Assembly (NCBI RefSeq): GCF_963666255.1
Contig: NZ_OY762656.1
Coordinates: 1,922,001 to 1,986,000, forward strand
Reading direction: 5' to 3'
Length of the DNA: 64,000 nucleotides
DNA from: an uncultured Propionivibrio sp.
Lineage (GTDB): Bacteria; Pseudomonadota; Gammaproteobacteria; Burkholderiales; Rhodocyclaceae
Below, piece after piece: positions 1 through 64,000 of the stretch. The number at the start of each line of letters is the position of its first letter. Within the stretch, counting starts at the first letter, position 1. The notes below the pieces were generated by a model. The model ran no database searches and had not been told where the DNA came from. It saw only the letters and a list, made by a program, of their open reading frames with translations. The position numbers and the translations under genes were made by a program.

Positions 1-1117
1 GCAGGACATGGCTTGTGTCGAGATAGGCCTGTCCGAGTTCCTCGGCCGATCCTGTCTGCTGGAAGTGCAACGATGCTTCGGACAGGTGTGCCTTGTCGAT
101 GGCCTGGGTTTCCTGCCGTGCCAGCACTGTCTGCATTTGCAGTGTGGCCGATTCGCGGTCGTGCTTGCGGCGCTGGATGATGAGAATGATCGCGCCGGTC
201 AGAAACGTGGCGAACGCGGCGAAAAGCACGGCTCCCCATTCCCGCGCCAACGGTAGCGAGCGCGACAGGTCTTCGGCCAGGATCAGTCGCCATTTGTCAT
301 TGTTGTCGTTCCAGAAGACGGCTGCGTTGGCCACGGCGTAGTGCCCACCGGCGAAGGTTGCTATTCCATCGGTATGCGGAAATGGCAGAGGCGCCATGGT
401 GGGCTGTTCGACCAGCGAGCCGATTGGTGAGGTCGTTTTCAAGCTGAGGGCATCGGTTTCAGCGAGAGGCGCCGTGAGTCGGCCAATCCAGTCTTCTCGG
501 CTGCCTGCGAAAACAATTCCTTCCGGCGAGACGAAGAGGGCGATGTCGGCTTGCTTGGTCAGAAGGCTTTGCAGGCGTTCGATGTTCGTGCGCACGACCA
601 GCGCGCCGATGGGTCTGCCGGTTGGACCGCTCAGCGGCGTCGAGAAATAGATGCCACGATCGCCGGAGGTCGGACTGACCGCGACATGGACGCTGCTGCG
701 ATTGCCCATGGCTTCGTGGTAGTAGGTGTGTTTCCTGACGTCCATGCCGACCATCTGGTTGCCGTTCAGGGTCCATGCGGCGCCGACGATACCGCTGCGA
801 TTGAAGATGAAAACGCCGTCGGCATTGAGCGCCTTGCCGATCTTCTTGAGCAGTGCGTTGTCCTGGCCTTCGTGCCAAAGTCCTACTTCGACAATGCCGG
901 TGGCGCCGATTGACGCGACCAGTTGGCCGTTCATGATGTACTCCGTGATCTCCTTGCCGGCGTTGCGCGCGGTGCCCTGGAGCAGCTCCAGACGATCGTG
1001 TTCCTTGGCCATGCGTGCGAGGTCTCCGGCCGACACGCCGATGACAATCGCGCAGAGGATGACCAGGGCACAGGCAAAATGCCAGTGTTGCTGGAGCATG
1101 CGCTCGATATGATTCAT
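1..1117 (-). CDS. Membrane sensor with periplasmic Cache domain and start of a GAF-type region (partial, C-terminus off the window)
   Basis: The frame opens at ATG 1117 and runs off the left edge without a stop. The product starts with one transmembrane helix (about residues 13-31), continues with a Cache-like extracytoplasmic region (FNRSGIVGAAW, then HTYYHEAM, and IYFSTPLSGPTG), has a second helix near residue 290, and ends in a segment (EELGQAYLDTSHVL) that matches the linker before the GAF domain of the sensor at 6102-7676. The two are clear paralogues. AGGGA lies just before ATG 1117; an in-frame ATG at 1150 would add 11 residues. It is the last visible gene of the signalling operon, so it is probably a signal-input protein without its own output, but the missing C-terminus leaves this open. 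Confidence 0.8.
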   Translation of the reverse strand, partial: MNHIERMLQQHWHFACALVILCAIVIGVSAGDLARMAKEHDRLELLQGTARNAGKEITEYIMNGQLVASIGATGIVEVGLWHEGQDNALLKKIGKALNADGVFIFNRSGIVGAAWTLNGNQMVGMDVRKHTYYHEAMGNRSSVHVAVSPTSGDRGIYFSTPLSGPTGRPIGALVVRTNIERLQSLLTKQADIALFVSPEGIVFAGSREDWIGRLTAPLAETDALSLKTTSPIGSLVEQPTMAPLPFPHTDGIATFAGGHYAVANAAVFWNDNNDKWRLILAEDLSRSLPLAREWGAVLFAAFATFLTGAIILIIQRRKHDRESATLQMQTVLARQETQAIDKAHLSEASLHFQQTGSAEELGQAYLDTSHVL

Positions 1118-1177
1118 GGCCGATCCCTGTCTGGTGTTGGCGTTGGTCATGCGTGCGAGGCGAACCTGTTGCGGAGG

Positions 1178-1635
1178 TCAGCCTGCCGATGAGCGCAGGA
1201 AGGCGCCGAGCTTCATGTCGGTGTCGAGGATGTGATTGACCAGCCAGTTCGTCAGGAAGGCGACGAGCTCCTCTCTCGAAATACGTTGTTCCGTGCCGAG
1301 TTCCCGTTTGATCTGGTTCACGCGGTTGGCGAATGCGTGATGTTGGGCGAGGTGCGCGGAGGCTTCCTCGGGTTGCAGGTCGAAATATCCGTTGTCGGCA
1401 GCGTAGCGTTCTTCGGTGCCGAAATGATAGCCGGCGTAGTTGATCAGTCCTTGCACGATCAGATCGAGCTCCGAAGCCGGACTGTGGTCATTGATCTTCA
1501 TGTTGGCTTCGTTCAGCATGGCGATCAACACCCGGTGTTGATCGTCGATGATCTGAATGCCGGTCGCAAAATCAGGTTGCCAGTACAGTTGATATTCGAG
1601 TTTCATTGTCCGGATCTCCGAAAGCTGGCTGTCGC

Positions 1636-1648
<13 letters not shown>
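1178..1648 (-). CDS. Bacteriohemerythrin
   Basis: A 156-residue hemerythrin-like protein that binds O2 at a carboxylate-bridged di-iron site in the cytoplasm. The ligand pattern is complete: the His of DDQHR, the H-x3-E of YHFGTEE, the His pair of AHLAQHH and the H-x4-D of NHILDTD. ATG 1648 has GGAGAG about 7 nt upstream and overlaps the last 13 nt of the hybrid kinase gene. A second ATG at 1639 forms an ATGA overlap with the kinase stop, and the conserved domain begins at the Met near residue 16. Either way it is translationally coupled to the kinase. Placement in a phosphorelay operon suggests O2 sensing, buffering or delivery for the sensors. The family call is firm; the role is inference. 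Confidence 0.93.
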
Positions 1649-6101
<4,453 letters not shown>

Positions 6102-6105
<4 letters not shown>

Positions 6106-7676
6106 GCCGAGTCCTCCATGTGTCGCGAGGCCTGTTGCCCCGGCGCGTTGCCGGCCTCGTGTCTGCTCTTGATTTCGAGGTTCATCGCGAGCATCGGCAG
6201 CATGGTCTCGATGCATATCTCCTGGTCATCGCCAGGAGGTTCGGATAAGGCGATCTCCAGGACGCCGACGAGGCTCTCGTTCAGTTCGATGGGGCAGATG
6301 ATGGTGCAGGCCGGCCTTGCCTCGCCGAGTCCGGAGTGGATATGCCAGCGCGTTTCTGTCGTGGCATCGAGTACGATCCGTGATTGTTGCAACGCGCACT
6401 GGCCGACGAGTCCTTCACCGACCTCAAGGCGTGCCGGCGGTTGTGTTTCGCAGGCATAACTCGCGATCAATCGCAGTCCTCCATCGGCTTCCTTTGCGTA
6501 CAGGACTCCTTGCAATGTGCCAAGCAGTGTGTGCGCTTCGCTCAGGAAATACTGGCCAAGGGCTTCAGTGCTGTCGCTTTTTTGCAGCTTCAGGGAGAGC
6601 GTGGCGATGCCTTCCTTCTGCCGCGCATGAGCTTCCTGAGCTTGCGCGAGTTCCTGGATCTTCTGGCTGGCCTCTTGTTGGCGAAAGTGGCTGCGCAGCA
6701 GGTTGAGCAGCAGCCAGACGATGATGCCGGCGAGTGCGCCGGAGGATGCCGCGCTGGCGGTGATGCGCTCGATCGGATAGGTCTTGTCCAGATCCTGCAT
6801 CAGCAGCAGTTGCCAGTCCCCTTCGGAATCGTTCCAGGCGAGGGATGCGCTGACGAAGGCGTGGTCCTTGCCGGCGAAGCGCCCGATTCCGTTCTGTGTC
6901 GGGATGGCCATTTTGGTCGGGATGTCGCTGACGAAGAGGTCGCCGAACTGTTTGCGCTCACGAATCTCGCTGATGCGCTCGGGGGTTGGTTCGGCGATCA
7001 GTGTGCTGACCCATTCCGGACGATTGCTTGCGAATACGAGTCGCTGTGGCGATACGAGCAAGGCGGCATGGGGGATGGCGGCCAGGGCTCTGTCGATGCG
7101 TGACAATGACGTGCGCGCGACGATGACGCCGAGACATCCCGAGTCTTTATCGCTCGTTACGAAAATGGGGGCGGCGAAATAGACGGACCGGCGTTTCTGT
7201 GCCAAGCTGACGGCCGCATAAATCGTTTCCCTCCCCTGCATGGCGACCTGGAAATAGGGGCGGAAGCGGATGTCCAGTCCCGTCGACGGTTTGTCGCCGC
7301 TGTTCCAGGATGCGCGGATGACACCGTCACTGCTTGCAACGAAGACGCCGTCGGTATCGAAGATCTGGGCGATCGTGCGGAACAGGTGATCGGTTGCCGG
7401 TGTGTTGGGGAAGACCGGATTCAGGCTTTCCGACTTGATCTCGTTGTTGATGATGCCGCTCAGCGAGAGTGCGCCGATGAGCGTTCCGGAAATCGTCTGC
7501 GACATGAGTTCATTGCTCGCGCGCTCGACGGAAGTCTGCAACATCGACAACTGTTCGTCCTGCCAGGCATGCTGGATCATCAGCGCAACGGCGGCGCCTG
7601 CAATGGTCGCGCCGGACAGGACGCAGAGCCAGATCAGGCCGGTACTCCGGCTGAGACAGAGAAGAAATCGTTTCAT
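6102..7676 (-). CDS. Cache-GAF sensor protein without output domain
   Basis: A 524-residue protein with an N-terminal transmembrane helix (about 12-33), a double-Cache-like periplasmic region (FDTDGVFVASSDGVIRASW, then RRSVYFAAPIF), a second helix near 305-325, a coiled-coil linker rich in Gln and Glu, and a C-terminal GAF domain (GEGLVGQCALQQSRIVLD). There is no kinase, GGDEF, EAL, HD-GYP or methyl-accepting region after the GAF. The stop overlaps the hybrid kinase start as ATGA, and the gene begins only 14 nt after the response regulator stop. It probably senses a small periplasmic molecule and passes the signal by contact with the kinase. The partial gene at 1-1117 is a paralogue. Confidence 0.88.
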
Positions 7677-7690
7677 CTCGCCCCCCGGCT

Positions 7691-8848
7691 TCAGACGGTG
7701 CCGGTGATTTTTCGCAGCTCGGCGGCTTTTTTGTCGAGATCGTCGTGGCTGTCGGCAAACCGCTCCGCGATCAACCTGAATTGGTCGGTCAGTGCAGAAA
7801 AGGCGTCGACGATGTCGGGGTCGAAATGCGTTCCGCGTCCTTCCCGGATGATGCCGACCGCTTGAGCATGCGGCATGCCGTCCTTGTAGATGCGCCGGCT
7901 GATGAGCGCGTCATAGACATCGGCAACGGCCATCAGGCGCGCGCTGACCGGGATGGTGTCTGCGGCGGCCCCCGTCGGATAGCCGCTGCCATCCCATTTC
8001 TCCTGGTGGTAATAGGCGATTTCCTTGGCATAGGTAAGAAACTCCACCTCCATGCCGAGCCGCTTTTCGGCATGTTCGATCGCATCCTTTCCAAGCGTCG
8101 TGTGCGTCTTCATGATTTCGAACTCTTCGGGTTCGAAGCGCCCCGGTTTGAGCAGAATCCGGTCGGGAATGCCGACCTTGCCGATGTCGTGGAGCGGCGC
8201 TGATTTGAACAGCATGTTGATCACCGGTGGCGTCAACGCGTCCCGGAAGCGCGGGTGGTCCTGGAGGTGTTCGGCCAGCGCCTTGACGTAAAACTGGGTG
8301 CGGCGGATGTGGTTGCCGGTGTCGTTGTCGCGCGTTTCCGCCAGCGAGGCCATGGCCAGGATGGTGACGTCCTGAATGGCGGAAACTTCCCGCGTGCGTT
8401 TGGCGACCTCGGTTTCAAGGAAGGCGCTCTTGTCGCGCAGGAAGTCCGCCGTCGCCTTGATATGCAGATGGGTATTGACCCTGGCTTCGAGAATCGGCGG
8501 GCTGATCGGCTTTGTAATGTAATCCACGGCGCCGAGATCGAGGCCATGCTTTTCATCTTCCGCGGCGCTCATTGCCGTCAGGAATATGACCGGTATGTCG
8601 CGCGTGGCAGGGGTTGCTTTCAATGTCTGGCAAACATCATGGCCGCTCATGCCGGGCATGATGATGTCCAGCAGGATGAGGTCGGGCGGCGCGTCGCCCT
8701 GAATGATCTTGAGCGCTCGCTCGCCGCTGCTGGCGACTTTGACGCGATAGTTTTCCTTGAGCAATCCCGCGATCAACGCGAGATTATCCGAGGTGTCATC
8801 AACCGCCAGGATCGTCGGCTTTTCGCAGAAATCCAGAGTATCGACCAT
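7691..8848 (-). CDS. Response regulator with HD-GYP c-di-GMP phosphodiesterase domain
   Basis: A 385-residue two-domain regulator (RpfG type). The receiver has the acidic pocket VDD and phospho-acceptor Asp61 (LILLDIIMPGMSG), with the conserved Thr and Lys (FLTAMS, ITKP). The C-terminal half carries HD-GYP signatures: GNHIRR, His220-Asp221 in PLHDIGKVGIPD, the HTTLG motif and the GYP loop (EKWDGSGYP). Such proteins hydrolyse c-di-GMP to pGpG or GMP using bound metals. It is the promoter-proximal gene of the signalling operon and the only obvious enzymatic output, so the downstream hybrid kinase probably controls it. About 190 nt of AT-rich sequence precedes it; I found no convincing promoter match there. 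Confidence 0.95.
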   Translation of the reverse strand: MVDTLDFCEKPTILAVDDTSDNLALIAGLLKENYRVKVASSGERALKIIQGDAPPDLILLDIIMPGMSGHDVCQTLKATPATRDIPVIFLTAMSAAEDEKHGLDLGAVDYITKPISPPILEARVNTHLHIKATADFLRDKSAFLETEVAKRTREVSAIQDVTILAMASLAETRDNDTGNHIRRTQFYVKALAEHLQDHPRFRDALTPPVINMLFKSAPLHDIGKVGIPDRILLKPGRFEPEEFEIMKTHTTLGKDAIEHAEKRLGMEVEFLTYAKEIAYYHQEKWDGSGYPTGAAADTIPVSARLMAVADVYDALISRRIYKDGMPHAQAVGIIREGRGTHFDPDIVDAFSALTDQFRLIAERFADSHDDLDKKAAELRKITGTV

Positions 8849-9044
8849 GGAGCCCCCCCCAATTTACGGTCTTTTATTTTTTGCCGCTGATCGTTTTCGT
8901 CAGTCGGCTGTTATGTGTATTTATGCTTCTTGTCTGGAAAATATAGAATAAAAACGGCAAGTTGGCACGGTGGTGTCATAAATTTTTTTGCAAGCCGGGT
9001 TTTTCCAGGGGGAGGGGGTGACGATTTCCGGCTGGATTCCGGGG

Positions 9045-9704
9045 TCAGAACCCCGGCGGGCAGTGGAACGCGAGTGCCTTGTTCGTGTGCGGATGGGTGA
9101 AGGCGAGCGATTCGGCATGGAGCAGCAGGCGGTCGGCTTTTGCCTGGTTGTCGGCATCGGCGTAGAGCGGGTCGCCGAGGATGGCGTGGCCGAGCGCTTG
9201 CATATGGACGCGCAACTGGTGGGTGCGTCCGGTTTCCGGAATCAGTTCAACGCGGCTGCTGTCGTTCGAACTGTCATGGGAGACGACGCGATAGCGGGTG
9301 AGCGAGGGTTTGCCGTTGACCGGGTCGACGATGTGCCGCGGGCGGTTCGGCCAGTCGACGATGAGCGGCAGGTCGACGATGCCGGCGTCTTCGGCCGGTC
9401 GGCCGGCGACAACGGCGATGTAGCGCTTGGCGACCTGGCGTTCCTGGAAAAGGATGCTGAGCCGGCGGTGCATGTCGGCGCCGCGCGCGAGGACGAGCAG
9501 GCCCGAGGTGTCGTAGTCGAGGCGATGGACGATCAGGGCGTCCGGGAATTCCACCTGGACGCGCCGGATCAGGCAGTCCTGCTTGTCTTCGCCGCGTCCC
9601 GGCACGGAGAGCACGCGATGCGGCTTCGCCACGACGAGCAGGCTGCGGTCGGCATGAATCAGGGTGAAGCCGGACGTGTCGGCGGAGAGCGGGGCGACGG
9701 ACAT
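9045..9704 (-). CDS. rluA: Dual-specificity rRNA/tRNA pseudouridine synthase RluA
   Basis: The 219-residue product has the same length as E. coli RluA, which makes pseudouridine at 23S rRNA U746 and tRNA U32. The catalytic motif HRLDYDTSGLLVLA contains the nucleophilic Asp. RluA-specific stretches are present: the DLPLIVDWPNRP segment, the GRTHQLRVHMQALGH segment and LLLHAESLAFTHP. There is no S4 domain, as in RluA and unlike RluC/D. The frame stays open for another 630 nt upstream, over the divergent carrier gene, but homology starts just after ATG 9704, so I use that start. The stop lies inside a short GGGGTTCTGACCCC hairpin with no T-run. Confidence 0.93.
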   Translation of the reverse strand: MSVAPLSADTSGFTLIHADRSLLVVAKPHRVLSVPGRGEDKQDCLIRRVQVEFPDALIVHRLDYDTSGLLVLARGADMHRRLSILFQERQVAKRYIAVVAGRPAEDAGIVDLPLIVDWPNRPRHIVDPVNGKPSLTRYRVVSHDSSNDSSRVELIPETGRTHQLRVHMQALGHAILGDPLYADADNQAKADRLLLHAESLAFTHPHTNKALAFHCPPGF

Positions 9705-9857
9705 GGCAGGGGCGGGTGCTTGAAAAGCGCGTATTGTCGCGCGATTTTGCCGGGATTTCATGACGGATGACGGAGATTTGGCTGATACACTACGACTTTC
9801 CCGAGAGCGGGACGCTTCCGTCTTGTCTTGCTCCACCGCGATTTTCCGGTTATTCCC

Positions 9858-10793
9858 ATGAACATGCTGTTGCACCACGTGGCCCTGGCCGCGCCCTTGT
9901 TTGCCCTCGTTTTCGTTGGCTATGTCGTCATGCGCCTGACGCGCTGGAGCGCCGAGGTGGCAGAAGCCCTGTCGTCCTTCGTGTTCGTCGTCGCCCTGCC
10001 GGCGATGATGTTCCGCCTGATGTGCGGGCTGTCGAAATTGCCGCCGGTCGATGCGCGCCTCCTGATTGCCTTTTTCGGCAGTTGCGTCATCGTTTTCGGC
10101 ATCGGCCGGTTGGTCGGCTGGAAGCTGTTCGGTCTCGACGGCGTCTCGCAGTCGGTGTTCGCGCTGGGCGGTGTCTTCTCCAACAACCTGATGCTTGGCT
10201 TGCCGTTGGCCAAGATCGTGCTCGGCGATGCCGCCGTGCCTTCGGTGGCGATGGTGCTGGTCTTCAATTCGCTGACGATGTGGACGATGGTCACCGTCTC
10301 GGTCGAGTGGGCGCGCCACGGCAGCCTGTCGGTCCATGGTTTTGCGCGGACCGCGCGCAGCGTGCTGACCAATCCGCTGATCCTGGCGATCATTTTCGGC
10401 ACCGGCATCGGTCTGACCGGCATTGAATTGCCCGAGGTCGTCGATATTCCGCTCGGCATGATCGCCCAGATCGCCACACCGCTGTCGCTGATCGCCCTCG
10501 GCATGGGCCTCGTGCAGTATGGTGTGCGCGGCGGCTGGAAACTCAGCGGCGCGATCACGTTCATGAAGCTCATCGTGCAGCCGTTGGTGGTCTGGGCGAT
10601 CGCCCGCCTGCTCGGCCTGCCGCCGATGGAAACGCGGGTGGTCGTGCTGCTCGGCTCGATCGCCCTCGGCGTCAATGTCTATCTCGTCGCCAAGCAGTTC
10701 AAGGCCCTGGAAGGGCCGGTGGCGAGCAGCCTCGTCCTGTCGACGGTGATGGCGGCGCTGACGACGCCGCTGGTCCTGACCCTGAGCGGCTGA
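9858..10793 (+). CDS. AEC-family (auxin efflux carrier-like) permease
   Basis: A 311-residue membrane protein with about ten hydrophobic segments in the two-by-five arrangement of the AEC family. It opens with HVALAAPLFALVFVGYVVMR and has the conserved Asn-containing segment VFSNNLMLGLPLA. Bacterial AEC carriers export or exchange organic acids such as malate and malonate; the substrate here cannot be read from the sequence. ATG 9858 begins the family-typical N-terminus, although the upstream SD is weak. Its TGA is directly followed by the stop of the convergent folE-like gene (TGATCA), so there is no spacer between the two genes. Confidence 0.88.
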   Translation: MNMLLHHVALAAPLFALVFVGYVVMRLTRWSAEVAEALSSFVFVVALPAMMFRLMCGLSKLPPVDARLLIAFFGSCVIVFGIGRLVGWKLFGLDGVSQSVFALGGVFSNNLMLGLPLAKIVLGDAAVPSVAMVLVFNSLTMWTMVTVSVEWARHGSLSVHGFARTARSVLTNPLILAIIFGTGIGLTGIELPEVVDIPLGMIAQIATPLSLIALGMGLVQYGVRGGWKLSGAITFMKLIVQPLVVWAIARLLGLPPMETRVVVLLGSIALGVNVYLVAKQFKALEGPVASSLVLSTVMAALTTPLVLTLSG

Positions 10794-11432
10794 TCAGCCG
10801 CAGGCGCGCAGGAACTCGTTGCGCCATTGCGGATCGCTCTCGAATTCGCCGGCGAAGGCCTGCGTCACGACGCGCTCGTCGCCGCGGCGGTCCTCGCCCA
10901 GCAGCAGGCAGAGTTGTTCCGCCTCGATCAGGCAGGCGGCGCCGCGTGCCTTGCCGTGCAGCATCAGCGCATCGGCGATGTCGCGCGTCAGCCATTCCTG
11001 ATAGGTGAAACGGTGTCCGATCGCGTCGACCATGCGGGCGATGCGGCCGAAACCGTGCAGGCGTCCGCCGGGCAGGTAGGCAACGTGGGCGACGCCGCGG
11101 AACGGAACGAGGTGATGCGGGCAGACCCCGTGGATGGCGATGCCGCGCACGACGACCATGTCGCGCCGAGGGTCTTCGAAACCGTCGCCGAGGGCCTGTG
11201 CCGGGTCGAGGTCGTAGCCGCCGAGCAGGCGCTTCTGCCAGAGTTCACGAACGCGCACGGCTGTCCGGCCCATGTGTTCGGCATCGGGGGCGATGCCGCA
11301 CGCGGCGAGCAGGTCGCCGACCGCCCGTTCGAATGCGACCGCGTCGAAGGCCTGCTGACGCGGAATGCCGAGCGTGGCTTCGGTCCCGGTTGTACGGGTT
11401 GGCGCGGTGTCGTGGTCGGGGCAGTCGGGCAT
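10794..11432 (-). CDS. folE: Divergent GTP cyclohydrolase I-like protein
   Basis: A 212-residue T-fold protein of the FolE family, which converts GTP to 7,8-dihydroneopterin triphosphate for folate and pterins. The zinc ligands Cys104 and His107 (GVCPHHLVPF) and Cys175 (AEQLC) are present, and the C-terminus matches the family (FESDPQWRNEFLRA). Several normally invariant positions differ: CEHH reads CPHH, SKIAR reads GRIAR, RxQxQE reads RFTYQE, and the catalytic His two residues before the last Cys is Gln173. It may be a slow or repurposed paralogue instead of the housekeeping enzyme. ATG 11432 follows GGAGAA; the frame opens 34 codons earlier, but that part lacks homology. Confidence 0.8.
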   Translation of the reverse strand: MPDCPDHDTAPTRTTGTEATLGIPRQQAFDAVAFERAVGDLLAACGIAPDAEHMGRTAVRVRELWQKRLLGGYDLDPAQALGDGFEDPRRDMVVVRGIAIHGVCPHHLVPFRGVAHVAYLPGGRLHGFGRIARMVDAIGHRFTYQEWLTRDIADALMLHGKARGAACLIEAEQLCLLLGEDRRGDERVVTQAFAGEFESDPQWRNEFLRACG

Positions 11433-11686
11433 GGCGGTTTCTCCGGGAAGCGTGCGCTGACTCGGACGATGATACACGCCGTCGGCATGGGGTTGCCAGC
11501 ATTGCCGGCAGCCGGATTTTGATTGCCGGATCAATGCGTTCCGATTATTGCGAACGGATTGTGGTTTGCCGTTGTCGAAAGCGATATTTTTCCGGCGGGT
11601 TCGCGAATGAGCGATAATATCGCCCCTGACGACCCCGCTGACGCTATCGCGTTGGGCGGGGGTTCTGGTTTTTGAGGATATGAATA

Positions 11687-12928
11687 ATGCGTGTTGATGA
11701 TTTCCGGTTGATGTTCGGCAAGCAGGAGCTGGTTCCCATTGTCATAGGCGGGATGGGCGTCGATATCTCGACGGCTTCGCTTGCGCTTGAGGCGGCGCGG
11801 CTTGGCGGCATTGGCCATCTTTCCGACGCGATGATCAAGACGGTGACCGATCGCCGCTTCAACACCAAGTACGTCCGCGACAAGATCCTGAAGTACAAGG
11901 CGCAGGCGGCCAGCATGGACAAATCCGAGGTCAAGTTCAATCTTGGCTATCTGGCTGAGGCGACCAAGCTGCACGTCAGCAAGGCGATGGAAGCCAAGCG
12001 CGGCGCCGGCATGATCTTCGTCAACTGCATGGAAAAGCTGACGATGAACGCGCCGAAGGAAACCCTGCGCGTGCGCCTGCGTGCCGCGCTTGACGCCGGC
12101 ATTGACGGCATCACGCTGGCGGCTGGCCTGCATCTCGGCTCCTTCCAGCTGATCGAGGATCACCCGCGCTTCCGCCATGCCTTCCTTGGCGTCATTGTTT
12201 CCTCGCTGCGCGCGCTGCAGTTGTTCCTGCGCAAGACGGCGAGTTGCAACCGCCTGCCCGACTACGTCGTCGTTGAAGGACCGCTGGCGGGCGGCCACCT
12301 CGGCTTCGGCATGGACTGGGCGAAATACGACCTGGCGACGATCGTCGGCGAAATCAAGGCGTGGATGACAGCCCAGAAAATCAACATCCCGCTGATCCCG
12401 GCTGGCGGCATTTTCACTGGCAGCGATGCGGTCAACTTCCTCAATAACGGCGCCTCGGCCGTGCAGGTCGCGACGCGCTTCACGATCTCGAAGGAATGCG
12501 GGTTGCCTGAGGACGTCAAGCAGGAATACTTCCGCGCCAACGAAGGCGACATCGAGGTTAACCAGATTTCGCCGACCGGGTATCCGATGCGCATGCTCAA
12601 GAGCAGCCCGGCGATTGGCAGTGGCTTGCGTCCCAACTGCGAGGCTTACGGCTATCTGCTCGACGGCAACGGCCGTTGTGCCTATATCGATGCCTATAAC
12701 CGCGAGGCGGCGGCCAATCCCGGCGTCGCGCGCGTGACCGTCACCGACAAGACCTGTCTGTGCACGCAGATGCGCAATTTCGATCTGTGGACCTGCGGAC
12801 ATTACACCTATCGCCTGAAGGACACCACGCGCCAGCTCGAAGATGGCACCTACCTGCTGCCTTCGGCCGAACACATCTTCAAGGACTATCAGTTCAGCAC
12901 CGACAACAAGATTGTCGTGCCAGCCTGA
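11687..12928 (+). CDS. Nitronate monooxygenase-family FMN oxidoreductase
   Basis: A 413-residue protein with the TIM-barrel fold of the 2-nitropropane dioxygenase/nitronate monooxygenase family. The N-terminal VPIVIGGMGVDIS, central VVVEGPLAGGHLGF and LIPAGGIFTGSDAVNFLNNGASAVQVATRF segments are the FMN and phosphate binding parts. It is longer than class I enzymes (about 350 residues) and has a C-terminal extension with a Cys cluster (DKTCLCTQMRNFDLWTCGHY). Members oxidise nitronates, but related barrels include enoyl-ACP reductase II, so the substrate is uncertain. It stands alone, with a palindrome (GCGAT-AAT-ATCGC) at 11611-11623 upstream. Confidence 0.85.
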   Translation: MRVDDFRLMFGKQELVPIVIGGMGVDISTASLALEAARLGGIGHLSDAMIKTVTDRRFNTKYVRDKILKYKAQAASMDKSEVKFNLGYLAEATKLHVSKAMEAKRGAGMIFVNCMEKLTMNAPKETLRVRLRAALDAGIDGITLAAGLHLGSFQLIEDHPRFRHAFLGVIVSSLRALQLFLRKTASCNRLPDYVVVEGPLAGGHLGFGMDWAKYDLATIVGEIKAWMTAQKINIPLIPAGGIFTGSDAVNFLNNGASAVQVATRFTISKECGLPEDVKQEYFRANEGDIEVNQISPTGYPMRMLKSSPAIGSGLRPNCEAYGYLLDGNGRCAYIDAYNREAAANPGVARVTVTDKTCLCTQMRNFDLWTCGHYTYRLKDTTRQLEDGTYLLPSAEHIFKDYQFSTDNKIVVPA

Positions 12929-13025
12929 TCGTATGTGATACGGCGCCAGGTGGGCGGTTGCGGCCGTTGCCTGGCGCTTTTTTTTCCAGCGGCGCTGCCG
13001 TCCCTTTCTTCCGGTCCCCACGTCC

Positions 13026-13877
13026 ATGCTCAGCTATCGCCACGCCTTTCATGCCGGCAATCATGCCGATGTGCTCAAGCATCTGGTCCTCGTTCAGTTG
13101 ACGCAATACCTCGGTCAGAAGGAGAAACCGTTCTGGGTGATCGACACGCATGCCGGCGCCGGCGCGTATGCGCTCGATTCGGTCCAGGCCGGAAAATTGC
13201 AGGAATATCGTGACGGCGTCGGCCGGCTTTGGGAACGCAAGGATTTGCCGCCCGCGCTCGCCGAGTACCTGGGCTTTGTGCGCCGGATGAATCCGACCGG
13301 CGGGCTCAAGGCGTATCCCGGCTCGCCCTTCTTCGCCTTATGGACGCTGCGCGAGCAGGATCGCCTGCGTCTCTTCGAACTGCACAGCAAGGATGCGCGT
13401 CTGCTGGCCGGGAATTTCGAATCGGCGGGGAAACAGGTGATCGTCGCGCCGACCGACGGCTTCGCCGGGCTCAAGGCCGTGCTGCCGCCGCCGACGCGGC
13501 GCGGGTTGGTCCTGATCGATCCGTCCTATGAGGAAAAGCAGGATTATGATCGCGTCATTCGCGCGCTCAAGGATGCGCTCGAACGTTTTTCCGGCGGCGT
13601 CTATGCGCTGTGGTACCCGCAACTGACGCGCCTTGAGGCCCATGAGTTGCCGGCACGCCTGAAGCGCATCTCGGACAAATGGCTGCACGTCGCGCTGCGT
13701 GTGCGCGAGCCGGCCAAGGATGGTTTCGGCATGCACGGCAGCGGCATGTTCGTCATCAATCCGCCGTGGACGCTGCATGAGACGCTGGCCGAGGTGATGC
13801 CGTATCTTGTTTCGGTGCTCGGCACCGACGAAGGCGCCGGTTATGTGCTGGAACGATCGGAAGATACCGGGAAGTGA
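13026..13877 (+). CDS. rlmJ: 23S rRNA (adenine2030-N6)-methyltransferase RlmJ
   Basis: The 283-residue product matches RlmJ, which methylates A2030 of 23S rRNA with S-adenosylmethionine. It starts with the signature YRHAFHAGNHADVLKHLVL, then a glycine-rich SAM site (VIDTHAGAGAY) and the catalytic DPSYE (DPPY-type motif, Ser replacing the second Pro). Length agrees with E. coli RlmJ (280). The start at ATG 13026 is fixed by the conserved N-terminal motif. It is monocistronic; the next gene is convergent and 17 nt away. Confidence 0.95.
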   Translation: MLSYRHAFHAGNHADVLKHLVLVQLTQYLGQKEKPFWVIDTHAGAGAYALDSVQAGKLQEYRDGVGRLWERKDLPPALAEYLGFVRRMNPTGGLKAYPGSPFFALWTLREQDRLRLFELHSKDARLLAGNFESAGKQVIVAPTDGFAGLKAVLPPPTRRGLVLIDPSYEEKQDYDRVIRALKDALERFSGGVYALWYPQLTRLEAHELPARLKRISDKWLHVALRVREPAKDGFGMHGSGMFVINPPWTLHETLAEVMPYLVSVLGTDEGAGYVLERSEDTGK

Positions 13878-13894
13878 GCGTCTTGCGCGGCTGA

Positions 13895-14272
13895 TCAGCC
13901 GCGGTCGGGCGTGCCCGGGGTGTTAAGTTCGGTGTATTTGCGGCTGCTCCCCCAGGCTTTGTCGACCGGGTATTTCTCCGCGTTCTTCCCGAGTTTTTCG
14001 CGCGCTGCGGTGGCGAGATCGATGCCGGCGGTATCGGCAATCAGCAGCAGGTAAAGCAGCACGTCGGCGCATTCGTCGGCGAGCGCTTCACGCCGTGCCG
14101 GGTCGTCGAGCAGGGTGAGCATTTCGGCATCACTCTTCCACTGCGTCAGCTCCAGCATTTCCGAAGCTTCTAGGTTGAGCGAGACGATCAGGTTGCGCAG
14201 CGTGTGGAACTGCGCCCAGTTCCGCTCGTCGCGGAACCGGCGCAGGGCCTCGGTCAGTTCGGCGAGCGGCAT
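13895..14272 (-). CDS. MazG-like nucleotide pyrophosphohydrolase
   Basis: A 125-residue all-alpha NTP pyrophosphatase of the MazG/RS21-C6 superfamily. The metal-binding pattern is visible as EASEMLEL (ExxE) in the first half and DECADVLLYLL (ExxD) in the second, with a C-terminal KYPVDKAWG as in dCTPase-like members. Such enzymes hydrolyse (d)NTPs to the monophosphate and clean the nucleotide pool. ATG 14272 directly follows the TAG of the upstream lyase gene (TAGATG), so translation is coupled. There is no obvious functional link between the two products. Confidence 0.9.
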   Translation of the reverse strand: MPLAELTEALRRFRDERNWAQFHTLRNLIVSLNLEASEMLELTQWKSDAEMLTLLDDPARREALADECADVLLYLLLIADTAGIDLATAAREKLGKNAEKYPVDKAWGSSRKYTELNTPGTPDRG

Positions 14273-15256
14273 CTAGGCGAAGAAGCGCTGTTTCGCCTCG
14301 GCCGGCAGGGTCATGCCAGTCGCATCGGCGCGGGCGAGCAGCTCCCAGTAATAGCGGTAGGAGGCGCGGTCGTGCAGCAGGCCTTCGTGCGAGATCGGGC
14401 CCCAGTCGCTGTCCTGCGCCTTGAGCAGAATCGCCGTACCCAATTCGACCTCGGAAAAGTCCGGGCGCATCGCTTCGACGATCGGCATGATCTGGTTCGG
14501 GTGGATGCTCCACATGCGCAGGAAGCCGAATTCGTTGCGCGCGCGGCGGGCGTCGTGGCGGATGACGTCGAGATCCTTGAGTTCGGTGGTGACGTTGTGG
14601 GTCGGCACGACGCCGTTGGCCAATGCCGCCGTGCTGATCTCGCACTTGGCGCGGGTGACGAGCGGATGTTCGAACTGGCCGGGACTCTTCATTGCCGATC
14701 CGGGAATGGCGCCGTGGTGGCCGGAAACGAAGTCCATCAGGCCGAAATCGAGCGATTCGACACCGGGCAGCGCCGCGATCTCCCAGACGTCATGGAGTGC
14801 ACCGAAGGTCTCGATCAGCACGTGCACCGGGATTTCGCGCTGCAGTCCAGCTTTCTTCTCGACGTCGCGCAGGTAGGCGATCTGGGTGCGGATGTCTTCG
14901 ACGCCACGTGGTTTCGGCACGGTGACGAAGGGCAGGCGGCTGCCGGCCGCCGGGATCAGGATGTCGAGGTCTTCGCGCCAGTGATCATGCGTGAAATCGT
15001 GGATGCGGGCGGCGACGCGGCCGAAGCGGTTGTCGGCGCCCATGATGATGCTGGCGCACATTTCGGCGTGTTCGCGTTCGGCGCCGGCACGGGCGCCGTC
15101 TTCGCAGTCGCAGGTGATGTCGAAGACCGGGCCGAGTTCTTTCTGCAACTGCAGCGCCTTGTTCATCAGCTTTTCCGAGCCGGCGTAGTGGTCGACGGCG
15201 GGCAGGATCGGGAAGGGCTTTTCGCCGGGGAAAAGGATGGTGCTGGGATGGCGCAT
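14273..15256 (-). CDS. CitE-like CoA-ester lyase (malyl-CoA lyase family)
   Basis: A 327-residue HpcH/HpaI aldolase/citrate lyase beta family protein. The TIM-barrel has the acidic metal-site segments DITCDCEDGARAG and LIETFGALHDVWEI, followed by LDFGLMDFVSGHHGAIPGS and MWSIHPNQIMPI. Relatives cleave or form L-malyl-CoA, beta-methylmalyl-CoA or citramalyl-CoA; no citrate lyase alpha or gamma gene is nearby, so it is not part of a citrate lyase complex. ATG 15256 starts at the conserved RHPSTILFPG N-terminus, and a purine-rich stretch precedes it. It is co-transcribed with the MazG-like gene. The substrate remains open. Confidence 0.85.
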   Translation of the reverse strand: MRHPSTILFPGEKPFPILPAVDHYAGSEKLMNKALQLQKELGPVFDITCDCEDGARAGAEREHAEMCASIIMGADNRFGRVAARIHDFTHDHWREDLDILIPAAGSRLPFVTVPKPRGVEDIRTQIAYLRDVEKKAGLQREIPVHVLIETFGALHDVWEIAALPGVESLDFGLMDFVSGHHGAIPGSAMKSPGQFEHPLVTRAKCEISTAALANGVVPTHNVTTELKDLDVIRHDARRARNEFGFLRMWSIHPNQIMPIVEAMRPDFSEVELGTAILLKAQDSDWGPISHEGLLHDRASYRYYWELLARADATGMTLPAEAKQRFFA

Positions 15257-15317
15257 GGCAGGTCTCCGTAATACGAAATGAGTCTTGGGGGTGTTATCAA
15301 TTGATCAAGTATGGCCG

Positions 15318-15346
15318 AAAAAAAGCCGCAGCGGGGCTGCGGCTTT
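15318..15346 (-). terminator. Rho-independent terminator of the exported TPR protein gene
   Basis: On the minus strand a 10-bp stem, AAAGCCGCAG with CTGCGGCTTT (arms 15337-15346 and 15322-15331, 5-nt loop), runs into a T-tract. It lies about 15 nt after the stop at 15361. Confidence 0.9.
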
Positions 15347-15360
15347 CCGAAAAACAGGCG

Positions 15361-16215
15361 CTAATTCCAGTCGCTGTCGCCGCTGCTGCCGCTGTCGTCC
15401 CAGGAGGCGGTGTCGCTGATGCCGAAATCATCGCCGCCCATGTCGAACGGGCTGGAATCGTTGCTGACGCGATCGTCGCCGAATCCGCTCGGGCCGAGGT
15501 CGGAGAAGCCGGAGGATGAATTCCGGTGACCGTCGAGTACGCGATGCATCAGCGCTTCGCCGGCGGCAACGCCGGCACCGACGGCGACGCCGGTGGCGAG
15601 TCCGCCGAGCATCTGCGATCCGAACCCGGGCGTGCTGGCGGCCGGTGCGGCGTTGCCGTAGGCGGGGGCGCCCGCAGCACCATAGGGGGCGGGCGTCGGG
15701 GCCGGGTCGGGGGCGCCGCTGCGTGCCGTCGCGCCGTATGCATTCGGCGCGGTGGCGTTACGACGGGTCATCAGGCGTGCCGCCCAGGCGATGAAGGCAA
15801 TGAGACCGAGACCGCCGGCGAGCAGGCCCCAGGGTATTCCGGCGGCCGCCGACGGGGCGCTGGCCAGTGACGAGGTGGCGTGGGCGGCGGGTGACCGGTG
15901 CAGCGCATTTCTCAGCCCGGATACCGATTCCGGGCTGGCAAACGGCAGTCCGGGGGCGAGTTTTTCAGCCGTCGCCAGTTCATCCGTGGCCTGTTTCAGT
16001 TCGCCCTGGCGGGCCAGCAGTTCGGCATTGACGTAGTGAGCCTTGCCGCTGTTGGGATGGGCGGCGAGCACCTCGCGCATCATGGCGCGGGCGTCGTCGA
16101 CGCGCCCGCTGTTGGCCGTCTGATAGACCTCGTGCAGCGTCGGTTCGGCGGCGAATGCCGGCAGACCGAGGCCAAGGGCGGCGAGCAACAGCACGGCAAG
16201 CATGAATCTTTTCAT
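15361..16215 (-). CDS. Exported TPR-like protein with membrane helix and acidic Gly/Ser-rich tail
   Basis: The 284-residue product starts with a signal peptide (MKRFMLAVLLLAALGLGLPAFA), followed by a TPR-like helical segment about residues 24-95 (HPNSGKAHYVNAELLARQGE), a transmembrane helix near 125-145 (GIPWGLLAGGLGLIAFIAWA), a Pro/Ala/Gly linker, a glycine-zipper-like stretch (GGLATGVAVGAGVAAGEALM) and a Ser/Asp/Gly tail ending in DSDWN. AGGAGGATCCG directly precedes ATG 16215; the longer open frame to 16353 lacks this. I do not know the function. The layout suggests an envelope-anchored scaffold protein. Confidence 0.8.
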   Translation of the reverse strand: MKRFMLAVLLLAALGLGLPAFAAEPTLHEVYQTANSGRVDDARAMMREVLAAHPNSGKAHYVNAELLARQGELKQATDELATAEKLAPGLPFASPESVSGLRNALHRSPAAHATSSLASAPSAAAGIPWGLLAGGLGLIAFIAWAARLMTRRNATAPNAYGATARSGAPDPAPTPAPYGAAGAPAYGNAAPAASTPGFGSQMLGGLATGVAVGAGVAAGEALMHRVLDGHRNSSSGFSDLGPSGFGDDRVSNDSSPFDMGGDDFGISDTASWDDSGSSGDSDWN

Positions 16216-16351
16216 CGGATCCTCCTGATGTTGGGTGGAAGCGCCCGACGGGCGATTCCTGACAGGCAAGATAGGGAGACCGCCCGCCGCCTTCAAGTGC
16301 GGTTGTGCAATGCTTGGTAACAGTCTGTGCCGGCCCGCGCGCGGCGTGGAC

Positions 16352-16381
16352 AAAAAAAGCCGCAGGCGGGCCTGCGGCTTT
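16352..16381 (-). terminator. Rho-independent terminator of mdh
   Basis: On the minus strand an 11-bp stem, AAAGCCGCAGG with CCTGCGGCTTT (loop CCCG), is followed by a run of seven T. It starts about 19 nt after the mdh stop. Confidence 0.92.
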
Positions 16382-16399
16382 GGTGCGTTAACCGGTCGA

Positions 16400-17386
16400 T
16401 CAGAGCATCGACTTGACGGCGTCGGCTTCTTCCTGAAGTTCCTTCAGCGTCTTGGCGATCTTCTCTTGCGAGTAGGCATCGATTTCCAGACCCTGGATGA
16501 TCTTGTACGAGCCGTTCTTGCACTCGCACGGGAAGCCGAAGATGATGCCTTCCGGAACGCCATAGGAACCGTCGCTGGGAACGCCCATCGTGACCCAGTC
16601 GTCCGAGCCGAGCACCCAGTCGCGCACGTGGCAGATCGCTGCGTTGGCGGCGGAGGCTGCCGAGGACAGGCCGCGCGCTTCGATGATCGCGGCGCCGCGC
16701 TTGGCGACGGTCGGCAGGAAGACGTCGTTGTTCCAGGCGGCGTCGTTGATCAGCGCCTTGACGCTTTCGCCGTTCGAGGTGGCGTTGCGGTAGTCGGTGT
16801 ACATCGTCGGGCTGTGGTTGCCCCAGACGGCCATCTTGCGCAGGCTGGAGACCGGGCGGCCGATCTTGGCGGCAGCCATCGACAGGGCGCGGTTATGGTC
16901 GAGGCGCAGCATGCCGTGGTAGTTCGCCGGGTTGGTGCGGCCGACTTTCATTGCCGACTTGCGGGCGATGTAGGCGTTGGTGTTGGCCGGGTTGCCGACG
17001 ACCAGGACCTTGACGTCTTCCTTGGCGTTTTCGGCGATCGACTTGCCTTGCACGGTGAAGATGGCGCCGTTGGCCGAGAGCAGTTCGGCACGCTCCATGC
17101 CCGGTCCGCGCGGACGCGCACCGACGAGCATGCAGATGTCGGCGTCCTTGAAGGCGACGTCGGGGTTGTCCGTGGCGAACACGCCGGCGAGCAGCGGGAA
17201 GGCGCAGTCGTCGAGTTCCATGATGACGCCCTGGCAGGCCTTCTGGGCTTGCGGCAGATCGAGCAACTGAAGGATGACCGGCTGGTCTTTGCCGAGCATT
17301 TCGCCCGAGGCAATGCGGAACAGCAGTGCGTAACCGATTTGGCCGGCGGCGCCGGTGACAGCAACACGTACAGGTGCTTTTGACAT
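16400..17386 (-). CDS. mdh: Malate dehydrogenase
   Basis: The 328-residue NAD-dependent malate dehydrogenase of the TCA cycle (cytosolic-type group). Visible are the Rossmann motif [12 protein letters not shown], the substrate loop [11 protein letters not shown] with the malate-binding Arg, NPANTN, the catalytic His in [10 protein letters not shown] and the LRLDHNRA segment. ATG 17386 has GAGGAG at good spacing; the extra ten codons upstream are not needed. It is monocistronic, with its own terminator, and diverges from sdhE-gltA. Confidence 0.97.
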
Positions 17387-17706
17387 CTTACGACTCCTCT
17401 CACATTGAAAAAACAAGACAATTCGATTCGATCAATTTAAATTTGTTTGCGCGCGCTATTCTAACCTCATGCCGCCGAAAAACTGCAGCGTTCCGTCAAA
17501 AATGACAGGTCTTGCGGGTTTTCCCCAGCCCTGTTCGCGGGGGACGGCAGATGAATTGTGGAGAACCGTTGACTGGTTTTCCCGGACGTTCTGGTAATGT
17601 CGACCCCCGGTAACTTATCCCTTTGGTCTCGGGCTTGAACTTTCATAATCGGTCCGAGTCGAATCTGGCGTCTGCGGATGCCGGAATACTCAGCGAGGAG
17701 ACGGCT
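17387..17706. other. Divergent intergenic region mdh / sdhE
   Basis: This 320-nt region carries the regulatory signals of both mdh and sdhE-gltA. It is AT-rich just upstream of mdh (17415-17465), as expected for a promoter. I find no RNA gene, no remnant of sdhB, and no strong consensus promoter. GAGGAG at 17695-17700 is the ribosome binding site of sdhE. Confidence 0.5.
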
Positions 17707-17964
17707 TTGACGACGGATGAAACGGCCTATAACCGGTTGCGCTGGATCTGCAACCAGCGTTCGATGCGGGAAATGGATGTTGTTCTTGGCGGCTTCCTCG
17801 AGCGGCGTTTTCATGAACTTTCGCCCGAACAGGTGGCGGCGTTCACCCGGCTCGCCGAGATGGAGGATATCGATCTGTGGCCGCTGGTGTCCGGGCGCAA
17901 GAACTGTGACGACCCGGCGCTGGCAGCGATGCTGGTCATGTTGCGTGACGTTCGCGTCAAATGA
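17707..17964 (+). CDS. sdhE: FAD assembly factor SdhE (succinate dehydrogenase flavinylation)
   Basis: A small 85-residue SdhE/YgfY-family protein that helps attach FAD covalently to SdhA. The fold signature LRWICNQRSMREMDVVL and the acidic middle MEDIDLWPLVSG fit the family. I use TTG 17707 because GAGGAG stands 6 nt before it; no ATG is placed better. The usual RGxxE motif reads R18-S-M-R-E22, with Ser in place of the conserved Gly. It precedes gltA by 62 nt as in many betaproteobacteria, but the sdhCDAB genes normally upstream are absent here. Confidence 0.85.
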   Translation: MTTDETAYNRLRWICNQRSMREMDVVLGGFLERRFHELSPEQVAAFTRLAEMEDIDLWPLVSGRKNCDDPALAAMLVMLRDVRVK

Positions 17965-18026
17965 AGTAAAACGGCGGACGATGTGCGCATTTCAAGGGAT
18001 TAGAGGTTTTTCAACGGGAGCGAAAG

Positions 18027-19334
18027 ATGACTGAAGGGCGTAAGGTGGTGCTGACGATCGACGACAAGGAACCTGTCGAGTTTCCGGTCATAAGTCCGGT
18101 GCATGGCAACGACTGCATCGATGTGCGGTCGCTGACGGCCAAGACCGGCCTGTTTACCTATGACGCCGGCTTTTTGTCGACGGCGTCCTGCAAGTCGAAG
18201 ATCACGTTCATCGACGGCGACAAGGGCGAACTCCTGTATCGTGGCTATCCGATCGAAGAACTCGCCGAGCACTGCAACTTCCTTGACGTCGCCTACCTGC
18301 TCAAGCATGGCGACCTGCCGTCGTCCGAGCAGAAGATCGACTTCGTCAAGATCATCAAGCGTCACACGATGATCCATGAGCAGATGGCCAAGTTCTACCA
18401 GGGCTTCCGTCGCGACGCGCACCCGATGGCCGTCATGGTCGGTGTCGTCGGCGCACTGTCGGCCTTCTATCACGAAGCCGAGGAAGGCTTCCTCGACCCG
18501 AAGGCGCGCAACGTCAACTTCAACCGCATCGTCGCCAAGATGCCGACGATCGTCGCGCTCGCCTACCGCTACTCGCGCGGCAAACCCTTCATGTATCCGC
18601 GCAACGACCTCGGCTATACCGCCAACTTCATGCACATGATGTTCGGCACGCCTTGCGAGGAATACGTGCCGAATCCGGTAATCGTGCATGCGCTCGACAC
18701 GATTTTCACCTTGCATGCCGACCACGAGCAGAACGCCTCGACCTCGACGGTGCGGCTGGCCGGTTCTTCCGGCGCCAATCCGTATGCCTGCATTTCCGCC
18801 GGTATCGGTTGCCTGTGGGGACCGGCGCACGGCGGTGCCAACGAGGCCTGTCTGAAGATGCTGGCCGAAATCGGCGACGTTTCGCGCGTGCCCGAGTACA
18901 TCAAGCGCGCCAAGGACAAGAACGATTCGTTCAAGCTCATGGGCTTCGGCCATCGCGTCTACAAGAATTTCGACCCGCGCGCCAAGATCATGCGCAAGGT
19001 CTGCGACGACGTTCTGCGCGAACTCGGCCTCGAAAACGATCCGCTCTTCAAACTGGCCAAGGAACTCGAACGGATCGCGCTTGAGGACGAATACTTCGTC
19101 GAGAAGAAGCTGTATCCGAACGTCGATTTCTACTCGGGCATCGTGCAAAAGGCGATCGGTATCCCGACCGAGATGTTTACCTGCATCTTTGCGCTCGCCC
19201 GGACCGTCGGCTGGATGGTGCAGTGGGAAGAAATGGTGACCGACCCCGAATACAAGATCGGGCGTCCGCGCCAGGTCTATGTCGGCGAACCCAAGCGCAG
19301 CGTGCCGCCGACGCGTCGTCCCGAGGCCGACTGA
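18027..19334 (+). CDS. gltA: Citrate synthase
   Basis: A 435-residue type II (hexameric, NADH-regulated type) citrate synthase that condenses oxaloacetate and acetyl-CoA. The three catalytic residues are in place: His in [11 protein letters not shown], His in [14 protein letters not shown], and Asp in [13 protein letters not shown] at good distance precedes ATG 18027. It follows sdhE in the same transcript and ends before a stem-loop at 19385-19415. Opposite mdh, it forms a TCA-cycle locus. Confidence 0.97.
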
Positions 19335-19384
19335 CCGGTTTTCCGGCTGTCGGGCAAAGCGCCCGACGGCTCCGGAAAACGTTG

Positions 19385-19415
19385 AAGGAGCGTTGGGCCT
19401 GGCCCACGCTCCTTT
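19385..19415 (+). terminator. Stem-loop downstream of gltA
   Basis: The sequence AAGGAGCGTTGGGCC-T-GGCCCACGCTCCTTT folds into a long GC-rich hairpin with one bulged T, ending in a short TTT. It lies 50 nt after the gltA stop and just before the next promoter, so termination is likely although the T-run is short. Confidence 0.7.
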
Positions 19416-19419
19416 CTCG

Positions 19420-19448
19420 TTGACAATATATTAGAATACGGTAATATT
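19420..19448 (+). promoter_or_regulatory. Sigma70-type promoter for the DUF4395 gene
   Basis: A perfect -35 box TTGACA (19420-19425) is followed after 17 nt by AATATT (19443-19448), four of six matches to the -10 consensus. The start codon is 29 nt further on. It lies directly after the gltA terminator. Confidence 0.65.
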
Positions 19449-19476
19449 GTGGTGTAATGATTTTTCGGAGTGCTCC

Positions 19477-19902
19477 ATGCTACGTTTTGATATTGCCCCG
19501 GTCGATTCGAATGCCTATCGCGGCGTCGCCACGGTGAGTTTCATCGTCGCCGCGCTGTACCTGTTTTCCCCGTATCCGTGGGTGGCGCTTGTGCTGGCAC
19601 TGGGCGGTTTTCTTCGCGGCTTCGTGTCGCCGCACCGTTGCCCGTCGTACAAGTTGTTCGAGCGGATCAGTGCAAGGCTCGGCACGACCAAGAAAGTGAA
19701 TGCCGGGTCCAAGATGTTCGCCGACAAGATCGCTGCGATTGCAGGGACCGCGATGGTCGTGACCGCGGCGATCGGGTCCGATGTCGGCGTCATTCCGGCG
19801 ACCGCGATCCTGATCTTTGCCTTCATCGATGCGACGACCGGCTTCTGCGCTGCCTGCTGGGCGTATGCGGTCTGGTATCGCCTGCGCGCCGCGCGCGCCT
19901 GA
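19477..19902 (+). CDS. DUF4395 family membrane protein
   Basis: A 141-residue membrane protein with four hydrophobic segments (TVSFIVAALYLFSPYPWVAL near 17-36, a second near 34-50, and two helices around 85-125). Between them is a conserved basic/Cys segment (SPHRCPSYKLFERI), and the end carries FCAACWAYAVWYRL. The pattern matches DUF4395, a family of unknown function sometimes found with thioredoxin-like proteins. CGGAG precedes ATG 19477 and a good promoter lies upstream. No partner gene is evident. Confidence 0.75.
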   Translation: MLRFDIAPVDSNAYRGVATVSFIVAALYLFSPYPWVALVLALGGFLRGFVSPHRCPSYKLFERISARLGTTKKVNAGSKMFADKIAAIAGTAMVVTAAIGSDVGVIPATAILIFAFIDATTGFCAACWAYAVWYRLRAARA

Positions 19903-20065
19903 TCCAAATTCATTGGCAGTTTCGCCGGAGGCGGTACGACGCCGCTCCGGCGTTTTTTTTTGCGCGGACGACCGGCAGTCGCGCGTCGTGCAGCAGGATG
20001 ACCCGAGCATGCGTAGAATCGAGGTTTCAGCGCTACTTTCCGATCTGAAGACCTAGGAGCCAAAC

Positions 20066-21220
20066 ATGCAGAATTTCGATTTCCATAATCCGACGCGCAT
20101 CGTGTTCGGCGCCGGCCGCACCGGCGAACTGGATGGCCTGATCCCGGCCGGGGCGCGGGTGCTGGTATTGTTCGGCGGCGGCAGCGTCCGTCAGAACGGC
20201 ACGCTCGACGAGGTCAAGGCGGCGCTGGGCGCCCGCCATGTCGTCGAGTTCGGCGGCATCGAGCCGAATCCGACCTTCGAGACGCTGATGCGCGCCGTTG
20301 CCGTCATTCAGGCCGAAAAACTCGATTTCCTGCTCGCCGTCGGCGGCGGTTCGGTGCTCGACGGCACCAAGTTCGTTGCCGCGGCGGCGTGCTTCGACGG
20401 CAATCCGCGCGACATCCTCGCCAAGTTCGGCCGCAACGCGAAGCAGGCGCTGCCGATCGGCACCGTGCTGACGCTGCCGGCAACGGGGTCCGAGATGAAC
20501 AATGGCGGCGTCATCACGATCAAGGCCGAGGGCGCCAAGCTGCCGTTCTCGAGTCCGGCGGTATTCCCGCGCTTCTCGCTGCTCGATCCGACGCGTACCT
20601 ATTCCCTGCCCGAGCGCCAGCTCGCCAATGGTGTCGTCGATGCCTATGTGCATGTCATGGAGCAGTACCTGACCACCTGCGCCGGCGCGCACGTTCAGGA
20701 CCGGTTTTCGGAAGGCCTGCTGCTGACGCTGATCGAACACGGACCGGCGGCGGTGAAGGGGAGCGACTATGAGGCGCGCGCCAACCTGATGTGGACGGCG
20801 ACGCTGGCGCTCAACGGCTTGATCGGTGCCGGCGTAGCGCAGGACTGGTCGACGCACATGATTGGCCATGAGCTGACCGTCAAGTTCGATATCGATCACG
20901 CGCGCACGCTGGCGGTCGTCCTGCCGGCGATGATGCAGGTGCGGCGCGAGGCCAAGCGCTGCAAGCTGCTGCAGTATGCGGATCGTGTCTGGGGCGTGAC
21001 CGGCGGGAGCGATGACGAGCGCATCGACGCGGCGATCGCCCGGACGCGCGCTTTCTTCGAAAGCCTTGGCCTGCCGACGCGTCTGTCGGCCTACGGGATC
21101 GGCGCCGATGCAATTCCGGCGATCGTCGCCCAGCTCGAAGCGCATGGCATGGTCAAGCTCGGTGAAGCGCGCGAAGTGACGCCGGCGGTCAGCCGTCAGG
21201 TGCTCGAAGCGGCGCTGTGA
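20066..21220 (+). CDS. yqhD: NADPH-dependent aldehyde reductase YqhD (iron-type alcohol dehydrogenase)
   Basis: The 384-residue product aligns along its length with E. coli YqhD (387), which reduces toxic short-chain aldehydes with NADPH. It has the GGGSV dinucleotide motif (LLAVGGGSVLDGTKFVAAA), and the metal ligands Asp and His in NGVVDAYVHVMEQ, His in DWSTHMIGHELT and His in DIDHARTLAVVLP. AGGAG lies before ATG 20066. It is a single gene. The methylglyoxal synthase at 52 kb shows that this organism makes a possible substrate. Confidence 0.93.
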   Translation: MQNFDFHNPTRIVFGAGRTGELDGLIPAGARVLVLFGGGSVRQNGTLDEVKAALGARHVVEFGGIEPNPTFETLMRAVAVIQAEKLDFLLAVGGGSVLDGTKFVAAAACFDGNPRDILAKFGRNAKQALPIGTVLTLPATGSEMNNGGVITIKAEGAKLPFSSPAVFPRFSLLDPTRTYSLPERQLANGVVDAYVHVMEQYLTTCAGAHVQDRFSEGLLLTLIEHGPAAVKGSDYEARANLMWTATLALNGLIGAGVAQDWSTHMIGHELTVKFDIDHARTLAVVLPAMMQVRREAKRCKLLQYADRVWGVTGGSDDERIDAAIARTRAFFESLGLPTRLSAYGIGADAIPAIVAQLEAHGMVKLGEAREVTPAVSRQVLEAAL

Positions 21221-21268
21221 CCCGCCTTTGAGTTTTTCGTGGCGCCGTCCGCCCGGACGGCGCGGTAT

Positions 21269-22228
21269 TCAGCCGCCGATCAGACCGGCGGCGCCGGCCA
21301 GGTGCCAGAGTCCGGCTGGCGCCGTGTTGTCGAGCATGGCATCGACCGGCCGCCCCAGGCGCGTCAGCGCGTCGGCATAACGCCGGCAGAGTGCCGGTGC
21401 GCCGATCATCACCAGCGGTCCTTCGCTGGCCGCGATCGCCAGGCCGGAAACGAGTTCGTGACCAATCAGCAGGCCGGAGAGATAGTCGGCCAGTGCCGCC
21501 GGCGGGAGTCGGCCGGCGAGTCCCAGCGTGCGTGTGCCGAAGATCTGATGCGGCAGGTCGCCCGGGCCGCTGCGGGCCGCGGTGTCGAGCCCGAGCGCGA
21601 AAGCCTCCGGGTCATTGGTCGGGACGGCCGGATCGGGCATCAGGCGACCGAGGATCGAATGCCGGCACAGCACCGAGAACAGTTCGCCGGTCAGGTAGGA
21701 GGTGAAGCGGACGATCCGGCCTTGCTCGATCTGCGCCCACTTCGAATGGGTCCCCGGCAGGAGCATGCAGGCGCGCTGGCGCCAGGCCGGATTGGACAGC
21801 AGCGCGCCGGCGATCTGGATTTCCTCGCCGCGCATGACGTCGGGAAGAGCGTCGGCCTGGTCGAAGAGCACTCCCGGCGCGATCAGGATTTCAGGCCCGA
21901 TGCCGCTGTCGACGCGGACGCTCTGGCTGGCGAGATCGCCAATGTCAGCCGGGCAGCGCACATACGGCGCTTCGCGCCAGCCCTGCGCGCTGCCGACCAT
22001 GCCGCTGGCAACGACCGGCAGTTGCGGCCACTGGGCGATCCAGTCGCCGACGAGTTCGGCGAAAGCCTGCCGGTAGCCGGCGGCGCCGGGTGCCGGCAGG
22101 TGCTGGATGCCATGCGCCGACTGGCGCGTGTCGAGTATCTGGCCGTCCTGCATGAGAAAGGCACGCAGGCTCGAGGTGCCCCAGTCGAGCGCGAGCAGCT
22201 CGGGGGCGATGGGGGACGATGTCGTCAT
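21269..22228 (-). CDS. dgoK: 2-dehydro-3-deoxygalactonokinase (DgoK family)
   Basis: A 319-residue sugar-acid kinase of the DgoK family, which phosphorylates 2-keto-3-deoxygalactonate with ATP. Motifs: the phosphate-1 site LALDWGTSSLRAFLM, VVASGMVGSAQGW, and LLPGTHSKWAQIEQGRI. ATG 22228 is the likely start; an upstream in-frame ATG at 22270 would place the LexA box across the start. No dgoA aldolase, dgoD or dgoT is adjacent, so the pathway context is missing. It diverges from the SOS-controlled pair. Confidence 0.87.
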   Translation of the reverse strand: MTTSSPIAPELLALDWGTSSLRAFLMQDGQILDTRQSAHGIQHLPAPGAAGYRQAFAELVGDWIAQWPQLPVVASGMVGSAQGWREAPYVRCPADIGDLASQSVRVDSGIGPEILIAPGVLFDQADALPDVMRGEEIQIAGALLSNPAWRQRACMLLPGTHSKWAQIEQGRIVRFTSYLTGELFSVLCRHSILGRLMPDPAVPTNDPEAFALGLDTAARSGPGDLPHQIFGTRTLGLAGRLPPAALADYLSGLLIGHELVSGLAIAASEGPLVMIGAPALCRRYADALTRLGRPVDAMLDNTAPAGLWHLAGAAGLIGG

Positions 22229-22269
22229 GACGGGGAACGAAGGCAGGGAAGTGGACAAAGCTACCGGCA

Positions 22270-22289
22270 TACTGTATATTCATACAGTA
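22270..22289. promoter_or_regulatory. LexA (SOS) box
   Basis: TACTGTATATTCATACAGTA holds a perfect CTGT-N8-ACAG core (22272-22275 and 22284-22287) with an AT-rich spacer and flanking TA on both sides, very close to the E. coli SOS consensus. It lies 71 nt before the small gene at 22361, which leads to dinB, and 41 nt before dgoK on the other strand. SOS control of the dinB side is strongly supported; an effect on dgoK is possible. Confidence 0.92.
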
Positions 22290-22360
22290 GTACGGGTGGC
22301 GAAGTGATTACAGTGTCGTACCCGTGTATTGAATCACGTTTTGACGAGGAGTGAAGCATC

Positions 22361-22537
22361 ATGAATGCGATTCAGGCATGGTTTGAGCGGATTGCCGGCA
22401 TCACGCAGGAAGAGCGCGCGCGACTGGCGTTTGCGCGGGCGTTGTACGGGCGGCCGAGTTTCGATCCTGCGGTGTTCGAGAAGCCCGCCTGCTGGCGTCG
22501 CCGCGCCGGTGCGCTGCGTTGGCGCGGGATGGCGTAG
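22361..22537 (+). CDS. Small SOS-operon protein of unknown function (58 aa)
   Basis: The frame starts at ATG 22361 behind a strong ribosome binding site (GAGGAGTG, 22346-22353) and ends at TAG 22535. The N-terminal half (MNAIQAWFERIAGITQEER) looks amphipathic-helical; the C-terminal third is strongly basic (WRRRAGALRWRGM). It sits between a perfect LexA box and dinB, 55 nt before the dinB start, so it is very likely DNA-damage induced and co-transcribed with the polymerase. I do not recognise the family. A small regulator or clamp/DNA-binding helper of the polymerase is a guess. Confidence 0.72.
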   Translation: MNAIQAWFERIAGITQEERARLAFARALYGRPSFDPAVFEKPACWRRRAGALRWRGMA

Positions 22538-22592
22538 GCGGTCGGCAGGGAGACGCGCCGGGCCTGTCCGCCCGAATGCAGTCGTAATAACG

Positions 22593-23741
22593 ATGGAAGA
22601 CACGCGCCGCATCGCCCATCTCGATATGGACGCTTTTTTTGCGTCGGTCGAGTTGCTGTCGTATCCCGAGTTGCGCGGTCGGGCAGTGGTCGTCGGCGGG
22701 CGTGGGGCCGTGCCGGTGTCCGCGGCGACCGGCGGCGAGCGACAGTTTGCCCGGCTCGCCGACTATGTCGGGCGTGGCGTCGTCACCACCTCGACCTACG
22801 AGGCGCGTGCATTCGGCGTTTTTTCCGGCATGGGACTCATGAAATCGGCGCGCCTGGCGCCGGAGGCGGTGCTGCTGCCGGCAAATTTCGATGCCTATCG
22901 GCGCAATTCCCGGTGCTTCAAGGCAGCGGTCGCGGAGATCGCGCCGCATATCGAGGACCGAGGCATCGACGAAATCTATATCGATCTGTCCGGCGTCGAC
23001 GGTGAATCGCACGCGCTGGCCGAGCGCCTGCGTGCAGCGGTCCTGGCGGCGACCGGATTGAGTTGCTCGATCGGCATCGCGCCGAACAAGACGCTGGCGA
23101 AGATCGCCTCCGATCTCGACAAACCCGGCGGCGTCACCGTGCTCACCGACGCGCACTGGCGCGACCGCATCTGGCCCTTGTCGGCGCGGAAGATCAACGG
23201 GATCGGTCCCAAGGCGAGCGAACGCCTGACGCGTCTCGGCATCGAGCGTATCGGCGAACTGGCGGCTGCGCCGGAGGCGTTTCTCGTCAGCCATTTTGGC
23301 GAGGCGAGCGGACGCTGGATGCATCGTGTTGCCAATGGCATCGACTTGAGGCCGGTGGTGACCGAATCCGAACCCAAGTCAGTCAGCCGCGAGAGCACTT
23401 TCGAGCGCGACCTGCACGCGCGCCACGATCGCGCGGCGCTGTCGGAGATTTTTACCGACCTGTGCATGCGCGTCGCCGCCGATCTCGATCGTTCGGGCTA
23501 TGCCTGCCGGACCGTCGGCATCAAGCTGCGTTATGCAGATTTCAAGTCGGTGACCCGGGATATTACGCTGCCCTTTTCGCTCAGCGACGGGCCGGGTATC
23601 CGCCGTGCCGCCGGCGAATGTCTCAAGCGCGTCGCGCTCGACCGGCGCATTCGCCTGCTCGGTGTGCGGGCGAGCGGATTGATTCCGGTGACGGACGGCG
23701 TGACGGCCGGAACGGACGGGCAGCTTTGCCTGCCGTGGTGA
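22593..23741 (+). CDS. dinB: Y-family DNA polymerase IV (DinB)
   Basis: A 382-residue translesion polymerase. Catalytic carboxylates are in IAHLDMDAFFASVE and RGIDEIYIDLSG, the helix-hairpin-helix region in INGIGPKASERLTRLGI, and the little-finger segment follows ESTFERDL. The C-terminus LCLPW may be a beta-clamp binding peptide. A palindromic LexA box and a 58-residue gene lie upstream in the same transcript. The frame is open upstream to 22365, but homology starts at METDTR-like residues after ATG 22593 (MEDTRRIAHLD). It performs error-prone bypass of damaged bases during SOS. Confidence 0.94.
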   Translation: MEDTRRIAHLDMDAFFASVELLSYPELRGRAVVVGGRGAVPVSAATGGERQFARLADYVGRGVVTTSTYEARAFGVFSGMGLMKSARLAPEAVLLPANFDAYRRNSRCFKAAVAEIAPHIEDRGIDEIYIDLSGVDGESHALAERLRAAVLAATGLSCSIGIAPNKTLAKIASDLDKPGGVTVLTDAHWRDRIWPLSARKINGIGPKASERLTRLGIERIGELAAAPEAFLVSHFGEASGRWMHRVANGIDLRPVVTESEPKSVSRESTFERDLHARHDRAALSEIFTDLCMRVAADLDRSGYACRTVGIKLRYADFKSVTRDITLPFSLSDGPGIRRAAGECLKRVALDRRIRLLGVRASGLIPVTDGVTAGTDGQLCLPW

Positions 23742-23764
23742 GTCGCCTGCTGTTCCGGGCAGGC

Positions 23765-23796
23765 AAAAAAACAGGCCGGCGCGCGGGCCGGCCTGT
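23765..23796 (-). terminator. Rho-independent terminator of the kor/nfn operon
   Basis: On the minus strand ACAGGCCGGC pairs with GCCGGCCTGT across a 6-nt loop and leads into a T-run. It starts 17 nt after the stop of the last operon gene at 23814. Confidence 0.9.
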
Positions 23797-23813
23797 GTGC
23801 GGGATGAAGTTGC

Positions 23814-26000
23814 TTACTGGAACGCCTCGGCGCGCTTGATCAGATCCTCCAGACCCGCTTCGGCCGGATTGCGCGGCTTGCCGGGGTGGATGATCGCGAC
23901 CTGGCAGTTTTCGGCGGCATCGACGAGTTGCGCGAAGGTCCCGGCGCTGACGTCGGCGATATAGGCCTGCTTGTTGCCGTCATAGGCGAACATCTTGTCG
24001 TTGATCTGGATGCACTCGTTGCACGAGGCGCAGCGCGGCGTTTCGATGTAGGCCTCGTCGCTCGATTTCTCGGCTTCCTCGACCGGGGCGGCGCTGGCCG
24101 GCTGCGGCGCGGGCGTCGTTTCGGCGATGACCGGGGCGGGGACGGCGACTTGCACGGCGGCCGGACGGCTGGCTTCCCAGCTGGCCTTCTCACGCGCCAG
24201 CAGCGTCTCGGCGTGCGAGTTGTGGATGCCGCCGAGTTCCTGCAGGCTGTTCCACATCGTCCGGCAGCGTCGGGCTTCGCGCACGAGCTTCTCGGCGACG
24301 ATGACGCGATACAGGATGTTCGATGTATCTGTCATCAGCAGGTAAGGCACCGTGTCGAGCTGGCTGCGGCGCTCGCCGGCGATGAATTCGCCGACCGGCA
24401 CCATGTCCTTGCTCCAGTGCTCCTTCGGCACGCAGGCGAAGTGTTGGCTATAGCGCGTGTCGAGGACGACGAAGTCGATCAGCGTGAAGGGCGTCGGCAG
24501 CTTCACCGTCTGGCAGTGATCGTCCTGGTAGGCGAGATCGCGCATCGTCCAGTCGCTCTCGACCTGGGGATTCTCGGCGATCGAGAAACGAGCCGCCCAG
24601 TTGCGGCCGCCCGCCGGGTTGAACGTGAAAGCGGGGAACAGCCGCGATTCGCGCGCGGCGGCGGCGACGAGGTAGGGCGGGATGCCGGCGGTATTGGGCG
24701 AGTCGCCCGAGTAGATGCTGAACACCGCCGAGCCGCCATAGTCGAGGCCGAGCTGCATCTGCCCGCGCATGCGCACGAGGCTGGCGGACGGGGCCTGCAT
24801 GACGAAGCAGCCGAGGCCCATGGTCATGCGCGCGAGTTGCTTGTTGCGCAGCGTGAAGGCCATGTGGCCGTGCTCGATCAGCGACTTTTCCAGGATGTCG
24901 TCGCTCTGGACGACGATCTTGAACGGCAGGTCGGCCGAGAGGATCTCGGTCAGCGTGCTCTGTTCGGCGCCCGACAGCGCGCTGGCATTGATGCGGATCA
25001 GATAATCGGGGAAGAGCGCCAGCGCTTCCGGATCGAGGCCGTTTTCGCCGAAGGCGTCGAAGAGCGCGTCATGGCGGGCTTCGCTGTATTCGCCGCGGAC
25101 TTCGAGTTCGGCCATGGCGACGGCGCGGGCCAGTTCGATGGCTTTCGGCAGACGGTCACGATAGGCCTTGAGCGCGGCGACGCAGCTGTCGAAGGCAAAC
25201 GAATACGGACGGTTGCCGGCGCCGGCCTTGCTGATGCCGGTCGGGAAGAATTTCTGCGCCTGCAGCGTCGAGATCAGGCCGAGGATGCGCTGGCGGCGGC
25301 GCTTGGGCAGCGCGTCGCGCACCGAGACCTTCTTCAGGATCGACGACATCGCGTCGAAATTGAAGTTGTTGAGCGCGCCGGCGCCGAAGGAATCGCGCAG
25401 GTTGGCGGCGCTCTTGGCGGCGTCGGAGTTGATGTAGTCGGCCTGGATGATGTCCGAGAGCTTGAGGATCAGGCGGTTGAGGTCTTCGTTGAAGCGCTGG
25501 GCGCGGCGCATCTGCGTCAGGCTCCAGGCGTGGCCGAAGAGGCGCGCCGGCAGTTCGCCGTTGCAGTCGAGCAGATCTCCGTCGACAGCGAGGTTGGCGC
25601 GGGCGCGGCGCAGGCTGTCGGCGACGAGGGCGTCGGCCTTGGCGAGCGGTGCCGCGGCGCGGTCCCAGAGTTCGGAGAAGAGGCCGTGCGTGCCGCCGGC
25701 GGCGAGCGCGCGGATGGCCTGTTCGAGGCGCAGCACGTGCTTGCGGATGCGCTCGCCGTCGGGGCCTTGCGCAACCTTGCCGAGAATCGTGTCGATGAGG
25801 CCGGAGAGCGGTTCGGCGAAGCGTTCGCCGGCGGCGTCCTCGATCAGTACCAGCGGAAAGTCGTAACGCATGCGCGTCAGGTCGCCGTAACCGGCGAAGA
25901 GCGCCGGCCGCAGGCCGAGGCGTCCGATGTCGTCGAGCCGGGTCGCCTGCTTCTTGCCGGTCAGGTAGAACGCAACGAAGGATTGCAGATCAGCTTCCAT
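23814..26000 (-). CDS. Unknown 728-aa protein with C-terminal single-cluster ferredoxin module, in the 2-oxoacid oxidoreductase operon
   Basis: The first 600 residues match no family I can name: mostly helical and soluble, without TPP, flavin or NAD motifs that I can see. A Pro/Ala/Glu-rich linker (about 590-650) joins it to a C-terminal module with Cys657, Cys660, Cys663 (CASCNEC) and Cys699 (ENCQVAIIHPGKP), the spacing of a 4Fe-4S ferredoxin. From memory, a similar tail occurs at the end of very long fused 2-oxoacid:ferredoxin oxidoreductases, so this may be a detached electron-transfer subunit; that is inference. ATG 26000 follows GCAGGA; ATG 26018 is less well placed. It is the last gene of the operon, 103 nt after korB, with a hairpin between them. 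Confidence 0.75.
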   Translation of the reverse strand: MEADLQSFVAFYLTGKKQATRLDDIGRLGLRPALFAGYGDLTRMRYDFPLVLIEDAAGERFAEPLSGLIDTILGKVAQGPDGERIRKHVLRLEQAIRALAAGGTHGLFSELWDRAAAPLAKADALVADSLRRARANLAVDGDLLDCNGELPARLFGHAWSLTQMRRAQRFNEDLNRLILKLSDIIQADYINSDAAKSAANLRDSFGAGALNNFNFDAMSSILKKVSVRDALPKRRRQRILGLISTLQAQKFFPTGISKAGAGNRPYSFAFDSCVAALKAYRDRLPKAIELARAVAMAELEVRGEYSEARHDALFDAFGENGLDPEALALFPDYLIRINASALSGAEQSTLTEILSADLPFKIVVQSDDILEKSLIEHGHMAFTLRNKQLARMTMGLGCFVMQAPSASLVRMRGQMQLGLDYGGSAVFSIYSGDSPNTAGIPPYLVAAAARESRLFPAFTFNPAGGRNWAARFSIAENPQVESDWTMRDLAYQDDHCQTVKLPTPFTLIDFVVLDTRYSQHFACVPKEHWSKDMVPVGEFIAGERRSQLDTVPYLLMTDTSNILYRVIVAEKLVREARRCRTMWNSLQELGGIHNSHAETLLAREKASWEASRPAAVQVAVPAPVIAETTPAPQPASAAPVEEAEKSSDEAYIETPRCASCNECIQINDKMFAYDGNKQAYIADVSAGTFAQLVDAAENCQVAIIHPGKPRNPAEAGLEDLIKRAEAFQ

Positions 26001-26061
26001 AATATCCTGCCATCTCAAAGGGTTTCGCCGGGTGGTGCGGCGGAACGCTGTTTATCGGTGG

Positions 26062-26083
26062 CCTCCGCCGCACACGGCGGAGG
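26062..26083. other. Perfect hairpin between korB and the 728-aa gene
   Basis: CCTCCGCCG-CACA-CGGCGGAGG forms a 9-bp perfect GC-rich stem with a 4-nt loop, 20 nt after the korB stop. There is no T-run on either strand, so it is more likely an RNA processing or stabilising element than a terminator. Confidence 0.6.
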
Positions 26084-26103
26084 GTGTCGCATGGTGTGAC
26101 GGA

Positions 26104-27057
26104 TCAGACCTCGTACTTGTCGAATTCAGCCTCCAGCCCCTTGCGCACGATGTCCGGCGTGCGCAGGATGCCGGTCTGCCGGGTGTCCTCGTAGCAGGGA
26201 ATCTCGCGGTTCTGGTAGAGGATGCCGACCGGCACGACATCGGTACTCGAGGCGATTTCGCGCGCCCGGTGGATGTCGAGCGGATCGTGCTTCAGCTGGT
26301 TCTTGTAGACCTTGGCGAGGTTCGGGCTGATCTGCAGCGCATTCTCGTGGTGCAGCAACTGGACCGCGTCCGGCTCCTGCATGTCGGCTTCATGCAGCTT
26401 CGGCAGCCATTCCGGACAGCGCTGCAGGATGCGCACGAAGGAGAAACCCTTGTGGTGATAAGCCGCCTTGACGATCTCGAACAGGCTTTCGGGAATCCAG
26501 TCGACCGCCTGCGCGATGAACGAGGCGTTCGACACGCCGAGCGCAACCGTCAGCGGATTGAGCGCGTCGAGATAGCTGCCGCGCGGCGTCGTGTTGCTCT
26601 TGGTGCCGATCGGCGAGGTCGGCGACGCCTGTTTCTTGGTCAGGCCATAAATCTGATTGTCATGAAGGAAGACGGTCAGGTTCATGTTGTAGCGCAACGC
26701 GTGGATCCAGTGCGCCGCGCCGATGCTGCAGCAGTCGCCGTCGCCGGTGTTGACGAAGATGGTGAGGTCGGGGCGGGCGAGGCGGATGCCTTCGGCGATC
26801 GGCAGCGCGCGGCCGTGGATGCCGTGGAAGCCGTAGGTCTTCATGTAGTGGGGGAAGCGGCTCGAGCAGCCGATGCCGGAGACGAAGACGGTCTTCTCGG
26901 GGCGCAGACCTTCGTCGCGGCAGAGGCGCTGCACCGCGGTCAGGATGGCGTTGTCGCCGCAGCCCGTGCACCAGCGCGGCACGCCGCTCTGGTAGTCCTC
27001 GAGTTCCAGCTTCTCTTCGTAGAGATCGAGCAGGCATTCAGTCGATGAAAATTTCAT
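26104..27057 (-). CDS. korB: 2-oxoacid:ferredoxin oxidoreductase beta subunit (KorB type)
   Basis: The 317-residue TPP-binding subunit. The N-terminal PRWCTGCGDNAILTAVQRL carries two of the cluster cysteines, SGIGCSSRFPHYM the next, and NTGDGDCCSIGAAHWIHALR is the TPP/Mg site, followed by HDNQIYGLTKKQASPTSP. Length and motifs fit KorB/PorB of two-subunit enzymes. It decarboxylates 2-oxoglutarate (or pyruvate) to the acyl-CoA and reduces ferredoxin. It starts 12 nt after korA. The exact 2-oxoacid cannot be read from the sequence; 2-oxoglutarate is favoured by similarity to KorAB of denitrifying aromatic degraders. Confidence 0.93.
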   Translation of the reverse strand: MKFSSTECLLDLYEEKLELEDYQSGVPRWCTGCGDNAILTAVQRLCRDEGLRPEKTVFVSGIGCSSRFPHYMKTYGFHGIHGRALPIAEGIRLARPDLTIFVNTGDGDCCSIGAAHWIHALRYNMNLTVFLHDNQIYGLTKKQASPTSPIGTKSNTTPRGSYLDALNPLTVALGVSNASFIAQAVDWIPESLFEIVKAAYHHKGFSFVRILQRCPEWLPKLHEADMQEPDAVQLLHHENALQISPNLAKVYKNQLKHDPLDIHRAREIASSTDVVPVGILYQNREIPCYEDTRQTGILRTPDIVRKGLEAEFDKYEV

Positions 27058-27069
27058 GATCTCGGTTCC

Positions 27070-28983
27070 TTATTTTTGCAGCTTGTCGAGGAGAACGCGG
27101 CGAATGGTGCTGGGCTTGACGGGTTGTCCCTTGACCTCGGTCCAGCAATCGACATCGACGAGGTAGCGGGCGCGCAGGAGCGTCGCCAGCGCCGAATAGC
27201 GGCGGTTGGTCTCGTCGATGATCTCGTCGGCCGGATCGTCGCTCCAGTTCGTCTCGATCGTCATGACCTTCTTGAAACGCTGCAGGATTTCCTTGATGCC
27301 GGGCTGCATCGGCTGCAGGAAGCGCAGATGCACGCTCGACACCTTCTTGCCTTCGGCACGCAGCGCCGCGGCGGCTTCCTCGATCGCGCCCTTGGTGCTG
27401 CCCCAGCCGACGACGAGCAGGTCGCCCTTGTCGTCGCCGACGACCTCGGGTGGCAGCAGCGTCTTCTGCAGCGCGGCGATCTTCAGGCTGCGCGCGCGCA
27501 GGCCTTCCTGGTTGATGTCGGGGTCATAGGCGACGTGGCTCTGGCGGTCGTGCGCGAGACCGGTGACGGTGTGCATGCCGCCGGGCTGGCCGGGGATGAA
27601 GCGGCGGGCGATGCCGGTCGTTGCGTCCCAGTCGTAGGGCTTGGCGCCGTCGGGGACGGCGCTCTGGTCGATCGGTGGCGCCAGCCAGGCTTCGTTGAAC
27701 TGCGGCCGCGCGAAGGGCTGCTGCGAGGTGGCGAGCATGGCGTCGGTAAGGACGACGACGACGGTGTTGAAGGATTCGGCGATCTTGCGCGCGGTGATCA
27801 TCGAGTAGAAGCATTCCTCGATCGTCGCCGGCGCCATGACGACCTTCGGCGCGTCGCCGTGGCTGCCGTAGATGGCAGTCATCAGGTCGCCCTGTTCGGA
27901 TTTGGTCGGCTGGCCGGTGCTTGGGCCGCCGCGCTGCACGTTGACCACGACCAGCGGGATCTCGGCCATGACGGCGAGGCCGATGGCTTCCTGCTTGAGC
28001 GAGTAGCCCGGTCCCGAGGTGATCGTCACCGTGCACTTGCTGGCGTAGGACGCGCCGACCGCGAAGGCGCAGGCGGCGATTTCGTCTTCGGCCTGATGCA
28101 CGAGACCGCCGACTTTCTCGAAGACGTCGGAGAGGTAGTGCGAGGCCGAGGTCGCCGGTGTGATCGGGTACATCGCGCACAACTCCATGCCCGAGGCCAT
28201 GACGCCGAGCGCCAGCGCGGTATTGCCGTTGGTGGCGATCTGCGCCTGCTTGGCCGGCGTCGCCGGAATGCAGAAGCGATAGTCGAAGTTCTCCGACGCC
28301 CACTTGTGCCCGGCTTCGAGCAGTACGACGTTGGCATCGATGATGGTCTGTGCCTTCTTGCCGAAGGTCAGCGCGATCTGGTCGCGCGCCGCCTGCAGGT
28401 CGAAGCTGTAGAGGTAGCAGAGCATGCCGAGCGCGAACATGTTCTTGCCGCGCTTGGCGTCCGGCGTCAGCTTCAGGCACTCCTGTTCCATCGGCACTTC
28501 GCGCACCTGGTAGCCGGCCTCGACGAGGCGGCTGTAGGTTTCCTTGTAGGCCATCGCGATGTTGATGTCATTGTGCGTGCGCCACATGCTTTCGAGCAGG
28601 ATGATGCAGTTCGGCTTGAGTTCGCGGGCGCGGACGCGGCCGAGCAGCACCTGCTCGTTGAAGGCGACGACGAGGTCGGTCTGGTCGCCGCCGTTGGTGA
28701 CGTAGCCCGAGCCGATACGGATGCGGTTGCCGCTGGCGCCGGCGACGCTGCGGGCCGGCGGCCGGATTTCGGCCGGGATGATCTCGGTCGTCCAGATGCC
28801 GTTGCCCATGCGCGCGGCGATCGAGCCGAGCGACTGGCCGCAGCGCTGGGCACCTTCACCCGAGTCGCTGATGATTTCGACGATGTGTTCCTTGAGTTCG
28901 GTGACGGCCGGACCTGCCGTTTTGCCGGCACTCTTTGCGGCACGCTTGGCGGCGGGCGTCTTGCTGGTTTTCTGTGCACTCAT
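27070..28983 (-). CDS. korA: 2-oxoacid:ferredoxin oxidoreductase alpha subunit with fused gamma domain (KorA type)
   Basis: A 637-residue fusion. After a Lys/Ala-rich leader (about 1-28) comes the gamma domain (GEGAQRCGQSLGSIAARMGNG), then the pyrimidine-binding alpha domain (MYPITPATSASHYLSD, HQAEDEIAACAFAVGASYA, TSGPGYSLKQEAIGLA, RGGPSTGQPTKSEQGDL) and the transketolase-C-like end (VVGWGSTKGAIEEAA). Fused gamma-alpha is usual for KorA. ATG 28983 is preferred; a TTG at 28998 would add five residues. It is the central gene of the redox operon and forms the catalytic heterodimer with KorB. Confidence 0.94.
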   Translation of the reverse strand: MSAQKTSKTPAAKRAAKSAGKTAGPAVTELKEHIVEIISDSGEGAQRCGQSLGSIAARMGNGIWTTEIIPAEIRPPARSVAGASGNRIRIGSGYVTNGGDQTDLVVAFNEQVLLGRVRARELKPNCIILLESMWRTHNDINIAMAYKETYSRLVEAGYQVREVPMEQECLKLTPDAKRGKNMFALGMLCYLYSFDLQAARDQIALTFGKKAQTIIDANVVLLEAGHKWASENFDYRFCIPATPAKQAQIATNGNTALALGVMASGMELCAMYPITPATSASHYLSDVFEKVGGLVHQAEDEIAACAFAVGASYASKCTVTITSGPGYSLKQEAIGLAVMAEIPLVVVNVQRGGPSTGQPTKSEQGDLMTAIYGSHGDAPKVVMAPATIEECFYSMITARKIAESFNTVVVVLTDAMLATSQQPFARPQFNEAWLAPPIDQSAVPDGAKPYDWDATTGIARRFIPGQPGGMHTVTGLAHDRQSHVAYDPDINQEGLRARSLKIAALQKTLLPPEVVGDDKGDLLVVGWGSTKGAIEEAAAALRAEGKKVSSVHLRFLQPMQPGIKEILQRFKKVMTIETNWSDDPADEIIDETNRRYSALATLLRARYLVDVDCWTEVKGQPVKPSTIRRVLLDKLQK

Positions 28984-29033
28984 GTCGGGAAGTTCCAATG
29001 GTTTCCGTTTGAGGGAGAGGATCGGTGCGCGGC

Positions 29034-30527
29034 TCAGGCAGTCTTCAGCCGCACGAAGGCGCGTTCGCCGCTGTCGATGCCGAACAGCGTGTCGGTGCCG
29101 GCGTCATAGGGGGCGTCGTCGTCGCGCAGGCCGAGGTAGGCCTTCATGCTCTTGGCGGCGCGCCGTCCGGCGCCCATCGCTTCGATGACCGTGGCGGCGC
29201 CGGTGACGATGTCGCCGCCGGCGAAGACGCCGGCCAGCGAGGTCGCCAGCGTTTCATCGGTGTCGATATAGCCCCACTTGTTGAGCCGCAGGCCCGAGGT
29301 CTGGCCCATGATCGGGTTGGCATTGGTGCCGATGGCATAGACGACCATGTCGACCTCGAAGTCGAATTCGCTGCCGGGCACCGGCACCGGGCGGCGCCGG
29401 CCGGATTCGTCGGGTTCGCCGAGTTCCATGCGCACGCAGCGCATGCCGCGCACCTTGCCTTCGCCGTCGTTGAGGATGGCGATCGGGTGGGTCAGCCAGT
29501 GGAATTCGACGCCTTCCTCGGTGGCGTGGTGCAGTTCTTCGGCGCGGGCCGGCGCTTCCTTCTGCGAGCGGCGATAGACGCAATAGACCTTTTCGGCGCC
29601 GAGGCGGACGGAGACGCGTGTCGCGTCCATCGCCGTGTTGCCGGCGCCGACGACGGCGACGCGCTTGCCGATCGGCTGCGGCGTGTCGAAGTTCGGGAAG
29701 TCGCGGGCGCGCATCAGGTTGCAGCGCGTCAGGAGTTCGTTGGCCGAGAGCACGCCGTTGAGCGAGTCGCCGGGAATGCCGAGCGTCGTCGGGTAGCCGG
29801 CGCCGACGCCGACGAAAACGGCGTCGAAGCCCATCTCGGAAATCATCTGTTCGAGCGTGAACAGGCGGCCGACGAGGGTATTGCATTCGAACTTGACGCC
29901 GAGCTTGATGAGGTTGGCGATTTCAGCGTCGATGACCGTGTTCGGCAGGCGGAAGTCGGGGATGCCGTACTTGAGTACGCCGCCGGCCTGGTGGAAGGCC
30001 TCGAAGACGGTGACCTCGCAGCCCGCCTTGGCCATGTCGGCGGCACAGGCCATGCCGGCCGGGCCGGAGCCGACGACGCCGACCTTGAAGCCGTTCTTCT
30101 CGATGTAGGGAATGTTGGCCCAGCCTTCGCGGATCGCGGTGTCGCCGACGAAGCGTTCGAGCCGGCCGATGGCGACGGCTTCGAGCGATTCGCCGACCGT
30201 GCACACGCCTTCGCACTGGTTTTCCTGCGGGCAGACGCGGCCGCAGATCGCCGGCAGCAGGCTGGTCTGGGTCAGGATGTCGTAAGCGCCGCGCAGATCC
30301 TTCGCATTGATCTTCTGGATGAAGCCCGGGATGTTGATGCCGACCGGGCAGCCGGAGACGCAGGGCTGGTCGGGGCAGACGAGGCAGCGCTCGGATTCGC
30401 GCAGCGCGTCGTCGGGATGATAGCCGCATGCCACTTCTTCAAAGTTCTTCGCCCGGATCGCCGGCGCCTGCTCGGGCATCGGCGTGCGTTCCTGGGGAAT
30501 CGTCCGGATGGTTTTCTTTTTCGCCAT
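29034..30527 (-). CDS. nfnB: NADPH-binding iron-sulfur flavoprotein, NfnB/GltD-like
   Basis: The 497-residue protein starts with a two-cluster iron-sulfur domain (RCLVCPDQPCVSGCPVG and ICGRVCPQENQCEGVC), followed by an FAD site (VGVVGSGPAGMACAADMAKAG) and an NADPH site (VAVVGAGNTAMDATR), and ends with the FAD contact GVFAGGDIVTGAATVIEA. This is the architecture of GltD, SudA and NfnB. No glutamate synthase large subunit is near, whereas an NfnA-like gene is directly upstream, so an Nfn/Sud-type complex is the best reading. AGGCAGGACC precedes ATG 30527. It probably passes electrons between ferredoxin and NADP(H) for KorAB. Confidence 0.85.
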   Translation of the reverse strand: MAKKKTIRTIPQERTPMPEQAPAIRAKNFEEVACGYHPDDALRESERCLVCPDQPCVSGCPVGINIPGFIQKINAKDLRGAYDILTQTSLLPAICGRVCPQENQCEGVCTVGESLEAVAIGRLERFVGDTAIREGWANIPYIEKNGFKVGVVGSGPAGMACAADMAKAGCEVTVFEAFHQAGGVLKYGIPDFRLPNTVIDAEIANLIKLGVKFECNTLVGRLFTLEQMISEMGFDAVFVGVGAGYPTTLGIPGDSLNGVLSANELLTRCNLMRARDFPNFDTPQPIGKRVAVVGAGNTAMDATRVSVRLGAEKVYCVYRRSQKEAPARAEELHHATEEGVEFHWLTHPIAILNDGEGKVRGMRCVRMELGEPDESGRRRPVPVPGSEFDFEVDMVVYAIGTNANPIMGQTSGLRLNKWGYIDTDETLATSLAGVFAGGDIVTGAATVIEAMGAGRRAAKSMKAYLGLRDDDAPYDAGTDTLFGIDSGERAFVRLKTA

Positions 30528-30584
30528 GGGGTCCTGCCTTGATATAAGTGCGTGAAAGGGGACTGCGTTCGTCGCTGCTGCCGC

Positions 30585-31532
30585 TCAGGCCTTGGCCGGC
30601 CGGGCGCTCTTGGCGCGCTTGGCGGCCGGCTTCTTGGCAGATTCGGTGCCCATCGCCGCGTTGACCGCAGCCTCTGCCGCTTTCTGCATGCGGCAGGCCT
30701 TGTCTTCGTTCCAGTGGTCGAGCGCCATGCGCTCTTCCTTCGAGTAGCGGCGCAGGCGGGTCATCATGTCGAGGAAGTCGACCTTGTGGCCGTCGAAGTC
30801 GGGGCCGTCGACGCAGGCGAACTTGACCTTGTCGCCGACCTTGACGCGGCAGCCGCCGCACATGCCGGTGCCATCGACCATCAGCGGGTTGAGGCTGACC
30901 ATGGTCTTGATGCCGTAGGGCCGCGTCGTGTCGGCGCATCCCTTCATCATGATCATCGGGCCGATGGCGACGACTTCGTCGATGTCGCGGTGGCGCTGGA
31001 TCGCCTGTTCGAGGCCGAGCGTCACGAGGCCCTTGATGCCGACCGAGCCGTCGTCGGAGCAGATGATGAATTCGTCGCAGCAGGCGCGGAACTTGTCGTC
31101 CCAGAAGACCAGGTCCTTGTTGCGGAAACCGACGACGCCGATGACATAGGCGCCGGATTCCTTGTAGGCGCGGGCCTGCGGATAGACCGGCGCGACGCCG
31201 AGGCCGCCGCCGACGCAGACGACCTTGCGCGCATGGCCGATGGTGCTCGGCACGCCCATCGGGCCGACCAGCGCGTAGAGCGAGGTGCCGACCTTGCAGG
31301 CGTCCTGCATTTCGCGCGTGGTCTTGCCGACGGCCTGGATCACCAGCGTGATCGTGCCCTTGTCGACGTCATAGTCGGCGATGGTCAGCGGGATGCGTTC
31401 GCCGTGCTCGTGGAGCATGACGATGACGAACTGTCCGGGCTTGGCCGCCTTGGCCATTAACGGGTGACGTACTTCAAGCAGGTACGTGACGTCGGAGAAG
31501 TCCTCGCGCGCCACGATTTCAAAATTTGCCAT
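30585..31532 (-). CDS. nfnA: FNR-like FAD/NAD-binding subunit with 2Fe-2S cluster, NfnA/SudB-like
   Basis: A 315-residue ferredoxin-NADP reductase-fold protein. The FAD domain has GQFVIVMLHEHGERIPLTI, the nucleotide site VVCVGGGLGVAPVYPQARA, and the C-terminal cysteine motif DGTGMCGGCRVKVG with KFACVDGPDFDGHKVDF, typical of NfnA/SudB 2Fe-2S subunits. A Lys/Ala-rich tail of about 20 residues (AAKRAKSARPAKA) ends it and resembles the KorA leader. It is the first gene of the five-gene operon. In thermophile Nfn complexes this subunit binds NADH; whether bifurcation happens here is unknown. Confidence 0.86.
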   Translation of the reverse strand: MANFEIVAREDFSDVTYLLEVRHPLMAKAAKPGQFVIVMLHEHGERIPLTIADYDVDKGTITLVIQAVGKTTREMQDACKVGTSLYALVGPMGVPSTIGHARKVVCVGGGLGVAPVYPQARAYKESGAYVIGVVGFRNKDLVFWDDKFRACCDEFIICSDDGSVGIKGLVTLGLEQAIQRHRDIDEVVAIGPMIMMKGCADTTRPYGIKTMVSLNPLMVDGTGMCGGCRVKVGDKVKFACVDGPDFDGHKVDFLDMMTRLRRYSKEERMALDHWNEDKACRMQKAAEAAVNAAMGTESAKKPAAKRAKSARPAKA

Positions 31533-31971
31533 GGTGCTTGCTTCCTTACCCTGATTGTTCTGGTGATCAAAGCCCGGACACCGGCAGCGGCAAGACGACC
31601 CGACTGATGGTTGTTGCGGGCGGTGGTGACGTCGTCGCGTTCATGTGCGCTGTCGTGAGATTTTTTATTGATATCCGCAACGACGTCCGGGTCATTTTGC
31701 ACATTTCCGGCACCGAAGAAATCGCTGTCTTGTTACAACGTGATGCGATTACGGAATGATCTTCGCCGGTCTTTGCAGAATGGGGCCAGGCGGCGTGCCG
31801 CTTCGGCGCGGCGAGGGGGCCTGACTTGGTGCGGCCGCCTCAGTGGGTGAGGGAGTGTCTGTTTTGCGTCCGATCGCCGATATTTTTTGTTGCCGTGCTA
31901 TTGCATTTACATATGGCTGGCGGCTTTATCAAGGTATAGTAACAATGTTGTGCAATTCTGGAATGGATGCC
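31533..31971. other. Divergent intergenic region nfnA / LysR gene
   Basis: A 439-nt region that should hold the promoters of the redox operon and the LysR gene. It contains AT-rich patches at 31660-31680 and 31880-31945. A TTGAT at 31667 is not followed by a matching half, so I do not call an FNR box. There is no convincing ORF or RNA gene. Confidence 0.45.
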
Positions 31972-32880
31972 ATGAGAAGAAAAATTCCGGGGACGGAGCT
32001 CCTGATTGCTTTCGAAACGGCCGCGCGACACCAGAGCTTCACGCGCGCCGCGGAGGAGTTGTCGCTGACCCAGAGTGCCGTCTGCCGGCAGATTTCGGCG
32101 TTGGAGGAGTATCTCGGCGTTGCGCTGTTCAACCGCATCAAGAAGCGCGTGACGCTTTCCGAGGCGGGGCAGCTTTATGCGCGGCAGGTGCGGGAGAACC
32201 TCAATCGTCTGGAGCACGACACGTTGTCGCTGATGGCGCATCGCGGTGCCGGCGGTGTGCTCGAACTCGCGGCGATCCCGACCTTTGCCTCGCGCTGGCT
32301 GATTCCGCGCCTGACCGACTTCCGCGCCCATCATCCCGGCATCAGCATCGATCTCGCGACGCGCGCCGAACCCTTCATGTTCAATGACACGCCCTTCGAC
32401 GCGGCGATCCATTTCGGCGATCCGATCTGGCCCGGTGCGGTGATCGAATACCTGTTCGGCGAGGAGATGGTGCCGGTCTGCAGTCCCGATCTGCTCAAGG
32501 GGCGCGTCCAGATCGAGCCGCAGGAACTGGCGACGATGGAACTCCTGCATCAGTCGGCGCGCTCGGATGCCTGGCGGCAGTGGTTCGAGATGGTCGGCGT
32601 CAGCGGCGTCAACGTCATGGGCGGCGCGCGCTACGAACTTTTTTCGATGCTGATTCCCGCGGCGCAGGCCGGGCTGGGCGTCGCGCTGGTGCCGCACTTC
32701 TTCGTGCAGAAGGAAATCGCCTCGGGCGAACTCGTCTGCCCGTGTCCGTATGCGCTGCGCAGCAAGCGCGCGTACTACCTCGTCTATCCCGAGGATCACG
32801 CCGGCTCGGCCTCGCTGCAGGTCTTCAGCAAGTGGCTGCACGAACAGGCAGCGGCCTACCGCGAAACCGAAACCAACTGA
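31972..32880 (+). CDS. LysR-family transcriptional regulator (GcvA-like)
   Basis: A 302-residue regulator. The N-terminal winged helix (FETAARHQSFTRAAEELSLTQSAVCRQISALEEYLG) and RKRVTLSEAGQLYA-type wing are of the GcvA subgroup, followed by an effector domain with LAAIPTFASRWLIPRL. ATG 31972 starts 12 residues before the helix-turn-helix region; ATG 31963 is an alternative and the frame stays open to 31843. It diverges from the nfn/kor operon and converges with the Bug gene, so it may control the redox operon or the neighbouring transporter. A strong terminator follows. Confidence 0.9.
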   Translation: MRRKIPGTELLIAFETAARHQSFTRAAEELSLTQSAVCRQISALEEYLGVALFNRIKKRVTLSEAGQLYARQVRENLNRLEHDTLSLMAHRGAGGVLELAAIPTFASRWLIPRLTDFRAHHPGISIDLATRAEPFMFNDTPFDAAIHFGDPIWPGAVIEYLFGEEMVPVCSPDLLKGRVQIEPQELATMELLHQSARSDAWRQWFEMVGVSGVNVMGGARYELFSMLIPAAQAGLGVALVPHFFVQKEIASGELVCPCPYALRSKRAYYLVYPEDHAGSASLQVFSKWLHEQAAAYRETETN

Positions 32881-32906
32881 ACGGCGTCACGCCGTCGATC
32901 ACGACG

Positions 32907-32950
32907 CGCCGCCGATTGTCCGGTTGTACCGGGTGATCGGCGGCGTTTTT
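32907..32950 (+). terminator. Rho-independent terminator of the LysR gene
   Basis: CGCCGCCGAT (32907-32916) pairs with ATCGGCGGCG (32936-32945) and is followed by TTTTT. The loop is 19 nt. It stands between two convergent genes. Confidence 0.88.
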
Positions 32951-32966
32951 ATTGAAAAAGGCGGGA

Positions 32967-33929
32967 TCAGTCGAGCGTGATCTTGCCGGTCTCGATGACG
33001 GTCTTCCAGCGTGCCTGTTCCTGTTGCAGGAAGGTGGCGAATTCCTGCGGCGTATTGGCGACAATCTCGAAGCCGGGATCGGTCATTTTCTTGGCGATCT
33101 CGGGATCTTTCAGCGTCGCCACCATGGCGCCGTGCAACGCGTTCCGGATGTCCGCCGGCAGGCCTTTCGGCGCGGCGATCGCCTGCCACGAGTAGACCAC
33201 CATGTCGGTGATGCCGGCTTCAGCCATGGTCGGCACATCGGGCAACAGCGGCGAGCGTTTTTCCGACGTGATTGCCAGCGCCTTCAGTTTGCCGGCCTTG
33301 ATGTGGCCGCTGACGACGTTGAGGTTCTGGAACGAGGCGTCGGCGTGGCCGGCGATGACGTCGGCGATGGCCGGGGCGCCGCCCTTGTAGGGGACGTGGA
33401 TGCCGCTGGTGCCGGTCTTCTGCCAGAAGAGCGCAGCCGAGAGGTGGTCCGAGGTGCCGGCGCCGGAGGTGACGAAGCTCATCTTGTTCGGATTTTTCTT
33501 CAGATGCGCGACGAGTTCGGCGACGTTATTGACCGGAATGTTCGGATTGACGAAAAGGACGTTCGGCGAGCGCACGGCGACCGTCATCAGGTCGAAGTCC
33601 TTCATCGGGTCGTACGAGAGATTCTTCTGCAGGAACGGGTTGGTGGCGTAGATGCCGATCGAGGCGACGAGCAGCGTGTAGCCGTCGGGTGCGGCGCGCT
33701 TGACCTGCGTCGCGCCGATGGCGCCGGTGGCGCCCGGCTTGTTTTCGACGATGAAGGGCTGGCCGAGTTTCTCGCCCATCTTCGTCGTCATCAGTCGCGC
33801 CACCATGTCGGTCGAGCCGCCGGGGGCGAAGGGCACGATCATCGTTACCGGCTTGTCGGGATAGCCGGCGGCCTGGGCGCCGGCGGCGAGCGCGCAGCCT
33901 GTCAGTAGCGCGGTCAGAAGCTTTTTCAT
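32967..33929 (-). CDS. Bug/TctC-family periplasmic solute-binding protein
   Basis: A 320-residue exported binding protein with signal peptide (MKKLLTALLTGCALAAGAQA). Family marks are YPDKPVTMIVPFAPGGSTDMVARL, the ENKPGATGAIGATQV loop, DGYTLL and VPYKGGAPAIADVIAGH. Such proteins deliver carboxylates to TctAB-type permeases; no tctAB is adjacent, which is common for Bug proteins in betaproteobacteria. CAGGAGG precedes ATG 33929. It lies 133 nt after the talarate dehydratase-like gene on the same strand, so it may bind an aldarate or related acid. Confidence 0.92.
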   Translation of the reverse strand: MKKLLTALLTGCALAAGAQAAGYPDKPVTMIVPFAPGGSTDMVARLMTTKMGEKLGQPFIVENKPGATGAIGATQVKRAAPDGYTLLVASIGIYATNPFLQKNLSYDPMKDFDLMTVAVRSPNVLFVNPNIPVNNVAELVAHLKKNPNKMSFVTSGAGTSDHLSAALFWQKTGTSGIHVPYKGGAPAIADVIAGHADASFQNLNVVSGHIKAGKLKALAITSEKRSPLLPDVPTMAEAGITDMVVYSWQAIAAPKGLPADIRNALHGAMVATLKDPEIAKKMTDPGFEIVANTPQEFATFLQQEQARWKTVIETGKITLD

Positions 33930-34062
33930 CGAGTGAACCTCCTGCTGGATGTCCCGTGATCGGGCGCGGCATCTTCGGGACTCGGGATGCCGCGCAAATG
34001 CAAAAAGCTACGGAGCGTCGCCGCTAACGCGCGCCGATCCGGTCGAGACGATGACAAGTGAA

Positions 34063-35220
34063 TCAGGGGCGCTGGCCGACCTCGACCTGTTCGCGCGTCC
34101 AGGCCCGCGCCTGCTCGCTGATGCTGACGCCGAGCCCGGGGCGCTTCGGCACGAGCATGCGGCCGTCGGCGATTTCGAGGCGTTCGTTGAAGAGCGGTTC
34201 GAGCCATTCGAAATGCTCGACCCAGGGTTCGCGCGGGTAGGCGGCGGCGAGATGGACGTGCAGTTCCATGGCGAAGTGCGGCGCCAGCATCAGGCCGGCG
34301 TGCTCGGCGAGACCGGCGACCTTGAGGAAGGGCGTGATGCCGCCGACGCGCGGCGCGTCGGGCATGACGTAGTCGGCGGCGCGGTGCCGGATCAGTTCGG
34401 CGTGCTCGGCGGCGCTGGTGAGCATTTCGCCGGTGGCGATCGGCGTGTCGAACTGCGCCGCGAGCGCGGCGTGGCCTTCATTGTCGTAGCAGTCAAGCGG
34501 CTCCTCGATCCAGATCAGGTTGAACTGTTCGAAGATGCGGCACATGCGCTGCGCCGTCGGCCGGTCCCATTGCTGATTGGCATCGACCATCAGCGGGAAG
34601 TCGTCGCCGAGGTGCTTGCGCACCGCCTCGACGCGGCGGATGTCGAGCGCGCAGTCGGGCTGGCCGACCTTGAGCTTGATGCCGCCAATGCCCTTTTCAC
34701 GCGACAGGCGGGTGTTGACGAGCAGTTGCTCAAGTGGCGTGTGCAGGAATCCGCCCGAGGTGTTGTAGCAGCGCACCGAGTCGCGATGGGCGCCGAGCAG
34801 CTTGGCGAGCGGCAGTCCGGCGCGCTTGGCTTTCATGTCCCAGAGGGCCACGTCGAAGGCGCCGATCGCCTGCGTCGACAGGCCGCTGCGACCGACCGAG
34901 GCGCCGGCCCAGCAGAGTTTGTCCCAGAGCCGGGCGATGTCGTTCGGGTCTTCGCCGAGCAGGCGATCGACGATTTCCCTGGCGTGGGCGAACTGGCCCG
35001 GGCCGCCGGCGCGCTTCGAATAGCTGAAGCCGATGCCGCTGTGTCCGCCGGTCGTTTCGATTTCGGCGAAGAGAATGGCGATCTCGGTCATCGGTTTCTG
35101 CCGGCCGGTCAGCACCTTGGCGTCGCTGATCGGCGTCGCCAGCGGCAGGAAGCAGGAGGAGACCCGGACCCAGGCGATCTTGTCATCCTGCATCGGGGCG
35201 GTGATGGGGGCTGCGGGCAT
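34063..35220 (-). CDS. Enolase-superfamily sugar-acid dehydratase, probably L-talarate/galactarate dehydratase
   Basis: A 385-residue protein of the mandelate racemase group. The KxK catalytic base is in GIGGIKLKVGQ, metal ligands in LMVDANQQWDR, IWIEEPLD and ATGEM, and the His of the His-Asp dyad in LAPHFAMELHVHL. Stretches such as KVLTGRQKPMTEIAILFAEIE (split) and SYSKRAGGPGQFAHA recall L-talarate/galactarate dehydratases of Polaromonas and Salmonella, which make 5-keto-4-deoxyglucarate. ATG 35220 follows GAGAGGAA. It diverges from a LacI regulator with an operator-like palindrome between them. Confidence 0.88.
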   Translation of the reverse strand: MPAAPITAPMQDDKIAWVRVSSCFLPLATPISDAKVLTGRQKPMTEIAILFAEIETTGGHSGIGFSYSKRAGGPGQFAHAREIVDRLLGEDPNDIARLWDKLCWAGASVGRSGLSTQAIGAFDVALWDMKAKRAGLPLAKLLGAHRDSVRCYNTSGGFLHTPLEQLLVNTRLSREKGIGGIKLKVGQPDCALDIRRVEAVRKHLGDDFPLMVDANQQWDRPTAQRMCRIFEQFNLIWIEEPLDCYDNEGHAALAAQFDTPIATGEMLTSAAEHAELIRHRAADYVMPDAPRVGGITPFLKVAGLAEHAGLMLAPHFAMELHVHLAAAYPREPWVEHFEWLEPLFNERLEIADGRMLVPKRPGLGVSISEQARAWTREQVEVGQRP

Positions 35221-35275
35221 GGCCGATTCCTCTCGTGTCGGGGGCTGAAAATCGCTTTTAGCGGAATGTTTGCTG

Positions 35276-35295
35276 AAATGATAGCGCAATCATTT
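35276..35295. promoter_or_regulatory. Candidate LacI-family operator
   Basis: AAATGAT-AGCGCA-ATCATTT is a perfect 7+7 inverted repeat with a CG centre, the usual form of LacI/GntR-type operators. It lies 55 nt upstream of the dehydratase and about 120 nt upstream of the divergent LacI gene. Confidence 0.65.
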
Positions 35296-35417
35296 TAGTC
35301 GTCAACCAGTTTTTATTTGGCTTGTACAGGGCGATTGGCTGTCAATGAGCAGACGGTTGCGGTATCATCAGGCGACGAATTCTGTGTTTTCCATTGTTTC
35401 TGGCTGCCGGAGCGCCG

Positions 35418-36455
35418 ATGCCTTCTTTCGCTGCTGATTCGCCCGTAACGCCCGCCGCCGAGGCGCCGCGCAGTGTCACGCTCAAGGATGTCGCGCGGGT
35501 TGCCGGGCTGTCGCCGATCACCGTATCGCGGGCGCTGAGCACACCGGACATCGTCCGTTCCGAAACCGTGGCGCGCGTGCGTGCGGCGGTCGAACTGACC
35601 GGTTACATCCCGAATCTGCTGGCCGGCGGACTGGCGTCGAAGCGCAGCCGTCTCGTCGCCGCGATCGTGCCGCAGCTTTCCAACGCGATGTTCGCCGAAA
35701 CCGTCCAGGGACTCGGCGACCAGCTCGCCGCCCACGGTTACCAGTTGCTGCTCAGCCTGAGCGAGTATTCGCCACAGCGCGAGAGCGAACTCGTCGCCGC
35801 CATTCTCAGCCGCAAACCCGACGGCATCGTGCTGACCGGCATCAACCATGCGCCAGAGACGCGCAAGCGCCTGCTCTCGGCGTCGGTACCGGTGGTCGAG
35901 ACCTGGGATCTCACGCCGACGCCGCTCGATATGCTGGTCGGGTTTTCGCATTTTCGCATCGGCGAGACGATCGCCCGCTATTTGCTCGGCAAAGGCTATC
36001 GCCGCTTCGGCCTCGTCTGGGCCGACGACGAGCGCGCCGCGGTGCGCCGCCAGGGCTTCGAGTCGGTGCTCGCCGAACAGGGCATGGCGCCGCCGCCGGC
36101 CTGCGAGGAGCCCTTGCCGACAACGCTTGAACTTGGACGCCGCGGCCTGGCGACGCTGCTGGGCAGCGGCCAGACCTTCGACGCCATCGTCTGCAGTTCC
36201 GATGCGTTGGCACAGGGCGTACTGACCGAGGCGCGCGTGCGCGGCCTGTCGGTGCCCGGCGATCTCGCCGTCATGGGCTTCGGCGACCTCGACTTTGCCG
36301 CGCACACCGCGCCGTCGATCTCGTCGATCCATATCGACAAACGCGCCATCGGCCGGCAGGCGGCCGATGCGCTGCTCGCCCGCATCGCCGGACGTCCGCT
36401 CGCCACGCCGATCTTCGACGTCGGTTTTACGCTGGTGTCGCGGGAGTCGGCCTGA
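35418..36455 (+). CDS. LacI-family transcriptional regulator (GntR/IdnR-like)
   Basis: A 345-residue repressor. The LacI helix-turn-helix and hinge are clear: VTLKDVARVAGLSPITVSRAL, and GYIPNLLAGGLASKRSRLVA, followed by a periplasmic-binding-like effector domain (DGIVLTG, DAIVCSSDALAQGVL, MGFGDLDFAAHTAPSISSIHID). The hinge and C-terminal style resemble gluconate regulators, fitting a sugar-acid effector. ATG 35418 leaves a 20-residue leader before the DNA-binding domain. It probably represses the divergent dehydratase through the palindrome at 35276-35295 and perhaps the FMN oxidase downstream. Confidence 0.92.
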   Translation: MPSFAADSPVTPAAEAPRSVTLKDVARVAGLSPITVSRALSTPDIVRSETVARVRAAVELTGYIPNLLAGGLASKRSRLVAAIVPQLSNAMFAETVQGLGDQLAAHGYQLLLSLSEYSPQRESELVAAILSRKPDGIVLTGINHAPETRKRLLSASVPVVETWDLTPTPLDMLVGFSHFRIGETIARYLLGKGYRRFGLVWADDERAAVRRQGFESVLAEQGMAPPPACEEPLPTTLELGRRGLATLLGSGQTFDAIVCSSDALAQGVLTEARVRGLSVPGDLAVMGFGDLDFAAHTAPSISSIHIDKRAIGRQAADALLARIAGRPLATPIFDVGFTLVSRESA

Positions 36456-36487
36456 CGCATTCTTCCCTTTCCTTTGACGATACCGCC

Positions 36488-37666
36488 ATGAGTTCCCGTG
36501 CCGTCCAGCGCTGCCGCGCCCGTTACCTGAGCCTCGACGATTTTGAACACGCGGCGCGGCGCAAATTGCCGCGCTCGCTCTTCGGTTATGTCGACGGCGC
36601 GACCGAGAACAACCTGAGCCTGCGCGACAACCGCAAGGTGTTCGAGGAAATCCTGTTCCAGCCGCGCGTGCTGGTGAATGTGGCCGGGCGCGACCCGTCG
36701 GTCGAGCTGTTCGGCACGCGCTATCGCGCGCCTTTCGGCATTGCGCCGATGGGCATCTGTTCGCTCACCGGCTATCGCGGCGACATCGCCCAGGCCGCCG
36801 CCGCGCACGCGGCCGGCGTGCCGATGGTGCTGAGTTCCTCGTCGCTGATCCGCCTCGAGGAGGTGGTTGCGGCGGCGCCCGGCGCCTGGTTCCAGCTCTA
36901 TGTGCCGCGCCACGAGCAGGCCGTCGACGCGCTGATCGACCGGGTTGCGCGCGCCGGCGTCGAGGTGCTGGTGGTGACCGTCGATTCGGCCGTCGTGCCC
37001 AATCGCGAGAACAACGTGCGCAACGGTTTCAAGACGCCGCTCGAACCCAGCCTGCGCCTGCTCTGGGAAGGCGTCAGTCATCCGTCATGGTCGCTCGGCA
37101 CCTTCATGCGCACGATCCTTCGCCATGGTGTGCCGCATTTCGAGAACAACACCGCCGAGCGCGGCACCTCGCTGATCGCCCGTAACGTCGAGCGCGATTT
37201 CAGCGGACGCGAGTACCTCGACTGGGGGGCACTGCGCCGCATCCGCGCCCGCTGGCGCGGCAAGCTCGTGCTCAAGGGCATCCTGCATCCCGACGATGCC
37301 CGCCGCGCCGGCGAGATCGGTGCTGATGGCATCATCGTCTCGAATCACGGGGGGCGGCAACTCGATGGTTCGTTATCGCCGATGCGCGCCTTGCCGGCCA
37401 TCGTCGCCGCGGCCGGATCGCAGATGGTGATGATCGACAGCGGCTTCCGGCGCGGCACCGACATCCTCAAGGCGATGGCGCTCGGTGCGCGCTTCGTCTT
37501 TGTCGGCCGGCCCTTCAATTACGCGGCCGCGGTCGCCGGCGAGGCCGGCGTCGCGCATGCGATCACGCTCCTGCGCGACGAAGTCCATGCCGACATGGGA
37601 CTGATCGGCATCAACCGTCTCGACGAACTCGATCCTGGCTTTCTGTATCGACCGGCGGCCGGCTAG
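36488..37666 (+). CDS. FMN-dependent alpha-hydroxy-acid oxidase/dehydrogenase
   Basis: A 392-residue TIM-barrel flavoenzyme of the LldD/glycolate oxidase/mandelate dehydrogenase family. It contains FGYVDGATENNLSLRDN, PFGIAPMGICSL, FQLYV, the lysine of LVLKGILHPDDA, the catalytic His-Gly-Gly-Arg in SNHGGRQLDG and the phosphate site DSGFRRGTDILKA. It oxidises an L-2-hydroxy acid; lactate, glycolate, tartronate-like or mandelate substrates remain possible. It starts 32 nt after the LacI gene on the same strand. Its TAG overlaps the stop of the convergent nuclease gene at CTAG 37663-37666. Confidence 0.9.
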   Translation: MSSRAVQRCRARYLSLDDFEHAARRKLPRSLFGYVDGATENNLSLRDNRKVFEEILFQPRVLVNVAGRDPSVELFGTRYRAPFGIAPMGICSLTGYRGDIAQAAAAHAAGVPMVLSSSSLIRLEEVVAAAPGAWFQLYVPRHEQAVDALIDRVARAGVEVLVVTVDSAVVPNRENNVRNGFKTPLEPSLRLLWEGVSHPSWSLGTFMRTILRHGVPHFENNTAERGTSLIARNVERDFSGREYLDWGALRRIRARWRGKLVLKGILHPDDARRAGEIGADGIIVSNHGGRQLDGSLSPMRALPAIVAAAGSQMVMIDSGFRRGTDILKAMALGARFVFVGRPFNYAAAVAGEAGVAHAITLLRDEVHADMGLIGINRLDELDPGFLYRPAAG

Positions 37667-38400
37667 TGCCCCGGCGCAATGCCGGGCAGGAAATCGATGC
37701 CGGTGCGCTGCCGCAACTCGTCGTAAGGCAGCGGCCGGGTCGGTTGAGCGTCGTTGCTGTTGTCGCTCCAGTGCGCCCAGGCGCGCCCCGCTTGCGGATC
37801 GTAGACGAGCTTGAAGAGGGCCGTCGGCACCCAGACGCGCCCGACGCCGATCGTCTTCGGCACGGATGGAAAGACCGGGCCGGTGAAGACGTAGACGGTG
37901 TGCCCGCTGCGTTTGACGTATTGCCGCGTGCCTTTCTCGACGACCTTGGCCCAGAGACCGCGATTATGTTCGGGCGCCTGCGGCACCATGTTGGCGAGCG
38001 AGAACGACTGCGCCATCGCCTGTGCCGTTGGCATATCGCCGGCCGGCGCCATGTGGCCGCGGTCGTAGCCCGAGCCCTTGTAGTCGGCCAGCGTCGCGCG
38101 CTCGGCGGCGCGCAGGCGGGCGTCGGCGAAGAAACGGTTGGTACGCGTCTCGTCGCCGGCGTCGTCGATCTGTTCGGGACTCAGCCGTTCGACGACGAAG
38201 ATCGGCGTCTTGCGCAGGCCCGAATGCAGGATCGCGAAAGCGTCGTAGCAGAGGTCGCGGGCAATCAGGCGGTCAGTGTCGGCGATGACCGGCGGCGTGC
38301 GGTTCGGGAAGAAATCGCGGCAGGCTTCGAAGGCCGCCTGGGCGGCGCCGGCGGTAAGCACCAGCAGCGTCGCGAGCAGGATCGAGCGGAGGAAACGCAT
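37663..38400 (-). CDS. Secreted DNA/RNA non-specific endonuclease
   Basis: The 245-residue product has a signal peptide (MRFLRSILLATLLVLTAGAAQA) and the beta-beta-alpha-metal nuclease motif DRGHMAPAGDM with the catalytic His, followed by the metal-ligand Asn in NMVPQAPEHNRGLW. Two cysteines (ACRDF, DLCYDA) may form a disulfide. Such NucA/Serratia-type nucleases degrade extracellular nucleic acids for nutrition. ATG 38400 is chosen at the signal peptide; the SD is weak. No dedicated inhibitor gene is seen, as expected for an exported enzyme. Confidence 0.92.
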   Translation of the reverse strand: MRFLRSILLATLLVLTAGAAQAAFEACRDFFPNRTPPVIADTDRLIARDLCYDAFAILHSGLRKTPIFVVERLSPEQIDDAGDETRTNRFFADARLRAAERATLADYKGSGYDRGHMAPAGDMPTAQAMAQSFSLANMVPQAPEHNRGLWAKVVEKGTRQYVKRSGHTVYVFTGPVFPSVPKTIGVGRVWVPTALFKLVYDPQAGRAWAHWSDNSNDAQPTRPLPYDELRQRTGIDFLPGIAPGH

Positions 38401-38504
38401 GAAGACTTTGTTTTTATCGGGGTGAATGTTGTTTTTATATCGGGCCACGCGGTACCGGTCCGTTGAGGGCCGGCTGGAACGACTGGGTCTTGCGTGGATT
38501 CAGC

Positions 38505-38537
38505 CCAGTCAGGGCGGGCGGATCTTGCCCTGACTGG
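38505..38537 (-). other. 11-bp perfect hairpin after the small RHH-like gene
   Basis: CCAGTCAGGGC (38505-38515) and GCCCTGACTGG (38527-38537) are perfectly complementary around an 11-nt loop. It starts 9 nt after the stop at 38547 on the minus strand. There is no T-run, so it may be a factor-dependent 3' end or a stability element. Confidence 0.55.
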
Positions 38538-38546
38538 CGGCGCCGT

Positions 38547-38756
38547 TCAGCAGCACTTTTCGCCGTGCTGTGTCTTGTGCGGCAGCCCGGTCATCTGCTC
38601 GAAGGCCTTGCAGCCGAGGACGAGCGAGAGCGTGCTGCTGAGGTAGGTTTCGAGGCCGACGCCGGCCTTGCGGGCTTTCTTCGAGAAAAATTCGTGTACC
38701 TGCGGGTCCAGCTTGAGCGTCACGTCGATCGTGTCGTGTTCGGTGTCCGGCATCAT
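38547..38756 (-). CDS. Small protein with ribbon-helix-helix-like N-terminus and CC tail (69 aa)
   Basis: A short protein that begins MMPDTEHDTIDVTLKLDPQ and continues VHEFFSKKARKAGVGLETYLSS, a beta-helix-helix pattern like CopG/Arc-type DNA-binding proteins. It ends in HGEKCC, an unusual vicinal cysteine pair that could bind metal. GAGGA precedes the double ATG at 38756/38753. No toxin gene is next to it, so an antitoxin role is not supported. The family is unknown to me. Confidence 0.62.
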   Translation of the reverse strand: MMPDTEHDTIDVTLKLDPQVHEFFSKKARKAGVGLETYLSSTLSLVLGCKAFEQMTGLPHKTQHGEKCC

Positions 38757-39004
38757 CGGAGAAATCCTCGCGCAATGGTTGGCAATGCTTGGGTCTGCCC
38801 ACCGCCCCCCGCTCGGATGGCTTCCGGATTGTGTCCGGCCATCGTCGGGAAGCGTCCCGTCGCAGTGTCCGGCGGGAGTGCGCACCATAACATTTGCATG
38901 GCAAGCACGCCAGCCCCGTCACCCGATCGTGCTACCCGTTTCGGGTGAGTCCATCGACTCGTCCGGCGATCCGCGATCCGCGCTTCGATGCCCTGTACTG
39001 GCGC

Positions 39005-39139
39005 TCAGCCGCGGGCGTTCGCACCATTGTTGTGATGGTTCACTTGCCAGGTGTCGCGAATCCAGTTGGCGGCCAGCTCGATGGCATACGGCGCGGTGGC
39101 TCCTACGGTGAGCAAGGCAAAGACTTCGTCCCATTCCAT
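39005..39139 (-). CDS. Small hypothetical protein (44 aa)
   Basis: The frame from ATG 39139 to TGA 39005 is preceded by an excellent ribosome binding site (AAAGGAGG, 5 nt spacing). The product MEWDEVFALLTVGATAPYAI... has an acidic start, a hydrophobic helix (about 7-26), a Trp-containing segment and an Asn/His-rich end. Codon third positions are GC-rich like neighbouring genes. No family is recognised. Confidence 0.5.
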   Translation of the reverse strand: MEWDEVFALLTVGATAPYAIELAANWIRDTWQVNHHNNGANARG

Positions 39140-39296
39140 GATGGCCTCCTTTCAATTCGAGTGACAAGCGACCTTACGCAAGATCGATGCCAGATTGGAT
39201 TGCGATCGCCGGGAAAAGTTTCCTTTGCCTCGATATGTCATTGACGTCACCCCAGCCCTCGCCGATACTCACCCTCTTTTGTGCCCCCGGGACCTC

Positions 39297-40175
39297 ATGA
39301 CACATCGCCGCGCCGTCAGCCTGTTGATCCTGGCCACCCTGCTCTGGAGCATTGCCGGGGTGGTGACACGCCAGCTCGATGCGGCGCGCAGTTTTGAGGT
39401 GACCTTCTGGCGCAGCCTGTTCAACGCACTGGCATTGGTGCTGGCCTTGAGCGTCATGCGCGGCGCCGGGTTCTGGAGCGGGTTCCGCCGGGCGGGCTGG
39501 CCGGTGTGGATGTCGGGCGTCTGCTGGGCACTGATGTATACCGCTTTCATGGTGGCGATGACACTGACCACGGTCGCCAATGTACTCGTCATGATCGCGC
39601 TCGGACCGCTGGTGACGGCACTCTTCTCCCGCGTCGTTCTCGACCACCGCCTGCCCTGGCGGACCTGGGCAGCGATCGTGCTGGCCGGCGGCGGCATTGC
39701 CTGGATGTACGGCGCCGAGGCGCTTTCGGGGGTGTCGCTGGTCGGCACCGTGGTGGCCGGTGTCGTGCCGCTGGCGGCTGCGGTCAACTGGATCGTGCTG
39801 CAGTTCGTCGCCTCGCGCTCGCAGTCCGGCGCCGATATGCCGGACATGATGCCAGCCGTGCTGATCGGCGCCACGCTGTCGGCGGCGGCGACGCTGCCGG
39901 TCGCGCTGCCGCTGCAGGCCTCGCTGCACGACGTCGTCTGGCTGGCGCTGCTCGGCGTCGTCCAGCTGGCGATTCCCTGCCTCATCGTCGTGCGCCTGTC
40001 GCGCGAACTGCCGGCTGCCGAAATCAGCCTCTACGACCTGCTCGAAGTGATCTTCGGCGTCACCTGGGCCTGGCTCTGGGGCGGGGAAACGCCATCGGCA
40101 TCGACGCTGCTCGGCGGCGGTCTTGTCATCGTCGCGCTCGTCTTCAACGAGATGCTGGCGCTGCGCCGGACCTGA
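39297..40175 (+). CDS. EamA/DMT-superfamily transporter
   Basis: A 292-residue inner-membrane protein with ten predicted helices in two EamA repeats (LLILATLLWSIAGVVTRQLD opens the first; VVPLAAAVNWIVLQFVASRS opens the second). Acidic and Pro-Glu features of the last repeat are seen in AEISLYDLLEVIFGVTWAWL. Relatives export amino acids or metabolites. ATG 39297 starts the conserved N-terminus; the open frame extends to 39195 without homology. Substrate unknown. Confidence 0.9.
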   Translation: MTHRRAVSLLILATLLWSIAGVVTRQLDAARSFEVTFWRSLFNALALVLALSVMRGAGFWSGFRRAGWPVWMSGVCWALMYTAFMVAMTLTTVANVLVMIALGPLVTALFSRVVLDHRLPWRTWAAIVLAGGGIAWMYGAEALSGVSLVGTVVAGVVPLAAAVNWIVLQFVASRSQSGADMPDMMPAVLIGATLSAAATLPVALPLQASLHDVVWLALLGVVQLAIPCLIVVRLSRELPAAEISLYDLLEVIFGVTWAWLWGGETPSASTLLGGGLVIVALVFNEMLALRRT

Positions 40176-40319
40176 ACGGCGGCACCGCACGGTCGTCACC
40201 GGCTGGCCAGACCGTCAAGTGATTGTTTTTTCTCTCGGCTGGCACTAAATCCGACTACGGCTGTCAACTACTGCACCGGCTTTCCGGTTTTCCGCAGTGA
40301 CACGCTTGAGGAGGGTGCC

Positions 40320-41333
40320 ATGAAACTGAGAGTTCTGTTTGCCGGCCTGAGTGCCGGGCTGGCCTTGCTGGCGTCGCAGATGGTTTGGGCGCAGCAGCCG
40401 ATTGTCATTAAGTTCAGCCACGTCGTGGCGGCCAATACGCCGAAAGGCAAGGCCGCCGATTTTTTTGCCGCGAAAGCGGCGGAACTGACTGGCGGGCGCG
40501 TCAAGGTCGAGGTCTATCCAAACTCGACGCTGTATAAGGACAAGGAAGAGATCGAGGCGCTGCAGCTCGGTTCGGTACAGATGCTGGCGCCATCGTTGTC
40601 GAAGTTCGGGCCGCTCGGCGTCAAGGAGTTCGAGGCGTTCGACCTGCCTTTCATCTTCGACGGCGTCGACGATTTGCGCAAGGTCACCAACGGGCCGCTC
40701 GGCAAGCAGCTGCTCGACAAGCTCCAGCCCAAGGGCATACTCGGCCTGGCCTATTGGGATAACGGTTTCAAGTCCTTTTCGGCGAACAAGCCGATCCGTA
40801 CGCCGGCCGACCTGAAGGGGCTGAAGATGCGCATCCAGTCGTCCGACGTGCTCAAGACGCAGATGCGCGAACTCGGCGCGTTGCCGCAGGTGATGGCCTT
40901 CGGCGAGACCTACCAGGCACTGCAGACCGGCGTCGTCGATGGTACCGAGAACCCGCACTCGAACCTCTATACGCAGAAGATGCATGAGGTGCAGAAGTAC
41001 GTGACGGTGACCGATCACGGCTATCTCGGTTATGCCGTCATCGTCAATAAGAAGTTCTGGGAAGGCTTGCCGCCGGATATTCGCAAGTCGCTCGAGGAAG
41101 CCATGGCGCAGGCCACGCGCTATGCCAACCAGATTGCCCAGGTGGAGAACGACAACGCGCTCGAGGCGGTGAAAAAGAGCGGCAAGACGACCGTCTATGT
41201 GCCGACGAAGGAAGAGCGCGCCGCGTTCAAGAAGGTGCTGGTCGGCGTGCATAAGAAGATGGAAGCGCGCGTCGGCAAGGAAACGATCGAGGCGATCTAC
41301 AAGGCGACCGGCTTCGATCCGGCGAAACTCTAG
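40320..41333 (+). CDS. dctP: TRAP transporter substrate-binding protein DctP
   Basis: A 337-residue periplasmic binding protein with signal peptide (MKLRVLFAGLSAGLALLASQMVWA). DctP marks include IKFSHVVAANTPKGKAA, VEVYPNSTLYKD, the ligand Arg in LKMRIQSS and the segment GVVDGTENPHSNLYTQKM. Its similarity is to the C4-dicarboxylate type (succinate, fumarate, malate). It is the first gene of dctPQM; GAGGAGG lies before ATG 40320. No dctBD sensor pair is adjacent. Confidence 0.94.
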   Translation: MKLRVLFAGLSAGLALLASQMVWAQQPIVIKFSHVVAANTPKGKAADFFAAKAAELTGGRVKVEVYPNSTLYKDKEEIEALQLGSVQMLAPSLSKFGPLGVKEFEAFDLPFIFDGVDDLRKVTNGPLGKQLLDKLQPKGILGLAYWDNGFKSFSANKPIRTPADLKGLKMRIQSSDVLKTQMRELGALPQVMAFGETYQALQTGVVDGTENPHSNLYTQKMHEVQKYVTVTDHGYLGYAVIVNKKFWEGLPPDIRKSLEEAMAQATRYANQIAQVENDNALEAVKKSGKTTVYVPTKEERAAFKKVLVGVHKKMEARVGKETIEAIYKATGFDPAKL

Positions 41334-41388
41334 GCATATGCGGGTGGCCTGTCCAGGTGGCAGGCCACCCGTCGCAGGAGGAGGGGTC

Positions 41389-41991
41389 ATGAAGTTTCTG
41401 GATCATCTCGAGGAGTGGCTGATCGCCTTCCTCATGGGCGCTGCGACGCTGATCATCTTTGCCGCCGTCATGCATCGCTATCTGTCGGGCGTCGCCATTC
41501 CCGGTCTGCAGGACTGGCTGATCTCGCTCGATTTTTCCTGGGCGCAGGAGCTGTGCATCATCATGTTCGTGTGGATGGCCAAGTTCGGCGCAGCCTACGG
41601 CGTGCGCACCGGCATCCACGTCGGCGTCGATGTGCTGATCAACCGGCTGCGGCCGGAGGTGCGCGCGCGCTTCGTCATCTTCGGCCTGCTCGCCGGCGCG
41701 CTCTTTACCGGCGTCGTTGCCTGCTTCGGCGCCATCTTCGTCTGGGAGAACGGTTTTCACTACGCGCTCCTGAGCCATATCGGTGCCGGCGTCTCGGCGT
41801 TGTCGGCAGGGCCGACGACGCCCGACCTCGAATGGCCGACCTGGCTCGTCTATAGCGCGATTCCGCTCGGTTCCTCGCTGATGTGTTTCCGCTTCCTGCA
41901 GGTGGCGTGGCGATTCGTGCAGACCGGCGAATTGCCGCATCACGATCACGGTCATGTCGATGGCATCGACGGTGAGGAGGATGCGCGATGA
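41389..41991 (+). CDS. dctQ: TRAP transporter small membrane subunit DctQ
   Basis: A 200-residue four-helix membrane protein. It has the DctQ-type amphipathic start (MKFLDHLEEWLIAFLMGAAT), the segment WAQELCIIMFVWMAKFGAAYGVRTGIHVGVDV (in parts) and a His/Asp-rich cytoplasmic end (PHHDHGHVDGIDGEED). AGGAGGAGGGG precedes ATG 41389. The stop overlaps the dctM start (ATGA, 41988-41991), so the two membrane subunits are co-translated. Confidence 0.92.
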   Translation: MKFLDHLEEWLIAFLMGAATLIIFAAVMHRYLSGVAIPGLQDWLISLDFSWAQELCIIMFVWMAKFGAAYGVRTGIHVGVDVLINRLRPEVRARFVIFGLLAGALFTGVVACFGAIFVWENGFHYALLSHIGAGVSALSAGPTTPDLEWPTWLVYSAIPLGSSLMCFRFLQVAWRFVQTGELPHHDHGHVDGIDGEEDAR

Positions 41992-43667
41992 ATGCGACGA
42001 TCATTTTCCTGCTGTTGCTCGGGCTCATGCTGACCGGCATGCCGATCAGCATATCGCTTGGCCTCGCCGTGCTCAGCTTTCTCTTCCTGTTCACTCAGGT
42101 GCCGCTCGAATCGGTGGCGCTCAAGCTGTTCACGGGGATCGAGAAGTTCGAGATCATGGCGATTCCCTTCTTCATCCTCGCCGGCAATTTCCTCACGCAC
42201 GGGGGCGTCGCGCGGCGGATGATCCGCTTCGCCACGGCGCTCGTCGGGCACTGGCCGGGCGGTCTCGGGCTGGCCGGCGTGCTTGCCTGCGCCCTGTTCG
42301 CGGCGATCTCGGGATCGAGTCCGGCGACCGTCGTCGCGATCGGTTCGATCCTGCTGCCGGCGATGGTCAAGGCGGGATTCCCGAACAAGTTCGGCGCCGG
42401 CGTCATCACCACCTCGGGCGCGCTCGGCATCCTGATCCCGCCGTCGATCGTCATGGTCATGTATTCGGTCGCGACCAACACCTCGGTCGGCGCGCTGTTC
42501 ATGGCCGGCGTGCTGCCCGGCCTGCTGCTGGCGCTGGTGCTCGGGCTGGTGACCTGGTACCGGGCGTGGAAGTTCGGCTATCCGCGCGCCAAGCTCTTCG
42601 CCGAGCGCAGCAATTCGCAGGCCTCGATCGGCGCCCTGTTCGGGGCGTACTTCGCGCTGATCTTCACCGCCGTGCCGCCGCTCATCGTTGGCAGCCTGCT
42701 CGCCGAAGTCTTGCCGAGCAGCGGGCTGTCCTACCTGATTGCCGGCTTTGGCTGGTTGCTGGCGGCGCCGTGGACAACGCGCAACAAATGGATCATCCGC
42801 TTCGTCTATGTCGTGCTCAATGTCATCGGCGTACCGATGGCGCTCAGCCTCGGCATTCTCCATCTGCTCGACGGCGTGCCGACGACGATGGCGATGGCCG
42901 TGCCGACGGCGGTGACGGTCGGCTGGCTCTTGCTGATCCAGGCCTGCGGCGCGCACTCGAAGATCGCGCCGACTTTCCGCTTCGAATTGATGTGGGAGTC
43001 GCTCGAGGTCTGGCGCGTCTATTGGGAGAGCATCTGGGGCCTGTTGCTGATCCTGGTCGTCATGGGCGGCATCTATGCCGGCCTGTTCACTCCGACCGAG
43101 GCGGCGGCGATGAGCGCGGTCTATGCATTTGTCGTCGCGGTCTTCGTGTACAAGGATCTCAAGCTCGCCGACGTGCCGCGCGTGCTCCTGTCGTCGGCGA
43201 ACATGTCGGCGATGCTGCTCTACATCATCACCAATGCCGTGCTCTTCTCGTTCATCATGACGAACGAGAATATCCCGCAGGCGCTGGCCGACTGGATGCT
43301 CGGCAACGGGCTCGGCCACATCGCCTTCCTGCTGGCGGTGAACGTCGTCCTGCTGGTTGCCGGCAACTTCATGGAGCCGTCGTCGATCGTGCTGATCTTC
43401 GCGCCGATCCTCTTCCCGGTGGCGATGAAGCTCGGCATCGATCCGGTGCATTTCGGCATCATCATGGTCGTCAACATGGAGGTCGGCATGTGTCACCCGC
43501 CGGTCGGCCTCAATCTCTACGTCGCCTCGGGCATCACGCGCATGGGCATCACCGAGTTGACCGTCGCGGTCTGGCCGTGGCTCCTGTCGATGCTCGGCTT
43601 CCTGGTGCTGGTGACCTACTGGCCGGGATTGTCGATCTGGCTGCCGAAGGTGCTCGGCATGATGTAG
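41988..43667 (+). CDS. dctM: TRAP transporter large permease DctM, enlarged by an internal insertion
   Basis: A 559-residue permease that drives Na+- or H+-coupled uptake. Family motifs are GLMLTGMPISISLGLAVLSF, GSSPATVVAIGSILLPAM, GILIPPSIVMVMYS, GGIYAGLFTPTEAAAMS and NMEVGMCHPPVGLNLY. Usual DctM proteins have about 430 residues. The extra length is a block around residues 215-335 between the first and second halves, with about four more hydrophobic segments (LFGAYFALIFTAVPPLIVG, VVLNVIGVPMALSLGILHLL). The frame is intact, so this is a larger variant and not a fusion error. Confidence 0.92.
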   Translation: MNATIIFLLLLGLMLTGMPISISLGLAVLSFLFLFTQVPLESVALKLFTGIEKFEIMAIPFFILAGNFLTHGGVARRMIRFATALVGHWPGGLGLAGVLACALFAAISGSSPATVVAIGSILLPAMVKAGFPNKFGAGVITTSGALGILIPPSIVMVMYSVATNTSVGALFMAGVLPGLLLALVLGLVTWYRAWKFGYPRAKLFAERSNSQASIGALFGAYFALIFTAVPPLIVGSLLAEVLPSSGLSYLIAGFGWLLAAPWTTRNKWIIRFVYVVLNVIGVPMALSLGILHLLDGVPTTMAMAVPTAVTVGWLLLIQACGAHSKIAPTFRFELMWESLEVWRVYWESIWGLLLILVVMGGIYAGLFTPTEAAAMSAVYAFVVAVFVYKDLKLADVPRVLLSSANMSAMLLYIITNAVLFSFIMTNENIPQALADWMLGNGLGHIAFLLAVNVVLLVAGNFMEPSSIVLIFAPILFPVAMKLGIDPVHFGIIMVVNMEVGMCHPPVGLNLYVASGITRMGITELTVAVWPWLLSMLGFLVLVTYWPGLSIWLPKVLGMM

Positions 43668-43679
43668 GTGGTGCCGGGA

Positions 43680-44084
43680 TCATGCTCCCGGCATTGACGA
43701 GAACTGGTCGCCGACGACCTGCCAGCGGTCGTCGGCGCGGACCAGGAACATCAGGTCGCGGCCGCGGTCCCGGCAACGCCGTCCCGACATCTCATAGTCG
43801 ATGTCGTAATCATAGGAAACGACGGCGGCCTCGTCATACACGCGAATTGCCGGGTCGATTTCCTGCCAGTGATGAACCCGCGCGGCGGCAACGAAGCCTT
43901 TCCAGCCGGCGAGGCAGGCTGCCTGGCCGTCGAGCCGCTGACGGTCGACCGGGGTGACGGCAATCATCCGCGCATGAAAGTAGCGTTCAAGCGCGTCGGG
44001 ATTGCCTCGCGTCCAGGCGGCGTTGAGTGCGCGGACGGTGGCCCAGATGTCGCGTTCGGTCGGGTCGCTGAATGTCGTTTCCAT
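43680..44084 (-). CDS. SnoaL/NTF2-like protein (DUF4440 type)
   Basis: A 134-residue cone-shaped alpha+beta barrel protein. The start ERDIWATVRALNAAWTRGNPDALERYF and the end GRDLMFLVRADDRWQVVGDQFS are typical of SnoaL-like/DUF4440 domains. GAGAGG precedes ATG 44084. It lies 10 nt after the isochorismatase-family gene and is probably co-transcribed with it under the divergent AraC-type regulator. Function unknown; it may bind the same small molecule. Confidence 0.8.
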   Translation of the reverse strand: METTFSDPTERDIWATVRALNAAWTRGNPDALERYFHARMIAVTPVDRQRLDGQAACLAGWKGFVAAARVHHWQEIDPAIRVYDEAAVVSYDYDIDYEMSGRRCRDRGRDLMFLVRADDRWQVVGDQFSSMPGA

Positions 44085-44094
44085 TGTCGGCCTC

Positions 44095-44691
44095 TCACTC
44101 TTCGATGTCGGCAGCATGCCACGCAATGCGCGCCATGGTATCGGACAGCCCGACGAGGCAGGCCGCCTGAAGTGCTTCGGCCCGGATGACGCCGCCGCGT
44201 CCGTCCGGCAGGTCGCGCGTCGCCGTCGCCGGCGCCAGCACCGTGCAGACATAACCGAGTTCTCGGGCGGCGCGGACGGTCGAACTGACGCAGTTGTGCG
44301 TCATGAAGCCGATGACGATCAGTTGTTGGCGTCCGGCAGCGGCGAGCGCGGCCTCTAGCCCGGTGCCGTTGAAGGCGTTGGCGAAGGTCTTTTCGATGAC
44401 GGTTTCGCCGGTCTGCGGGATCAGCGGCGCGGCCGGGTCGGAGCCCGGCGTGCCCGGCGCGAACAGCGGGCCGGCGCCGCGATGCAGGATGTGGATGACC
44501 GGCGTGCCGGCGCGCCGGGCGCGGGCCAGCAGCACGCCGCCGACGGCGAGGGCAGCGTCGATGCCGGCGAGCGGCAGGGCGCCGTCGACGTATTCGCGCT
44601 GGGCGTCGATGACGAGCAGCGTTGCGTCGGCGAGGTGGGCAACCGGCGGCGTGGCGCCGAGTCGGGCGAGCAGGGTCTGAGGGGCTGGCAT
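44095..44691 (-). CDS. Isochorismatase-family cysteine hydrolase
   Basis: A 198-residue hydrolase with the catalytic triad of the family: Asp in LLVIDAQREYV, Lys in VIEKTFANAF and Cys in FMTHNCVSSTVRAA, preceded by the usual non-proline cis-peptide region. Members hydrolyse amides, imides or isochorismate. ATG 44691 starts the homologous part; longer open frames overlap the divergent regulator. The divergent GlxA-type regulator and the SnoaL-like partner suggest a small catabolic unit for an amide-like compound. Confidence 0.88.
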   Translation of the reverse strand: MPAPQTLLARLGATPPVAHLADATLLVIDAQREYVDGALPLAGIDAALAVGGVLLARARRAGTPVIHILHRGAGPLFAPGTPGSDPAAPLIPQTGETVIEKTFANAFNGTGLEAALAAAGRQQLIVIGFMTHNCVSSTVRAARELGYVCTVLAPATATRDLPDGRGGVIRAEALQAACLVGLSDTMARIAWHAADIEE

Positions 44692-44787
44692 GGCGATCTC
44701 CGTGAGTGAAGGGACTGCTGCCGAGGATGCCACTGCGAGGGAGGTTTGCCGAGTGGCATAATGGACAAAAATCATGCGGAATCTGCC

Positions 44788-45753
44788 ATGCCTCGTCTTG
44801 CCCTGATCGTCGAACCTGGAGCCACGCCGTCGAGCGTCACGTTGACGCTCGACATGATCGGCATCGCCCAGCGCTATCCCGAGGGCGCCGCCTGCCGTTT
44901 CGATGTGTTCTCGCAGCACGGCGGCCCGGTGTCGCTCTCATCGCGGGTGGCGGTGGACACCGAGGCGCTGCCCGACCGCCTCGATGGCTATGCGGCGGTC
45001 ATCGTTCCGGGTTTCTTTGCCGAGGATCTCCCGGCGCTGGTCCAGTCATTGGCGACGCACTGGCCGCCGGTGATTGCCCGGCTGCGCGCCCTGCCGGCGG
45101 AGACGCTGGTCGCGGCGAGCTGCTACGGCACCTTCGTGCTTGGCGAGAGCGGGTTGCTCGACGGCGGCGACGCGACGACGACCTGGTGGCTGGCCGATGC
45201 CTTCCGGCTGCGGTATCCGGCGGTGCGACTCGACGCCGGTCCGGCGGTCGTCGATAACGGCCGCTGCCTGACGGCCGGCGCGATGACGGCGCATGCCGAC
45301 CTCTGCCTGCAGGTGCTGCGCCGGCTGTTCGGCGCGGCGCTGGCGCGCGCCGTTGCCAGCATCATGCTGATCGACGGCCTGCGCGTGTCACAGCGTCCGT
45401 TCATGTCGGTGCGGCGGCAGTTCGATGACCGCCTTGTCCAGCAGGCAGCCGACTGGCTGGCGCGGCATGCAGCGACGGCGGTGACGGCGCAGGCGCTCGC
45501 GGAGGCGCTGCATGTCAGCTATCGCACCCTGCACCGTCGTTTCCGCGCGGCGGTCGGCATGCCGCCGCTCGCCTATCTGCAGGAGTTGCGTGTCGAGCAG
45601 GCCAAAGCCCTGCTTGAGGCGACATCAAAGGGTTTCGACGAGATCGTCGCCGCGGTCGGCTACAGCGATGCACCGGCGTTTCGTCGCCTGTTCCAGCGCC
45701 AGGTCGGGCTGAGTCCGGCGCAGTATCGGGCCTGGTGGCGGCGCGCCGAATGA
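44788..45753 (+). CDS. GlxA-type AraC-family transcriptional regulator with DJ-1/PfpI-like domain
   Basis: A 321-residue regulator. The N-terminal glutamine-amidotransferase-like domain has LALIVEPGATPSSVTLTLDM and the nucleophile-elbow segment VAASCYGTFVLGESGLLDGG, and the C-terminal AraC domain has two helix-turn-helix motifs (AQALAEALHVSYRTLHRRFRA and FDEIVAAVGYSDAPAFRRLFQ). ATG 44788 is chosen at the domain start with GGAA upstream; ATG 44761 would add nine residues. It diverges from the isochorismatase gene by 96 nt and is probably its activator. Confidence 0.9.
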   Translation: MPRLALIVEPGATPSSVTLTLDMIGIAQRYPEGAACRFDVFSQHGGPVSLSSRVAVDTEALPDRLDGYAAVIVPGFFAEDLPALVQSLATHWPPVIARLRALPAETLVAASCYGTFVLGESGLLDGGDATTTWWLADAFRLRYPAVRLDAGPAVVDNGRCLTAGAMTAHADLCLQVLRRLFGAALARAVASIMLIDGLRVSQRPFMSVRRQFDDRLVQQAADWLARHAATAVTAQALAEALHVSYRTLHRRFRAAVGMPPLAYLQELRVEQAKALLEATSKGFDEIVAAVGYSDAPAFRRLFQRQVGLSPAQYRAWWRRAE

Positions 45754-45803
45754 GGCGTCGCGGCGCGTGGTGAAACACCGCTGCCACTGAATTGAGCACA
45801 CCT

Positions 45804-45834
45804 TAAAAAGCCTTATGCGAGAACGGGCTAAGGC
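45804..45834 (-). terminator. Probable terminator of the ferritin gene
   Basis: On the minus strand GCCTTA and TAAGGC pair around a 13-nt loop that can pair further, and a TTTTT tract follows. It lies about 100 nt after the ferritin stop. Confidence 0.6.
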
Positions 45835-45847
45835 GTGAATCCAGTCC

Positions 45848-45882
45848 TTGTCCACAGACTTGTCGACGGCTTCTGTGGACAG
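45848..45882. repeat. Inverted repeat with two DnaA-box-like 9-mers
   Basis: TTGTCCACA (45848-45856) and, inverted, CTGTCCACA (45874-45882) each match the DnaA box TTATCCACA closely. Together they form a 9-bp inverted repeat (TGTCCACAG/CTGTGGACA). It lies between the ferritin stop and its terminator. Whether it binds DnaA or is only an RNA hairpin is unknown. Confidence 0.4.
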
Positions 45883-45935
45883 GACGACACACGGCCGGGC
45901 GGCGAACCGTCCGGCAGGCGGTGCGGAAGCAGCGT

Positions 45936-46439
45936 TCAGCTGCCGCTCTTGCCGGCGAGCTTGCCGATTTCCTTGTCGACGAAGTACAGGCCCTTGCCTT
46001 CGACGCCGATGATTTCGATCTTGTCGAGAATGCTCTTGAACAGGCGTTCTTCCTCATGCTGCTCGCTGACGTACCACTGCAGGAACTGGAAGCTCGCGAA
46101 ATCCTGTTCGGCGAGGGCTGAAGCGACGAGGCCGTTGATCGCCTTGGTGATCGCCAGTTCGTGCTCGTAGGTGGTCTTGAAGACCTCACCCAGTGATTTG
46201 TACTTGGCCGGCGGTGCCTTGAGCGCGCCGAGGACGGCGAGCGCGCCGGTTTCGGAGACGTAGTCGAAGAGCTTGTGCATGTGCGTCAGTTCTTCGGCGG
46301 CGTGTTCCTTGAGGAAGGCGGCGCTGCCGACGTAGCCCTGATGGTCGCACCAGGCGCTCATTTGCAGGTAGAGGTTCGACGAGTACTGCTCGAGATTGAT
46401 TTGTTTGTTCAGTCGTTCGACCATGTCGCTGCTCAGCAT
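45936..46439 (-). CDS. ftnA: Non-heme ferritin
   Basis: A 167-residue ferritin subunit. The ferroxidase-centre residues are visible in [34 protein letters not shown] and [12 protein letters not shown]. No heme-binding Met or bacterioferritin signature is seen, so it is an FtnA-type protein that oxidises and stores iron as a 24-mer. CGGAGGTCAAC precedes ATG 46439. The open frame extends far upstream over the divergent glucokinase but only this part has homology. Confidence 0.93.
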
Positions 46440-46610
46440 GTTGACCTCCGTGTGTACGATGAAAGAAGCATGGGAGGTCGACCCGGTCGGCGTGGGGAAG
46501 TTCATTTCCCGACGGCGCGTGGGGCTATTTTCGTGGCAGCGCCGCGCCGCCTTGATTTGCGCGGCATAAAGCGCGAGACTCGGGGCTATTCGGACAAGCA
46601 AGGAAAAGGC

Positions 46611-47396
46611 GTGCAGATACTGGGCGTGGATGTGGGCGGGACCGGCATCAAGGCGGCGATCATCGAAACGGCGGACGGGTCGCTGGTAACCGAACGCATC
46701 CGCTTCAGGACGCCGCGTCCGGCGACGCCGGCCTCGGTTGCCGAGGCACTGGCCGAACTGGTCGGGCACATCGGCTGGCAGGGGCCGGTCGGCCTCGGTT
46801 TCCCGGCGGCGATCCAGCACGGCGTCGTTCGTACGGCCGCCAATATCGACGCGTCCTTCATCGGACTGTCGGCCGCCGATCATTTTTCGCAGGCGACCGG
46901 ATGCGAGGTTTTCGTTGCCAACGATGCCGACGTCGCCGGACTCGCCGAAATGCGCTTCGGCGCCGGGCGTGGCCAGGCCGGCGTGGTGCTGATCGTGACG
47001 ATCGGCACCGGGCTGGGGACCGCCTTGTTCAGCGACGGCCACCTGTTGCCGAATACCGAACTTGGACACATCCTGCTGCGCAACGGGCAGGAGGCCGAGC
47101 ATTACGCGTCCGAGGCGGTGCGCGTGAACAAGGATCTCAAGTGGCGGCCCTGGGGCGATCGCCTCAATCTCTATCTGCTGACGATGGAGCAGTTGTTCTG
47201 GCCGGATCGCATCATTCTCGGCGGCGGCGTCAGCGCCAAACTCTACAAATATGCCGCTTCGCTGACGACGCAGGCGCCGGTCGTTGCCGCCAGTTTCCTC
47301 AACCAGGCCGGCATTGTCGGCGCGGCCTTGTTTGCCGAGGCGGAATTGCAGCGCCGGGCCGGCGCTGCAACAGGCTCAGTGCAACAACAGGGGTAG
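46611..47396 (+). CDS. ppgK: Polyphosphate glucokinase (PpgK-type ROK kinase)
   Basis: A 261-residue ROK-fold kinase. The phosphate site [61 protein letters not shown] and the C-terminal [13 protein letters not shown] match actinobacterial polyphosphate glucokinases, which phosphorylate glucose with polyphosphate or ATP. The ROK zinc motif CxCGxxGC is absent, as in PpgK. I use GTG 46611 because AGGAAAAGGC lies directly before it and it starts the domain. The last 21 nt overlap the convergent lrgB gene. It implies use of stored polyphosphate. Confidence 0.87.
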
Positions 47397-48083
47397 CAGC
47401 AGCGCCGTCAGGATGCCGTTGAGGCCCATCGCCAGCGCGGCGAAGGCGCCCATCCCCTCGCTCGACATGAAGGCGCGTGCTGTGCCGAGGCCGTGTGCGG
47501 CGAGACCGACGGCAAAGCCTTGGGTTTCATGGCGCTTGATCCGGAGCAGGCGGAACAGCGTCGGGAAGCAGGCGGCGCCGAGGATGCCGGTGAGCACGAC
47601 GAGGACGGCGGTGAGCGAGGGCAGGCCGCCGATTTTTTCGGCGACGCCCATGGCGATCGGCGTCGTCACCGACTTGGGCGCGAGCGAGCGCACGGTTTCC
47701 GGCGAGGCGCCGAGCCAGGAGGCGATCGCCATCGCCGAGAACGCGGCGGCGGCCGAGCCGGCGAAGAGTCCGACGATCAACGGCATCGCCATGCGCTTCA
47801 GGTTGCGCCACTGCGTGAACAGCGGCACGGCGAGGGCGACGGTGGCCGGCCCGAGCAGGAAATGGATGATGCGGGCACTGTCGAAATACCGTTCGTAGGG
47901 CACGCCGCTGAGCCAGAGGAACAGACCGATCAGGATGATGGCGATGAGCACCGGGTTGGCCCAGGCTTGCTGGCCAGTGCGCTTGAAGAGCACGACGCCG
48001 GCCTGGTAGGCGAGCAGTGTCGCCGTCAGGCCGAGCAGCGGCGAGGCGAGCAGATACGACCAGAGGTCTAGCAGCGTCTTCAT
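47376..48083 (-). CDS. lrgB: LrgB/CidB-family membrane protein
   Basis: A 235-residue multi-pass protein with the LrgB marks [60 protein letters not shown] and [13 protein letters not shown]. Homologues (YohK, CidB) act with LrgA/CidA in murein hydrolase control or in pyruvate/glycolate transport. The start overlaps the lrgA stop as ATGA. It ends inside the antisense end of ppgK. Confidence 0.92.
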
Positions 48084-48433
48084 GAGTGCTCCTTTTCGCC
48101 GTCGCCGGCCATCGCCCGGATCACCAGCGCCGTCACCGCCAGACCGATGAGGGTGCTGGCGACGAGCGCGACGGCGATCGGCAGCCATTCGTCGGCGATG
48201 CGGTGCAGGTGCACCATGACGCCGGCGCCGGCCGGCACGAAGAGCAGCGACAGGTGCTGCAGCAGCGCGTTGGTGCCGTTGCGCAACTCGTGGCTGACCG
48301 TGCCGCGGGCGAGCAGGGTGAGGAAGAACAGACTCATGCCGATGACCGGCCCCGGGAAGGGCCAGCCGAAGGCATGCACCAGCAGTTCACCGGCGAGTTG
48401 GTAGAGCAGCAGCAGGGAAAACGTTGCAACCAT
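48080..48433 (-). CDS. lrgA: LrgA/CidA-family holin-like protein
   Basis: A 117-residue four-helix membrane protein, with the family core LLLLYQLAGELLVHAFGWPFPGPVIGM (in parts) and LSLLFVPAGAGVMVHLHRI. It pairs with LrgB, to which it is translationally coupled. It lies 19 nt after the DapA-family gene and may be part of that operon. A pyruvate or other organic-acid carrier role would fit the neighbouring lyase, but this is inference. Confidence 0.92.
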   Translation of the reverse strand: MVATFSLLLLYQLAGELLVHAFGWPFPGPVIGMSLFFLTLLARGTVSHELRNGTNALLQHLSLLFVPAGAGVMVHLHRIADEWLPIAVALVASTLIGLAVTALVIRAMAGDGEKEHS

Positions 48434-48452
48434 AAATTTCCTGAAATAACGA

Positions 48453-49361
48453 TCAGCCGGCGATCAGCCCGGCGCGGACGAGCAGTTGTCGGGCATCGGC
48501 AATGAGTTGCGGCGTCGGCGGCGTTGCCGGGGCGACCAGCGCGGTCGAGATGTCGAGGCCGCAGAGGCGGATCGACTCCTTGATCAGGCCGGTGAAGGGG
48601 CGGTCCATCGCGTACAGGCGCGAGAGTGTGCCGAGCTTGCGCAGCAGCGTCTGCAGCGTGCCGAGATCGCCGTCGCAATAGGCGTGGTAGATGCCGCAGG
48701 TGATCTGCGGGGCGAAGTTCGAGGTCGCCGGGATGCCGCCGTCGCCGCCGGCGAGCAGCGTGTCGAGCATGTACTCGTCATAGCCGCAGAAGACGAGGAA
48801 GTCGGGGCGCACGGCCTTGACGTCCTGGATCATGGTGCGGATGTGGCTCATGCAGTCGACGGTGTCCTTGATGCCGACGATGTTCGGGCAGTCGGTCGCC
48901 AGGCGGGTCACCAGCGTGCTCGTCAGGTCCTGGCCGGTCAGCGCCGGGAAGTTGTAGAGCAGCACCGGCAGCGGCGAGGCTTCGGCAATCTTGCGGTAGT
49001 GCTGGTAGATGCGCTCGTCGGTGAGCTGCGAGTAGTACGGGTTGACGACCATCACCGCGTCAGCGCCGATGTCGCCGGCATGGCGCGAGAGTTCGATGAC
49101 TTCCTCGGTCGAGCAGGAGGCGGTGCCGATGATGACCGGACGCTTGCCGGCGACGCGCTGGACGCAGAATTCGGCGATGCGGCGGCGGTCGGCGTTGGCG
49201 AGCTGGGCGAATTCGCCGGCGCTGCCGAGGAAAAGGAAACCGTTGACGTCCGAGTCGAGCAGGCGGTCGATCAGGCGTCCCATGCCTTGCGGATCGAAGC
49301 GGCCGTCAGGGCCGACGATGGTGGGGACGGGAGGAATGACGCCGCGCAGTTGGAATGACAT
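48453..49361 (-). CDS. DapA/NanA-superfamily Schiff-base lyase
   Basis: A 302-residue TIM-barrel protein of the dihydrodipicolinate synthase/N-acetylneuraminate lyase family. The GS(A)GE site is FLGSAGEFAQL, the Tyr is in LLYNFPALTG and the Schiff-base Lys in NIVGIKDTVDCMSH. Divergence from housekeeping DapA and the lack of lysine genes nearby suggest a catabolic aldolase or dehydratase for 2-keto-3-deoxy sugar acids, releasing pyruvate. Its ATG lies one base after the HAD gene stop, so the two are coupled. Confidence 0.88.
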   Translation of the reverse strand: MSFQLRGVIPPVPTIVGPDGRFDPQGMGRLIDRLLDSDVNGFLFLGSAGEFAQLANADRRRIAEFCVQRVAGKRPVIIGTASCSTEEVIELSRHAGDIGADAVMVVNPYYSQLTDERIYQHYRKIAEASPLPVLLYNFPALTGQDLTSTLVTRLATDCPNIVGIKDTVDCMSHIRTMIQDVKAVRPDFLVFCGYDEYMLDTLLAGGDGGIPATSNFAPQITCGIYHAYCDGDLGTLQTLLRKLGTLSRLYAMDRPFTGLIKESIRLCGLDISTALVAPATPPTPQLIADARQLLVRAGLIAG

Positions 49362-49362
49362 T

Positions 49363-50172
49363 TCAATCTCCGGTGGTAGGGTGAAGGGTGGACGAGCGTG
49401 TCAGCTGCTCGAGCATGACGGCGATGCCGTCGAGGTGCAGGGCCGGCGCGATGCGGTCGGCGACGGCCTTGAGTTCGGGATGTCCGTTGTCCATGGCGAT
49501 GCCGATGCCGACGCCCTGCAGCATCTGCAGGTCGTTGAGGCCATCGCCGAAGGCGACCGCTTGCGCCGCGGTGAAGCCGGTTTGCTTGAGGACCCACTGG
49601 CAGCCGGTCCATTTGTTAACGCTGCGCGGCATGATGTCGACGCCGGTGCGGTGCCAGCGGACGAGTTCGAATTCGGGATAGCGTGCGCGGATTGCCGGAA
49701 AGAGCTCGGCGTCGCGCGCTTCGTCGAAAAACAGCCAGGCCTGGTGCGTCGGCTGTCGAAGGTAGGCCGGGTCGTCGGTCTGGTACGGCATGTCGACCGA
49801 GTCCATCGGCACGACGACGCAGGGATCGGCGGCGCTGATGTAGCCGATGTCGCCGAGGTTGGAGCCGTAGGGAATGCCCTGCGCGGCGATCCAGTCGAAG
49901 AGCGAGACGAGCGAGGGCAGGTGCAGCGGCACCGACAGCACTTCGCGGTCGCCGTGCAGAATGCGGGCGCCGTTTTGGGTGATCAGGTAATCCGGTTCGA
50001 CCTGCTCGACGAAAGGCCGGGCGTGGCCGTAGCTGCGGCCGGTGGCAACGACGACGGTATGGCCGCTGCGCTTGAGTCCGGCGATGGCCTCAAGCGCCGA
50101 CGCCGGGATGGTCAGGGTGCGGTGGTCGAGCAGCGTGTTGTCGATGTCGAAGAAAAAGATGCGTCGAATCAT
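49363..50172 (-). CDS. HAD-superfamily Cof-type phosphatase
   Basis: A 269-residue HAD hydrolase with a C2B cap. Motif I is FFFDIDNTLLDHRT with the nucleophilic Asp, motif II VVATGRS, motif III Lys in SVNKWTG and motif IV GDGLNDLQML. Cof-type enzymes remove phosphate from sugar phosphates and similar compounds. ATG 50172 starts at the beta strand of motif I. Coupled to the downstream lyase, it may dephosphorylate an intermediate of the same route. Confidence 0.9.
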   Translation of the reverse strand: MIRRIFFFDIDNTLLDHRTLTIPASALEAIAGLKRSGHTVVVATGRSYGHARPFVEQVEPDYLITQNGARILHGDREVLSVPLHLPSLVSLFDWIAAQGIPYGSNLGDIGYISAADPCVVVPMDSVDMPYQTDDPAYLRQPTHQAWLFFDEARDAELFPAIRARYPEFELVRWHRTGVDIMPRSVNKWTGCQWVLKQTGFTAAQAVAFGDGLNDLQMLQGVGIGIAMDNGHPELKAVADRIAPALHLDGIAVMLEQLTRSSTLHPTTGD

Positions 50173-50278
50173 TGGGTTTGGCAATTGGCGTACGAATGGG
50201 AGGGCCGGGTCGGCAAGCATCCGTCATTGTACGTCATGCGGCGGTCGCGGTCTGCGAGCGCGCCGCATCAAACCGGGA

Positions 50279-51898
50279 TCAGGCCATCTTCTGACCGTGT
50301 TCGCGGCTGTCGTGGAAGCCGACCTTGGTCCATTTCTCGCGCGTTACGTCGAGGTTGTAGCGGGTGCTGGCGAGATAGACGATGTTGCCGTCGACATCCT
50401 TGGCCATGCGGTGTTGTTGCTCGCGCTCGAAGTTCTTGCGTGTCGTCTCGTCCGGGAAGGTCAGCCAGCGGGCGGTATGGATGTCGGCCGGCTCGAAGAT
50501 CGCGTCGACCTTGTATTCGGTCTGCAGGCGCTGGGCGACGACCTCGAACTGCAGCGTGCCGACGGCGCCGAGCAGCAGCGCGCCGGAGGCGAGGTTCTCG
50601 AAGACCTGGATAGCGCCTTCCTCGCCGAGTTCCTGCAGGCCTTTCTGCAGTTGCTTGCTCTTGAGCGGGTCGCGCAGGCGGGCGACGCGGAAGAGTTCCG
50701 GCGAGAAGTACGGAATGCCCTTGAAACCGAGCGTTTCGCCTTCGGTCAGCGTGTCGCCGATGTGCAGTTGGCCGTGGTTGTGGATGCCGATGATGTCGCC
50801 GGCGACGGCGTCCTCCATCAGCACGCGCTCGTTGGCCATGAAAGTCAGCGCGTTGGCGAGCTTCATCTCGCGGTCCATGCGCACGTGCCGGACCTTCATG
50901 CCCGAGCTGTAACGCCCCGAGCAGACGCGGAAAAAAGCGATGCGGTCGCGGTGCTTCGGGTCCATGTTGGCCTGGATCTTGAAGACGAAGCCGGTGAACG
51001 GCGCTTCGGCCGGTTGCACCTGGCGGCTGCCGGCGTCGCGCGATTGCGGCGGCGGCGCCCAGTCGAGCAGCGCCTGCAGGATTTCCTGGACGCCGAAGTT
51101 GTTGATCCCGGAGCCGAAGAAGACCGGCGTCTGCAGGCCGGCGAGAAAGTCGACGAGCGAGAAGGGGCTGCTGGCGCTGCGGATCAGGTCGACGTCCTCG
51201 CGCAGCTTGCCGACTTCGAGCGGGAAGTCCTGGTCGAGCACCGGGTTGTCGATGCCGTCGATCTTCTCGGCTTCGGTGCGTTTTTCCTCGCCCGGCGTGA
51301 AACGCAGCAGGCTGTCGTTGCCGAGGTGATAGACGCCGCGGAAGGTCTTGCCCATGCCGATCGGCCAGGTCACCGGCGCGCACTCGATGTTGAGCACCGA
51401 CTCGATTTCCTCGAGCAGTTCAAAGGGCTCGCGCACTTCGCGGTCGAGCTTGTTCACGAAGGTGATGATCGGCGTGTTGCGCATGCGGCAGACGTTGAGC
51501 AGCTTGATTGTCTGCGCCTCGACGCCCTTGGCCGCGTCGATGACCATCACCGCCGCGTCGACGGCCGTCAGCACGCGGTAGGTGTCTTCGGAGAAGTCCT
51601 CGTGGCCCGGCGTGTCGAGCAGGTTGACGGTGTGTCCCTGGTACTCGAACTGCATGACCGAGCTGGTCACCGAGATGCCGCGCTGCTTCTCGACTTCCAT
51701 CCAGTCCGAGGTGGCGTGGCGCGCGCTCTTGCGGCTCTTGACCGTGCCGGCCATCTGGATGGCGCCGCCGAAAAGCAGCAGCTTCTCGGTCAGCGTCGTC
51801 TTGCCGGCGTCGGGGTGGGAAATGATCGCGAAGGTGCGCCGCTTCTGCACGTCGCGCAGAATGTCGGGCGGAAAGGCGCTGGAATCGGAGGTGCTCAT
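50279..51898 (-). CDS. prfC: Peptide chain release factor 3
   Basis: A 539-residue translational GTPase that recycles RF1/RF2. The G domain shows the P-loop [35 protein letters not shown] and NKLDRE; RF3-specific domains follow ([17 protein letters not shown]). Length equals the usual 525-540. The start [17 protein letters not shown] is normal for betaproteobacterial RF3. It diverges from mgsA. Confidence 0.97.
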
Positions 51899-52066
51899 TG
51901 TCGGAAATCTTTCTGCAGCAAAAACTCAAGGGGCGAAGTATACCGAAGATGGCGGCCGGGCATGGCGCAGAATTTGCTCGGGAACAACGGACATGCGGAC
52001 TGTCATGCGCGCATAATGTTCGGCTGCGATCATGACGGCAGCCCAATTCGACAAGGAGAAACAACA

Positions 52067-52567
52067 ATGACAACGACGAATCCCGTGACCACACCGGCCA
52101 AGAAAGCGATTCTTCCGCGCAAGCGCATCGCGCTGGTGGCGCACGACAACAAGAAAAAGGACCTGATGGAGTGGGCGCGCTTCAACAAGGGGTCGCTGAG
52201 CGCGCACGATCTCTGTGCGACGGGAACAACCGGCACCCTGCTTGAGCGCGTGCTCGGCGTCGATGTGCAGAAGTTCAAGAGCGGTCCGCTCGGCGGCGAC
52301 CAGCAGATCGGCGCGCTGATTGCCGAAGGACTGGTCGACTTCATCATCTTCTTCTGGGATCCGCTCGAACCGCAGCCCCACGATCCCGACGTCAAGGCGC
52401 TGCTGCGCCTCGCCGTGGTGTGGAACGTGCCGGTCGCCTGCAACCGGGCGACCGCCGACTTCCTGATTTCGTCGCCGCTCATGTCGTCCGAATACGAGCG
52501 GGCGCTGCCGGATTTCGAGTCGCACATCAACCGCTACGAAGCCGAAACGAATATGACCACCGACTGA
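52067..52567 (+). CDS. mgsA: Methylglyoxal synthase
   Basis: A 166-residue enzyme converting dihydroxyacetone phosphate to methylglyoxal and phosphate, a bypass of lower glycolysis. Conserved parts are RIALVAHDNKKKDLMEWA, CATGTTGTLLE, KSGPLGGDQQIGALIAEG and FFWDPLEPQPHDPDVKALLR, with catalytic Asp/His residues. E. coli MgsA has 152 residues; the extra is an N-terminal Thr-rich leader. AAGGAGAAACAAC lies before ATG 52067. The open frame upstream over prfC is not coding. Confidence 0.96.
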   Translation: MTTTNPVTTPAKKAILPRKRIALVAHDNKKKDLMEWARFNKGSLSAHDLCATGTTGTLLERVLGVDVQKFKSGPLGGDQQIGALIAEGLVDFIIFFWDPLEPQPHDPDVKALLRLAVVWNVPVACNRATADFLISSPLMSSEYERALPDFESHINRYEAETNMTTD

Positions 52568-52662
52568 GTGCTGAGTGTCGGATGTTGTACTCCGGTCCGC
52601 CTGGACTATAGTGGAAGTGCACGGGTGGGCGAGTGCCCGATCCCGGCGGAAAGGAGTCCGAC

Positions 52663-53109
52663 ATGTTCAAGCACATTCTCGTTCCGACCGATGGTTCCGA
52701 GTTTTCGACTGAAACGGTCCGGCGTGCGGTGTCGTTCGCGAAGGAGGCGGGCGCCGAAATCACGGCGTTCTTCGCCAAGCCCGATTTCTCGGCGACCGGT
52801 TATTACGGCGAAGGCGCCGTGATCCTCGCCAAAGCCATCGAGGAAGATGATGCGCGTTCCGAAGCGTATGCCAGGAAGGTGCTCGGTTTCGTCGAGGATC
52901 TGTGTCGTGAAGCCGGTGTAACCTGTCACACCAAAACGCTGACCAGCGCGCTGATTTATGAGGGGATCATCGATGCGGCGACGCAGAGCGGCTGCGACCT
53001 GATCTTCATGGCCTCGCACGGACGCAGCGGCATCAAGGCCCTGCTGCTCGGCAGCGAAACCCACAAGGTGCTGACGCACTCGAAGGTCCCGGTGCTGGTG
53101 TACCGCTGA
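52663..53109 (+). CDS. Universal stress protein UspA family
   Basis: A 148-residue UspA-fold protein. It begins FKHILVPTDGSEFS and has the ATP-binding G-2x-G-9x-GS pattern (GRSGIKALLLGSETHKVL), so it is probably of the nucleotide-binding type. AAAGGAGTCCGAC precedes ATG 52663. It follows mgsA by 95 nt and may share the transcript. The role is a general stress response. Confidence 0.94.
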   Translation: MFKHILVPTDGSEFSTETVRRAVSFAKEAGAEITAFFAKPDFSATGYYGEGAVILAKAIEEDDARSEAYARKVLGFVEDLCREAGVTCHTKTLTSALIYEGIIDAATQSGCDLIFMASHGRSGIKALLLGSETHKVLTHSKVPVLVYR

Positions 53110-53139
53110 GCGGAGCGCCGCCGATGCGGCGGCCTCCCT

Positions 53140-54153
53140 TCACACCAGGCGGCGTTGCCGCAATTCATCTTTGAGCCAGGCGTAGCAGATCGGCGCCGCC
53201 GCGAGACCGGCGAGGCCGAAGGCGCTTTCCATCACCAGCATCGCGGTGAGCAGTTCCCAGGCCTTGGCCCGGATCTGCGAGCCGACGATGCGGGCGTTGA
53301 GGAAGTATTCGAGCTTGTGGATGACGATCAGATAACCGAGCGAGGTGACGGCGACGAGCGGCGAATGCGCCAGGCTGACGACGAAGATGACGGTGTTCGA
53401 GATCAGGTTGCCGATCACCGGCAGCAAGCCGGCGATGAAGGTGACGACGATCATCGTCTTGACCAGCGGCAGCGAGATGCCGAAGGCCGGCAGCACGAGC
53501 GCCAGGTAGCAGAAAGTGAAGAAGGTGTTGATCGCCGAGATGCGGACCTGTGCGAAGACGACGCGGCGAAACGATTCGGCCAGCCGGAAGCAGCGTTCAC
53601 CCAAGGCGCGGACAAGCGGTCCCCGCACCTCGGTCAGTGACGCTTCGCGCACGGAAACGATGGCGCCGATGATCATGCCGATCAGCAGGTGCGCGAGCGA
53701 ATGTCCGGTCTCCTTGCCGATACGCTGGAATTCGGAAGCGTTGCTGCGCAACCAGTTGCCCAGCGTTTCGCGCAGCATCTCGACGTTCGGCGGCAGGGCC
53801 TGGCTGATCCAGTCCGGCAGCTGGGCGCGCGATTGCTCGACGATCTCGGCCATCTTGGCGAGCAGCACCGAGAGGCTGCCGCCTTCGCTGCGCATGAAAG
53901 CGATGACGCCGATGACGGCGGCGCTGACCATGCCGAGTACCGCCAGCAGCACCAGGCCGAGCGCGATGCCCTTGGCTTCGCGGCTGTTGAGGCGCCGGAT
54001 CAGCAGCGGATAGAGCGCATGGACGAGTTCGCAGATCAGCAGGCCGGCGACCAGCGCACCAAACAGCCGGAACTGGAGGACGAAGATCATGCCGAGCACG
54101 GCTGCGATCCACGAGGCGATGTCGCTGGCGGAGGGCTTTCCTGAAGGCGTCAT
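53140..54153 (-). CDS. AI-2E/PerM-family permease
   Basis: A 337-residue membrane protein with about seven to eight helices and a large hydrophilic region (about 85-150) with LPDWISQALPPNVEMLRETL. The C-terminal half has the family-typical VTFIAGLLPVIGNLISNTVIF and VIHKLEYFLNARIVGSQI. Proteins of this family include AI-2 exporters and Na+(Li+)/H+ antiporters. ATG 54153 overlaps the stop of the flavoprotein gene (ATGA). Substrate unknown. Confidence 0.9.
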   Translation of the reverse strand: MTPSGKPSASDIASWIAAVLGMIFVLQFRLFGALVAGLLICELVHALYPLLIRRLNSREAKGIALGLVLLAVLGMVSAAVIGVIAFMRSEGGSLSVLLAKMAEIVEQSRAQLPDWISQALPPNVEMLRETLGNWLRSNASEFQRIGKETGHSLAHLLIGMIIGAIVSVREASLTEVRGPLVRALGERCFRLAESFRRVVFAQVRISAINTFFTFCYLALVLPAFGISLPLVKTMIVVTFIAGLLPVIGNLISNTVIFVVSLAHSPLVAVTSLGYLIVIHKLEYFLNARIVGSQIRAKAWELLTAMLVMESAFGLAGLAAAPICYAWLKDELRQRRLV

Positions 54154-55418
54154 GGCGAAGTCGGCGGGTGGTGATGGCCCGATTGTAGCCATGCCAGCGC
54201 GCCTTGCCCAGCCGCATGACCGGTGGATAGGCAGGCGGTAAGCAGGTAGCCGCCGGTCGGCGCTTCCCAGTCGAGCATTTCGCCAGCGCAGAAGAGGCCC
54301 TGATAGCGTTTCAGCATGAGCTGCGCATCGACTGCGTCGAACCGGACGCCGCCGGCGCTGCTGATCGCCTCGTCGAGTGGCCTTGACGCATCGAGCCGCA
54401 GCGGCAGCGCCTTGATCGCCGCGCCGAGCGCGGCCGGGTCAGCCAGCACGGCCTTGGGCAGGCATTCGTGCAGCAGCGCCATCTTGAGGCCCTTCAGGCC
54501 GAGCGTCCCCTGCAGGTGGCTCGCCAGCGAACGCGAGCCGCGCGGACGGGTGACGGCGGCGATGACGGCGTCGTGGTCATGTTGTGGCTGCAGGTCGATC
54601 AGCAGCGTCGCCTGGCCGTGGGCGGCAAGCGTGTCGCGCAGGGGCGCCGAGAACGCATAGACGAGCGTTCCTTCGATGCCGGTGGCGGTGACCATGATTT
54701 CGCCGCGCCGCCAATCGCCGGCGGAAAGGCCGTCGGCGCCGGCGACGCAGGCGGCGATATTCTTGAGCGGCTGGCCAGCGAAGCGTTCGCGCAGCAGGGC
54801 GCTCCAGTTGCAGTCGAAGCCGCAGTTGGCCGGGCGCAGCGGCGCGGTGGCGATGCGAAGCCGGGCGAAGGGTGCCATCCAGGCACCGTCGCTGCCGAGC
54901 CTGGCCCAGCTGCCGCCGCCGAGCGCGAAGATCACGGCGTTGGCCTCGTGCTGCTGTTCGCCCTCGGGCGTGGAAAAGCCGAGCCGGTAGCCACCCGTCT
55001 CCAACGCGTCGAGCGCGGTCCAGCGATGCCGGACGTGAACGCGCACGCCGCTTTGCCGCAGCCGGTGCAACCAGGCGCGCAGCAGCGGCGCGGCCTTCAT
55101 GCCGACGGGAAAGACGCGGCGGGAAGAGCCGACAAGGCTGTCGATGCCGAGGTCATGCATCCAGGTGCGCACGGCTTCGGGACCGAAGCGCTTGAGCAGC
55201 GGCGCCAACACCGCCTGTGCGTCGCCGTAGCGGGCGCAGAAATCGTCGAAGGCTTCGGCGTGGGTGATGTTCATGCCGCCCTTGCCGGCCATCAGAAACT
55301 TGCGTCCGACCGAGGGCATCGCGTCATAGACGTCGACCGGCTGTCCCGCCGCAGCGAGGACGTCGGCGGCCATCAATCCGGCCGGGCCGCCGCCGATGAC
55401 GGCGACGCGCATGGTCAT
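54150..55418 (-). CDS. HI0933/BaiN-family flavoprotein (NAD(P)/FAD-dependent oxidoreductase)
   Basis: A 422-residue flavoprotein. The FAD site is VAVIGGGPAGLMAADVLAAAG, then GRKFLMAGKGGMNITH, ALGGGSWARLGSDG, and the C-terminal GLFCAGEMLDWEAPTGGYLL. This matches the HI0933-like family (BaiN, RdsA relatives), whose physiological reactions are mostly unknown. It is the third of four coupled genes: ATG 55418 overlaps the epd stop, and its own stop overlaps the permease start. Confidence 0.92.
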   Translation of the reverse strand: MTMRVAVIGGGPAGLMAADVLAAAGQPVDVYDAMPSVGRKFLMAGKGGMNITHAEAFDDFCARYGDAQAVLAPLLKRFGPEAVRTWMHDLGIDSLVGSSRRVFPVGMKAAPLLRAWLHRLRQSGVRVHVRHRWTALDALETGGYRLGFSTPEGEQQHEANAVIFALGGGSWARLGSDGAWMAPFARLRIATAPLRPANCGFDCNWSALLRERFAGQPLKNIAACVAGADGLSAGDWRRGEIMVTATGIEGTLVYAFSAPLRDTLAAHGQATLLIDLQPQHDHDAVIAAVTRPRGSRSLASHLQGTLGLKGLKMALLHECLPKAVLADPAALGAAIKALPLRLDASRPLDEAISSAGGVRFDAVDAQLMLKRYQGLFCAGEMLDWEAPTGGYLLTACLSTGHAAGQGALAWLQSGHHHPPTSP

Positions 55419-56458
55419 GGCCGGCGCGCCGTGTGCGCCACCGTGCACCAGTGCGTGGCGACGTCGACCAGGCGGTTGGCGAAGGCCCATTCGTTGTCGA
55501 ACCAGATCAGCAGGTTGGCGAGCCGTCCGCCGTTGCAGCGCGTGACGCTGGCATCGATGACAGCCGAGTGGGGGTCGTGGTTGAAGTCGATTGACGCGCT
55601 CGGGTGGTCGCAGTAGCCGAAGATGGCGGGCTGCTCAATGGCGGCCTCGGCCAGCAGCGCGTTGATCGCGGCGGCGCTGACGTCGTGCCGCAGCGTGACG
55701 GTCAGGTCGATGGTCGAGACGTTGACGATCGGCACACGGATGGCCTTGGCATCGACGCGGCCGCGCAGTTCCGGCAGCAGGCGCTCGACACCGTGGGCGA
55801 GGCCGGTGGAGACCGGGATGATCGACTGCATCGCCGAACGGGTGCGGCGCAGGTCCGGGTGGTTGTAGCCGTCGATCAGTGGCTGGTCGTTCATGACCGA
55901 GTGCAGCGTGGTGATGAAGGCGCGGTCGACGCCGAAGGCCCGGTGCAGGCGGTCGAGCACCGGGACGACGGCGTTGGTCGTGCAGGAGGCGTTCGAGACG
56001 AGCCGTTCGCTGCCGTCCAGAGTATGCTGATTGAGTCCCTGGACGATCGTCCGGTCTATCGCCTCGGCGCTGGCGCAGGGATGCGAGACGAGTACGCGCG
56101 GACAGCCGGCGGCGAGGAAGCGTTCGAGATCCGGCCGCTTGCCGTAGCGGCCCGAGCATTCGACGACGAGGTCGAGGTCGAGCGCACGCCAGTCCACCTC
56201 CTCGGGCGTCGTCGCGTGGCTGACCCGGATCGGCCGGCCGTCGACGCGCAAGTGTCCGTCATCGACGGCAACCTCGCCGGGGAATACGCCGTGGGTCGAG
56301 TCGTAGCGCGTCAGGTAGGCCATCGTTTCGAGCGCCGCCGGTTCGTTGATGGCGACGATCTCGAGTTGGGCGCCGAGCGGCGAGGCGTGGATGGCGCGCA
56401 GCAGGCTGCGGCCGATGCGGCCGTAGCCGTTGATCGCAAGACGGAAGGGTCGGTTCAT
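55415..56458 (-). CDS. epd: Erythrose-4-phosphate dehydrogenase-like GAPDH-family protein
   Basis: A 347-residue enzyme of the GAPDH fold. The NAD site is LAINGYGRIGRSLLRAI, the nucleophilic Cys in SNASCTTNAVVPVLD, and the loop LHSVMNDQPLIDGY with HPDLRRTRSAMQSIIPV resembles Epd (HSxMxDQ) more than glycolytic GAPDH. Epd oxidises erythrose 4-phosphate in the pyridoxal phosphate pathway. It sits 22 nt after murI and overlaps the flavoprotein gene. MurI here is a cofactor-independent racemase, so there is no direct PLP link. GAPDH activity cannot be excluded. Confidence 0.83.
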   Translation of the reverse strand: MNRPFRLAINGYGRIGRSLLRAIHASPLGAQLEIVAINEPAALETMAYLTRYDSTHGVFPGEVAVDDGHLRVDGRPIRVSHATTPEEVDWRALDLDLVVECSGRYGKRPDLERFLAAGCPRVLVSHPCASAEAIDRTIVQGLNQHTLDGSERLVSNASCTTNAVVPVLDRLHRAFGVDRAFITTLHSVMNDQPLIDGYNHPDLRRTRSAMQSIIPVSTGLAHGVERLLPELRGRVDAKAIRVPIVNVSTIDLTVTLRHDVSAAAINALLAEAAIEQPAIFGYCDHPSASIDFNHDPHSAVIDASVTRCNGGRLANLLIWFDNEWAFANRLVDVATHWCTVAHTARRP

Positions 56459-56480
56459 GGTCGAGGGGGCAGGCATGGGG

Positions 56481-57266
56481 TCAGGCGTCCGCGCGTCCGG
56501 CCGGGCCGGAGAGACGGGCATGCAGGTGTTGCAGGCCGAGCGCCGACAGTGCTGCCGGCAGGCGTTCGGGATGGGCGGTGGCCCACAGCGCCAGTCGCCC
56601 TTGGCCGTTCGCGGCGGGGCCGGCCAGCCGCTCGCACTGGCGCGCAACGGCATCGGCGACATCGACGAGCGTGGCCCGTCCGGCGACGATCGGCGCCAGT
56701 TGCGGCGCGAGAAAACTGTAGTGGGTGCAGCCGAGGACGATGCGGTCGGCGCCGGCGTCGAGGGCCGGTGCGAGATGGCGCTGCACCGAGGCGATGAAAT
56801 CGGCATCGTCGAGTTTCAGCGTTTCGACCTTGGTCGCCCAACCGGGACAGGCGAGCACGTCGACGCGCACGCTGCCGGCGTGTTCGCGGATCAGGCGGGC
56901 GAGACGCTCGCTGCGTGCCGTCGATTCGGTTGCCAGCACGGCGATATGTTTTTTGCACGAACTGGCGGCGGCTGGCTTGACGCCGGGTTCGACGCCGATG
57001 ACGGGAATGCCGGGCAGGGCTTTGCGCAGCGCGATCGCGGCGGCGGCGGTGGCGGTGTTGCAGGCAAGGACGAGCAGCGTACAGCCCTGGTCGACGAGAA
57101 AACGGCCAGTGGCGAGCACGCGGGCGCTGATGTAGTCGTCGCTCTTGTTGCCGTAGGGGACGTGGGCGGTGTCGGCCAGATAGGCGAGGTCGGCGTCCGG
57201 CAGGCGTTCGGCGATGGCGGCCAGCACCGAGAGACCGCCGAGGCCGCTGTCGAAGATGCCGATCAT
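56481..57266 (-). CDS. murI: Glutamate racemase
   Basis: A 261-residue cofactor-independent racemase supplying D-glutamate for peptidoglycan. The motifs are GIFDSGLGGLSVL, PYGNKSDDYI, the first catalytic Cys in LVLACNTATAAA and the second in VLGCTHYSFL, with the following His. CCGGAGG precedes ATG 57266. It is the first gene of the murI-epd-flavoprotein-permease operon. Confidence 0.96.
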   Translation of the reverse strand: MIGIFDSGLGGLSVLAAIAERLPDADLAYLADTAHVPYGNKSDDYISARVLATGRFLVDQGCTLLVLACNTATAAAAIALRKALPGIPVIGVEPGVKPAAASSCKKHIAVLATESTARSERLARLIREHAGSVRVDVLACPGWATKVETLKLDDADFIASVQRHLAPALDAGADRIVLGCTHYSFLAPQLAPIVAGRATLVDVADAVARQCERLAGPAANGQGRLALWATAHPERLPAALSALGLQHLHARLSGPAGRADA

Positions 57267-57641
57267 CGTGGAACCTCCGGGCGGAAGGGGCTGGAAGTAC
57301 AGGAAGATTTCATGTCCGTCATTTTAACGGGGATCGGGGCAGGGCCGCGAATCGGCGCTTGGCTACCGCGCTTCCCGCGGCTATTTCTTTTTGCCGATGG
57401 CCCATGTTTTTGCCGCCTGGCCGGCACTTTTGCCCGGCGCAGACGTCCAATCCCGAAATTACATTCGGGATGCGGGGCGCGGGAGGAAAAAGCGGTTGCC
57501 AAACAAGTATCGGGTAGATAAGGTGAAGTCAGCGCGTTCGGAGCCGAGTGGTGAAATGGCTCGATGGCAGCGTCCTTTGCGGTCCTTTTTTGGCATGCGT
57601 CCCGCATCGACGGGGCGGCTGATATGGTCGAAGGATATGAT
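57267..57641. other. Divergent intergenic region murI / diguanylate cyclase
   Basis: This 375-nt stretch holds a perfect 7-bp hairpin TCCCGAA-ATTACA-TTCGGGA (57451-57470) and a CCGCG/CGCGG hairpin followed by a T-rich tract near 57370-57400. An open frame 57312-57521 has a fair ribosome binding site but an Arg-rich, low-quality product. The likely GTG start of the next gene has AAGGA at 57631-57635. Confidence 0.45.
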
Positions 57642-60600
57642 GTGCTAGAGCAGCGACTGAGTCGGCAATCGAACAGCATCAAGACGCGCCTCGTCGGTGT
57701 CGTCCTGCTGATGCTGCTCGGCTGTATCTGGCTGATGACGCTGGCCATCACCCGCAATCTCGAGCGCGACATTGCCCGTCTGATCGAGGCGCAGAACAGT
57801 GCGGTTGCGGCATCGATTGCCGACGAAGTCGATGGAAAACTCGGGCAGCATCTCGCGCTTCTCGGTGAAACGGCTACCCTGCTCGGCCAGCATGCCGATG
57901 CCGCGGCGCAACTGCGCGTGTCGGCGGGGCATCATGCCGGCATCTCGCATCTCTTCGGTGCTGGCGTCTTCCTCGTTGACAGTGGTGGCGAGGCGGGCGA
58001 CGGCGGCAAACTGCGGCGGCAGGCCGGCAATTATCGTGCGCCGGCCGAGGGCACCTGGCCGCGCCCGGAAATCGTCGATCTCGTGCGCCTCGTGCGCGAG
58101 CGAGGACAGGCGTCGATCGGCAAGGCCATTTCCAGCGTCGGCGGCGGACCTCCAGTCCTGCCTTTCGCCGCGCCGGTCGCCGGCTACAAAGACGGGCAGC
58201 GGCGTGTCCTTGTCGGGCTGGCGACCCTCTCCAGCACCGGACTCTTCGGTCCGATCCAGCGCGATAACGCCGGTTATGCCGGAAGCGTGATCATCAGCGA
58301 CACCCGCTTCGGCATCGTCGTCTCTTCGACCTTGCCGGACGATGTGTTGAAGCCGCTGCCGGCGTCCGGCAGCTTCTTCGACGATGCCGTTGCCGGTCTC
58401 GAACGGGCGCGCCTGGCGCGTCATCCGGACGGCCGCGAGATGCTGGTGGCAACCCGGATGGTACCGGCCTGGGGCTGGGCCGTTCAGGTCGTCATGCCGG
58501 TGACCGAGGCCTTCCTGCCGATCCGTCATATGCGGCGCATGGTCTATGCGATCGCCGGCGGATTGACGTTGGTATCACTGATCGGCGTCTGGCTTTTCCT
58601 CGGTCGCCTGCTGCGGCCGCTCGACGAAGTTACCGCCGCGATCCGGCGCATGGCCGGGGATCGCGCCGCAGGCAGTGTCCTGCCCGTCGGCGGGCCGCGC
58701 GAAGTCTGCGAACTGGCCGAAAGCTTCAACGCCCTTGCCGAGCAGCGGATGCGGTCGACCGAGGCCTTGCGCCGCAGCGAAGAACGCTTGTCGCGGGCGG
58801 AACTGATCTCGAAGACCGGCAACTGGGAGGTCGATCTGCGCAGCAAGATCGTCACCGCTTCGGCGGGCGCTGGGACGATCTACGGTGTGACCGAGACGCA
58901 GGTTCCGATGGAGATCCTGCAACGCCAGAGTCTGCCGGAATACCGGAAGATGCTCGACGCCGCCTTTGACGCGCTCGTCGAGCGCGGCGTTTCTTATGAC
59001 GTCCGCTTCAAAATCGTTACCGCCGATACCGGTGAGATCAAGGATATCTGGTCAGTGGCGACGCATGACCCGGAAAAAGGCGTCGTCTTCGGCGTGGTCC
59101 GCGATGTCACCGAACGTCGCCTTTTCCTCGAAGTGCTCGAACAGGAAGAGCAGCGCCGGCGTCTGTTCCTTGACAAGGCCAGTGAGGGGGTCGCCGTGGT
59201 GGCTTCCGATGGACGCCTGATCGAATGGAACCCGGCGTTCGCGAAGATGCTCGGCTACACGGAGACCGAGATTGGCTGGCTCAGCGTTTTTGACTGGGAT
59301 GTCCGCTTCTCCCGCGAAAAAATGACGGAACTACTGGCGGCAGACATGGACAATCACACGGTAGAAAGCCGCCATCGCCGCAAGGACGGGACTGAGTATG
59401 ACGCCGAGATCAGTATCTCGCGCGTCATATGGTCGGGTCAGGTGTTTGCTTTCTGCCTGTGTCGCGACATCTCCGCGCGCAAGCAGGCCGACCAGGCCTT
59501 GCGCGAAAGTGAGGCGCGATTCCGCGCGGTGATCCAGTCCTCGCCGGTGTCCTATCTGCTCTATGGTGAAGAATCGGAAGTTGCCTACGTCAATGACGCC
59601 TTCATCAAGACCTTCGGCTATGCGCGCGAGGATCTCGGCACCATCGCCGACTGGTGGGCCAAAGCCTGCCCGGATGATGCCTATCGGGCGCGGATCGCCG
59701 AGCAATGGCAGGCGCATGTCGACGCGGTCGGGCGCGGCGCGTACCCGGCCGATCCGGTCGAGATCGACATCCGCTGCAAGAACGGCGAGCGGCGCCTGGC
59801 GCTGGTGTCGGCCGAACCGGTACGTGGCGTTTCGCAGGGCGCGCACATCATTTCCCTGTTCGATATTTCCGCCCGGCAACAGGCGGAAGAGGCACAGCGC
59901 CTTGCCGCCACGGTGTTTGCGGTGGCGCGCGAAGGCATCATGATCACCGCGGCCGACGGTGCCATCCTCGATGTCAATCAGGCCTTCGGCGATCTGACCG
60001 GTTACGCGCGCGAGGAAGTTCTGGGACGCAACCCGCGTCTGCTCTCGTCCGGCCGGCATACGCGCACGTTCTATGCCGCCATGTGGCGCGACCTCGAACG
60101 CAATGGCCACTGGTCGGGCGAGGTCTGGAACCGCCGCAAGGACGGAAGCATATTCCCGGAAATGCTGACAATCAGCGTGGTGCGCGATCGAGACGGCAAG
60201 ACGCAGCAATATGTCGCGCTGTTTTCCGATATCACCGAGATCAAGGAGCAGCAGCAGAAGCTGGAGCGCATGGCCCACTATGATCCGCTCTGCGGCCTGC
60301 CCAACCGGACCTTGCTGTCCGATCGTCTGCATCAGGCGATGGTGCTGGCGCATCGTCGGGCGCAGCGTATTGCCGTGTGCTACCTCGATCTCGACGGTTT
60401 CAAGCAGGTTAACGACAGTTATGGCCATGCCGTCGGCGACGAGTTGCTGATCGCGCTGGCCGGGAAGATGAAGCAGACGCTACGCGAATCGGATACCTTG
60501 GCGCGCATCGGTGGCGATGAATTCGTTGCCGTACTGATGGACTTGCCGGACGAGAAGGCGGCACTGCCGACGATCGAGCGCCTGATCCGGGCGGTGGCGC

Positions 60601-60782
60601 AGCCGATACATGTCGGCGGGTTCGACCTCCAGGTGTCGGTCAGCCTCGGGGTGACTTTCTATCCGCAACCCCGGCCTGTGGATGCCGACCAGTTGCTGCG
60701 CGAGGCCGACAATGCGATGTATCAGGCCAAGACCGGCGGCAAGAACCGCTATGTCATCGCCCAGGTTGAACCTGCAGGCTAG
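57642..60782 (+). CDS. Membrane diguanylate cyclase with Cache sensor, HAMP and four PAS domains
   Basis: About 1046 residues. A transmembrane helix (about 16-36) is followed by a Cache-type periplasmic sensor, a second helix near 308-330, HAMP, four PAS domains (clear starts at RLFLDKASEGVAVV, FRAVIQSSPVSYLL, VFAVAREGIMITAADG; the first is PAS_3-like) and a GGDEF domain. The active site is intact GGDEF at about residue 957 with an RxxD inhibitory site (RESD) five residues before it, so c-di-GMP synthesis with product feedback is expected. There is no EAL domain. GTG 57642 has AAGGA 6 nt upstream; ATG 57624 and 57564 are in-frame alternatives. Confidence 0.93.
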   Translation: MLEQRLSRQSNSIKTRLVGVVLLMLLGCIWLMTLAITRNLERDIARLIEAQNSAVAASIADEVDGKLGQHLALLGETATLLGQHADAAAQLRVSAGHHAGISHLFGAGVFLVDSGGEAGDGGKLRRQAGNYRAPAEGTWPRPEIVDLVRLVRERGQASIGKAISSVGGGPPVLPFAAPVAGYKDGQRRVLVGLATLSSTGLFGPIQRDNAGYAGSVIISDTRFGIVVSSTLPDDVLKPLPASGSFFDDAVAGLERARLARHPDGREMLVATRMVPAWGWAVQVVMPVTEAFLPIRHMRRMVYAIAGGLTLVSLIGVWLFLGRLLRPLDEVTAAIRRMAGDRAAGSVLPVGGPREVCELAESFNALAEQRMRSTEALRRSEERLSRAELISKTGNWEVDLRSKIVTASAGAGTIYGVTETQVPMEILQRQSLPEYRKMLDAAFDALVERGVSYDVRFKIVTADTGEIKDIWSVATHDPEKGVVFGVVRDVTERRLFLEVLEQEEQRRRLFLDKASEGVAVVASDGRLIEWNPAFAKMLGYTETEIGWLSVFDWDVRFSREKMTELLAADMDNHTVESRHRRKDGTEYDAEISISRVIWSGQVFAFCLCRDISARKQADQALRESEARFRAVIQSSPVSYLLYGEESEVAYVNDAFIKTFGYAREDLGTIADWWAKACPDDAYRARIAEQWQAHVDAVGRGAYPADPVEIDIRCKNGERRLALVSAEPVRGVSQGAHIISLFDISARQQAEEAQRLAATVFAVAREGIMITAADGAILDVNQAFGDLTGYAREEVLGRNPRLLSSGRHTRTFYAAMWRDLERNGHWSGEVWNRRKDGSIFPEMLTISVVRDRDGKTQQYVALFSDITEIKEQQQKLERMAHYDPLCGLPNRTLLSDRLHQAMVLAHRRAQRIAVCYLDLDGFKQVNDSYGHAVGDELLIALAGKMKQTLRESDTLARIGGDEFVAVLMDLPDEKAALPTIERLIRAVAQPIHVGGFDLQVSVSLGVTFYPQPRPVDADQLLREADNAMYQAKTGGKNRYVIAQVEPAG

Positions 60783-60834
60783 AGCCTGTTCCGGTAGAGC
60801 TGGCGCAGCCCACGATCCCTGCTGAAATAGGCTC

Positions 60835-61185
60835 TTAGCCGCCCCGCGCGGCAATGACGACGGCTTCGATGCGGTAGGCCGCGTTGGCAAGGCGGGCGCC
60901 GACGCAGGCGCGTACCGGCGCGCAAGCTTCCGGCACCCAGTTGTCCCAGACGGCATTCATGGCATCGTAATCGTCCATGTTGGCAAGATAAAGCGTGACC
61001 TGCAGCAGCCGTGTCGGGTCGCTGCCGGCGCGGCGCAGGGTCGCCTCGATGCTGGCGAGCACTTCGCGTGTTTGTACGGTGATGTCGCCGGCCAGCGTGG
61101 TCGGGACCTCGACGAGATGGATCGTGTTGCCGTGAATGACGGCGTCCGAATAGCGGCGGGTGACGCCGATGCGTTCGATGCTCAT
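60835..61185 (-). CDS. RidA/YjgF family protein
   Basis: A 116-residue Rid protein. The substrate Arg is kept in PVRACVGARL and the Glu in YRIEAVVIAA, residues used by RidA to hydrolyse reactive enamines/imines from PLP enzymes. The N-terminal YSDAVIHGNTIHLVEVPTT differs from RidA (no GLY-Y signature), so it is probably one of the Rid1-7 paralogues. ATG 61185 starts the homologous part. It lies 58 nt after the LysE gene on the same strand. Confidence 0.88.
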   Translation of the reverse strand: MSIERIGVTRRYSDAVIHGNTIHLVEVPTTLAGDITVQTREVLASIEATLRRAGSDPTRLLQVTLYLANMDDYDAMNAVWDNWVPEACAPVRACVGARLANAAYRIEAVVIAARGG

Positions 61186-61243
61186 GGTTCGGTGCGTGTG
61201 TTCGGTCGATGAGCGCGTCATTGTAGCGCGCGCGGCGGTCCGG

Positions 61244-61864
61244 CTACAGGCCGGTCGATGCGACGGCGAGGGCGAGGCCGAGCGCGACGAGCACGAGACC
61301 GATGGCGCGTTCGATCAGGTGGCGGCAACGGCTGGCAATGGCCTGTGCGGCGGCCGACGAGAACGCGCAAGCGACAAGCATGAACCAGACGAGGTGGGCA
61401 AGCGACATGAACGCGCCATAGGCGAGCCGGATGGCGAGCGGTGTCTGCGGGGCGATGACCTGGGTAAAGAGCGAAATGATGAACAGGGTTGTCTTCGGGT
61501 TGAGCGCATTGGTCAGGAAGCCGATGCGCAACGCCGCAGCGTCGGAAAGGGCCGCGCTGACCGGCGCCGGGCTGCCCGGATCGGCGGGGCGGGCGCGCAG
61601 CATGCCGATGCCCAGATAGACGAGATAGGCGGCGCCGGCGGCCCGGATCAACGGCAGCAATACGGTAGCGTGCGCCATGAGCAGGCTGACGCCGGCGATG
61701 GCATAGGTGACATGGACAAGGACGCCGAGGGCGATGCCGCACGCCGTGAACAGGCCGGCGCGGCGCGAGCGCAGCATGCTGTTGCGCGTGACCATGGCGA
61801 AATCGGCGCCGGGGCTGATGACGGCCAGCAGGGTGACGGTAATGACGGCGAAAGCTTCTATCAT
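61244..61864 (-). CDS. LysE/RhtB-family amino-acid exporter
   Basis: A 206-residue six-helix membrane protein. The family signature is SPGADFAMVTRNSMLRSRRAGL near the start and NALNPKTTLFIISLF in the middle. RhtB-type members export homoserine, threonine or related amino acids. It diverges from the DUF3334 gene and is probably co-transcribed with the RidA-family gene downstream. Confidence 0.92.
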   Translation of the reverse strand: MIEAFAVITVTLLAVISPGADFAMVTRNSMLRSRRAGLFTACGIALGVLVHVTYAIAGVSLLMAHATVLLPLIRAAGAAYLVYLGIGMLRARPADPGSPAPVSAALSDAAALRIGFLTNALNPKTTLFIISLFTQVIAPQTPLAIRLAYGAFMSLAHLVWFMLVACAFSSAAAQAIASRCRHLIERAIGLVLVALGLALAVASTGL

Positions 61865-61971
61865 GCGTGGGGTTCGGCGGAAGTTCGGCGGCGTGGCGTT
61901 CCATTATCCGATGTTTGCGCATATGATGAAGCGGATTTGTCATAACAATTGACCCAGGGGATAGAGTCATC

Positions 61972-62664
61972 ATGATCCAAGAAGATAGCGTGGTATTTGG
62001 CACCGAGGACGTACTGGTCGCCCTTTGCAATTCCGTAACGAAGGTGTTGTCGCTGGCGTCGCGCAGCGACATTCGATATTCGGCGATGGTCCAGCGCATC
62101 AGCAAGACCTGCCTCAAGCCGGACATCGGCTGCTTCGTCCTTTTTGACGGCGGCTTTTCCGGTCTCGTCATCATCAATTTTTCCGCCCAGGCGGCGATGG
62201 AGCTGTATGAAAAATACATGCTCAGCATGGGCATGGCGAAAGAAGATCTGGCGTTGTCCTTTACTTCCGACGAGGTCGGTAACGTGATGGGCGAGTTGAT
62301 GAACCAGATCGTCGGCGACTTCACCGGCAAGATCGGCCGTGAATTGCAGACGCATATCACGCAGAACCAGCCGAAAATGCTGGCCATCAACAAGCAGGTC
62401 ATGCTCAGCGTTGACGCCAACCTTGACCAGGCGGAAGCGCGCCGGGTCACCTTCTATACCGGCGGCAACAACATCTTCTACCTCGAACTGGCGATCGACA
62501 AGACCGAGTTCATCAAGCTGCACGACTTCGATCCGCACGAAGTCCCCGATCCCGACGAACTGATCGCCCAGGCCGGAAACGGTACGCCGGCCGGTACAGC
62601 GGCGCCGGTCAAGGATGCTGCCGGCTCCGATCAGGACGAACTGCTGCGCTCGCTGGGCATGTAA
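61972..62664 (+). CDS. DUF3334/CheX-like protein
   Basis: A 230-residue soluble protein. The central SDEVGNVMGELMNQIVGDFTG contains the E-x2-N pattern of CheC/CheX phosphatases, and the C-terminus DQDELLRSLGM after an Ala/Gly-rich linker resembles tails of FliY/FliN-associated proteins. I match it to DUF3334 from memory. It may dephosphorylate a CheY-like receiver, but no chemotaxis genes are near. GGGG-rich sequence and ATG 61972 precede the conserved start. Confidence 0.72.
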   Translation: MIQEDSVVFGTEDVLVALCNSVTKVLSLASRSDIRYSAMVQRISKTCLKPDIGCFVLFDGGFSGLVIINFSAQAAMELYEKYMLSMGMAKEDLALSFTSDEVGNVMGELMNQIVGDFTGKIGRELQTHITQNQPKMLAINKQVMLSVDANLDQAEARRVTFYTGGNNIFYLELAIDKTEFIKLHDFDPHEVPDPDELIAQAGNGTPAGTAAPVKDAAGSDQDELLRSLGM

Positions 62665-62677
62665 CCGGACCTGCCGA

Positions 62678-63613
62678 TCAGCCGCCGCGCGCCAGCCGGA
62701 TCAGCCCGGCGACGTGCGCGGCGCTGGCGGCAAGCGCCGCGCTTTCCTCCGGCGAGAAAGCGTAGTTGAGAATGCGCTGGATGCCGGAACGGTCAACGAC
62801 GCAGGGAACGCTGAGTACGACGTCATCAAGGCCGTAGTGTCCCCGCAGCAGCACCCCGGCCGGCAGTACCGAGCGTTCGTTGGCGACGATCGCGCGGATG
62901 ATGCGGAACACGCTGGCGGCGATGCCGTGGTTGGTGTTGCCCTTGCGCTGGAAAATCTCGTAGCCGGCGGCGAGCACGCGTTCGCGCACGTCGGCCTTGT
63001 CGATCGGCGCGATGCCGTTGAGCTGGCAGTAACGGTCGACGTCGAGGCCGCAGACGTTGCACAGGCTCCAGGGAATGAAGGCCGTCGACCCGTGTTCGCC
63101 GAGGACGTAGCCGAAGATGTTCTTCGGATCGATGCCGACATGGTCGCTGAGGAGGCGCATGAAGCGCGCCGAGTCGATGATCGTGCCCGAGGAAAAGAGC
63201 CGTTCGGGCGGGAAGTTCGAGGCGTCGAGCGCGACACGCGTCATCACATCGACCGGGTTGGTGACGACAATGACGATGGCCTTGGGGGCGTACCGTTCGA
63301 CCTCGGCGATGATCGAGCGCATGACCCGGGCATTGATGCGGACGAGGTCGTCGCGCGTCTGATCTTTCTGCAACTGGGCGCCGGCGGTGATGACGACAAT
63401 GTCGCTGCCGGCGGCATCGGCGTAGTCGCCGGCGATCAGGGTCGGGTTCTTGGCGTAGGTGAAGGCGGTGGTGTGGGCGAAATCCCAGAGTTCGGCTTCG
63501 GCCTTGGCGCGGGCCTGATCGATGGCGACGATTTCGGAGACCTCGGCCATGTTGACGAGGAAACCGACGATTTCGGTGCCGACGGCGCCCATGCCGATGA
63601 CGGAAACTTTCAT
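62678..63613 (-). CDS. L-lactate/2-hydroxyacid dehydrogenase (LDH/MDH superfamily)
   Basis: A 311-residue NAD-dependent dehydrogenase. The NAD site is VSVIGMGAVGTEIVGFL, the substrate loop TAGAQLQKDQTRDDLVRIN with the catalytic-loop Arg87, NPVDVMTR, and the active His in VLGEHGSTAF. At the specificity position that is Gln in LDH and Arg in MDH this protein appears to have Leu81, recalling L-2-hydroxyisocaproate dehydrogenases. The substrate may be a larger 2-hydroxy acid. AAGGA precedes ATG 63613; the neighbour downstream on the transcript side is not linked. Confidence 0.85.
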   Translation of the reverse strand: MKVSVIGMGAVGTEIVGFLVNMAEVSEIVAIDQARAKAEAELWDFAHTTAFTYAKNPTLIAGDYADAAGSDIVVITAGAQLQKDQTRDDLVRINARVMRSIIAEVERYAPKAIVIVVTNPVDVMTRVALDASNFPPERLFSSGTIIDSARFMRLLSDHVGIDPKNIFGYVLGEHGSTAFIPWSLCNVCGLDVDRYCQLNGIAPIDKADVRERVLAAGYEIFQRKGNTNHGIAASVFRIIRAIVANERSVLPAGVLLRGHYGLDDVVLSVPCVVDRSGIQRILNYAFSPEESAALAASAAHVAGLIRLARGG

Positions 63614-63660
63614 GACAAATCCTTGTGTGCAGCGTGGCGGCGGAATGGTCCCGGCGGCGT

Positions 63661-64000
63661 TCAGCCGGTGTGGGTGACCTTGATGAACGTGTCGCGTTCC
63701 ATGTCACGCATCTCGACGGCGATCTGCAGCGTCAGTCCCGGCGGGGCGACGAAGTGCTTCTGCAGGACCGTCTGCAGGCGCTGCGACAGATCGCGCTTGA
63801 CCTCGGGCGAACGTCCGGCGAGCAACGCGAAGGTGACGTAGACGAAGCCGCGATCGCCCGGCTCCGTGCCGATGACAAAATCATCGACGCGGACGGCGCG
63901 GCTCTTGATGTCGATCTCGGTGAACTGGCCGGAATCGGCGGCGGCGCGGTTGCATTCGGCGAGCACGGCGGCGAGGTCGACGGCCGGCAGGTTGGCGGTG
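63661..64000 (-). CDS. 5-carboxymethyl-2-hydroxymuconate isomerase-like protein (partial, N-terminus off the window)
   Basis: The visible 112 residues (frame open to the right edge) match the tautomerase-superfamily CHMI: TANLPAVDLAAVL at the edge, DIKSRAVRVDDFVIG, FVYVTFALLAGRSPEVKRDL and VEMRDMERDTFIKV. The catalytic N-terminal Pro and a few residues lie beyond the window. CHMI (HpaF) works in homoprotocatechuate degradation; no other hpa gene is visible. It lies 47 nt upstream of the LDH-like gene on the same strand, so the two may be co-transcribed. Confidence 0.85.
   Translation of the reverse strand, partial: TANLPAVDLAAVLAECNRAAADSGQFTEIDIKSRAVRVDDFVIGTEPGDRGFVYVTFALLAGRSPEVKRDLSQRLQTVLQKHFVAPPGLTLQIAVEMRDMERDTFIKVTHTG

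Follow-up and report, generated by a model that had tools for sequence, protein, structure and literature searches.

The window, a stretch of 64,000 nucleotides from an uncultured Propionivibrio sp. (G000:C2:1922001-1986000), contains five consecutive open reading frames in the order nfnA-nfnB-korA-korB-728-aa gene, all on the minus strand and running from 31532 to 23814. The initial annotation had described five genes on one strand with short gaps, and the coordinates agree: the gaps are 57, 35 or 50, 12 and 103 nt from nfnA to the 728-aa gene, with the korA start placed at TTG 28998 or the alternative ATG 28983. The 728-aa gene starts with ATG at 26000, which is residue 7 of a 734-aa TTG frame. 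The terminator proposed for the operon end was also recovered, as a pattern match only: a hairpin of 10 pairs, 8 of them GC, followed by a T run at 23796-23771 on the minus strand. The scan gave no excess of such hairpins (12 vs 9.5 +/- 3.2 expected), and the terminator-like assignment is kept because this hairpin is the strongest on the minus strand. A chance origin of the five-gene run is excluded by the conserved gene order among relatives.

The first two genes encode a predicted Nfn pair. The nfnA-like product (30585..31532, minus strand; NfnS, expected to bind FAD, NAD and [2Fe-2S]) scored 383.8 bits against NF004862 of NCBIfam (cut-off 220) and matched PDB 5jca_S with an E value of 4.4e-98. 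The nfnB-like product (29034..30527, minus strand; NfnL, expected to bind FAD, two [4Fe-4S] clusters and NADPH) scored 577.4 bits against TIGR01316 (cut-off 471.75) and matched 4ylf_B at 2.2e-169. With both subunits over their cut-offs, we also found the ligand motifs for FAD, [2Fe-2S] (Asp and three Cys) and [4Fe-4S], whose residues we take to be the cluster ligands. D..C..C and FACVDGP are both in the window NfnA, and D..C..C recurs in 53/54 complete relatives; CPQExQC of NfnB is found in the window and in all 58 complete relatives. A Lys/Ala-rich C-terminal tail of NfnA was considered as a docking arm and rejected, as it is not conserved (median charge -2 in 56 copies). The Lys/Ala-rich KorA N-terminus failed in the same way (median charge +4 in 61 copies).

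The next two genes encode a putative two-subunit 2-oxoacid oxidoreductase. The korA-like gene (27070..28998, minus strand) specifies a fused gamma-alpha subunit, scoring 513.6 bits against TIGR03710 (cut-off 482.75), with Magnetococcus OGOR (6n2n_A, E 3.8e-73) closest in the PDB. Its YPITPAT motif is present in the window and in 61/61 complete relatives. The korB-like beta subunit (26104..27057, minus strand) remained below the TIGR02177 cut-off (248.1 vs 261.9 bits) and matched 5b46_B (E 1.7e-54) and 6n2n_B (E 1.7e-50). Its four cluster cysteines and TPP motif are intact, the latter also in 70/70 complete relatives.

The fifth gene (23814..26000, minus strand) encodes the 728-aa protein, whose residues 1-600 the initial annotation had left without a recognised family. 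Pfam gave only a match to Fer4_13 below its cut-off (20.7 vs 24.5 bits) in the tail, with an even weaker Fer4_15 match there, and NCBIfam gave none; in the relative at L173, Fer4_13 exceeded its cut-off. We found that the region carries the fold of the PFOR C-terminal beta domain at residues 98-591 (24228..25709, minus strand), without the TPP or Fe-S sites, and sequence homology to ferredoxin-tailed PFORs is detectable. No Pfam match to the POR_N (alpha) or POR (gamma) domains was obtained. The PDB fold comparison used the predicted monomer, for which Foldseek gave low TM-scores against complete PFOR chains (by query length, 0.24; rmsd 5.6). The relationship differs from a match to an unrelated family: the match is to a related half of PFOR.

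Downstream of the fold, a low-confidence Pro/Ala-rich linker (residues 619-643, 24072..24146, pLDDT <50) leads to a single [4Fe-4S] ferredoxin tail (residues 647-728, 23814..24062, both minus strand). The tail matched Desulfovibrio africanus ferredoxin I in the PDB by phmmer (E 0.00037) and by profile (E 1.3e-05), and Foldseek aligned it with 1fxr (TMt 0.78, rmsd 1.8, E 0.065). It has the CxxCxxC...C pattern and fold of single-cluster ferredoxins. C657, C660, C663 and C699 (23904..24032, minus strand), cluster ligands by homology, lie at the positions first reported; they do not vary in alignments of 15 and of 68 sequences and are kept in 80/80 aligned copies.

These 80 copies comprise the window and 79 relatives, leaving out the broken L106. 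The loss calls depend on an alignment in which the cluster sites coincide with large deletions. In it, 0/80 copies keep a Cys at the eight Fer4 positions, three of the four proximal-cluster cysteines or the TPP motif GDG...N at its aligned columns. The second proximal cysteine, C146, was retained in 80/80. GDG triplets picked up by regular expression in ten 728-type proteins fell off the TPP columns once aligned. Eleven more distant standalone relatives (L170-L178, L180, L181) have the same losses and the same tail, and keep C146 in 2/11. The TPP, Fer4, proximal and tail residues are all retained in the nine tailed PFORs, the one exception being the fourth tail cysteine, which is missing from L020; L026, with a broken frame, was left out of this set. 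In the tree, a 100/100 branch separates the standalone proteins (32 rows) from the 9 tailed PFORs and 10 TPP-less PFOR relatives. Tree and motif sets omit the G480 locus L179, whose korA and tail-gene frames are broken in the assembly. By homology, these data show the 728-aa protein to be a relative of the PFOR C-terminal half that has lost its TPP site and the sites of three Fe-S clusters and kept a ferredoxin tail.

A search of genome contigs yielded 320 matching stretches and 262 relatives; the analysis covered the best 80 of these relatives. These 80 are mostly betaproteobacterial MAGs by record titles and include the named strains Propionivibrio soli (L053) and Ramlibacter lithotrophicus; a few carry labels of other phyla and may be mis-binned. 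All five genes are ordered on one strand in 57/80, and in the remaining 23 the locus ends at most 4.7 kb upstream, with every gene that fits present. A survey of the order, covering 340 genomes, found a standalone copy of full or almost full length in 8, and the same 8 have a KorA of at least 71% identity. In seven of them korA, korB and the standalone gene lie on one contig a few hundred bases apart; in G044 a contig break separates KorA from the standalone gene. The other 15 matching genomes of the order have, by open-frame size, only the tailed-PFOR type or cut forms. Among 369 genomes of the class, 12 have a KorA of at least 55% identity, and the standalone gene is on the same contig in 12/12. 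In an additional genome, G776, the gene lies on a contig of 6 kb that stops short of korB. The gene was found in none of the 13 genomes of this survey with a KorA at only 34-40%. As judged from gene neighbourhoods, korAB is shown to be an obligatory neighbour of the 728-type gene in the DNA examined. Exceptions away from korAB may occur among the remaining relatives beyond the best 80 of 262.

The second neighbour is variable. In L170 (G651) the operon is of the nfn type, and a 972-residue frame there holds three tail copies. At L171-L181, the standalone gene follows korAB in 10/11 (L174 is a cut contig), and no nfnA or nfnB was found in these stretches. Instead, an rnfB homologue is present in 11/11 and rnfC in 8/11, usually together with a larger PFOR relative in which the TPP motif is gone and two CxxCxxC sites (two Fer4 clusters) remain. 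For example, the order in L173 is sdhB-like, sdhA-like, nuoF-like, korA, korB, 822-aa protein, rnfB, TPP-less PFOR, sucC, sucD, rnfC. Catalytically complete tailed PFORs have rnfB and rnfC adjoining or near in 9/10 loci; the gene lies directly between the two in 8 loci, and in L187 rnfC adjoins and rnfB is farther away. The tailed PFOR of the own genome (L020) is followed directly downstream by a 954-aa NfnB-NfnA fusion, whose identity is only 39.5% to NfnB and 41.5% to NfnA of the window.

These gene orders show, so far as neighbourhood can, that korAB is constant and that the second partner is exchangeable between nfn and rnf. As to whether the gene always travels with korAB/nfnAB, the check proposed initially, korAB adjoined it wherever the DNA could be examined, and nfnAB is one of two alternatives. 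The resulting 2 x 2 arrangement, in which either a tailed PFOR or KorAB plus tailed subunit goes with either Rnf or Nfn, suggests that the tailed half links 2-oxoacid oxidoreductases with electron-exchange modules. It is the strongest argument for such a putative coupling role.

Our main reading, to which we give a probability of roughly 0.7, is that the 728-aa protein is a dead PFOR C-terminal half with a tethered ferredoxin arm, relaying electrons from KorAB to Nfn for NADPH formation. We infer the docking, the swinging arm and the net reaction as follows. The pseudo-beta body would dock onto KorAB and/or the partner module, and the flexible linker would allow the tail ferredoxin to move back and forth from the KorB cluster to NfnB. 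The tail would pick up single electrons from the KorB [4Fe-4S] cluster and pass them to the NfnB clusters. In the most likely net reaction, succinyl-CoA and CO2 would form from 2-oxoglutarate and CoA, and Nfn would reduce 2 NADP+ with electrons from both NADH and the reduced tail-ferredoxin (confurcation). Elsewhere in the Gammaproteobacteria, Rnf would be the partner of the KorAB-tail unit, which through it would exchange electrons with NADH and an ion gradient. The electron-wiring subunit proposed in the initial annotation, together with the kor/nfn partnership, fits all the evidence from these comparisons; the region called familyless and the place of nfn as a partner are corrected here, and the aromatic analogy is not supported.

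The most likely substrate is 2-oxoglutarate, a putative assignment from context. It is favoured because the closest solved relative of KorA is the Magnetococcus 2-oxoglutarate enzyme, because sucA was not found in the own genome (98% completeness), and because five relatives (L034, L046, L047/L040, L048, L053/L037) have sucA-sucB-lpd at a distance of 3-4 kb from the operon. It is favoured also by sucCD in four rnf-type loci (L173, L176, L179, L180), which carry in addition flavoprotein and iron-sulfur genes of the succinate dehydrogenase/fumarate reductase type. Among genus members, sucA is kept by 11 of the 18 that have the 728-type gene and absent from 7/18, vs 1/10 without the gene; at a completeness of at least 90%, it is absent from 4/12 vs 0/6. 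These counts are no more than suggestive of the operon as a sucA replacement. At least six other genes of the own genome have a POR domain, one of them in L022, so the absent sucA does not single out the operon.

The oxidative direction of the net reaction is our choice and not a result; reductive carboxylation driven by NADPH would be the reverse. We consider it possible, though doubtful, that the operon works reductively, with NAD(P)H via Nfn, or NADH via Rnf, reducing the tail ferredoxin and KorAB carboxylating succinyl-CoA to 2-oxoglutarate, for a partial reverse TCA cycle or glutamate synthesis. The succinate-related genes of the four rnf-type loci and the Magnetococcus OGOR match are consistent with this, as is PMC6315080, which places dimeric korAB near TCA genes and electron-bifurcating genes by four-subunit OGOR genes. 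However, sequence cannot tell direction, and a complete TCA cycle in the own genome, lacking sucA, would need the oxidative route.

We compared the five genes with those of the nearest relative (genome G005, locus L029). Their dN/dS ratios range from 0.006 to 0.15, by which measure they are under purifying selection. The 728-aa gene as a whole evolves faster (0.149) than the four others (0.006-0.125), as might be expected if its product did no more than stabilise KorAB, position it or protect it from oxygen, with Nfn served separately by soluble ferredoxin. This is unlikely: the ferredoxin tail, superfluous for a pure scaffold, is the most conserved part (dN/dS about 0.03, with its four cysteines kept in 80/80), and the L170 relative carries it in triplicate.

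A third explanation is that the operon supplies low-potential electrons to nitrogenase or benzoyl-CoA reductase, with Nfn as an auxiliary input, as proposed for AadN. AadN contributes to benzoyl-CoA reduction and a variant of it to nitrogen fixation (PMC9973337), and the own genome has a nifH over the cut-off. But nifH is over the cut-off in 9/18 genus members with the gene and 4/10 without it, giving no clear link, and the own genome has no HGD-D family protein, which speaks against benzoyl-CoA reductase and against the analogy with aromatic degraders drawn initially. We regard this explanation as improbable. That the 728-aa gene is a decaying, functionless PFOR remnant is hardly credible: every catalytic motif of its relatives is lost, but the gene is under purifying selection in a fixed operon position, and 78/80 orthologues among the best 80 of 262 are complete, L052 reaching a contig end and L106 being broken.

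The modules have several known counterparts. Single-chain PFOR/NifJ (Moorella 6cin, Desulfovibrio africanus 1b0p) shares the fold and order of its C-terminal half with the 728-aa protein, which in contrast lacks the alpha and gamma domains, the TPP motif, Fer4 and a complete proximal cluster; it has a C-terminal ferredoxin, and its partners, if it works at all, would be the separate KorAB subunits. The two-subunit oxidoreductases of Magnetococcus (OGOR, 6n2n) and Sulfolobus (5b46/5b48) are alike in KorA/KorB architecture and motifs, but neither an adaptor subunit nor a linked Nfn is part of those structures. Nfn itself (NfnAB/NfnSL; Thermotoga 4ylf, Pyrococcus 5jca) is alike in both subunits and cofactor motifs, whereas its genes here belong to the same run as those of KorAB and of a dedicated ferredoxin-tailed subunit. 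The 2-oxoglutarate:NADP+ oxidoreductase of Azoarcus evansii has three subunits, encoded in a three-gene run (GltD-like flavoprotein, gamma-alpha, beta), and likewise links a 2-oxoacid oxidoreductase to NADP+. Its gene order is found at L022 of the own genome and not in the window operon, with its five genes and separate NfnA and NfnB.

AadN of Rhodopseudomonas palustris (PMC9973337) is likewise a proteobacterial Nfn homologue tied to low-potential electron transfer, but is a fused single chain in an aromatic gene cluster, unlike the separate genes of the window; Table 4 there lists it in strains without the korAB of its cluster. In sulfur-oxidising symbionts, the portions of PMC6315080 consulted describe dimeric korAB near TCA genes and suggest that bifurcating complexes feed OGOR. 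The rTCA/Rnf clusters of these Gammaproteobacteria therefore have korAB by TCA genes and the bifurcation-to-OGOR idea in common with our proposal, but those portions mention no ferredoxin-tailed subunit or Nfn with them. In neither source was a tailed PFOR half mentioned in the text at hand. Such a cluster or adaptor was not described in the full texts within reach, a limited negative given that most subscription papers lie outside that scope.

All of KorAB, Nfn, Rnf and PFOR are familiar systems, between which ferredoxin is usually viewed as moving freely. In the present case it seems to be tied by a covalent link to a decommissioned enzyme half. What is new is that known modules are joined by a subunit for which neither origin nor role had been named. 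It is about an even bet that this dead PFOR-half adaptor is a portable plug, wiring a 2-oxoglutarate oxidoreductase into Nfn for soluble NADPH/NADH exchange or into Rnf for ion pumping; a single complex would then use the same covalently tethered ferredoxin for 2-oxoglutarate turnover and for flavin-based confurcation or bifurcation. If so, many mostly uncultured Proteobacteria, including members without the E1 of 2-oxoglutarate dehydrogenase, would couple the 2-oxoglutarate step to NADPH or ion pumping, and the adaptor would be a clear example of a catalytic domain recycled as wiring.

The protein family named here is one that Pfam and NCBIfam leave without annotation. In the phylum survey, open frames of ~550 residues were matched via profile positions around 382-520.

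Apart from the five-gene operon, the genome of the uncultured Propionivibrio sp. (G000) also encodes a ferredoxin-tailed PFOR of 1662 aa, followed by an NfnB-NfnA fusion of 954 aa (L020:8202-16030). This pair adjoins a four-gene set resembling phenylglyoxylate dehydrogenase-type oxidoreductases. GltD-like flavoproteins were found in two further 2-oxoacid oxidoreductase loci of the same genome (L022:3305-8117 and L023:5117-9635), and the L023 flavoprotein (813 aa) carries a fused POR gamma domain. No 2-oxoglutarate dehydrogenase E1 (TIGR00239) was found in this genome, which is 98% complete.

Tailed PFOR genes, whose products are otherwise complete PFORs, are flanked or neighboured by rnfB and rnfC at all nine of the loci L025, L026 and L182-L188, and the gene lies directly between the two in 8 of the 9. 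At the rnf-type loci of standalone relatives of the 728-aa protein, we identified a PFOR relative without the TPP motif that has two CxxCxxC Fer4 sites (L173:11214-15074), with counterparts at L171, L172 and L175-L181. These genes adjoin rnfB and may encode another PFOR that has been decommissioned, in this case one with wiring into Rnf.

A distant relative of the 728-aa protein occupies one 972-residue frame with three ferredoxin-tail matches (L170:8152-11070, contig C65 of G651), and the surrounding operon is nfn-type. The five-gene run (nfnA, nfnB, korA, korB and the 728-aa gene) is also carried by MAGs labelled Spirochaetia, Acidobacteria and Chitinophaga (L089, L091, L101), which may reflect either transfer or mis-binning. 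In the phylum survey, open frames of about 550 residues matched profile positions around 382-520 (genomes G237, G210, G064 and others); such frames may encode beta-type subunits that form chains of their own in other oxidoreductases.
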